Source: Blastocatellia bacterium (lineage in GTDB: Bacteria > Acidobacteriota > Blastocatellia > UBA7656 > JADIYM01). Taken from it: a stretch of 38,573 nucleotides of DNA. This document shows, piece by piece, positions 1-38,573 of this stretch (the first letter of the stretch is position 1; the number at the start of each line of letters is the position of its first letter). A program made the position numbers and the translations under genes. Below the pieces are notes generated by a model. It made no database searches. It was not told the DNA's origin and saw only the letters and a program-made list of their open reading frames with translations. Location of the stretch: assembly GCA_021463145.1 (NCBI GenBank), contig JAJTWZ010000039.1:1-38573 (forward strand), in the 5' to 3' direction.

Positions 1-211
1 GAGGCCGTCGACCTGCGTCGCGGCTTCGACGGTCTGGCCGCGCTCACCAGGTCCGTGATCAATCGGGATCCGATGTGCGGACACCTGTTCGTCTTTCTCG
101 ATCGCCGACGGGATCGCGTGAAGATTCTGATGTGGGATCGAACCGGTTTTCTGTGTGTGTGTACAAAAGGCTGGGGGCTGGCACGTTCGCGTTGCCGGAG
201 GATCCGGACGC
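1..211 (+). pseudogene. IS66-family TnpB (Orf2) remnant, 5' truncated and frameshifted
   Basis: The first frame reads VDLRRGFDGLAAL, then a GHLFVF segment, then DRVKILMWDRTGF. This is the characteristic core of the IS66 accessory protein TnpB (IS66 Orf2). The window edge removes the N-terminus. At about 150-162 the DNA has a TG-dinucleotide run, after which the expected continuation (VYKRLGAGTFALPED) appears in the next frame, so a frameshift has broken the gene. Homology stops near 210 and the usual C-terminus is missing. No TnpA, TnpC transposase or IS66 terminal repeat is visible. It is therefore a dead fragment of an insertion sequence. Confidence is high for the family and moderate for the exact end. 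Confidence 0.8.
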
Positions 212-367
212 GGGGCGACGACGCGGAAGGAGTACACGTCGCTGCGGTACCACAAGCCGTCCGACAAAGTGCAGGACACGTGGGATCTCGCCAGAGCGGT
301 CGAGGAACTGCAGCTCGCGTTCCACATCGGGCTGCAAGTCGCGAATACGGCGGCGATCCCGACCTGA
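212..367 (+). pseudogene. 3' remnant of an unidentified gene fused to the IS66 fragment
   Basis: Just after the IS66 homology a different frame looks like genuine coding sequence up to a TGA at 365-367. It includes YTSLRYHKPSDKVQDTWD and EELQLAFHIGLQVANTAAIP. Almost every codon ends in G or C, as in the real genes of this window, whereas the overlapping frames give Arg-rich nonsense. The family is not recognised. It has no start or ribosome-binding site of its own and directly abuts the TnpB remnant, so it is probably the tail of a gene truncated by the insertion or a later deletion. It could instead be unusual IS66 flanking sequence. Confidence 0.4.
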
Positions 368-459
368 CGCGAGGGCGGCGAGTTCAAGGCGCGGCCGGAC
401 GCGACGATGCCGAGGCGGTGAAGTAGAGCAACCCCAATCTGAAGGACCGAGCGGACGAG

Positions 460-482
460 GCGGACCGGACCGGCTGGTCCGC
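460..482. terminator. Possible hairpin terminator
   Basis: GCGGACC (460-466) and GGTCCGC (476-482) form a 7-bp GC-rich stem with a 9-base loop. It lies downstream of the minus-strand protease gene that ends at 546. There is no T-run. Nothing else is seen in 368-545. Confidence 0.3.
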
Positions 483-545
483 TCCGTCCCGATCCGTTCG
501 ATCAGTCCAATCCGAGTTGCTCCGCTTTCGCCCTCCTGAGAATCG

Positions 546-1270
546 TTATCCGTTCCAATCTCCCGCCACCGGCAGTTGCGACCCGGCGCCGAAGAAGAAC
601 GAGAAGTCCGCTGCGCCGTTGCCGAGCGTGTTCTTCAGGAAGAACGCACCGGTAGAAGGACTATAAAGCCCAACACCGTCCGAGCCATCGTTGTTCCAGT
701 CGCCCGCAATCGGCATGTAACCGACTCCGCCCGCGCCGAACGAGAACACGGTGTCGGCAGCGCCGCTGGAGTTCGAGTTGCGGACGAAGAAGGCACCGGT
801 CACCGGATCGTACACTCCGATCGTGTCGGTACCGTCTCCGTTCCAGTCGCCAATGACGGGAACGAGTCCAACGCCCCCGGCGCCGAACGAGAACACGATG
901 TCCGCGGCGCCTCCCGCATTCGAATTCTTCAGGAAGAACGCGCCCGTGGATGGAGCGTAAAGTCCCGCGGTAACGGAGCCATTACCGTCCCAATCTCCGA
1001 CGACCGGAATCAGAGTGGATGAGGGCGGGCCGTAGGCGAAAACCACGTCGGCGCCGCCTGGCGCGTTCGAGTTCTTCAGGAAGAAGGCTCCCGATGACGG
1101 CACGTAGATTCCGAGAGTATCAGTGCCGTTTCCGTCCCAGTCACCGGTGAGCGGCGTGGCGCCCGCCGGACCGTACGAGGCAACGACGTCCGCCGGGCCG
1201 CCGCTGTTCGCGTTGCGAAGAAAGAACGTGCCGGAAGCTGGAACGTAGACACCGATCGTGTCGTCGACGA
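546..1270 (-). repeat. Five tandem ~46-residue repeats inside the protease gene
   Basis: The 3' end of the protease gene repeats a unit of about 140 bp five times. The pieces for 'FFLKNSN' (plus strand, gttcttcaggaagaa) and for 'GDWNGDG' recur at regular spacing. At protein level each unit reads GDW[DN]xxGxDxxGxYxPxxGAFF[LV][KR]NSN. The units are diverged enough to have evolved as protein domains, so this is not a recent DNA duplication. Confidence 0.85.
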
Positions 1271-4200
1271 CTGGCGCGCCACCGCAGCACTCGTACGAGG
1301 CGCGAGTGACCTCGATGCTCCAGCAGTAGAGGAAGCCGCTGTCGCCGCTCGCGCTGTCGCCGATGCGAAGCCGCCAGCTGCCGGTTACCGACTTTCCATT
1401 CAACGACGAGAGCATCCCGTCAGGCCTGAACGTTGCCGCGAACGGCGCCGTCCCGCTCGCAATCGGAGTGGCGGAAGCATCGTCGAATACCGTGCTCGTC
1501 CCTGTGCAGTCCGTTGCTCCGCTGCCGAAGTTGTCTCCGCCGCCTCCCCGTGCCGCCGAGAGCGCAACAACGGTGCCGTCCGGCGCAACGAGCGAGATCG
1601 TCAGGTCGCCGTCGTAAGAATGATTCAGCCGCACTCGAACGTTGACGTCCTGGACCGCACCGGTATCAGAAACCGCGATGATCTGCTCCGCCATGTCGCC
1701 CACGGTTCCAGTTGCCGGCACGGGAACGTTTATCGCGCCGCTCGAGTATGTCGCCGTCAGTGGCGCTCCAAGTACGCCAAGCTGAAAAGTGAATGCCGCC
1801 GTACCGAGGTCCGTCGGCCCGTCCTGAAGTTGAAGCGTGGCCGTGACCGTGCCTCCGCACACGCCGTTAGCGGTGAAAGTGAACGGGCGCACCGCGGAGC
1901 CGCCGCCCGAAGCCAGCGATCCGTAATTCTGCGGTCCGCTCGGCGAGGTCACGCCGCCCGTCACGAGGAGCGTCGCCACGAGATTCGAAGTCGATGCCGT
2001 CCCGATGTTCTGGAGAGTGAGATCGACGGTGACGGACTCGCCCGGATCGGCGACCCCGTTCCCGGGAGCGCAGCTCTCCGAAGTCAGCGCTTGATTCGAT
2101 CCGTTGACGACCGCGGCCGGCGCAGCGACTGCGTTCTGGACCATCAGTGCGAAATGCTGGTCGGTGGTGTCACCGTTTCCGAGAACGCCGTCCCCATTTA
2201 GTCCAGTCGCCGTGACTTTCACGCTGAACGTGCCTCCAGTCGTGAGACCCGAAACCACGAAAACGTTCTCAATGTTGTTCTTCGTGTCGAAAGTGCCTCC
2301 AGTCGTCGAGACCCCGGCCGCAAGCACGTTGCCCTTGAAAGTCTGTCCTCCTACCGTCACTTCGAGGTCGAGGTTGTTGACGAGAGCCGGATCACTGGCG
2401 GCCGGCGGGTCCGTCCACACGAGCGTGACCTTGAATGGCTTGGAACCATCGGCAACCGTTCCCGTCATCGTCGACACCTGACCGGGGGCCGAAAGCGAAA
2501 ATGTCTGATCCACGTATTCCGTGGCGATTCCGGTGTTCAGGATGTTCTTCAGATTGACGAGGCCCCAGCCCTCGAAACCGTTCGGCCGCGCAGCGCTCGC
2601 GAAAGCGCCCGTCATGTCAGTAGTGCTGTTGATCAGCGCAGCCTTGACGAGCGCCGGACTCGGGTTGACACCGGAGTGCGTGTTCTTCCAGAAGTTCACG
2701 AAAAGCGCCGCAGCGCCGGCGACGTTCGGAGCCGCGTGCGACGTGCCTTCGCTCCATCGGTGAAACGTGTCGATGTTGCCGAACAATGCGTCCGGGCCGG
2801 ACCGTCCCCCCGTAACGCCAGCACCAGGAGCCGAAAGATCGGGCTTCACGCGGCCGTCGGCCGCCAGGCCGCGGCTCGAGAAATCGGCGATATCCTGCAG
2901 GTTGTCGTGGTCCGCCGCCGGACTCAACTCCGTGCGTACGTTTTCTGAGGCCGCCACTGAAATGAGATTCTTCGCGACCTTCGGCCGGGTAAGTCCGCTT
3001 GCGCCCTGATTGCCGGCCGAGAACACGATGACAAGCGGATCGATCGAGGACGCCGCCGACGCATCACGAACGAATCCGTCGTACTGCGCCGCAAGCGAGT
3101 CGTATGCATTGCCGTTCGTTCCGTTCCCCCAGCTGTTGTTCGTGATGAATCCCGGAACGCCATTCGGGCCCGGTGTAACCACCGTGTCGTTGCAGGTGTC
3201 GGCTTCCGTGCCCGTGTATCCGGACCGCAGCAGCGGTATGTTCACGATGTGCGCCTTCGGCGCAACTCCGCTGCCATAGTTGTAGCCCGTAGGATCGAGC
3301 ACGCTGAACGGCGCATCGCCCGCGATGATCGAAGCGTTCAGGTGTCCGTGTCCCTGCGCCGCGTTCGTGGCGCCGCGGAGTGGTCCGTGGGCCGTGTTCG
3401 ACGCCGTGACGTAGAAGCCGCCGTCACCCGGAATTGCGACTCCGTCGTCCACAACCGAGACGGTCACGTTCGTGCCGTCGACGCCGAACTGCGCGAGGGG
3501 GTTGTAGCCCGCAGGATTCAGCGTGGTCACGCCGGTGTAGTTACCCGCGATGACCTGTGCAGCCCGCTCGTCCTCTGCGGACGGAGGCAGGTACGGGTCT
3601 ACCGCCACGACGTCGCGCAGCCCGATGATGGCACGCAACTGCTGGGGCTGGAGCCGCGCCCGAATCACGTGGAAGTAATTGTTCGGAAGAACAATCTCCT
3701 TGATGACGACTCCCTGCCCCCTCGACACCTCAGCCGATACCGCCTGGAGGTTTCCCGTGCGAAAAACCGCGATGTCGTACAAGGCGGCGCCAGAGCGTCC
3801 AAAACCGTGCGTGGTGCCGCTAGACGCGTCCTTCGACGTCCCACCGACGGACCAAAGCAAGTCGGGCGACAATTTGTACGCGGGATGAAAGATTCCAGTC
3901 CATCGCACCATCGGTAAACGCTCGATAGCTTCCATCGCCTGCGGAGTCGCCGTCACGACGAAAGCCTGATGCGGAATGTACTGGACGACCTCGCCGCCCG
4001 CGTCGCGGACCGCGCGTAACCAGCCGTCCGTGACCGGGGCGACGAACTGTACGAGGTAGTAATCACCCGCTGCGTCCGCGGCCGGCTTGTACCCGCCGCT
4101 CCCGGCAAATGCCCGAGCAGGATCGTCTCTCAGAGGATCGAACTGAAATCCCCGAAGGCTGACGATAGTCGGTACGACGTCGAGGTCGAGGCGGAAAGCG

Positions 4201-4484
4201 ATTCCGTTCGGCCTGCGAGCGCTTTCCAGCGCTCCGGCATTCGCGGCCACCATCACGGAAGAGCCGTAATCGGCCACGAGCGTTCCCAGTGCGGCCGCAC
4301 GCTCGCGGTGCGAGCCAGTTGGCGTCGCTACGCGAACGAGCACGGCCTCGGGATTGCGCGCTGCGGCTCGAGCCGCGGCCTCGTCGAATCCGCCCGCGCC
4401 AACGGACCGATTCACACCCGATGAGGTCATCGTCACCAGAAAGACGAGCGCGACGAGCGCAAGATAAAACGATACTCGCGACAT
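546..4484 (-). CDS. Secreted subtilisin-like serine protease (S8) with P-domain and five C-terminal repeats
   Basis: This 1312-residue protein begins with a signal peptide (hydrophobic residues 5-20). The S8 catalytic triad is visible: Asp346 in VVDDG, His379 in GHGHLNAS and Ser582 in GTSHAAP, with the oxyanion Asn492 in SAGNQG. Residues 30-300 are a long propeptide or accessory region. After the protease come beta-rich segments, then a proprotein-convertase P-domain around residues 900-1060 (NHSYDGDLTISLVAPDG and SGFLYCWSIEVT). The last 240 residues or so are five repeats of the GDWDGNGTDTLGIY / GAFFLKNSN type. GGAG sits about 8 bases upstream of the ATG at 4484. It is probably exported to hydrolyse extracellular protein, with the P-domain and repeats serving stability or surface attachment. 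The gene is divergent from the secreted hydrolase at 4665, which suggests related roles. Confidence 0.93.
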   Translation of the reverse strand: MSRVSFYLALVALVFLVTMTSSGVNRSVGAGGFDEAAARAAARNPEAVLVRVATPTGSHRERAAALGTLVADYGSSVMVAANAGALESARRPNGIAFRLDLDVVPTIVSLRGFQFDPLRDDPARAFAGSGGYKPAADAAGDYYLVQFVAPVTDGWLRAVRDAGGEVVQYIPHQAFVVTATPQAMEAIERLPMVRWTGIFHPAYKLSPDLLWSVGGTSKDASSGTTHGFGRSGAALYDIAVFRTGNLQAVSAEVSRGQGVVIKEIVLPNNYFHVIRARLQPQQLRAIIGLRDVVAVDPYLPPSAEDERAAQVIAGNYTGVTTLNPAGYNPLAQFGVDGTNVTVSVVDDGVAIPGDGGFYVTASNTAHGPLRGATNAAQGHGHLNASIIAGDAPFSVLDPTGYNYGSGVAPKAHIVNIPLLRSGYTGTEADTCNDTVVTPGPNGVPGFITNNSWGNGTNGNAYDSLAAQYDGFVRDASAASSIDPLVIVFSAGNQGASGLTRPKVAKNLISVAASENVRTELSPAADHDNLQDIADFSSRGLAADGRVKPDLSAPGAGVTGGRSGPDALFGNIDTFHRWSEGTSHAAPNVAGAAALFVNFWKNTHSGVNPSPALVKAALINSTTDMTGAFASAARPNGFEGWGLVNLKNILNTGIATEYVDQTFSLSAPGQVSTMTGTVADGSKPFKVTLVWTDPPAASDPALVNNLDLEVTVGGQTFKGNVLAAGVSTTGGTFDTKNNIENVFVVSGLTTGGTFSVKVTATGLNGDGVLGNGDTTDQHFALMVQNAVAAPAAVVNGSNQALTSESCAPGNGVADPGESVTVDLTLQNIGTASTSNLVATLLVTGGVTSPSGPQNYGSLASGGGSAVRPFTFTANGVCGGTVTATLQLQDGPTDLGTAAFTFQLGVLGAPLTATYSSGAINVPVPATGTVGDMAEQIIAVSDTGAVQDVNVRVRLNHSYDGDLTISLVAPDGTVVALSAARGGGGDNFGSGATDCTGTSTVFDDASATPIASGTAPFAATFRPDGMLSSLNGKSVTGSWRLRIGDSASGDSGFLYCWSIEVTRASYECCGGAPVVDDTIGVYVPASGTFFLRNANSGGPADVVASYGPAGATPLTGDWDGNGTDTLGIYVPSSGAFFLKNSNAPGGADVVFAYGPPSSTLIPVVGDWDGNGSVTAGLYAPSTGAFFLKNSNAGGAADIVFSFGAGGVGLVPVIGDWNGDGTDTIGVYDPVTGAFFVRNSNSSGAADTVFSFGAGGVGYMPIAGDWNNDGSDGVGLYSPSTGAFFLKNTLGNGAADFSFFFGAGSQLPVAGDWNG

Positions 4485-4664
4485 ACAGCAACTCCGTGTT
4501 GTTGGGATTCCGAGGGTCCGCGGACGCGGGATGCCGGATCATCCCCGGTCTCGGCAGAAATTGTCAATTCGCACGGGTTCGTCCGCATACGGGCACGCTC
4601 TCGAGAACCTTTTCGAGCAGAATCCGAACAAGTTGGTGATTTCGCCATTCCGGAGGCCCAACCT
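4485..4664. promoter_or_regulatory. Divergent intergenic region with a short palindrome
   Basis: These 180 bp separate two divergent secreted-enzyme genes and must hold both promoters. A perfect 10-bp palindrome, GTCCGCGGAC, lies at 4516-4525, about 30 bases upstream of the protease start. It could be an operator, but a GC-rich palindrome this short may occur by chance. No clear -35/-10 pair was recognised. Confidence 0.3.
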
Positions 4665-6578
4665 ATGCAGACGTTCCGTTGCCGCACGACCCTTTCGATC
4701 CTGGTTCTCGCTGGAGCAGCGCTTCTTGCCGCTCCAACCGTCGCGCCCGCACAGTCAGCCGCGCCGGCGAAAGCCGAAGTCACGGTCCGTGATCTCTACG
4801 CTAAAACCGTCTACCGCATCCCCATGCGCGACGGCGCGAAGCTCTACACGGTCGTCTACAGCCCGCGCGACACGTCGACGACCTATCCGATCCTGCTCAA
4901 TCGGACCCCATACTCGGTGGGTCCGTACGGAGACGACGAATACCGGGAACGAGTCGGACCGTCGCGGCCGTTCGAAGCGGAGAAGTACATCTTCGTCTAC
5001 CAGGACGTCCGCGGCCGGTTCATGTCGGAGGGCGACTACGTGAACGTCCGTCCGCAGCTCACTGGCGCGGCTACGAAGGATCCGAAGGCGATCGACGAGA
5101 GCACCGACACGTACGACACGATCGACTTCCTCGTGAAGAACGTGCCGAACAACAACGGCCGTGCCGGCATCTATGGCATCTCGTATCCCGGCTTCTACGC
5201 CGCAGCCGGCGCGATCAATGCGCATCCGGCGCTCAAGGCCGCGTCCCCTCAGGCGCCCGTGTCGCAGTGGTTCATCGGCGACGACATGCATCACAACGGC
5301 GCGCTCTTCCTGATGGACGGGTTCCGCTTCTTTTCGTCGTTCGGCCGTCCGCGCCCGAAACTCACGACAGAGTGGACGCGGGGAGTCGAATACGGAACGC
5401 CAGACGCCTACGAGTTCTACCTCAGGGCCGGGCCGATCAGGAACCTCGACGAGCGTTACCTCAAGGGCGAGATCTCGTTCTGGAACGAAATGATGGAGCA
5501 CGGTACGTACGACGACTTCTGGAAGTCGCGCGCGGTTGCCACGCACCTCCGAAACATCAAGCCCGCCGTCATGACCGTGGGCGGATGGTTCGACGCCGAG
5601 AATCTCTACGGCGCGCTCCACGTCTACGAAGCGATCGAACGCCAGAGCCCGAAGGAAACCCGGAACACGATCGTAATGGGACCGTGGTTTCACGGTGGTT
5701 GGGCGCGTGGAAGCGGAGAGCGGCTCGGACAGATGCGATTCGGCGCCGAGACGTCTCCCTGGTACAACTCCGAGGTGGAACTCCGGTTCTTCAACGCACA
5801 TCTGAAGGACAAGGGCACCGCCGATCTGCCCGAGGCGATCGTGTTCAACACCGGCGCGAACGTCTGGCGCGAGTTCCCCGCCTGGCCGCCGTCGAACGCG
5901 ACCCGGAAGCCGATTTACGCTGGCGAAGGCGGTACGCTGTCGTGGACAAAACCGGCCGCCACGGGCGAGTCCTTCAGCGAGTACGTGAGCGACCCGTGGC
6001 ATCCGGTGCCGCACACCATGCGCACGACGGACCAGCGCAGCCGCGAGTACATGACAGAAGACCAGCGGTTCGCGTCCCGCCGGCCCGACGTTCTCGTGTT
6101 CCAGACCGAGCCGCTCGCCAACGACGTGACGGTTTCGGGTCCGATCGCGGCACGGATCTTCGCCAGCACGACGGGCACCGACGCGGACTTCATCGTGAAG
6201 GTCATCGACGTGCTGCCCGATGACACCCCAACTCCGAAGGAGGACGCCGGCCTCGAGCCCCTCGGCGGTGCGCAGCAGATGATCCGTTTCGAGGTGATGC
6301 GCGGAAAGTTCCGCAACAGCTACGAAAAGCCCGAACCGTTCGTGCCAGGACAGGTGACGCCGGTGAACCTGACCCTTCAGGACGTGCTCCACACGTTCAA
6401 GAAGGGCCACCGGATAATGATCCAGATCCAGTCGTCGATGTTCCCGCTCATCGATCGCAATCCGCAGACGTTCTGCGACATCTACAAAGCGAGCGAGAGC
6501 GACTTCCGGAAGGCGACCATCCGTATCTTCCACTCGGCTGCCTATCCGACGTCCGTGACGTTCGGAGTTCTCGAGTAG
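4665..6578 (+). CDS. Secreted CocE/NonD-family hydrolase (X-Pro dipeptidyl-peptidase-like)
   Basis: The protein has 637 residues with a signal peptide (TLSILVLAGAALLAAPTVAPAQ, about residues 9-30). The alpha/beta-hydrolase core follows: IPMRDGAKLYTVVYSP, then FVYQDVRGRFMSEG, then the nucleophile elbow GISYPG with Ser173. GPWFHGGW and a C-terminal jelly-roll region (from about residue 400, including VPGQVTPVNLTLQDV) complete the CocE/Xaa-Pro dipeptidyl-peptidase S15 architecture. Such enzymes cleave X-Pro peptides, or ester and amide bonds of small acyl substrates. The true substrate cannot be read from sequence. GGAGG at 4652-4656 lies 8 bases before the ATG, which fixes the start. The divergent subtilisin-like neighbour fits a shared role in extracellular peptide breakdown. 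Confidence 0.92.
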   Translation: MQTFRCRTTLSILVLAGAALLAAPTVAPAQSAAPAKAEVTVRDLYAKTVYRIPMRDGAKLYTVVYSPRDTSTTYPILLNRTPYSVGPYGDDEYRERVGPSRPFEAEKYIFVYQDVRGRFMSEGDYVNVRPQLTGAATKDPKAIDESTDTYDTIDFLVKNVPNNNGRAGIYGISYPGFYAAAGAINAHPALKAASPQAPVSQWFIGDDMHHNGALFLMDGFRFFSSFGRPRPKLTTEWTRGVEYGTPDAYEFYLRAGPIRNLDERYLKGEISFWNEMMEHGTYDDFWKSRAVATHLRNIKPAVMTVGGWFDAENLYGALHVYEAIERQSPKETRNTIVMGPWFHGGWARGSGERLGQMRFGAETSPWYNSEVELRFFNAHLKDKGTADLPEAIVFNTGANVWREFPAWPPSNATRKPIYAGEGGTLSWTKPAATGESFSEYVSDPWHPVPHTMRTTDQRSREYMTEDQRFASRRPDVLVFQTEPLANDVTVSGPIAARIFASTTGTDADFIVKVIDVLPDDTPTPKEDAGLEPLGGAQQMIRFEVMRGKFRNSYEKPEPFVPGQVTPVNLTLQDVLHTFKKGHRIMIQIQSSMFPLIDRNPQTFCDIYKASESDFRKATIRIFHSAAYPTSVTFGVLE

Positions 6579-6593
6579 TGAGAGAAGTGGACA

Positions 6594-6675
6594 GGATTTG
6601 CGGGACCCGGAGGGGATCTACAGGAACAACAACGAGAGTCGATTCCTGCTATTCCTCCACGAACTCCGCAGATCC
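6594..6675. terminator. Nested hairpin between convergent genes (family 2 repeat)
   Basis: GGATTTGCGG (6594-6603) pairs with CCGCAGATCC (6666-6675) with one mismatch. Inside it CAGGAA (6621-6626) pairs with TTCCTG (6643-6648). It fills the gap between the hydrolase stop (6578) and the convergent DCC gene (6696), so a bidirectional terminator is likely. The wording resembles the hairpin at 24990-25064. Confidence 0.5.
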
Positions 6676-6695
6676 AGTCTTGTGGAGCCCGGGGG

Positions 6696-7115
6696 CTACT
6701 CGATGAAGCGGCTGCGCACGTCACTCGGCGGGAGCACGCACGCGTCGTGTTTCCCGAAGAACCGATAGCGGTTCCTGGCAAACAGGTCGTAGCACCAGTC
6801 GCGTATCGCGGCCGGGACTACGCGGGTAATAACGGCCCACGACCACGGCGCTCCAAGGTATCGGCAAACCTTCAATGCGGCATCGGACCTGACAGAGACG
6901 GACTCGCGCGTGCCCTGCCCGATCGCCTCGACGTAGATCACGGAGTCGACGCCCTCGAGCGATGGATGTCGCGCGATCACACCGTTGCCAATCTCGCTCT
7001 GGAGCGGAGCGAACCGCATCGTATTTCGTCTGTCGCGGCCGATTATGAACTGGACTGACGCATTGCAGAATCCGCACGTGCCATCGTAGAGAAGCACCGG
7101 CGCGTCATCCGTCAC
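6696..7115 (-). CDS. DCC-family thiol-disulfide oxidoreductase-like protein (DUF393)
   Basis: The protein has 139 residues and shows the family hallmarks. An N-terminal [11 protein letters not shown] carries the CxxC pair (Cys14, Cys17), followed by a thioredoxin-like sequence, and the C-terminal segment [11 protein letters not shown] is typical of DCC/DUF393 (YuxK-like) proteins. A redox role is inferred from the CxxC motif, and no substrate is known. The start is GTG at 7115. Its first bases overlap the TGA of pdxH (shared GTGA, 7112-7115), so the two genes are almost certainly co-transcribed and translationally coupled. It is full length for the family. Confidence 0.88.
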
Positions 7116-7756
7116 GGAGACAGCCTCTCGCGAATCCAGGCTCCGTCCGCTTCGCGCCTGTATCGAAGCCGGTCGTGAAGCCGGCTCGGACGTCCCTGCC
7201 AGAATTCGATCTCACGCGGCACGAGGCGATAGCCGCCCCAATGCGGCGGGCGCGGAATCTCACGGCCCGCAAACTCGACCTCGAGTTGCCGGAATCGCGT
7301 GTCCAGTTCCTCCCTGTTCGGCAGAACGCTGCTCTGCGCCGACGCAAGCGCGCCGATCTGGCTTCCCTCGGGCCGCGTTGCGAAGTATGCGTCCGACTCG
7401 CTTGCGTCAACTTTCGACGTGACGCCATCCACGCGGACCTGCCGTTCGAGCTCGGGCCAGTAGAACGTAAGCGATGCATTCGGGTTCGAATCGAGCTCAC
7501 GGCCTTTGCGACTCTCGTAGTTCGTGTAGAAAACGAAGCCGCCCTGATCGAATCCCTTGAGCAAGACGACCCTGCCAGATGGACAACCATTGTCATCCAC
7601 CGTCGAGAGCGTCATCGCATTCGGCATCGGATTTGCCGTCGCCGACGCGTCGGAAAACCAGCGCCCGAACTGTTCGATCGGATCGTCGTGTGCATCCTGC
7701 TCGCGCAATCCACCGGGATCGCCTTCCGCTCCCTGGTTCGTGTGTTCCTTGCTCAT
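7112..7756 (-). CDS. pdxH: Pyridoxamine 5'-phosphate oxidase
   Basis: The protein has 214 residues, the usual size for PdxH. This FMN enzyme oxidises pyridoxamine- or pyridoxine-5'-phosphate to pyridoxal-5'-phosphate, the last step of vitamin B6 cofactor synthesis and salvage. Recognisable segments are [23 protein letters not shown], then [19 protein letters not shown], then [16 protein letters not shown] with [10 protein letters not shown] at the C-terminus. The last two contain the substrate- and FMN-binding residues of the family. The start is the ATG at 7756. The Shine-Dalgarno is weak, but a TATACT box lies about 12 bases upstream of it. It is the first gene of a two-gene unit with the DCC protein. 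Confidence 0.95.
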
Positions 7757-7829
7757 CGGCGGCAGTATAGCCTATGAATCAGGTGGCCGGTCGCACCGGC
7801 ACAAGGCCGGAAACGAGGAATTGCGGAAC

Positions 7830-9032
7830 GTGACGGATGCGCGCCAGATCACCGTGCTGTGTCTCGCCAGCTACCACAAAGGCGACGAGTTCATCGAGGA
7901 GTGCAAACGACTTGGCTGCCGCGTCATTCTGTTGACGCTGGACTCGCTCGCGGGTGAAGGCTGGCCGCGGGACTCCATCGACGAGTTCTACCAGATGCCG
8001 GCGATCGGGGCGCGCGACGAGATCATCCACTCGGTCAGCTTCCTCGCGCGGTCGCAGCGCATCGACCGGATCATCGCGCTCGACGACTACGACGTCGAGA
8101 CGGCGGCCCTGTTGCGCGAGCACCTGCGCGTGCCGGGCATGGGCGACACCACGGCTCGGTACTTCCGCGACAAGCTCGCAATGCGGGTGAAGGCGAAAGA
8201 GCACGGAATCCTCGTGCCCGAATTCGTTCACGCGCTCAACGACGAGGCGGTCGCCGAATATGCGGCGCGCGTCGAGCCGCCGTGGGTGCTCAAGCCCCGG
8301 TCCGAGGCCGCAGCGATCGGGATCAAGAAGGTCCGGACGGCCGAGGAGCTGTGGCCGCTGCTCGAGGCGCTCGGCGACCGGCGGTCCTACTACGTGCTCG
8401 AGCAGTTCGTGCCCGGAGACATCTTCCACATCGACGGCATCGTCTCGGAGCGCGACGTCGTCTTCGCGGTCGCGCACAAGTACGGCGCTCCGCCAATGGC
8501 CGTCGCACACGAGGGCGGCATCTTCACGACGCGAACCCTTGCGCGCGACTCGGTCGATGCGCAGGCGCTCGAGTCGCTCAACCGCGAGCTGATCGCGACG
8601 CTCGGGCTCGTCCGCGGCGTCACGCACACCGAGTTCATCAAGGGCGCGGCTGACGGCCGGTTCTATTTCCTCGAGACGGCGGCGCGCGTCGGTGGCGCGA
8701 ACATCGCGGAAGCGGTGGAAGCGGCCACCGGGATCAACCTCTGGCACGAATGGGCGCAGATCGAGCTGAACCTCGACGACGTCGCCTACCACTTGCCGCC
8801 GCACCGGAACGACTATGCGGGCATCGTGATCTCGCTGGCGCGGCAGGAGCGGCCGGATACGTCGCACTTCACGGATCCGGAGATCGTGTGGCGGCTCGAG
8901 AAGGACTACCACGTCGGGCTGATCGTGGCGTCGGACCGGCCGGAGCGGGTCGACGAACTGATCGTGGAGTACCAGCGGCGAGTGCTCGAGGAGTTCCACG
9001 CCGTGCAGCCCCTCCCGGATACGGCGACGTGA
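7830..9032 (+). CDS. ATP-grasp domain protein, substrate unknown
   Basis: The protein has 400 residues. The preferred start is the GTG at 7830, preceded by GAGGAA 10 bases upstream. The same frame stays open further upstream, but that part overlaps the reverse-strand pdxH gene and is not protein-like. The N-terminal domain (ITVLCLASYHKGDEFIEECK) is the pre-ATP-grasp fold. The ATP-grasp domain includes PWVLKPRSEAAAIGIKKV, VLEQFVPGDIFHIDG and the metal-binding FLETAARVGG. Such enzymes activate a carboxylate with ATP and join it to an amine or thiol. The family resembles carbamoyl-phosphate-synthase-like or biotin-carboxylase-like stand-alone ligases. No neighbour indicates the pathway. The kinase gene starts 67 bases downstream in the same direction. 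Confidence 0.85.
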   Translation: MTDARQITVLCLASYHKGDEFIEECKRLGCRVILLTLDSLAGEGWPRDSIDEFYQMPAIGARDEIIHSVSFLARSQRIDRIIALDDYDVETAALLREHLRVPGMGDTTARYFRDKLAMRVKAKEHGILVPEFVHALNDEAVAEYAARVEPPWVLKPRSEAAAIGIKKVRTAEELWPLLEALGDRRSYYVLEQFVPGDIFHIDGIVSERDVVFAVAHKYGAPPMAVAHEGGIFTTRTLARDSVDAQALESLNRELIATLGLVRGVTHTEFIKGAADGRFYFLETAARVGGANIAEAVEAATGINLWHEWAQIELNLDDVAYHLPPHRNDYAGIVISLARQERPDTSHFTDPEIVWRLEKDYHVGLIVASDRPERVDELIVEYQRRVLEEFHAVQPLPDTAT

Positions 9033-9099
9033 AGCTGCGTCGTCGGGGAGCCGCTCGCTTGCGATGCGGACCGTCGATTACGCTCGAGGCGATCGACTG

Positions 9100-12000
9100 A
9101 TGGATCGCGGTGATCTCTGGAGGCGAGCGCGGCGGATCTTCGAGGCCGCGCTCGATCTCGGGCCCGAGACGCGACTCGCCTTCGTCGCCGGGCAATGCGG
9201 CGACGATGCCGAGCTTCGCGCCGAAGTCGAGTCGCTCCTCGACGCGTTCGATCCGGACGACCGTCGCTTCGAGTCGCCCGGGATCGATGCCGCGGCCCTC
9301 CTCGATGCGGACCGATCCGAGCCGCCGGATGAACGCGTCGGCACCGTGCTCGACGGCCTCTACCAGATCGAGGCGTTCGTCGCGCGCGGCGGCATGGGCA
9401 CGATCTACCGCGCCCGCCATACGCTGCTTGCCGACCGCGTGGCGATCAAGATCATCAATCCGCCGTGGGGACGTGACGCCGCATGGCTTCGCCGGTTCCG
9501 CCACGAAGGCATGGCGGCGCGTCGCTTCCGCCATCCGAACGCCGTCGCCGTCTACGATCTGCGCACGTCGACCGACGGGACCACCTACCTCGTGCTCGAG
9601 TACGTCGAAGGGCGCACGCTGCGCGACTGGCTCCGGCGTCGCGGCCGCTTCTCACTGCCTGAAGCGCTCGAGGTGCTGACGGCCATGGCCGGCGCCCTCG
9701 ATGCCGCGCATGCGGCCGGCGTCGTCCACCGAGACGTCAAGCCGGACAACGTCATGCTGGGCGCGGGCGAGCCACCGCTCGTGAAGATCCTCGACTTCGG
9801 CATCGCGAAGCTGGCCGAGGAGTCGGAGGCGCTCGTGGGCTCGCGCAGTTGGATTGGCACCCCGTCCTATATGTCGCCGGAGCAGTGGGGCGAGCCCGCA
9901 AGTGACGGGCGGCCAGGCGTCGAAGGCACCGCCGATGTCTACGCACTCGGTGTGATCGCCTTCGAACTGCTGCTCGGCTCGCGTCCGTTTTTCTCCGCGG
10001 ACATCGAGGAGCTTCGACGGATGCACGTCGAACAGCCACCCCCGCTCCTCCACGAGGTCGCCGATGTCCCGGAAGGCGTCTCACGCGCACTCGCCTGCGC
10101 GATGGAGAAGGACCGCAGCCACCGCTACCCGAGTGCCGGTCAGTTCGTCGAAGCGCTGCGATACGCCACCAACATGGACACCGAGGCGACCAGGCTCCTT
10201 GTCGATGTCAACACGGCCGGTCCCACACCCGATACGGGCGTGTCGGGCAACGAGACCGCCGCCGAGGCGCCGACCAACCTCCCGTTCCGGGCCACGAGCT
10301 TCGTCGGGCGAGACGAGGAGGTGGCCGAGTTGCGGCGCCTGCTCCAGACGGAGCGGCTCGTGACGCTCGTCGGACCTGGCGGAATCGGCAAGACGCGTCT
10401 CGCGCTCGAGACCGCCGCCGCGGCGACGAGCGCCTTCCCGCACGGCGTCTGGTTCGTCGAGCTGGCTGGTCCCGAGAGTCCGGCGTCGGTGTCCGCCGCC
10501 GTCGCGGCCGCCGCCGGAGTCAAGGAAGAGGCGGGCCGCCCGCTCGAAGAGACGCTCGCCACCTGGTTCGAGAGCCGGAGGGTCCTGGTCGTGCTCGACA
10601 ACTGCGAGCACGCGATCGACGCGTGCTCGGCGCTCGCCGCCCGGCTCGTGCGCTCGAGCGACGGCGCGCGCATGATCGCGACGAGCCGTGAGCCGCTCGG
10701 AGTCGCTGGAGAGAGCATGCTGCGCGTTCAGAGGCTCGGGCTCCCCGAGGACGACGCCATCGCCGACGCTCCGGCCGTGCGTCTCTTCGAGGAACGGGCA
10801 CGACTCTACAGGCCGGGCTTTGCGATGACCGCCGCCGAGGCGCCGGCCGTCGCGCGCCTCGTCCGAAGGGTCGAGGGGATACCGCTCGCCATCGAGCTCG
10901 CCGCCGCGCGGCTCAAGGTGCTGGCGGTCGACGATCTCGCGCGGCGTCTCGACGAGCGGTTCGACCTGCTCGCGGGCGGCGCCAGGGCCGCGCCGCCGCG
11001 CCACCAGACGCTGCGCGCCGCGATCGACTGGAGCTACGACCTGCTCGACGACGAGGAGCGCCGTCTCCTGCGCAGGCTCGCCGTCTTCGCGGGTGGATGG
11101 ACGCTCGAAATGGCGGAAGAGGTCGCTGGGGGCGCCGATCGCGACGCCGTACTCGACGTGACCTCACGCCTGGTCGACAAATCGCTCGTCGACGCGGTGG
11201 ACGTCGCCGGCGAAGTGCGATTCCGGATGCTCGAGCCCACGCGTGCGTACGCGCACGAAAAGCTAAAGGAGAGTGGCGAGCAGAGCGCGATGCTCGACGG
11301 ACTGTGCCGCTGGGCCGCCAGACTCGCCGAGGAAGGCGACCGAAACCTGGTTGGTGCCGGGCAGTCGCACTGGCTCGCGAGGTTCGACCGCGAGCACGAC
11401 AACCTCCGGCTGGCGCTCGCCCATTCGCTCGACCACGATCCGGCAGGATGTCTCCGCCTGTGTGGCACCCTCGGCCGGTACTGGCCTGCCCGCGGTCGCC
11501 TGACCGAGGGGCGCGGCTGGATCGAAGCGGCCCTCGATCGCGCACCTTCGGCCCCGCCCGGAGACCGTGCGAAGGCACTTCGGCGTCTCGCGTTCACCCT
11601 CAATCTTCAGAGCGAATTCGTGCGGGCCACGGCGGCGCTGCGCGTGGCGGTGCCCCTCGCGCGGGAAGACGGCGACGACGGCGAACTCGCGTTGACGCTC
11701 GGCCTGCTTGGCCACGTCCTGCTCATGTCGGGAGACGCCGAGCCCGCGCGCGAGCCCTTCGAAGAGTCGCTTCTCCACGCGCGGAAGGCCGGGGATCTGC
11801 TTGCGACGACCAGCGCGCTCAACAACCTCGGGGCGTTGGCTCTCAACGCCGGCCGTTTCGGCGAGGCCGTCTCCTGGTGCGAGGAAGCGCTCGCCCTCCA
11901 GCGCCGTACGCGTGACCCCTGGGCCCTCGCGCACGTGCTCCACCAGCTCGCGAATGCGCATTACAACCTCGGCGACGCGGCTCGTGCCCGCGAACTGCTC

Positions 12001-12444
12001 CAGGAGAGCCTCGACGTCACGACGGAACTCGGGTACCGGCTGATGGCAGGCCTCACGCTCGCGCTGCTCGCCGCGGTCGCGCTCGACTCCGGCGACGCGG
12101 CGGAGTCCGTGCACCTTCTCGAACGGGCGGCCGCGGAGGTCCGCGAACCTAGCAGCGATCACGGAAAAGTCGCAGTGGTCGAGGGGCTGGCTCGAGTGGC
12201 AGCCGTACTCGGCCGGGCCGGCGACGCGGTCGCGATCGAGGCTGCGGCGCGGTTGGCACGGCGCGAGCTTGGCTGGTCGGCGCAGAGCTTCGAACGAGCC
12301 GCCGTCGAGCGGCACCTCAGGGCTGCCGTCGAAGCACTTGGTCCGGAGCGGGTCGCCGAGGCGGAGCGCGAGGGCGCCACGATGTCACTCGACGCAGCGC
12401 TCGTGCGCGGGCTCGAGGCGGCGAGGGGCGCGATACGTTCCTGA
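9100..12444 (+). CDS. Ser/Thr protein kinase fused to STAND-type ATPase and TPR repeats
   Basis: The protein has 1114 residues from the ATG at 9100, with GAGG about 10 bases upstream. A start at 9064 is possible, but MDRGDLWRRARRIFEAAL matches the usual N-terminus of this family. The kinase domain spans about 85-365, with the Gly-rich GGMGTIY at residue 97, Lys117 in VAIKI, HRDVKPDN (Asp212), DFG (Asp232) and the GTPSYMSPEQ activation segment. A P-loop ATPase follows: GPGGIGKT at 425-432, Walker B VLVVLDNC around Asp500 and ATSREPLG. Then come a winged-helix-like region and TPR-like helices from about residue 730 to the end. All catalytic residues are present. No membrane segment or DNA-binding domain is obvious, so it is a cytoplasmic signalling switch. 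Its inputs and targets are unknown. Confidence 0.92.
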   Translation: MDRGDLWRRARRIFEAALDLGPETRLAFVAGQCGDDAELRAEVESLLDAFDPDDRRFESPGIDAAALLDADRSEPPDERVGTVLDGLYQIEAFVARGGMGTIYRARHTLLADRVAIKIINPPWGRDAAWLRRFRHEGMAARRFRHPNAVAVYDLRTSTDGTTYLVLEYVEGRTLRDWLRRRGRFSLPEALEVLTAMAGALDAAHAAGVVHRDVKPDNVMLGAGEPPLVKILDFGIAKLAEESEALVGSRSWIGTPSYMSPEQWGEPASDGRPGVEGTADVYALGVIAFELLLGSRPFFSADIEELRRMHVEQPPPLLHEVADVPEGVSRALACAMEKDRSHRYPSAGQFVEALRYATNMDTEATRLLVDVNTAGPTPDTGVSGNETAAEAPTNLPFRATSFVGRDEEVAELRRLLQTERLVTLVGPGGIGKTRLALETAAAATSAFPHGVWFVELAGPESPASVSAAVAAAAGVKEEAGRPLEETLATWFESRRVLVVLDNCEHAIDACSALAARLVRSSDGARMIATSREPLGVAGESMLRVQRLGLPEDDAIADAPAVRLFEERARLYRPGFAMTAAEAPAVARLVRRVEGIPLAIELAAARLKVLAVDDLARRLDERFDLLAGGARAAPPRHQTLRAAIDWSYDLLDDEERRLLRRLAVFAGGWTLEMAEEVAGGADRDAVLDVTSRLVDKSLVDAVDVAGEVRFRMLEPTRAYAHEKLKESGEQSAMLDGLCRWAARLAEEGDRNLVGAGQSHWLARFDREHDNLRLALAHSLDHDPAGCLRLCGTLGRYWPARGRLTEGRGWIEAALDRAPSAPPGDRAKALRRLAFTLNLQSEFVRATAALRVAVPLAREDGDDGELALTLGLLGHVLLMSGDAEPAREPFEESLLHARKAGDLLATTSALNNLGALALNAGRFGEAVSWCEEALALQRRTRDPWALAHVLHQLANAHYNLGDAARARELLQESLDVTTELGYRLMAGLTLALLAAVALDSGDAAESVHLLERAAAEVREPSSDHGKVAVVEGLARVAAVLGRAGDAVAIEAAARLARRELGWSAQSFERAAVERHLRAAVEALGPERVAEAEREGATMSLDAALVRGLEAARGAIRS

Positions 12445-12456
12445 TCGGTGCACGCA

Positions 12457-12538
12457 CTGCGAGTCCTCTGCGAATCCTGCGATAAACCAGGCAATACGGT
12501 GAGGCGTTTCTCGCAGAGAGAACGCTGGGGACTCGCAG
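12457..12538. repeat. Hairpin repeat, family 1, copy 1 (probable bidirectional terminator)
   Basis: CTGCGAGTCC (12457-12466) is exactly complementary to GGACTCGCAG (12529-12538), and the inner CTCTGCGA (12467-12474) to TCGCAGAG (12511-12518). It sits in the 111-bp gap between the convergent kinase and sigma-factor genes. It shares the CTCTGCG/CGCAGAG wording with the stronger hairpin at 14534-14603. Confidence 0.65.
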
Positions 12539-12555
12539 ACCTCGCAGCGCGGGCT

Positions 12556-13125
12556 TCAGCTCACGTCAGATCGAAGCTCGCGCTGGAGCCAGGCGCGCGC
12601 GGTGGCCCACGCGCGATCGACGCCTCGCGGCGAGAGGCCGAGCGCTTCGGCCGTCTCGTCGACCGTCATCCCGCCAAAGAAGCGCATCTCGACGATGCGC
12701 GACAGCTCCGGATCGACCTGCTCGAGTGCCCCGAGCGCGTCGTCGACGGCGACGACATCAAGATCACGGTTCCCGACGCCGACGAGCGACTCGTTGAGCG
12801 TCACGAGCACGCCGCCCCCGCCGCGTTTTGCCCGGGCGCGCTTGCGACCATGATCGGTCAGGATGCGCCGCATCACCTGGGACGCAACCGCCAGGAAGTG
12901 CGCGCGGTTCTGCCAGGCGATCTCCTCATGGCCAAGGAGCCGGAGGTAGGCTTCGTGCACGAGCGCGGTCGGCTCGAGCGTGTGTCCGTCACGCTCGCGG
13001 CGCAGATATCCGGAGGCGATCAGCCGCAATTGCCTGTAGAGCAGGGGCACGAGCTCTTCCACCGCGTCGCGGTTGCCGTCGCGGATCTCGTCGAGCAGCG
13101 CTGTGATCTGTGCGTCGTCACCCAT
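12556..13125 (-). CDS. ECF-family RNA polymerase sigma factor
   Basis: The protein has 189 residues. Region 2 reads VEELVPLLYRQLRLIASGYLRRE, then LEPTALVHEAYLRLL. Region 4 reads SRIVEMRFFGGMTVDETAEALGLSPRGVDRAWATARAWL, with the helix-turn-helix near residues 150-175. The pattern matches the ECF subfamily common in Acidobacteriota and Planctomycetota (TIGR02999-like), which is usually encoded beside large Ser/Thr kinases such as the one at 9100. Here the two genes converge rather than forming an operon. No anti-sigma factor is visible next to it, so control through phosphorylation by the kinase is a plausible inference. The ATG at 13125 has only a weak upstream ribosome-binding site. Confidence 0.92.
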   Translation of the reverse strand: MGDDAQITALLDEIRDGNRDAVEELVPLLYRQLRLIASGYLRRERDGHTLEPTALVHEAYLRLLGHEEIAWQNRAHFLAVASQVMRRILTDHGRKRARAKRGGGGVLVTLNESLVGVGNRDLDVVAVDDALGALEQVDPELSRIVEMRFFGGMTVDETAEALGLSPRGVDRAWATARAWLQRELRSDVS

Positions 13126-13284
13126 GAAAGAAAATCTTCGCGATCTGGCGTCGTTTCCGCATGGACAGCGCTAAGGGGATGAGCGCGGGAACGGCTTCGG
13201 CCAACCCGTGCCGCCAAATCTACCGTATCGGCCGGCCCGCTGACAGCGCCGCGCGGTGCGGAGATCGTCCAGGAGAAAACCGTC

Positions 13285-14490
13285 ATGAACCTCTCGAAGA
13301 ACCTCAGCGCAGTCTTTTGCGCCGCAATGTTGTCCACCACCGTCCTCGCCGGAAACAAGCCGCCCGTCCCGACCGGCGCGGTCTACGCCGACACCCTCAT
13401 TTCAACCTTCCAGACAGTGCCTGCCGAGAAGGCAGGCACGCCCCACTCTGCGCTCCTCGCCGCTCCTCACGGCGCGGGCACCGGCGGCGGTTACTTCGAT
13501 GAGGTCGAGCCGAACGACGCGGGCGCCATCGCGACGCACGCCAAGGACGCTCCGTTCACGGCGCGAGGCGCTATCCTGCCCAACGACCGCGACTACTATT
13601 CGGTCGACGTCGAGGCTGGCCAGGTCTTTCACGTGTTCGTCGTCGCCGGGATCCTCAATTCACCGCTCGATCCGGGGCTCGTCATCCTCCGTCAGAATGG
13701 GCAGTCCGAGGAGGTCCTGGCGCAGAACGACGACTATCAGGGCCTCGACTCGTTCATCGAATTCACGGCGCCCGCGACGGGACGCATCAGCTTTGTCGTT
13801 CTTTCGGCTGTGACGAGCCAAGGCGGATCGAACTACACGTACCGCCTCTGGGCCTTTCCCGTGGGCGGGTCCCGTGCCACCGAGGTCGAACCGAACGACA
13901 ACGCGAGCGAAGCGGATCAGGTTGGACTTCCGGCGCTCTACGCCCCGAAGATCGGAAGCCCCGGCGACGTCGACTGGGTGCAGTTCCAGGCAACCGCGGG
14001 CGACCAGCTCATCGTCGACATCAACTCGGCAGAGTTCGGGTTCCCCGTTGACCCGGTTGTCGAGCTCTACGACTCCTCGGGGCACAAGCTCTTCAGGAAC
14101 GACGACGGCGGACCGAATGACCTGGATTCCGCCTTCAACGTGAAGCTGCCCTCCAGCGGCGTGTACAACCTCCGCCTGTCCGACTACCGGCCCGAGGCCG
14201 GCGGCAACACGAGCATCATGTTCGTGAGCATCTCGGTTCAGGACGGCACGGCGTCTCCGACGGTCACGAAGGCCAAGCGGAACCCGGCCGGTCTCCTCAA
14301 GAAGATCGTCGGCAGCGGCTTCACACAGACTCTAACGGCGGAAGTCGATGCAGTCCTCGTCGACACGGTGCCGGTCCCCAACAAGCCCGGAGTGCGCAAG
14401 CCGATACCCGCGTACCCGGTGGTCTCGGGCTCCGTGGTGACGGTGGTGAATGCGGACGGCCGCCGCTCGAATCCGTTCGTGATCCCGTAG
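13285..14490 (+). CDS. Secreted protein with two PPC-type domains and a C-terminal IPT-like segment
   Basis: The protein has 401 residues with a signal peptide (NLSAVFCAAMLSTTVLAG, residues 6-23). AGGAG about 10 bases before the ATG supports the start. Two bacterial pre-peptidase C-terminal (PPC) domains begin with the hallmark EVEPND at about residues 73 and 200. Both contain DYYSVDV or DVDWVQF strands and the VLAQNDDY / LFRNDDGG metal-site-like loops. The last 70 residues (NPAGLLKKIVGSGF and following) resemble an IPT/TIG-like tail and look related to the end of the 2023-residue protein at 27441. No catalytic domain is present, so it is probably an exported binding or surface protein. Its function is unknown. 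Confidence 0.85.
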   Translation: MNLSKNLSAVFCAAMLSTTVLAGNKPPVPTGAVYADTLISTFQTVPAEKAGTPHSALLAAPHGAGTGGGYFDEVEPNDAGAIATHAKDAPFTARGAILPNDRDYYSVDVEAGQVFHVFVVAGILNSPLDPGLVILRQNGQSEEVLAQNDDYQGLDSFIEFTAPATGRISFVVLSAVTSQGGSNYTYRLWAFPVGGSRATEVEPNDNASEADQVGLPALYAPKIGSPGDVDWVQFQATAGDQLIVDINSAEFGFPVDPVVELYDSSGHKLFRNDDGGPNDLDSAFNVKLPSSGVYNLRLSDYRPEAGGNTSIMFVSISVQDGTASPTVTKAKRNPAGLLKKIVGSGFTQTLTAEVDAVLVDTVPVPNKPGVRKPIPAYPVVSGSVVTVVNADGRRSNPFVIP

Positions 14491-14533
14491 GGACACAACG
14501 GCTGACCTGCGACGTCTCACGGCGTTGCTCTGC

Positions 14534-14603
14534 GAGACCTCTGCGTCTCTGCGAGAAGACCCGGTCCCGAACCGGCGCTTTCTCGCAAAGACGCAGAGGT
14601 CTC
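14534..14603. repeat. Hairpin repeat, family 1, copy 2 (probable bidirectional terminator)
   Basis: The 24-base arms at 14534-14557 and 14580-14603 are complementary with one mismatch, and the loop holds a further CCGGT/ACCGG stem. Each arm contains the CTCTGCGTCT(C/T)TGCGAG motif. It lies between the convergent PPC-protein and DnaC-like genes. Stem length and convergence favour a terminator. The motif also resembles dispersed intergenic repeats I recall from several phyla. Confidence 0.75.
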
Positions 14604-14641
14604 GCCGCGTCGCAGATGACACCCCGGATCCGCCGGGATCT

Positions 14642-15373
14642 CTACATCCGCACTCGCCGGATCTGTTCCTGCCGAACCTGCTTACGGAAGTCGTCGCCCG
14701 AGATCGGCACGATCTTGCACATCTCATGTAGACGCGACCGGAGTCGCTCGCCGACGCGCTCCATTAGCGTTTCGTCATGCGACGTCGCCTTTGCATCGAG
14801 GAAGTTCGACGTGAAGATCGTCACTTTTCGATCGTTGTAGCGCTTGTTGATGATGTGGGTCATCGTGTCCTTGACCCATTCCGTCGGCTTCGTGGCGCCA
14901 AGCTCGTCGAGCACGAGCACCTCGGCCTCTTGAACGGGTGTCAGAACCTGCAGCTCCGAAGTCTGCTTCGACGGATTCCAGCTGTCCTGGATCTCCTTGA
15001 GAAGATCCCGGAAATCATAGAAGAGACAGTTGACGTTCTTGTCCGCGAGCGCTTTCAGAATTGAAACGGCGAGGTGCGTCTTTCCAACGCCGCACGTCCC
15101 AAGAAGGAGCAGTCCTACATCGCTGCTGGGATAGCCCTCCGCCGTCTGTCTCGCGAACGAAACGGCCGCCTCCTGCGACGGATTCATCGGATAGTAGGTG
15201 TCGAACGAGCAAGCCTCGTAACGCTTGGGGATTCGCGCATTGGCCATCAGCGCCGTCGGGCTGCGACGGCAGTCGCACCTGCGGACTCCCTTGCCCTGAA
15301 CGAATTCCCAACCGGTACCGCGGCAGCGGCTGCACTCGGCGGCGGTCACAATGACTGAGCGTTCGACGGACAT
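14642..15373 (-). CDS. DnaC/IstB-like ATP-binding protein (putative replicative helicase loader)
   Basis: The protein has about 243 residues from the ATG at 15373; a GTG at 15430 would add 19. The N-terminus has a four-cysteine zinc-ribbon-like motif: ECSRC, then RRCDC. A linker ([15 protein letters not shown]) leads into an AAA+ domain with Walker [12 protein letters not shown], Walker B VLVLDELG, sensor-like IFTSNF and the arginine finger region [11 protein letters not shown]. These are features of DnaC/DnaI loaders, which bring the DnaB helicase onto DNA. IstB transposition proteins are related, but no transposase gene adjoins it, so a chromosomal loader is preferred. The C-terminus is Arg/Gln-rich ([11 protein letters not shown]). 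Confidence 0.85.
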
Positions 15374-15459
15374 CGGCAGACAAGACCAGTCGGAGAGGAT
15401 TCCGGGAACGACTTCTACACGCCAACCCACGAGCCGTCAATCGACGCCGGGCCGGTGCT

Positions 15460-16797
15460 TCAAATGCCCCCTGCCAGTGCCACGATCAGCAGCACGGCCA
15501 GTCCGGCCACGAGCGGTGGAGCAACCCGGCGAAGCAGTTTCGGCGGTGGTTCCCCAGTCACGGCGGACGTCATCATGACGACCGCGGCGGCGGGACTCGT
15601 CGTGCGGCCGAGTTGAGCGGAGACCGCGCACAATGCGCCCACCGTTCCGGGGTCGACGCCCATCGGCTCGGCAAGCGGTACCAGAATCTGCATGAATCCC
15701 ACTGCGGGCGCGATCCCGGAGCCAGTGACGACAGCGAGCAGGAACGGCAGCAGGGCTGCTCCGACAAGCAGGAGCACTGGCCTTCCGGACATCGAAGAGG
15801 CGAGCAGTTCGATCAGCCCGACCGCCTTGATCGATTCCGTGAACAGCACCGCCGTCACTATCAGCGAAATGACGTGCGTGAACGCATATCCCGCGCCGTC
15901 GAAAAATGCGTGCAGCAACTCGCCGGCACTGCGTGGCACGACAATGCCGGCGACGACTACGCCGGCGATCATTGCCGCGCCGATGAGTATCGTCTCGGTC
16001 AGTTCCTTCGGCTTCCCGTCTACGTTCACGGCGGTAAACAGAATGGCGAGAGGGACCAGTGGGACGGCGGCCTTGAGGAAGCTGAGTTTGAACGGCGGCT
16101 CACCTTCGGCCTCATCCCTGTCGTATGCCTTGCCGAAACCAGGAAGCGTCGCGGGTTGCCGTATCCCATCTCCCGATCCTGCGATCGATCTCTCGAGACG
16201 CACGGCCAGCAGCCAGAAAGTCACGAGCGCGACGCTGCTCGCAATCAGGTTCGCCGTCATCACTCGAGCGACGGTAGCCGTGGCCTGGCTGCCAAGCAGT
16301 CCGGATAGCGTCACGATCTCGACCGCTCCCGGATTGAAGAGCTCGCCGCCGACCGACGATCCCAGCAGCAACATCGACGCGGCCGTGCTCAATGAAACGC
16401 CCGCCGTAAGCGCGAGCGGAACGAGAACGGGGCCGACGGTCGCCGACGTGCTCGACTGGCTGACGATGGCGGTGTTGACGACGAACGGCACGGCAACACC
16501 TCCTGGAATCGTGAGCGCCCGCACCAGGCGCAGCGGTGCCGTGAGCAGATGGACGAGGTGACGATCGCAGCGCGTCATCCGAACGACGAATGCAAAGCCC
16601 ATCGCCGAGCAGATCGGCACCACCGTGTTCAGGTTCGACATCTGAGCGGCAAAGGTGACGAAAAACCCCAAAGGCTTTCCGGCGAGGAGGAAAATCGAAA
16701 GCGCGCATCCGCCCAACACGAGCCGGATGTCCACTCGCTGGACAGCTACCATCGCGCCCGCGACGATGAGGACAGCTGCGAGAAGCTGAACCGTCAA
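15460..16797 (-). CDS. DcuC-family C4-dicarboxylate transporter
   Basis: The protein has 445 residues and about 12 hydrophobic segments (examples: LLAAVLIVAGAMVAV at the N-terminus, LVPLAILFTAVNV in the middle, LVAGLAVLLIVALAGGI at the end). Family features are VVNTAIVSQSSTSATVGPVL and GSGIAPAVGFMQILVPLAEP, which resemble the paired substrate-binding loops of the DcuC/ion-transporter superfamily. It is expected in the inner membrane, moving C4-dicarboxylates such as succinate or fumarate. The actual substrate is not proven. The start is TTG at 16797, overlapping the TGA of the small upstream ORF (shared TTGA), so translational coupling is likely. The alternative start at the sixteenth codon would cut into the first membrane segment. 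Confidence 0.85.
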   Translation of the reverse strand: MTVQLLAAVLIVAGAMVAVQRVDIRLVLGGCALSIFLLAGKPLGFFVTFAAQMSNLNTVVPICSAMGFAFVVRMTRCDRHLVHLLTAPLRLVRALTIPGGVAVPFVVNTAIVSQSSTSATVGPVLVPLALTAGVSLSTAASMLLLGSSVGGELFNPGAVEIVTLSGLLGSQATATVARVMTANLIASSVALVTFWLLAVRLERSIAGSGDGIRQPATLPGFGKAYDRDEAEGEPPFKLSFLKAAVPLVPLAILFTAVNVDGKPKELTETILIGAAMIAGVVVAGIVVPRSAGELLHAFFDGAGYAFTHVISLIVTAVLFTESIKAVGLIELLASSMSGRPVLLLVGAALLPFLLAVVTGSGIAPAVGFMQILVPLAEPMGVDPGTVGALCAVSAQLGRTTSPAAAVVMMTSAVTGEPPPKLLRRVAPPLVAGLAVLLIVALAGGI

Positions 16798-17006
16798 AGG
16801 TAACCGTCCGATGAAATGTCGGAGACGAGGGAAGCAGTGGCGGGCTCGTCCATCGAACCCGACACCGCTTCGCCCGATTCTTCAGTGATGTGTCGAGTTC
16901 CGACCAACGTGGCAGCGAGCGCGCCGGACCCGATCGCCGGCGTTCCAGGCTCGGACCGGTCGTGGCAGGCGCAACTCTCCAGCAGCATTCGCGAGACTTC
17001 CAGCAA
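16794..17006 (-). CDS. Small hypothetical protein coupled to the transporter gene
   Basis: This open frame of 70 residues starts with TTG at 17006, directly after the stop of the two-TM gene. An ATG at 16988 gives 64 residues. It ends in a TGA that overlaps the TTG of the DcuC-like gene. About three quarters of its codons end in G or C, and the product is mildly acidic (SMDEPATASLVSDISSDGYL at the end), which favours real coding. It has three residues able to bind metal near the start (CACH). No family is recognised. It could be a leader that couples translation, or a chance frame between two tightly packed genes. Confidence 0.4.
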   Translation of the reverse strand: MLEVSRMLLESCACHDRSEPGTPAIGSGALAATLVGTRHITEESGEAVSGSMDEPATASLVSDISSDGYL

Positions 17007-17522
17007 TTAAATGTCGTGGCTGAGAAGGCGGTTCGCTGCCAGAAACGCGACGATCGCGGCGATTAGGCCAATCCCGACCGGAAGGATGTACTGCGATGTC
17101 TCGCGAGCCGGCTCGACGGGCGCGACGGAGGCTCGTGCCGGGCGGTTCGAAGGCATGGCATTAGTCGCATCGTTCGCAACCGATGGAGGCGTGGCAGGAA
17201 CGACGGTTGGCGGCTCGACTGCGGCCGCCTCCTGCGCCTGTTCTTCGCGCTGCCGCATCCGTTCCATCTCGCGTGCCTGCTGCTCGAGAGAATCGCCGCC
17301 CCCTGCCGGGCGTGACGGCCTGCCGGACGACTCGGCCGATGTTTCGCCGGCAGACGGTGCAGCGTCGAGAGGACGGGGAGCATTGGCGGGCTGTGCACGG
17401 TCGGGCGCCACGTTGGTCGCAACGGCAAGCGGTTGCGGATCGGATACGAGGAACCACGACGACATCGATCCGGCGGCAGATCCGACGACGATTGCAATCA
17501 GAAAAAGGAGGAAGACTCGCAC
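17007..17522 (-). CDS. Hypothetical two-transmembrane protein with a Pro/Ala-rich linker
   Basis: The protein has 171 residues. There is a hydrophobic N-terminal segment (VFLLFLIAIVVGSAAG, about 3-18) and a C-terminal one (YILPVGIGLIAAIVAFLAAN, about 143-162). They are joined by a 120-residue linker rich in Pro, Ala and Ser with a short charged, coiled-coil-like stretch (EMERMRQREEQAQEAAA). The start is GTG at 17522, with GAGG 7 bases upstream. No family is recognised. The layout suggests a membrane protein with a disordered periplasmic linker. It is first in a likely minus-strand unit with the small ORF and the DcuC-like transporter. Confidence 0.65.
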   Translation of the reverse strand: MRVFLLFLIAIVVGSAAGSMSSWFLVSDPQPLAVATNVAPDRAQPANAPRPLDAAPSAGETSAESSGRPSRPAGGGDSLEQQAREMERMRQREEQAQEAAAVEPPTVVPATPPSVANDATNAMPSNRPARASVAPVEPARETSQYILPVGIGLIAAIVAFLAANRLLSHDI

Positions 17523-17670
17523 GCAGTGACCTCAGATCGGGAGTGTGTCCGGGAAGAGCAGCCGGCGCGGTCGATCCTACGAAGGAGCGCCATTGGCGTC
17601 AATTCGCCAGCAGCGGTTGGGGATGCCCGTTGACCGAAGACGCGCGTGCGTTGCAGGCTGTAGCACGGCG

Positions 17671-18174
17671 ATGAAACTTGTGATCCTCGGAAATTCCGGT
17701 TCCGGAAAGTCGTCTCTGGCGCGGGCGGTCGCGGAGCGTCACGCCGTGTCGCGTCTCGATCTCGACGAGATCGTTTGGGAACCGGGGCGCGTCGCGGTGC
17801 AGCGGGCAAGCGACGCCGTGCACGCCGACCTGGATGCTTTTCTTGGAGCGAACGGCTCGTGGGTGATCGAAGGATGCTACGCCGAACTCGTCGAGCGTGC
17901 GCTGTCAAAGGACCCGCGGCTGATCTTCCTGAATCCCGGCATCGACGCGTGCCTTCGAAACAATCGGCAACGTGAGTGGGAGCCGCACAAGTACTCGTCG
18001 ATCGAGGAGCAGGATCGCATGCTGCCGTTCCTTCAGTCGTGGGTAGCCGAATACGCAACTCGCGAGGACGAGTGTTCCTACTCGGCACATCGGCGGGTGT
18101 TTGACGGATACGGCGGCGAGAAGATCGAGGTCGTGCAGTGGAGGCCGCGACTCGAGGATCTCGGACTGGGATAG
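17671..18174 (+). CDS. Small P-loop kinase-like protein (adenylate kinase / topology-modulation-like)
   Basis: The protein has 167 residues from the ATG at 17671. Walker A is at the very N-terminus: MKLVILGNSGSGKSSLA (Lys13). It is followed by RLDLDEIVWEP, WVIEGCYAEL and RLIFLNPGIDACLRNN, the pattern of the AAA_17/FlaR 'topology modulation protein' group of small NMP-kinase-like proteins. It probably phosphorylates a small molecule or nucleotide, with substrate unknown. Earlier in-frame start codons exist upstream, but the conserved fold starts exactly at this ATG. It is divergent from the two-TM gene across about 150 bp. Confidence 0.78.
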   Translation: MKLVILGNSGSGKSSLARAVAERHAVSRLDLDEIVWEPGRVAVQRASDAVHADLDAFLGANGSWVIEGCYAELVERALSKDPRLIFLNPGIDACLRNNRQREWEPHKYSSIEEQDRMLPFLQSWVAEYATREDECSYSAHRRVFDGYGGEKIEVVQWRPRLEDLGLG

Positions 18175-18209
18175 GGTTGCGCTGCCGGTTGATCCCTACG
18201 GCACTTTGG

Positions 18210-18358
18210 GTTCGCGACCGGCGCGCCATCGGCGGGCCGGCCTTTCGCCCCTTGAGGGGCTCGAAGGTTGTTTTCGAAACTTCCCACGGCTTGCGCCATG
18301 GGCCCCGGTGCTCTCGCGGTGCTTTGGACCGCGGAGCGGTTGAGGCACGAGCCGTGGG
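18210..18358. repeat. GC-rich hairpin-rich intergenic repeat
   Basis: This stretch carries a chain of short inverted repeats: GGCGCGCC and GGCCGGCC palindromes, GCCCC-TTGA-GGGGC, and CCCACGGCT near 18283 pairing with AGCCGTGGG about 55 bases later. The wording 'CCCACGGCTTGCGCCATGGG' resembles intergenic repeats I recall from Acidobacteriota, Planctomycetota and Verrucomicrobiota genomes. That comparison is from memory. It follows directly on the P-loop kinase gene. Confidence 0.5.
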
Positions 18359-18797
18359 TAGCGTGCGGACCCGTTAGTATCTGGCTACTTCGTTGTACAG
18401 CACGCTCCTTGATCCGCGTCACACACGAAGTTCGAGCGTGAGTCCACTTGAATCGGCTTGCAAGGAGAATCGACAGACTGGGGCTGTCGAACAACGTGGC
18501 GGGACCGGATGGATACAGTTGAATCGACACACCCGGATCTGAATCTCGTCCGTTCCTTTCTGTCGCTCACGCCAGCCAGTCACGCCGCCCCCGGTTTGTC
18601 CTTGCCCGTCAAGCCCCGTGGGCACACGTGCCAACTCACGCCCCCAGGACACGACCGGCATATTTCCTTAGCCCCCTAACCATATCGTGTAGTCGCCTGT
18701 TGATCTCGTGCACCCTACAGGGCAGATCGCCCCAGCCGATGGAGACAGGCCCGCGCAAGTGAAACCATATCAATACTTTCCCTCCGTCCGGCATTTC
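18359..18797. other. Long non-coding stretch upstream of the sigma-54-type promoter
   Basis: No credible gene is seen on either strand. It is less GC-rich than its surroundings towards the right end. The 9-mer AACCATATC occurs twice (18678-18686 and 18763-18771), about 120 and 35 bases upstream of the sigma-54-type promoter. These could be activator sites, but two copies of a 9-mer are weak evidence. Confidence 0.4.
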
Positions 18798-18813
18798 TGG
18801 CACGGTATTCGCT
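18798..18813 (+). promoter_or_regulatory. Sigma-54 (RpoN)-type promoter
   Basis: TGGCACG-N4-TCGCT differs from the consensus TGGCACG-N4-TTGCW at one base. The GG and GC dinucleotides that define -24 and -12 are at the required spacing. Transcription would start near 18825, giving a leader of about 70 bases before the ATG at 18893. The long upstream non-coding region leaves room for an enhancer-binding activator. Confidence 0.65.
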
Positions 18814-18892
18814 TAAGGGCGCGGCAACGGACCGGGTGAGTCACACACCACCGACCCGGCCCCAAATACTCTCCGCAAATCGGAGGCTTCCA

Positions 18893-19378
18893 ATGCTGAA
18901 TCTGAAGAACATCCGTCGCACCCTCATTGTCGGGCTTCTCGGCACGGTACTCACACTCGGTTTTACCGCCACACCGGCGTCCGCGCACGGTTGGGGAGAC
19001 TCGGCTCGACGATTCGTTTCGACGACTTACGAGTACGCTCGCGGCTACCGCGAAGGCTATCGCGTCGGCTTCCGCGACGGCCGTTACGAAAGCGGCCGGA
19101 GCGGGCGCAGTTCGGCTCGCCGCAGTATGCAGACGGCATTCGATCGTGGATTCTCGAACGGTTACTCGAACGGGTTCCGCGCAGGCTACAACCAGCGAAG
19201 GGATTGGCGCGATGACCGCTGGGATCGGAACGACGATCGGCGCGATGACCGGCGTGACCGCCGCGATGACCGGCGTGATGACCGGCGTGACCGCCGCGAT
19301 GACCGGCGTGACGACAGAGATGACCGGCGCGACGACCGGCGCGACCGGCACGATCACGACGATGACGACGACAACTGA
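18893..19378 (+). CDS. Small secreted protein with an Asp/Arg-rich tail
   Basis: The protein has 161 residues. GGAGG lies 6 bases before the ATG at 18893. A signal peptide (LIVGLLGTVLTLGFTATPASA, about residues 11-31) is followed by a Gly/Tyr/Arg segment with spaced GY and GF motifs (YARGYREGYRVGFRDGRYESG, then FSNGYSNGFRAGYNQRR). The last 55 residues are low-complexity DDRRDRR repeats ending in DHDDDDDN. The tail is highly charged and surely disordered, and could bind metal, polyphosphate or nucleic acid. No family name is assigned. The gene stands alone, between its own sigma-54-type promoter and a strong terminator. Reverse-strand frames here give only Val/Pro/Ile repeats and were rejected. 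Confidence 0.75.
   Translation: MLNLKNIRRTLIVGLLGTVLTLGFTATPASAHGWGDSARRFVSTTYEYARGYREGYRVGFRDGRYESGRSGRSSARRSMQTAFDRGFSNGYSNGFRAGYNQRRDWRDDRWDRNDDRRDDRRDRRDDRRDDRRDRRDDRRDDRDDRRDDRRDRHDHDDDDDN
19208..19372 (+). repeat. Low-complexity tandem repeat encoding DDRR units
   Basis: Short units of the form GATGACCGGCGTGACCGC repeat with variations. They encode the Asp/Arg tail of the secreted protein. Such a tract is prone to slippage, so its length may vary between strains. Confidence 0.8.
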
Positions 19379-19403
19379 TCAGCAACGCATCCCGAAGCCG
19401 ACG

Positions 19404-19437
19404 AATGAGGCGCGAACCATCGGGTTCGCGCCTCATT
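19404..19437 (+). terminator. Strong hairpin terminator
   Basis: A perfect 15-bp stem (19404-19418 with 19423-19437) has a 4-base ATCG loop, 25 bases after the stop of the Asp/Arg-rich protein. There is only a weak T-rich run afterwards. It may also serve the convergent kinase gene ending at 19525. Confidence 0.8.
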
Positions 19438-19524
19438 TCGTTCGTGGCCCACAGCCACCGGTGTGAAGGGCTACGGTCGCGCTGCGATCAGATCTGGCGT
19501 GAATCCATCTCGACGTATGGCCTC

Positions 19525-22500
19525 TCAGAGCCGTTCCGTCTCGGTATCTTGTCCCCCGCCGCGCATTGCAAGCGCGACCGCATCGGCAAGTTGCATCGAA
19601 GCGACGCCAGAGGCACACGCGTCCGCCGCCGCGACACCGAGAATACCTCGCAATTGCTCGAGGAACGCCTCGGCGGCAAGCCGCTCGCGCACCGGCAATG
19701 GATCGTGCGCCGATTCGCGATACGCTTCGGCAAAGCAAGCCAGCCTGTATGCAGCAGAGCAGTCTCCGGCGTGTAAGGCAACACGCGCGAGTCCTTCAAT
19801 GGCAACTACGGCGTCACCCACCGCACCGAGTTCGTTCGCCCGGCGGAGCGCGTCGCTCAACGACGTCCGGGCCCTGGCCCACTCGCCCTGTGCCATCAGA
19901 GATTCGCCAACCACCGCCTGGCATTGCGATACGAGCAATTCGAAGCTGCCGGCGCGAGCGACGTCCAGCGACTCGGATGCCCGAATGTACCCCTGAACCG
20001 CATCTCCAGCCGCCAGCGAGATCTTCGCCCGCTCGAGCAGCGCAACACTGATTCCCTCGGAGAAGCCCGCATTTCTGAACAGGTCCAGACTCTCGTCCAG
20101 CCGTTGTTCCGCTTCGCGAAGCTCGCCGAGCTGGCGCGCCGTCTCTCCGAGACCCTGAAGCGCGCTTGCGATCGTAATCGCAGTTCCGGATGAACGGTGC
20201 AGTCCTACCGCCTCCGTCAGCAGGCTCAACTTCTCGTCGAGTCGACCTTGGGCTCCGACGATCCGGCCCAATTGCGACAGCGCCTCTGCGCGCAGACGCA
20301 ACCGATCCGTTCCCTCGAGCAGCGAGAGGCACTCTCGAAAAAGCGTCTCGGCGTCAGAATAGAACCCCTGCCGATGCGAAATCGACGCAAGGCGGAACCT
20401 CGCCCGCGCCCGTAGCACTCCGTCGGCATCCGGACTTGCGGCCTGACAGTTTTCGATCCAATTCCGGCAAAGCTCCCAATGGCCAAAGTCCTCCCAATAG
20501 GCCCCAAGCGCAAGCGCGAGTTGCAGGTTCTTGCCAGTCGGGTCTTGCCGCTCGCGCCCGGCGGCGAGCGCCGCCAGCGCGTTCGCGTGCTCTGCACCCA
20601 CATTTCGGCGCCATCGGTCGTGGTGTGGGCTGCCGAAATCCACGAACGCCGCTTCGACCGCGTGCAGCACCCACGCGCGATGCCGTTCGGCGACAGCTTC
20701 ACGGTCGTCGTTCGGCAACCGGGCGCCAGCGAATGCACGGATCGTCTCGAGCATTCGATAGCGCGTCGCTTCCGGACGCTCGTCCATTACGACCAGCGAC
20801 TTCTCGACCAGGTGGATGAGGAGCGGCAAGACCTCCACGGTATCGAGATCGTCGGAAGCACCGACGGCTTCCGCTGCCTCGAGCGTCCAACCGCCGGCGA
20901 AGATCGACATTCGCTCGAGCAGCAAACGCTCATCGGCCGAAAGCAGGTTGTAGCTCCAATCGATCGCGGCATCGAGCGTGCGGTGCCGGGCGGGAACCGA
21001 ACGGCTGCCCCCAGACAGCAGGTGCTGGGCGCCAATGCGGTCGAGAATCTGGCCGACCGACAGCGCGTGAACGCGAGCTGCCGCGAGCTCGATCGCGAGA
21101 GGAATGCCGTCGAGCCTCGCACAAAGACGGGCCACGAGAGGCGCATCTGCGTCCGTCAACTTCCAGGATGGTCGCGCGGCCTGCGCCCGCTCGACGAAGA
21201 GCCCGATGGCGTCCCACTCCAGGGCCTGTTGCGCGGTTCGTGCCAGCGCCTCGCTGGCCACGGCGAGCGGTTCCAGCGGGTACACGTGCTCGCCGTCAAT
21301 GGCAAGCGGCTCGCGGCTAGAGGCGAGGAGCTTGAGATTCGGACAGCCACGCAACAGCGCCGTCGCCAGCGTTGCACACGCATCGATGACCTGGTCACAG
21401 TTGTCGAGAACCAGCAGAAGACGCCGGTTCCTGAGGTGGCCGAGCAGCACGTCGAGAATCGATCGGCCAGACTGACCGCCGAGTCCGAATACGTCCGCCA
21501 CCGCACCGGCTACGTGACCGGGATCGGCAAGTGAGCCCAGGTCCGCAAGCCATACGCCGTCGGCATGCGATTCGAGGAGCGACGAAGCCACCGAAAGGAC
21601 GAGCCTCGTCTTGCCTATGCCTCCCGGTCCAGTGACCGTGACGAGTCGCGATCCAGGAAGCACGAGCCGCACGCCGGAGACGTCCCGGTCACGCCCGATC
21701 AGCCGCGACATCTCGGCCGGAAGATTGTTCGGGACGCGGTTGCTGGCCCCTGCAATGCCCTCCGACGCAACTCCGTGTGCGAGCGGAAGCGTGGCTGCCG
21801 AGTCGCCGGCAGACGCAGCCGTCACCGCACTGCGAAACGCGGCGGCAGAATCGAAGCGTTCGCGCGGATCCTTGGCGAGCGCCCTGAGGATGGTCTCGGA
21901 GAGTGCGGACGGAATCGACGGCGAATAGGCCGATGGCGGAGGTGGCGCAACCGAGACGTGCTGATAGAGCAATGCGGGAGCAGAGGAAGCTTCGAAGGGG
22001 AGCCGGCCCGTAGCCATCTGGAACAGGAGGCAACCGAGGGCGTAAACATCGCTCTGCGGGCCAGCGGGCTCGCCACGACACTGCTCGGGCGACATGTAGT
22101 AGGGCGTTCCGAGTATACCGCCCGGTCCCGTGAGCGGCGTCCGGCCGTGATCGCTTTCGTCGAAGAACCTGGCGATCCCAAAGTCGAGCACCTTGGCTAC
22201 GCGTTCCGCCTCAACCTGCTCGAGCACTATGTTGTCAGGCTTCAGATCGCGATGGATGAGGCCGGCGACGTGGGCTGCCTGCACCGCTGAACATATCTGC
22301 CCGAACCAGGCGATGGCCTCGCTCAGGGGCAAGGCGCCCCGGCGACGAAGTTCGTCGCGAAGTGTGTTGCCTTCCAGGTACTCGAGGACTAGATAGGCCC
22401 CCACGTCGACTGCAACGCCGTAGTCGTGGACGGCTACGATGTGCGGGTGCCGCAGGCGAGCGACGGCGAGCGCTTCACGCTCGAAACGCTTGACGGCTAC

Positions 22501-22734
22501 CTGGACTCCCGAACTCGCGCCGAGTACTACCTTGATGGCGACCGGCCGCTGCAACGCGAGTTGAGTTCCACGGTAAACGGCGCCCATTCCGCCGGCGCCC
22601 AGGCGCGCTTCAATCCGGTACTTCCCGTCGACGGTCGCGCCGAGCAACGGATCCGAAGCCAGGAGGGTGCCGTCACGCGGGCAGACACCGACCGCTTCGT
22701 CGAATTCCGAAGAGCAAAGTGGACAGAAACGCAT
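19525..22734 (-). CDS. Ser/Thr protein kinase fused to STAND-type ATPase and TPR repeats (second copy)
   Basis: The protein has 1069 residues. It opens with a cysteine-containing ribbon (CPLCSSEFDEAVGVCPRDG). The kinase domain spans about 40-305, with GAGGMGAVY, Lys68 in VAIK, HRDLKPDN (Asp163), DFG (Asp184) and GTPYYMSPEQ. The ATPase has GPGGIGKT at 369-376, LLLVLDNCDQVID and ASSREPLA. A winged-helix-like segment and TPR-like helices fill the C-terminal half. GGGA lies just upstream of the ATG at 22734. Architecture and many motifs match the protein at 9100, so the two are paralogues. The zinc-ribbon-like N-terminus is unique to this copy. It has no membrane segment or DNA-binding domain, and is a probable cytoplasmic signalling hub with unknown targets. 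Confidence 0.92.
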   Translation of the reverse strand: MRFCPLCSSEFDEAVGVCPRDGTLLASDPLLGATVDGKYRIEARLGAGGMGAVYRGTQLALQRPVAIKVVLGASSGVQVAVKRFEREALAVARLRHPHIVAVHDYGVAVDVGAYLVLEYLEGNTLRDELRRRGALPLSEAIAWFGQICSAVQAAHVAGLIHRDLKPDNIVLEQVEAERVAKVLDFGIARFFDESDHGRTPLTGPGGILGTPYYMSPEQCRGEPAGPQSDVYALGCLLFQMATGRLPFEASSAPALLYQHVSVAPPPPSAYSPSIPSALSETILRALAKDPRERFDSAAAFRSAVTAASAGDSAATLPLAHGVASEGIAGASNRVPNNLPAEMSRLIGRDRDVSGVRLVLPGSRLVTVTGPGGIGKTRLVLSVASSLLESHADGVWLADLGSLADPGHVAGAVADVFGLGGQSGRSILDVLLGHLRNRRLLLVLDNCDQVIDACATLATALLRGCPNLKLLASSREPLAIDGEHVYPLEPLAVASEALARTAQQALEWDAIGLFVERAQAARPSWKLTDADAPLVARLCARLDGIPLAIELAAARVHALSVGQILDRIGAQHLLSGGSRSVPARHRTLDAAIDWSYNLLSADERLLLERMSIFAGGWTLEAAEAVGASDDLDTVEVLPLLIHLVEKSLVVMDERPEATRYRMLETIRAFAGARLPNDDREAVAERHRAWVLHAVEAAFVDFGSPHHDRWRRNVGAEHANALAALAAGRERQDPTGKNLQLALALGAYWEDFGHWELCRNWIENCQAASPDADGVLRARARFRLASISHRQGFYSDAETLFRECLSLLEGTDRLRLRAEALSQLGRIVGAQGRLDEKLSLLTEAVGLHRSSGTAITIASALQGLGETARQLGELREAEQRLDESLDLFRNAGFSEGISVALLERAKISLAAGDAVQGYIRASESLDVARAGSFELLVSQCQAVVGESLMAQGEWARARTSLSDALRRANELGAVGDAVVAIEGLARVALHAGDCSAAYRLACFAEAYRESAHDPLPVRERLAAEAFLEQLRGILGVAAADACASGVASMQLADAVALAMRGGGQDTETERL

Positions 22735-22860
22735 TGTCCCAGGTCGAGCGAGTTCCGGATGTGGAATCGCGTCTCGAGTCGTACGATTTCGCTTGTATGT
22801 CGTTCGCGGCGGCGGTATACCGGCACGCGAGGGGGATTCTACCTTTTAACGGGTGACACC

Positions 22861-23457
22861 ATGCGAGATTGTCTGTCAGCAAGTCCACTATTTCGGCTCA
22901 CCTTGATCTGCGCGGTCGTGCTTTCCACCTTGTCCTGTTCAGGAAATGGAAGGAACGAAGGCGGCCCCTCCAATATCAACGTGGTCCCGGTTGCGAACAA
23001 CGGGAACGGCAACGCGAGTCCACCGACAGCGGGACCGACGGGAGGTACGATTCCGATTCGTGAAGGATCGTTCACTCAGGCAACAATAGAGGCATTCTGG
23101 CCAGGTGATAGCCTTGCTCCTCGCAAAGAGACACTTTCTGTGGGACTACTAGATAGTAACGGGAGTTCCGTTTTTTCCACGAAGCCTGAAAGCATCGGGA
23201 GGGGGCGCGGCAAGACTGCCTTGGTCCTTGTCCCGGGAGGTAGCAGCAATGAAATAAAGAGCATCCAGTTCAATTATCCACTTACAGACTGGGACGCCGT
23301 GATCGTCCACGATCCTGATTACGTCCCGGGCGTCAGCAAGACGCAGACCATTCGTGTTCTCTATTTCGAGAAGAATTGTGGTTCCTCACCCAATCTGAGG
23401 GCAGGCGGGGCTTTTGTTACCCCAATCGGTTTCACTGTCGTTCTTACGCAGCCTTAG
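22861..23457 (+). CDS. Putative lipoprotein of unknown function
   Basis: The protein has 198 residues. A hydrophobic N-terminus (FRLTLICAVVLSTLSC) ends in a cysteine at about residue 26, an imperfect lipobox, followed by a Gly/Asn/Pro-rich linker (NGRNEGGPSN to PTAGPTGGT). The remainder (AFWPGDSLAPRKETLSVGL, then TQTIRVLYFEKNCG) looks like a small beta-rich domain. No family is recognised. Codons are less G/C-biased than in neighbours, for example several ATA, AGA and ACA, so it may be a more recent acquisition. It is divergent from the second kinase gene across 126 bp and is followed by a hairpin. Confidence 0.65.
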   Translation: MRDCLSASPLFRLTLICAVVLSTLSCSGNGRNEGGPSNINVVPVANNGNGNASPPTAGPTGGTIPIREGSFTQATIEAFWPGDSLAPRKETLSVGLLDSNGSSVFSTKPESIGRGRGKTALVLVPGGSSNEIKSIQFNYPLTDWDAVIVHDPDYVPGVSKTQTIRVLYFEKNCGSSPNLRAGGAFVTPIGFTVVLTQP

Positions 23458-23465
23458 GTGCGCTT

Positions 23466-23493
23466 GGCGCGTGGGTTGCCCCGCTCACGCGCC
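23466..23493 (+). terminator. Hairpin terminator
   Basis: GGCGCGTG (23466-23473) pairs with CACGCGCC (23486-23493) across a 12-base loop, right after the lipoprotein stop. It implies that zwf has its own promoter downstream. Confidence 0.6.
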
Positions 23494-23565
23494 GCGTTCT
23501 ACAAGGCGACGCATTGCCGTCAGGCCCTTTGCTTCGAACTTCAGCCCCCCAGGATCAACCGCCCC

Positions 23566-24975
23566 ATGACCTCACGACGCTCAGCGGCGACAATGCTGCT
23601 CACGAATCAGTCGCTGTCGGTGAACCACTCCGACGCGCTCGTCTTCTTCGGCGCCACCGGCGACCTCGCGTTCAAGAAGATCTTCCCCGCACTCCAGTCG
23701 ATGGTGAAGCACGGCACACTCGACGTGCCGGTCATCGGAGTCGCCAAACAGGAATGGACGATCGACCAGATGCGGGACCGCGCAAGGTCCAGCATAGAGC
23801 AACACGGCGGTGGAATCGACGAGCGCGCGTTCGAGAAACTTATCGGGTTGCTTCGCTACGTCGACGGCGATTACTCCGATCCTGCGACGTTCGCAAAACT
23901 GAGGTCCGAGCTCGGGCCGGCAAAACGGCCCGCCCACTATCTCGCAATTCCGCCAGTCCTGTTCGGAACGGTGGTCGAAAGCCTCGGCGCATCGGGATGC
24001 GCCGACGGTGCCCGTGTCGTGGTCGAAAAGCCGTTCGGTCACGACCTTAAGTCGGCACAACTGCTCAATCGCACGCTACACACGGTTTTTCCCGAGGCGC
24101 AGATCTATCGCATAGATCACTACCTGGGAAAGGATTCGGTCGAGAACCTTATCTTCTTCCGGTTCGCCAACGCTTTCCTCGAACCGATCTGGAATCGCAA
24201 CTACATCGAGAGCGTCCAGATCACGATGGCCGAGAACTTCGGTGTTGCCGGCCGAGGCAAGTTCTACGACGCCACCGGAGCCATACGCGACGTCGTGCAG
24301 AATCACCTGTTGCAGGTCATCGCATTCCTCGCCATCGAGCCGCCAACACTCAACTACGAGGAAGCCCTTCGCGACGAGCTCTCCAAGATCCTTCGAACCA
24401 TGCCCGCTCTCACCCCGAAACAGGTAGTCCGTGGGCAGTTCCGCGGTTACAGGGACGAGCCTGGTGTGGCGCCGGATTCCAACGTCGAGACATTCGCCGC
24501 CGTTCAACTCGAGATCGACTCGTGGCGCTGGGCCGGCGTTCCGTTCGTCATCCGCGCAGGGAAGAATCTGCCTGTGACCGCGACCGAGGCGCTCGTAAAA
24601 CTCCGCCGCCCACCGCTCGGCAGCGTTCGCGGACGAAACTACTTCCGATTCCGGCTCGGTCCCGATCTCGCGATCGGACTTGGAGCGCGGATCAAGCAGC
24701 CGGGGCGGGAAATGGCGTCGCAGTCGGTGGAACTATCTCCGGTGAAGGTCGACCAGAACGACGAGATGGAGGCCTACGAACGGCTGCTGACCGACGCGAT
24801 GCGCGGCGACTCGATGTTATTCGTTCGTGAGGATGTCGTCGAAGCTCAATGGACGATCGTCGAGCCGATTCTCGGCGACGTCACGCCAGTCTACGAATAC
24901 GAACCTGGGACGTGGGGTCCTAAAGAGGCGGACAAGTTCGCGGACGACGTAGGCGGCTGGCACAACCCGAAGTAG
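23566..24975 (+). CDS. zwf: Glucose-6-phosphate 1-dehydrogenase
   Basis: The protein has 469 residues from the ATG at 23566, with AGGA 11 bases upstream. The next ATG at 23593 is also acceptable. The enzyme oxidises glucose-6-phosphate to 6-phosphogluconolactone with NADP, entering the oxidative pentose-phosphate or Entner-Doudoroff route. The nucleotide-binding motif [10 protein letters not shown] starts at about residue 29, [10 protein letters not shown] follows, and the active-site signature RIDHYLGK is at about 182-189. [16 protein letters not shown] and the [15 protein letters not shown] substrate region are also typical. Length is normal. No gnd or pgl gene lies beside it in this window. 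The C-terminus [16 protein letters not shown] is also family-like. Confidence 0.95.
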
Positions 24976-24989
24976 AGAACGGAAAGGAA

Positions 24990-25064
24990 GAACAGGAGTC
25001 TCGGAGGATTTGCAGGATACCCGGCTCGTTGCCTTTCCCCGCCGATCCTCGCGCGCTCCTGTTC
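24990..25064. terminator. Hairpin between convergent genes (family 2 repeat)
   Basis: GAACAGGAG (24990-24998) pairs with CTCCTGTTC (25056-25064), and GAGGAT with ATCCTC just inside. It lies between zwf and the convergent exported-protein gene. The arms carry the ACAGGA...GGATTTGCAGGAT wording also seen near 6594. Confidence 0.6.
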
Positions 25065-25084
25065 ATCCCGTCCACCTTCGGTTC

Positions 25085-25672
25085 CTAGTCCGGGCGCCCG
25101 GAGCCACCAAGCACGCGGTCGGCGATGAAGTTCCCGTTCGGGTCGCGTTCGCCGTGCGCCTTGACCCGATCGCCGGCGACGAAGTCCGCCACGGTCGCCG
25201 GCTGGCGGTTGCGCAGTATGTGGGTCTCAGGGGTGGTGTAGATCACGAGGACGTTGCCTTCCCTGCCGGTGATCGAAATCGACCCCTCGGCAGCATCCAC
25301 ACTCGCGACCTGTCCGTGCACTCGACCACCGTGATGTGGCGGACGCTCGCTGCGGGCAAAGACGGCATCGGCGATCAGTCCCCCGCTTCCGTCGGAATGA
25401 ACCCGGGCAGTAATCGGGTCATCGACGCCAAAATCCGCCAGCGTGGCCGGTTCGCGATCGATCGTGAAGACCGTCTCCGCGGTCGTCTGCAGCGTTAAAG
25501 CAGTCTGGTCACGACGCACTATTGATATCGAAGCGCCCTCGATCGAGGTTATCTTTCCGCGAACGCGACCGCCGCGATCTCCTTCGTCCTGCGCTGGCGC
25601 AGTCATCGGCACAACGAAGGTCAGAGTGAGTGCAATCGAGGCGACGAGCAGTTTCCTTCGGACACCATTCAT
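25085..25672 (-). CDS. Exported protein with two DUF5666-like domains
   Basis: The protein has 195 residues with a signal peptide (KLLVASIALTLTFVVPMTAPAQ, about residues 7-28). Two similar beta-barrel-like repeats follow. The first is VRGKITSIEGASISIVRRD, then FTIDREPATLADFGVDDPI. The second is VHGQVASVDAAEGSISITG, then HILRNRQPATVADFVAGD. This is the DUF5666 pattern, an OB-like small domain found singly or in tandem in exported bacterial proteins. Its biochemical function is not known. GGAG lies 9 bases before the ATG at 25672. A GC hairpin (GCCGGC-N6-GCCGGC, 25751-25768) lies between this gene and the monooxygenase gene that ends at 25804. Confidence 0.8.
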   Translation of the reverse strand: MNGVRRKLLVASIALTLTFVVPMTAPAQDEGDRGGRVRGKITSIEGASISIVRRDQTALTLQTTAETVFTIDREPATLADFGVDDPITARVHSDGSGGLIADAVFARSERPPHHGGRVHGQVASVDAAEGSISITGREGNVLVIYTTPETHILRNRQPATVADFVAGDRVKAHGERDPNGNFIADRVLGGSGRPD

Positions 25673-25803
25673 TTTCTTGGCTCCAGAGAATTGTAAGGAT
25701 GGGCCGAATCACCGGTCCTGCGACCCGAAGCGGTTCGAAAGCGTTTCGGCGCCGGCTTTGACGCCGGCCTCGCGTCGAAAGTCTGACTGAGTAACCGCCG
25801 CGA

Positions 25804-27321
25804 TCATTCCGTAACGCCGGCCGCCTCACCTGCAACCGATTCCCGCGCGACGCTCGCCCGATCCACGTGGTCATAGGATTCCACATCGAATCGGCGCAGG
25901 CGCATTCTGAACTCCCAGGTCGGACCCGGCCAGAGCGTCGGGTTGCAGCCACGTTCGTCGAGATACCACGACCTGCAACCACCGGAATTCCACACAGACC
26001 TCTTCAGTCGTGCCTGAATCGCGCTGTTGAACTCCGCCTGGGCGCCCGGCTTCGGCTCGACGGCAGAGTAGCCCCGTTCGTTCATCGTCCGGATCGCACC
26101 GAGCACGTAGGCGAACTGCGCCTCCATCATGAACACCATCGACGAGTGCCCCAGTCCCGTGTTCGGTCCGACTATGAGAAACAGGTTCGGAAAGCCCGCC
26201 ACCGTCGTCCCGGCGTAGGCTTCCATGCCGTGTTGACGCCACTGCTCGCCAAGACTCGCGCCCGATCGTCCCACGATACGGTCGAATCCGGGATGCGCCG
26301 TCACGTTGAAGCCCGTGCCGAAGATGATCGTGTCAGCGTCGACTTCCTCGCCGGTCGCCGCGACGACCGAGCGCGGCCGGACCTCGCTAACTCCGGAATC
26401 CACTATCCGGACGTTCGGCTGCTGAATTGCCGGATACCACTCGTCCGAGAGCAGAATTCTCTTGCAACCGATCTCGTAGCCGGGCGTCAGCCGCGCCCGA
26501 AGCTCAGGATCCTCAACCTGTCGCTGCAGGTGCTTCAGCGCCACGTGCCGCACGTATCTCTGGATGGGGGCGCGCCGCGTGAATCCATAAACCATGGCCT
26601 CTCGGCTCCAGTACTGCCAGAGCCGTACCGCTCGCTGCATCCACGGATACCGTCTGTACCGCGCTTGCAACGACGGGCCGATCGCCGCGTCCATCCGCGG
26701 TACGATCCACGGAGGCGTTCGCTGAAACACGACCAGCCTTTCAACGAGCGGCTGGATCGCCGGCACGAACTGAATTGCCGAAGCGCCCGTACCAACGACG
26801 GCGACTCGCCGTCCTCTCAAATCGAGGTCGTGCCGCCAACCCGCGGAATGAAAGACGTCGCCCTCGAACGACTCCATTCCCTGGATTCCGGCCCAGCTGG
26901 GTTCCGAGAGCGCGCCAACGCCGGCCACGAAGACGTCGGCCGTAAGCGATCCTCCAGTCGTCTCGATTCTCCACAACCGCGCGTCATCGTCCCACAGGGC
27001 CGAAACGACGGCAGTGTCGAATCGAATGAACCGCCGAATCCCGAAACGGTCCGTGCACGCCTCGAGATAGTCGCGAATTTCGTCGCGAAGGCCATAGGAC
27101 CGGCTCCAGTCAGGCTTGGGGGCAAACGAGAACGAATAGAGATGGGATGGAACGTCGCACTGGCACCCCGGGTAGCTGTTATCGCGCCAGACTCCGCCTA
27201 CGCCCGAGGCACGCTCGAGTACGACGAAGTCGCCAATTCCGGCGCGCTCGAGCGTGATGGCCATTCCGATGCCGGCAAATCCAGCGCCGGCGATCACGAT
27301 TCGGTAATGAAACTCGCTCAC
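25804..27321 (-). CDS. Flavin-containing monooxygenase, Baeyer-Villiger type
   Basis: The protein has 505 residues from the GTG at 27321. A GTG at 27417 would add 32 residues that look unrelated to the family. The FAD-binding site GAGFAG is at about residues 12-17. The Baeyer-Villiger fingerprint FEGDVFHSAGW (FxGxxxHxxxW) is at about 152-162, and the NADP-binding GTGASA at about 187-192. SYPGCQCDVPSHLYSFSFAP and DTIIFGTGFNVTAHPG are also typical. Such enzymes insert oxygen beside ketones or oxidise soft nucleophiles, using NADPH and O2. The substrate is not predictable here. It is divergent from the giant secreted protein gene. No ring-opening esterase adjoins it. Confidence 0.9.
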   Translation of the reverse strand: MSEFHYRIVIAGAGFAGIGMAITLERAGIGDFVVLERASGVGGVWRDNSYPGCQCDVPSHLYSFSFAPKPDWSRSYGLRDEIRDYLEACTDRFGIRRFIRFDTAVVSALWDDDARLWRIETTGGSLTADVFVAGVGALSEPSWAGIQGMESFEGDVFHSAGWRHDLDLRGRRVAVVGTGASAIQFVPAIQPLVERLVVFQRTPPWIVPRMDAAIGPSLQARYRRYPWMQRAVRLWQYWSREAMVYGFTRRAPIQRYVRHVALKHLQRQVEDPELRARLTPGYEIGCKRILLSDEWYPAIQQPNVRIVDSGVSEVRPRSVVAATGEEVDADTIIFGTGFNVTAHPGFDRIVGRSGASLGEQWRQHGMEAYAGTTVAGFPNLFLIVGPNTGLGHSSMVFMMEAQFAYVLGAIRTMNERGYSAVEPKPGAQAEFNSAIQARLKRSVWNSGGCRSWYLDERGCNPTLWPGPTWEFRMRLRRFDVESYDHVDRASVARESVAGEAAGVTE

Positions 27322-27440
27322 TTGCCGAAGTCTACGACAGAAGGACCAGACTCGCGCCGGGATTTGCCCACCGCACTCGATGGTGGTATTCGTGTCTGTG
27401 ACTTCTGCTTTCTCCACAGCAAGAAAATCGAGGGCTCCCC

Positions 27441-30400
27441 ATGCCGCTTCGCCGCCTGCTCAGTTCGCTGGCCATTGGCCTCTTTCTGGTTGGTACATCC
27501 CTTGCGGCCGTCTGGACGGCAGGGGGGAACGCCTCTTCACTCACCAGATCGCTCTCGCCGGCCCGAACCGGCGCGGCACCGGCCGTAACCATTGACGGAT
27601 CGGCAGGCGCGAGCCTTTCGCTGGTTGCGATCCCTGCCCTGCCCGAGGCGTTCGCAGATGGTCTCGACTCACCTACTGGGATGCGCCCGGCAGGCGCCTC
27701 ACGCGCCGACTTCGACGAGGACGGCACTCCCGACCTTGCGGCTGCATTCGGTGATGGCTCATCGGGACGACTGGTTATCTGGCGTGGAAACGTCGACTCC
27801 ATTTACCCGAACGCACCGGAAGCACAGGCCCGGCGGCGGGACGGAACGTTCACGAACGCACCGTTTCTCGGCACGCTCTCTACAACGGCCACCATCGCCG
27901 CCCCGCAATTCGTCGCGGCAAGCGACTTCGACGGCGACGGCCACCTTGACGTGGCTCTCGCGAGTGCCGGCGTCTCGACGATCACGCTGCTTTCCGGAAA
28001 TGGCGAAGGCGGCATAAAGACCGTCCGCGATATCGAATTGCCCGGTCGGATCACGGCGTTCGCGAGCGGCGATGGCGGCCAACTCGACGCACACGACGAC
28101 CTGCTCCTCGGACTTGTGGTCGACGGCGCGCCGAAACTCGCCGTGCTGCGCGCGGGCTTTCCGGATTTTGGCGTGTCGCCTGAAACCATCGCAATCCCGG
28201 CGGTGGCCACTTCACTCGCTATCGGCCGGGTTGGCGACGACGGACCGTCGGATGTTGTTGCGGCTTCAGGCTCGACGATATGGATGTTGAACGGACTCAG
28301 TCCTGACAGCTCCGACAAGCGGTCGTTCGACGATCGTGCCGTATCGGCCTCGCTTCCGTTCGAAGTCATCGACGTCGTGATTGGAAACTTCGCCGGTTCC
28401 AGGCGCCGCGACATCGCGCTGGCGGATGGCGATGGCCGGATTCACGTGCTGGCTCAGCTGGGGGTGCGCGACTACGACGCTCCAGCCTCGTCGTTTCCGC
28501 CCCTTCGCTCGCTGGATGCCCAGTCGGACTGGCGTCTCGTGAAGAACGTCTTCGAACCGCTTTCTCCTGTGTTCGGGCGACGGCCGCTCGTTGGCACAAG
28601 GATGTCGGATGGAGATTACGACGACCTGATCGTCTTCGAGGGCGCCGCTACGATCTCGGTCGTCGTCAACGCCGCCGACGAGACGGCACAGAAGCGTGGG
28701 CCTGCTTTCGACGCGCGGATCGAGCGGATCTCGACGCTTGACGAGTCGACTGACGTCCTCCCGATGCGCCTCAATGGCGACGCGCTGGCGGACCTCGTGC
28801 TGGTAGGGTCCGGTCAGCTTTCGGCCATCGTGTCGTCACCAAGAGCCACGTTCACCGTTACGAACGTGGGCGACGCGGGCCCCGGCTCTCTGCGCCAGGC
28901 GATACTCGACGCCAACGGCGCGGCCGGGTTCGATACCATCGTCTTCTCCATCCCAGGCGGCGGCCCCCACGTCATCGCTCCTGTAACCAGTCTGCCGAAC
29001 ATCACGGAAGCGTGCTCGATCGACGGCACCACCCAGCCCGGATTCGGAGGGATGCCGGTGGTCCGGGTCCACGGCGGCTCCATCATGGGTACTGCCAATG
29101 GGCTGACGGTCGTCGGCGGCGGAACTGCGATCAGGGGGCTGTCGATCACGGGATTTCCGGGTACGGTGCTTGTCGGAAGCGGAATCTTTTTTCCGTCTGG
29201 ATCCGGCGACGCAAACATCATAGAGGGAAATTTCGTCGGCCTCTCCACGGACGGCCTGACTTCGATCGGCAACGGCAGCGATGGAATCCGGGGCGAAGCC
29301 GGGTCCGACAACCACACGATCGGCGGAACGGTCGCGGCGGCGCGGAACTTCTCCGTCGGCAACCAGGACGGTGTGCAGCTCAGCAACACCGTCGGCGCGA
29401 TGGTGATCGGCAACTGGCTGGGACTGGACGTGACCGGCGCGGGTGGCCCAGGGTGCCTGTTCTCGGGATGCCGGCTGATCAACACGCTCGGCTGTACCGT
29501 CGGCGGGAACACGGCTGGCAGCGGCAACGTGATGTCCGCGAACGGCCAGAACGGGCTCGCATTGCAGACCGGCGCGACCAGCAACACCGTCGCCGGGAAC
29601 TTCGTCGGCGTGGACTCCACCGGCCTGAGCCCAGCGCCGAATACCCTCTTCGGAATCGATGTCGTCAGCGCAAGCGCCACTACGATCGGCGGGCCGACGG
29701 CAAACGACCGAAATGTCGTGACGGCAAACCTCGGCGGCGGTATCAACCTGCCCGTGAATTCGCAGTCCGTTCAGAACAACTACATCGGTCTCGACGCGAA
29801 CGGCACCGTTTCGTTCGGCAACGGCGCCAACGGCATCGTCGTCGGCGGGCCCAACACGGGCATCGACGGTAACGATATCGTCGGTCACTCGACAGCTGGC
29901 GTGGTTGTTAACGGGCTGACCTGCACTATCACGTCGAACAACATTTTCGGAAACACTACCTGTGTGGTCGCGTCCTCGGGCGGTGCGCTTATCGCCACCA
30001 ATTTTTTCGGACAGAGTCCCGCCGGCGTTGCGATCTCAGCGAATGTCGCTTGTATCGACAACATCTTCGTCCAGGTCACGCAACCGATACTCGTGACGGG
30101 CGCGGCCTCGTCGGACCTCAGGCTCAACCGTTTCGTCGCTTGCGGCGCCCCCGCGATCGATTTGAATTCCGACGGACCCACCGCCAACGACGTCAACGAC
30201 GTTGATTCCGGGCCGAACGGACTGCAGAACTTTCCGGTCATAGCGTCCGCCACGTCTGTTCCCGGAGGAACGACGATATCGGGCACCCTGAACTCGCTCG
30301 CGAGCACGAACTTCGATCTGGTTTTCTATTCGAATCCAGCGTGCAATCCCGGCGAAGCCCAAACGGTGCTCGGGACGCAGATGGTGACAACCGACGGCTC

Positions 30401-33400
30401 GGGAAACGCGCCGTTCACGTTCAATGCTCCCGTTGTGCCTGTCGGATCGACAATCGTCGCGACGGCCACGAACATATCGATACCTGCCCCGGCAACCTCC
30501 GAGCTGTCGGCGTGCGCGACGGTAGTGGAGATCGCGGACGTCTCGTCGTCGATCGTCGATGCGCCGGATCCAGTTCTTGCCGGGAATGGCCTCACGTACA
30601 CGATCACGATTTCAAACGCCGGTCCAAGTGCGGCTACGGGGCTCTCTTTCACCCAGGTCATGCCGGCCGCGACGGCTTTCGTGTCGATAGCGCCTTCGGG
30701 TGGCTGGTCCTGCTCGACGCCTCCGCCGGGCGGCAATGGACCGATCACCTGCACGGCTCCCGCGATGGCCCCTTCGACATCGGCAATCTTCACCGTGAAC
30801 CTGGACGTATCGCCATCTGCTGGCGGATCCACGCTTGGCAGTTCCGTGAACGTCACGGCGGCGACGCCCGATCCCACGCCAGGTAACGACTCCGCCGGTG
30901 CTACGACGACTGTCAACTCCGAAGCGGATCTGTCCGTTTCGCTCGTCGATACGCCTGATCCGGTACTCGCGGGCACACAGCTGACGCTCGCCGCAACTGT
31001 CACGAACGCCGGACCAAGTGACGCGCTGTCGGGCAGTTTCTCACTACCGGTACCCTCGGGCACGACCTTCGCCGCCTTCGTTCCACCGATGGGTTGGAGT
31101 TGCACGACGCCGCCGTTCGGCGGGTCCGGAGTGGTGACGTGCACGAGTCCGTCGATCGGAGCCGGAGCCGTTCCGGTCTTCACGCTGACAGTGGATGTGC
31201 CTTCGAGCGCAGTAGACGGGTCGATGATCTCGTCGACCGCTTCGGTGTCGTCGGCGACTTTCGATCCCAACAATGGCAACGATTCAGCAGGTGCGACGAC
31301 GACGGTCGATGCGGAGGCCGATCTGTCGATTTCGCTCCTCGACTCGCCGGATCCCGTGGTTGCCGGCAACGCGCTGACCTATACGGTCAACGTAACCAAC
31401 AACGGTCCGGCCGACGCGTTATCGGTTTCCGTTTCGCAGGCGACGCCGGCTGGCACTACTTTCCTCGCCGTTACGGCGCCGCCGGCGTGGAGCTGCACGT
31501 CACCTCCGATTGGCGGCAGCGGTCCCGTGACCTGCACGGCGCCGTCACTCGCGGACGGACAGGGCGCGACGTTCTCGTTGACGGTATCGGTTGCTCCTGG
31601 CACTCCCGACGGCTCGAACATCCCGGCGACGGCCAGTGTCTCTAGCGCGGTAACTGACCCGATCGTCGCGAACGACTCGGCCGCTGCGTCGACGATCGTA
31701 GGCACGGCCGCGAACCTGACACTCTCGAGCGTGTCGGAACCCGAAACCGTCAACGCCGGCGAGACGACTACGTTCACGCTTACGGTAAACAATCTCGGAC
31801 CGAGCGATGCGCTCAACGTCGTCGTGTCGACACCCGTTCCCGTTGGCACGTCGTTCGAGTCGGCAACGGCCGATGGCGGGACGTGTACCGCTCCCGAGGT
31901 TGGAGCCACTTCGGGAAGCGTGATCTGCACCTGGCCGGGCGTCACACCGGCTGGGGCCACGCGGACGGCTACGATCACGGTTCGCGCCCTTACGACACTC
32001 GCGGATGGAGCGCTCGTAAGCAACGTGTCGACCGTCTCGTCGTCGACAGTCGATCCGATCGACTCCGACAACCTTGCGTCGAGCAGCGCCACCGTGATCC
32101 ACACGGCCGATCTGTCGTTGACCATCGTCAACGTGCCCGATCCTGTGGGACCCGGATCGACCCTGGTGTCGACGATGACGGTTACGAACAACGGGCCTGT
32201 GGGTGCGACAGGCGTAGTCGTCAATACTTCAACCCCGTCTGGAACGATTTTCAGCTCCATTCAGTTCACTTCCGGCACTGCGACGACGCCGGCAGCAGGC
32301 GAGTCTGGTCCGATTTCCATCACCATTGGCGACATGCCGAACGGGGCTGTCGTGGTGATCACCATCGCGTGCGTGGTCACCGCCGACGACGGTGAGGAGA
32401 TCACTGCGTCGGCGACGATTTCTTCGCTGACGGCCGACCCTGACGGAGAGAACGACGCCGCGTCGGCTTCCGGAGACGTTGCGATCACGGCGCTTCAATC
32501 CGACATTTCGACAACGGTTGCCCTGGAACCCCAGGAAGTCGTGACGGGGTCCGACGCAGTCATCGTGATCGAAGTGGCGAATGCCGGGCCCGATCCCGCA
32601 ACCGATGTCGTCCTGACTCAGACGCTTCCTCCCGGTGCGGTGCTGCGAGATGTGACAACCACGCAGGGCAGCGTCTCGGCGCCGGATCCCGGCGAAGGAG
32701 GAACCGTTCGGGTACGGCTCGGCGCGATGGTCGCTGGTTCGGCCGCGACAGTGCGAATCGCGGTGCAGGTGATCGCGCCGAACGAAAGCTCGCTTCTGAT
32801 CAGCGCGATCACGAGCAGCTCGTCGTCCGATCCGAGCCCGTTCAACAACTCCGGTCTCGAGCAGTTGGACGTTCGCTCGGGCGACCCGGTGCAACTCGCC
32901 TGGCTTCCGCCCGATCCCAATGAACCGGTTCCTTTTCCGCCGCCACGATCGCTGACGGTCTCGCCGTTGCCATCGAACGCCGTGACGGTGCACTCGACGA
33001 GTCGGCCCGATCTGCCCGGTATCGCACGAGGGCCTCGCGCAACTCTCGTCGGTTACAACATCTATCGCTCGAATCAGCCTGGCGCGGGGCCGGTGCCGGC
33101 GAATTTCTTCACTCAGGTGCCGGCCGGAACGACGACGGTGGCCGTGCCAACTTCGCCCGGCGGCTCGTTCTTCGTCGTGACCGGGCAGTACGACTCTGGA
33201 GAGAGCGGCCCGTCGAACGAAGCGAGTGGGAACGTGGATGCGGCGGAGCTCGAGACCGTGAGAGTCCGCAATTCGAAGATCGTCGCGACCGGAGAGGGTT
33301 TCACCGAGGAAGTACAGGTCTTCGTCGACGGCATTCCGTTCGCGCGAGCGGCGCGAGTGAAGAACGAGGCCACCAAGGTCGTTCAGAAGGGCACGCTGGT

Positions 33401-33512
33401 CACTGGACAATCGATCGGACAGTACATTGCGAGCCACGGTGGAGTGGCGATCGTGAGCTTCCGGAACAGTAACGGCGGCATCGCGACGTATCGGGTGGGC
33501 GAAACGCCTTAG
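27441..33512 (+). CDS. Giant secreted repeat protein: FG-GAP-like, beta-helix and six DUF11-type domains
   Basis: The protein has 2023 residues with a signal peptide ([20 protein letters not shown], about residues 6-25). GAGGG precedes the ATG. Residues 80-460 hold FG-GAP/VCBS-like segments ([26 protein letters not shown]). At about 470 the motif [18 protein letters not shown] opens a right-handed parallel beta-helix that runs to about 935 with many Asn/Gly turns. Six DUF11-type domains follow from about 1028, about 131 residues apart, each with a [DE]P[DE]xVxAGxxxT start and NxGPSxA core. A fibronectin-like region ([15 protein letters not shown]) and an IPT-like tail ([20 protein letters not shown]) end the protein. 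It has no catalytic domain or sorting anchor that I recognise. It is a likely surface or extracellular stalk or adhesin. Confidence 0.88.
30525..32870 (+). repeat. Six tandem DUF11-type domain repeats (~393 bp period)
   Basis: Repeats begin near 30525, 30922, 31312, 31708, 32101 and 32495. The regular spacing of about 390-397 bp and the recurring motifs (ADLSxSLxDxPDPVxAG, NxGPSDAL, TCTAPS, TVDxEADLS) show serial duplication. Units two and three are the most alike. Confidence 0.85.
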
Positions 33513-33677
33513 GGCGTATCGGTGACGTCGATCGACTTCGTTCGATTCCGGGCCGGTCCGCGCCGGCTCAGGCTATTCGTCGCCGGGCGCGGTCTCGACC
33601 CGTGATCTCCGTAGCTTTCCTCGAAGATTGCCCGAGCAGTTGACCGTCGCCTTCTGACCTCGATTGAAATTCGATCC

Positions 33678-33916
33678 GGCTAACCGGCGCCGCGCCTCGG
33701 AACGCCTGCGCTGTTTGGGGCTTCGGCACGCCGCAGCAGAAGTCCCGGGTTGCCAGGGAGGAGGACGCCGAGTGACGGTTACATCGAATTGCCTCCCGCC
33801 AATGCCGTTCCGCCGGGTAACTGCCGAATGGCGTGAACCGGCCGGCGCCAGCGACATCCGAAAGCAATTGCGCACGCGCCAGGCACAGTACGCTCCGGTT
33901 GATGCGCTAATTGGGC
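33678..33916 (-). repeat. attC-like repeat F at the end of the DinB-like gene (leftmost)
   Basis: Its right boundary is GATGCGCTA-ATTGGGC (33901-33916). The TAG stop of the DinB-like gene lies inside it, as the 'CTA' of GCGCTA. ATTGGGC differs from the integron core GTTRRRY at one base. GGCTAAC at 33678-33684 is a candidate opposite box, also with one mismatch, but the left boundary is uncertain. The interior matches copies A and B only near the right end. No gene is seen in 33513-33900. Confidence 0.4.
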
Positions 33917-34458
33917 GGCGTCCCGATAGTGGCGGCCCGCATATACCGTTCCCGGATGATCCGCAGGTGGCACAGTTCGTGCCCAGCGATGTGATAGGCA
34001 CTCGCCCGCACGCTCATAATGTTCCCGCTCGCCATACCTGCCCGCGTGAGTACATCCTCCTCGAGCCCTTCAAAGAGCGACACCGTCGCGGCCCGCACCG
34101 ACCCCAGCTCGGAAAGCAGTTCGTCGAGTCCCCGCCTGTTGGCTCCCGTCTCCCGGGTATAGGCATCCTGGTCGAACCCAGGCAAATCCGTCGTGTCGCC
34201 GCGAGCGAAGCGCAAGGCCCGATACGCATAGATCCGCTCGTCGTCAGTCAGGTGTTGCACGATCTCCTTGATCGTCCACTTGCCGGAGGCGTAGCGGTAC
34301 AGCAGCAGGTCCTCAGGAAGCGTCCGCAACATTGCAGACGTGGCGTCGAGGTTCGTTCGAAGGTGTTCAAGTATGCGTCCGTCGTTCGGCACAAGGTCGA
34401 TGTACCGGCTCACATACTCTACGTGCTCGTTCGCGGTTGGTTTGTCGATCTGTCGCAT
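33907..34458 (-). CDS. DinB-family protein
   Basis: The protein has 183 residues. It shows the DinB/YfiT four-helix-bundle pattern: YRYASGKWTIKEIVQHLTDDER carries the first metal-ligand His in a KWTIKEIVQH motif, and HIAGHELCHLRIIRERY carries the other His residues. Family members are metal-binding proteins, often thiol-dependent S-transferases or detoxification proteins. The individual role cannot be assigned. The ATG at 34458 has a poor ribosome-binding site. The TAG stop lies inside the right end of repeat F. It is the last gene, in reading direction, of the same-strand series bounded by related repeats. DinB-like genes are frequent integron cassette cargo, to my recollection. Confidence 0.87.
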   Translation of the reverse strand: MRQIDKPTANEHVEYVSRYIDLVPNDGRILEHLRTNLDATSAMLRTLPEDLLLYRYASGKWTIKEIVQHLTDDERIYAYRALRFARGDTTDLPGFDQDAYTRETGANRRGLDELLSELGSVRAATVSLFEGLEEDVLTRAGMASGNIMSVRASAYHIAGHELCHLRIIRERYMRAATIGTPPN

Positions 34459-34499
34459 CGGGCTCGTTCTTCGTCATTGCTCCCGGCGTAAGCCACTCG

Positions 34500-34615
34500 G
34501 CGCCATGCATCGGCGGGCGCACGCGACGGCGTCGACGGGAAAAGTACCGAAGCTTGGCGCCAGTTCGAGCGAGTAGCCCGAGGCCGAGCTTTCCGGCGAT
34601 CCGGCACGGCCGTAA
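34500..34615 (-). repeat. attC-like repeat E (partial) upstream of the DinB-like gene
   Basis: It contains GCATCGGCGGGCGCACGCG followed by ACGGCGTC (34507-34533), nearly identical to the same part of copy D and close to copy A. The other half of the repeat, with the GATTCCGAGTTTCAG core and the GATGCGCTA boundary, is missing or too diverged to see. It lies in the gap between the DUF2130 and DinB-like genes. Confidence 0.45.
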
Positions 34616-35938
34616 TCATTTCCCGCCTGCAGGGTTGTCACCCTTGAGCTCGGCGAACTTGGCCGCCATCGTCTGGTTACCGCGCGTAAGTCGTTTGACG
34701 CTGAGGTCGTCAGCCTTGTCGTTTGCAAGCCGCAGGTTGTTCGCCGATTTATGGAGCGCTTCCTTCGTCTTTTCCAGATCCTTGATCGCTTCGTCAATTC
34801 GCTTGATCGCCTCGTCGAAACCCTCGGAAGCAAGGCGCCAGTTCCGGCCGAACGCGGACTTGAAGTCGTCGAGTTGCTTCTCGAAGTTCGTAATGTCGAT
34901 ATTCTGTGCCTTCACGAGTGCAAGTTCCGACTTGTACTTGAGCGAGCTCATCGCCGCATTCCGCAGTAGCGTGATGATCTGAATAAAGAACTGCGGCCGG
35001 ACAACGAACATCTTCGAATGGCGATGAGACACGTCGACGATCCCCGTATTGTAGAGCTCGCTGTCAGGCTCCAGGAGCGAGACCAGCACCGCGTACTCGC
35101 ATTTCTTCTCGGTTCGGTCCTTATCGAGCGCCTTCAGGAAGTCCGCGTTCTTGTTCTTCGTAGCGGTGCTGTCGTTCTCGTTCTTCATTTCGAACATGAT
35201 CGAGATGATCTCCGTTCCCGTCTCATCGACTTCACGAAAGATGTAGTCGCCCTTGCTGCCGGATCGCGCGTCATTGTCCTTCTCGAAATATGCTTTCGGA
35301 AATGCCGTCGCTCGAATTCGATTGAACTCGGTCTCGCAGTGCTGTTCCAGGGTCTCCCCAACCATCTTTGTCGACAGGCGAGCCTTCAAATCGCGGAGAC
35401 GTTCGATCATGTCGTCCCGATCCTTGATTTGTGTCTTGTACTTATCCTTGAGCGCTTTCTCGGAGAGCTGCTTCTCCAGCTCAGCTCGTTCGAGGCCGCT
35501 TTGCAACTCGGCGCACTGCTTCTCGACCGCACCGACGGCCTCGTTTATCGCTAGTTTCCGGGCAACCTCGCCCGCATCGAGCTTGGCCTTCAGGTCGCGG
35601 ATTTCCGCATCCTTCGCGTTTGCGAGCGCGTCACGTTCCTTCTCGACGGCCGTCGTGGCCTCGGTCACGGCCAGCTTACGCGCAACCTCACCCGCATCGA
35701 GCTTGGCCTTCAATGCCAGAATCTCGGCATCCTTGGCTGCGGCAGCTATCTGAGATTCGCTGGCTGCCCTGGTTGTGGCGAGTTCGACCGCGCTTTGCTT
35801 CTCCTGCTCGGCCAACGCAAGCCGCTCGTGCAATTGCCGCTCGAACTCACGATCGCGAACCTGCTTCAGGATGTCCGCGTACCCGGCCTCGTCGATCTTG
35901 AATGCCTTCTTGCAGTGCGGGCAGATGACTTCGTACAT
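34616..35938 (-). CDS. DUF2130 protein: coiled coil with a PD-(D/E)XK nuclease-like domain
   Basis: The protein has 440 residues from the ATG at 35938, with GGAGG 9 bases upstream. The N-terminal [13 protein letters not shown] is a short CxxC ribbon. Residues 25-180 are a charged coiled coil containing a 40-residue tandem repeat ([19 protein letters not shown] twice). The DUF2130 domain follows, with SKGDYIF, then [10 protein letters not shown], consistent with the Asp...Glu-x-Lys arrangement of the PD-(D/E)XK nuclease fold, then ILVSL-like and [10 protein letters not shown] helices and a second coiled coil at the end. A DNA-cleaving or DNA-binding role is inferred from the fold and is not established. 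In this series of repeat-bounded genes it is the longest cargo. Confidence 0.85.
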
Positions 35939-35970
35939 GACAGATAACCTCCAGGACGTCGGGCGATCGT

Positions 35971-36152
35971 CGACAAGCATCGGCGGGCTCGCGCGACGGC
36001 GTCAAGGGGGTACCCGCGCAGCCATCCGCGCGCTCTGTAGAGAGGCTCAACCGTGAGTAGCGTGATCCAGGTTCGGTGGATTCCGAGTTTCGGCCCGCCC
36101 TGTCGGTGCGAAGAGTTGAGGTGATCTTCGCTGTAGGTCCTGGTTGTACGGC
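35971..36152 (-). repeat. attC-like repeat D upstream of the DUF2130 gene
   Basis: The left part has GCATCGGCGGGCTCGCGCG then ACGGCGTCAAGGG (35977-36005), matching E and A. The right part has GATTCCGAGTTTCGG at 36079-36093, matching B and C. Its right end holds GTTGTAC (36143-36149), one base off GTTRRRY. About 100 bp of unassigned sequence (36153-36257) separates it from the end of the lipoprotein gene. Confidence 0.5.
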
Positions 36153-36257
36153 GCGTGTGGACGGCGTAGCCGGGAAGCCGCACTCGATTTCCACGATTTG
36201 AATCGAGACCGTCGTGGCCGGCGCCCGGGTCGAGGGTGCCGTGGGCGACGTCTGTTC

Positions 36258-36905
36258 CTACCGGTTGCCAGGCTGCCAGCCGGTTGGATGCCATGAGCAC
36301 GGTGAGAACTTCAGATCGAGCGGAACCTCACCTCGCAGGAGGCGCGGGTCTTTGGTGCTGTCCGGCAAATTTTCTGGCCAACCGTGGATGCTCATCGAAG
36401 GTATGCCGAGAAACGAGACGGCTACGTAGCGCCGTCCCGCGTGAAGTCTCACCAGGAACTCCCGGTCAGCCCCGTGGGATCTGTCCGAGGTGGATAGCCA
36501 ATTGTAGTTCTTCAGGAACTCGTCTCGTGCGGCCTTGGGTGCCTGTTGGCCTCCGCTGTCTTGCCTGAGCATGTAATCGAAGCTCGCGCCCGCAGGAATC
36601 CAAGAATCTCCGGAGCGCGTGTACGTCACGGATGCCTGAGCGGCAGATGCGTGCAACACTTCAACTGCGTCCGAGTTACCGACGAAAACCGTCGGGAATC
36701 CGTGTTCCATGGCAGACACTGCGATATAGAGATCGTTCCCGATACGGCGCAGGCGGATATTGCCGCCTCCCTGGAGCGCGTGGACTTCGGCGGATTTCCA
36801 CTCGCCTGCTTCGAGTATTCCGTCGATTCTGGGTGCCTGGTCGAAGTCGGCTGCCGCACAGCCGGCGACGGCGAACAGGATGCTTATTGTCCGGAATATT
36901 TTCAT
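36258..36905 (-). CDS. Putative lipoprotein with a CBM9/DOMON-like domain
   Basis: The protein has about 215 residues from the ATG at 36905. Starts at 36908 and 36926 are possible, and none has a strong ribosome-binding site. The signal ISILFAVAGC ends in a good lipobox (VAGC). The body begins APRIDGILEAGEWKSAEVHAL and continues GNIRLRRIGNDLYIAVSAM, the 'IDG-x-GEW' opening of CBM9-like/DOMON-like beta-sandwich domains. The end (WPENLPDSTKDPRLLRGEVPLDLKF) looks like a natural C-terminus. CBM9-like domains bind sugars or heme, but the ligand here is unknown. It is one gene in the repeat-bounded minus-strand series, with a repeat on each side. Confidence 0.65.
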   Translation of the reverse strand: MKIFRTISILFAVAGCAAADFDQAPRIDGILEAGEWKSAEVHALQGGGNIRLRRIGNDLYIAVSAMEHGFPTVFVGNSDAVEVLHASAAQASVTYTRSGDSWIPAGASFDYMLRQDSGGQQAPKAARDEFLKNYNWLSTSDRSHGADREFLVRLHAGRRYVAVSFLGIPSMSIHGWPENLPDSTKDPRLLRGEVPLDLKFSPCSWHPTGWQPGNR

Positions 36906-37020
36906 CATCAACTTTACGGCAGGCATAACCGGGCGCGCTCGCGAGACCCGAGAGTGACCGGAGAACCCGGTGGGAGCATTGGACCAACGCGCCAGGTGCC
37001 TTGCGCTTGCGCCGACATAC

Positions 37021-37193
37021 GGCCAACACCAGCGCGCAGGACGGCGTAAAGGGAAGACATCCGGGCACCTGTACGCCCGCTCTCACGAAACTGCCCGATA
37101 GGTTATCGATTCCAGGCTCGGAGGATTCCGAGTTTCAGCCCGGCCTGCGTGTTCTAAGCGATGAGTTGAACTCCGCTGTCGCAACTGATGCCC
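37021..37193 (-). repeat. attC-like repeat C upstream of the lipoprotein gene
   Basis: It has GGCCAAC (37021-37027) as a left box, one mismatch from RYYYAAC. It then has CAGCGCGCAGGACGGCG, the GATTCCGAGTTTCAG core (37124-37138) and a GTTGAACTCCGCTG right part. The extreme right boundary is diverged. The stretch 36927-37020 shows nothing recognisable. Confidence 0.5.
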
Positions 37194-37535
37194 GCGACGA
37201 GTGGAACGCGAAAGACGCGGGACCCCGAACTGGACTCAGCTCGCTCCGCGGTCGCTGACGATGGCCGCGACGCGTTGACCGCGAAACTTCACAGACAATA
37301 GTTCACCACACGCCTGCGGCGTACCCCCTGGAATGAAACGGGCGCAGTGCAGGCACCAACGCACGGCCGTTTTCCGTAGCAGCCGTTGGGTCGTGCGCCA
37401 GCGCGTCTGCGACCGCGGACCCGTTTGCCTCTCGAAAGGCCAAGCTCGAAGCATTTCCACGTTGACAGGAAACACCGTTGCTCCGGCGCTTCAGAATGGC
37501 CCGCGGACCCGAAACGCTGCTCGTTTCGTCCCCGA
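37194..37535. other. Gene-less unit between repeats B and C, with long inverted repeats
   Basis: No convincing gene lies here. CGCCTGCGGCGTACCC (37311-37326) is exactly complementary to GGGTACGCCGCAGGCG (37536-37551), and similarity extends to about 45 bases on each arm. Inside, GCACCAAC (37353-37360) and GTTGGGT (37385-37391, an exact GTTRRRY) form a smaller dyad. CCGCGGACCCG occurs twice. It may be a non-coding cassette or a decayed one. Confidence 0.4.
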
Positions 37536-37751
37536 GGGTACGCCGCAGGCGCGCGGGGAACTCTTACATCGACCGCTCCGCGTTTGCAGAGGATGGCCGA
37601 ATGTACGGGGGCAGCCCGTGCGGCCGAGACGGTCGTCTCTCGAAACAATTCCCTGTACGTTGTTGATTCCAGGCCCTGCGGATTCCGAGTTTCAGACTGC
37701 CCTGCTAGTGCGAAGTCCTGAGATGAACTCCGCTGCATGCGCTACTAGGGC
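37536..37751 (-). repeat. attC-like repeat B at the end of the 153-residue protein gene
   Basis: The right end reads GATGAACTCCGCTGCATGC then GCTA-CTAGGGC, so the TAG stop of the adjoining gene falls in the terminal box (37745-37751). It shares the exact 19-mer GTACGTTGTTGATTCCAGG (37655-37673) with copy A, and GATTCCGAGTTTCAG (37681-37695) with copy C. The left end is uncertain. Confidence 0.55.
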
Positions 37752-38206
37752 TGTCCGGTGTGAAGCGAGCGGCTCCCAGTGTCCGGACCAGACCTTTCTT
37801 CGGCCTCCCTTGTATCGGCGTGCACCGCCTCAGAGATGACTCGCTCAGTAAACTCATTGAAGTACTCCGTCAGGGTGCGATGAAGCTGTTGGAATTCAGG
37901 CCACAGCGTCTCGTCGACAAACCGTGTAGAGATCATAACCATTACGGTTGTGTGTCGTTGACCACGGTACCTGTATGGCCTGAGTCCGTATCGACGCAGG
38001 AGCGCAGTCATCAGTCGACGGGACCACCGGTCGCTCAACGTGAAGCGGTATTCGACCGGTGGATCATCGCGTTCGAATTGGTCAAGGCGGGCGCGGATGC
38101 GCTCGCGAGCGTGTTCCGCTGTCACGCGTTCGCCTTGGGTTCCAGGACGGGCGAACAGAGCCTCTATGAGGCGAAGTTTCTCGATCAATCGATCTTCTTC
38201 AGTCAT
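37745..38206 (-). CDS. Conserved hypothetical protein
   Basis: The protein has 153 residues from the ATG at 38206. A GTG at 38251 is in frame but would lie inside the terminal box of repeat A, so the later start is preferred. Neither start has a good ribosome-binding site. The sequence is strongly protein-like: a charged helical N-terminus (MTEEDRLIEKLRLIEALFA), then YRFTLSDRWSRRLMTALLRRYGL, RPYRYRGQRHTTVMVMI and FVDETLWPEFQQLHRTLTEY. I recall similar proteins of unknown function in bacteria but cannot name a family with confidence. It is small, soluble, without signal peptide, and bounded by repeats A and B, typical of cassette cargo. Confidence 0.7.
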   Translation of the reverse strand: MTEEDRLIEKLRLIEALFARPGTQGERVTAEHARERIRARLDQFERDDPPVEYRFTLSDRWSRRLMTALLRRYGLRPYRYRGQRHTTVMVMISTRFVDETLWPEFQQLHRTLTEYFNEFTERVISEAVHADTREAEERSGPDTGSRSLHTGQP

Positions 38207-38239
38207 TGCGGGGAGAGAATACCTAAGAGATGCGAGGCA

Positions 38240-38416
38240 GCCCAACGTCACGCAGCAGCGGGCGCGCGCGACGGCGTCAAGGGTGAACTCCCGCTGCGCG
38301 CGCTCTCAAGACCGCACCCGTACGTTGTTGATTCCAGGTACAGGCTCTTCCCAGCTTCAGATTGCCCTGTCAGTGCAAAGCAATGAGATGAACTCAGCTG
38401 GATGCGCTAGTTCGGC
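38240..38416 (-). repeat. attC-like repeat A, the best-preserved copy
   Basis: On the plus strand it begins GCCCAAC (38240-38246), an exact RYYYAAC, and ends GTTCGGC (38410-38416), one base off GTTRRRY. Next to the boxes, ACGCAGCAGC and CTGGATGCGC form a second imperfect dyad, as the L boxes of attC sites do. In reading direction of the genes it starts 12 bases after one stop codon and ends 33 bases before the next ATG. At 177 bp it is longer than most known attC sites. Confidence 0.6.
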
Positions 38417-38428
38417 GCCGGGTCAAAG

Positions 38429-38572
38429 TCACTCGAGGCTCTGAAACTCGTTGACGAGGAATACCAACTGCATCGCGCCACCTTCCTTCACGCCGCCAAG
38501 GCCTACGAAGTAAACATCGATCTCGTCTCCGGGTGTGAGTTCCTTTGGAAAGTATTCCGCCACCTGCTTTTG
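38429..38572 (-). CDS. C-terminal part of an unidentified protein (cut by the window edge)
   Basis: A reverse-strand frame, open from the window edge, encodes QVAEYFPKELTPGDEIDVYF then VGLGGVKEGGAMQLVFLVNE and ends FQSLE with a TGA at 38429-38431. At least 47 residues are visible. Regular amino-acid composition and a G/C bias at third positions support real coding. No family is recognised from this fragment. It lies in the same direction as the four genes to its left, and its stop is followed at once by repeat A. Confidence 0.65.
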   Translation of the reverse strand, partial: QKQVAEYFPKELTPGDEIDVYFVGLGGVKEGGAMQLVFLVNEFQSLE

Positions 38573-38573
38573 G

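Follow-up and report, generated by a model that had tools for sequence, protein, structure and literature searches.

We analyzed a window of 38,573 nucleotides from a Blastocatellia bacterium (phylum Acidobacteriota), namely contig JAJTWZ010000039.1 of assembly GCA_021463145.1, and focused on a gene for a small exported protein, the predicted promoter before it and the hairpin behind it (Table 1). The promoter ends 79 bases 5' of the gene, and a GGAGG sequence lies six bases ahead of the start codon. The target is a lone gene, as the earlier note had described it: the upstream plus-strand gene ends at 18174, and the downstream kinase/TPR gene (19525-22734, minus strand) is convergent. This convergent gene encodes a protein kinase of 1069 aa that also contains NTPase and TPR regions. 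Around the target, we found no metal or stress gene. An antisense ORF (18770-19357, minus strand) was rejected as a repeat artefact, its translation containing Val/Pro/Ala repeats.

Table 1. Coordinates of the target gene and associated features in the analyzed window
Feature	Position	Strand	Detail
Inverted repeat	18618..18635	.	GTGGGCAC-AC-GTGCCAAC; 180 bases 5' of the -24 box
Predicted sigma-54 -24/-12 promoter	18798..18813	+	TGGCACGGTATTCGCT (TGGCACG-GTAT-TCGCT)
Gene for 161-aa exported protein	18893..19378	+	ATG at 18893, TGA at 19376-19378
Codons of GX3 (GYxxGYxxGF) helix-pair module	19028..19201	+	Residues ~46-103
33-bp tandem repeat	19206..19344	+	83% matches; codes for most of the Arg/Asp tail
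Perfect hairpin	19404..19437	.	15-bp stem, 4-base loop; between convergent genes

Sigma-54 promoters are silent until an activator protein fires them. The site at 18798-18813 departs from the consensus TGGCACGN4TTGCW at a single base (TTGC to TCGC), its GG at -24 and GC at -12 are exactly spaced with ten bases between them, and no second site in the window comes within one mismatch of the consensus. The previous call of a one-mismatch -24/-12 element at exact spacing is thereby borne out, and its assignment as a sigma-54 promoter is very likely right. Markov-shuffled windows contained a mean of 0.22 sites with at most one mismatch, and for a single strand of an upstream stretch of 185 positions the corresponding chance rate was approximately 0.0005 sites. 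Transcription would be expected to start near 18823, and the promoter scan returned no sigma-70-like site near this promoter on the plus strand. In the predicted 5' leader (18830-18870), an inverted repeat (CCGGGT...ACCCGG) may fold into a hairpin. Further upstream, the weak inverted repeat at 18618-18635 is a possible activator site, although such a repeat lies within chance expectation; the compared upstream regions had no activator motif in common, and no convincing activator site was found for the target.

The genome (5.28 Mb) contains a single rpoN gene, whose product carries the RTVAKYR box, as well as genes for 22 strong sigma-54 activators. One-mismatch sites numbered 52 genome-wide versus 83 for a reversed-pattern control, so the case for the promoter is made by placement and spacing and not by counts. 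The pattern TGGCACG-N4-TYGCW occurred at 10 sites, compared with a mean of 3.75 sites for each of the remaining spacings between N1 and N9. Sites were regarded as promoter-placed when they lay between genes, as called by a simple codon model, and pointed at a start within 200 bases; this held automatically for 6/10 N4 sites versus 0/23 testable sites at other spacings (Fisher test, P = 2e-4). Inspection raised the figure to 9/10, the C119 site being doubtful, because three genes (PilA, the one on C146 and the target) had escaped the codon-model caller; as the inspection was not blind, the automatic count is to be preferred. TCGC stands at -12 in 8 of the 10 sites, and the single mismatch of the target is therefore normal for this genome. 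Genes behind the N4 sites encode a type IV pilin (PilA), a FliA/WhiG-type sigma factor, an M36 metalloprotease, a TrbC-like pilin, a PAP2 protein, a mechanosensitive-channel-like membrane protein and three exported proteins including the target. At C108:84307, the site (TGGCACGGTATTCGCA) lies ahead of a gene whose exported product contains a REGDAVRATV stretch. The FliA/WhiG-like sigma gene (L055, G000:C24:12376) has a perfect sigma-54 consensus about 46 bases 5' of its start, which suggests a sigma cascade.

The target protein has a signal peptide with probable cleavage between ASA and HG, and contains no Cys. Its GYREGYRVGFRDG...GFSNGYSNGFRAGYN region constitutes a glycine-spaced (Gly-x3, hereafter GX3) module of two predicted helices with Gly at each fourth residue and an Arg-containing linker between them, and six Gly residues were invariant in an alignment of eight relatives. 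AlphaFold likewise predicted two helices, but confidence in the models was low (mean pLDDT of 59.5 and 63.4). The Arg/Asp tail comprises 60 aa (29 Asp and 25 Arg; 90% charged), ends in HDHDDDDDN and is a near-neutral polyampholyte that arose by tandem-repeat expansion. It was not found in the aligned relatives, in which conservation centres on the GX3 module. These features agree with the first description of a signal-peptide protein with Gly/Tyr motifs and a charged tail.

Searches with the whole protein found no relative in genome contigs, viral contigs or plasmids, and relatives were instead detected with a profile of the GX3 module, which placed the family in 60 of 396 Acidobacteriota genomes. 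In the same genome, a site at C146:7720 is a 16-mer identical to that of the target, and the gene behind it (L048, G000:C146:6720-9720) encodes an exported charged protein with the same module. Another exported GX3-module gene (L126, C146:20579-20770) has TGGCCCGGTGTTTGCA at -72, again with one mismatch, while no sigma-54 site was found upstream of the module gene on C3. Stretches resembling REGDAVRATV, as judged by eye and not by profile, are fused to the GX3 module in this C3 protein and in class relatives (L004, L007, L115, L117 and L119).

We then scanned the regions upstream of homologues with a relaxed -24/-12 pattern in which GG and GC were fixed. Sites were detected in 4/14 regions of a first set (0.35 expected) and in 14/32 regions of a larger set including the target (0.94 expected from shuffles and ~1.3 from the real background rate); as some regions are shared by both sets and the homologues are mutually related, Poisson values overstate independence. 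Most sites lay 55-95 bases 5' of the start, and 35 of 36 tested genomes carrying a homologue contained rpoN. No -24/-12 site was present upstream of L003, L005 and L007. In four homologues from one genus (L116, L130, L131 and L132), TGGCACG-N4-TT is kept and GT or AT replaces the -12 GC. The check by conservation that had been proposed for the promoter thus came out in its favor among homologues; other genomes yielded no strict orthologue of the target, and the promoter itself is therefore not traceable through an orthologue set. A related exported family (AYQDANYGY...YNYYFREGFRRGYEDG; L158-L203) has records from Acidobacteria, Gemmatimonadetes, Lysobacter and Luteimonas, and its copy in this genome matched no curated family. 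Genome G152, which belongs to the same class, has a homologue that agrees in its N-terminus and best upstream hit with that of a named Blastocatellia MAG (L137 and L165), and the lineage is assigned to Blastocatellia on this basis. Enrichment was weaker in this sister family as sampled across phyla (7/37 regions, 1.5 expected).

The hairpin behind the target gene has fully complementary arms (19404-19418 and 19423-19437; 100% over 15 bp), a folding energy of -36.6 kcal/mol (z = -4.4), and is the only separated-arm inverted repeat reported for the window. It had been proposed as a perfect terminator stem, of which the perfect stem stands and the terminator only in part: the sequence directly 3' is TCGTTCG with no U-run, which would follow the GC-rich stem of an intrinsic terminator, and the hairpin is absent from the terminator-scan output. 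Given this lack of a U-run and its location between convergent gene ends (19378 on the plus strand and 19525 on the minus strand), a role in termination is no more than possible, and the hairpin may plausibly serve as a U-less terminator.

Taken together, these findings make it highly probable that 18798-18813 is a functional sigma-54 promoter that gates a small exported GX3/Arg-Asp protein belonging to a wider exported set. A chance -24/-12 match, with transcription of the target driven by a sigma-70 or ECF promoter that escaped recognition, would fit the genome-wide excess of the reversed pattern over one-mismatch sites and the presence of such a site somewhere in about one in five shuffled windows; this explanation is unlikely, because it leaves unexplained the specificity of placement and spacing, the identical 16-mer at another module gene and the enrichment before homologues. 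Somewhat less unlikely, though still improbable, is a real promoter serving a metal-binding or stress-protective polyampholyte with the tail as its active part. The charge and the HDHDDDDDN end of the tail would fit such a protein, whereas its origin as a repeat expansion missing from homologues, the conservation of the GX3 module instead and the absence of metal or stress genes nearby argue against it. Yae1, Lto1 and FliH are cytoplasmic proteins, and it is very improbable that the target is a true member of either group functioning as a cytoplasmic adaptor. Weak matches to Yae1_N (PF09811; 24.5 bits, gathering cut-off 27.5) and to FliH models (NCBIfam; 18.9 bits, cut-off 192) hint at this kinship, but all matches of the target fall under curated cut-offs and cover the repeat only, and the target has a signal peptide.

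Under the preferred reading of a sigma-54 promoter gating an exported protein, the RpoN holoenzyme would rest in the closed state at 18798-18813 until an enhancer-binding protein opens it, and the transcript would yield one small protein for export via the signal peptide. The paired GX3 helices could pack on each other or on a partner, and the disordered Arg/Asp tail may make charge-based contacts on or outside the cell surface. The target would then be one of a larger group of exported proteins with GX3 modules that is common in Acidobacteriota and in which many of the genes have sigma-54 sites. A stress, surface or metal-related role had been suggested for the protein. Among the three, surface is the likeliest since proteins with the module are exported and the remaining genes with predicted sigma-54 sites encode pilin, protease and membrane proteins, whereas no support was found for stress or metal, the latter being weakly founded because the tail stems from tandem-repeat expansion and is not common to aligned relatives. 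Making contacts at the surface or outside the cell is thus the most economical role to infer. More tentatively, the shared promoters and the domain fusions (the GX3 module with the C108-like domain in relatives) may link these genes in an undescribed Acidobacteriota sigma-54 regulon of exported GX3-helix proteins that build or coat a surface structure alongside type IV pili. These findings connect sigma-54 control with a common, uncharacterised family of exported Acidobacteriota proteins with glycine repeats, offer a concrete regulon for testing in a poorly studied phylum, and back the view that control of the cell exterior by sigma-54 extends past the well-studied groups.

A literature search on Acidobacteria, sigma-54 and secreted proteins returned nothing relevant. 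The best reading of the target is an activator-gated envelope or extracellular protein within a sigma-54 'bacterial exterior' regulon as described by Francke et al. 2011 (PMC3162934), with which it shares the exactly spaced -24/-12 elements, the isolated gene and the exported product, as well as sites at pilin, protease and membrane genes. It differs in the prevalent TCGC at the -12 box in place of TTGC, and its product family was not found among those of that study, as far as searched. The Yae1/Lto1 proteins have a deca-GX3 motif that mediates pairing (PMC4523923) and resemble the target in the Gly at each fourth residue of its predicted helices; unlike them, the target is exported, Tyr/Phe-rich, has two short runs and scores under the Pfam cut-off, although its relative L113 passes Yae1_N at 50.4 bits. 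FliH/YscL proteins similarly contain GxxxG repeats (PMC2674601) as in the helices of the target, which differs in being exported, in having no FliH C-terminal domain and in scoring far under the NCBIfam cut-offs. Being exported and below both cut-offs, the target works at most like these proteins. The target also resembles the exported GX3-module proteins of Acidobacteriota (L113, L114, L116 and L048), a set with no library entry, with which it shares the signal peptide and paired module that define it and the frequent sigma-54 site. Those proteins carry one or more modules, whereas the target combines a single module with a unique Arg/Asp repeat tail, and it is a new member of this widespread, uncharacterised set, which is often under sigma-54 control.
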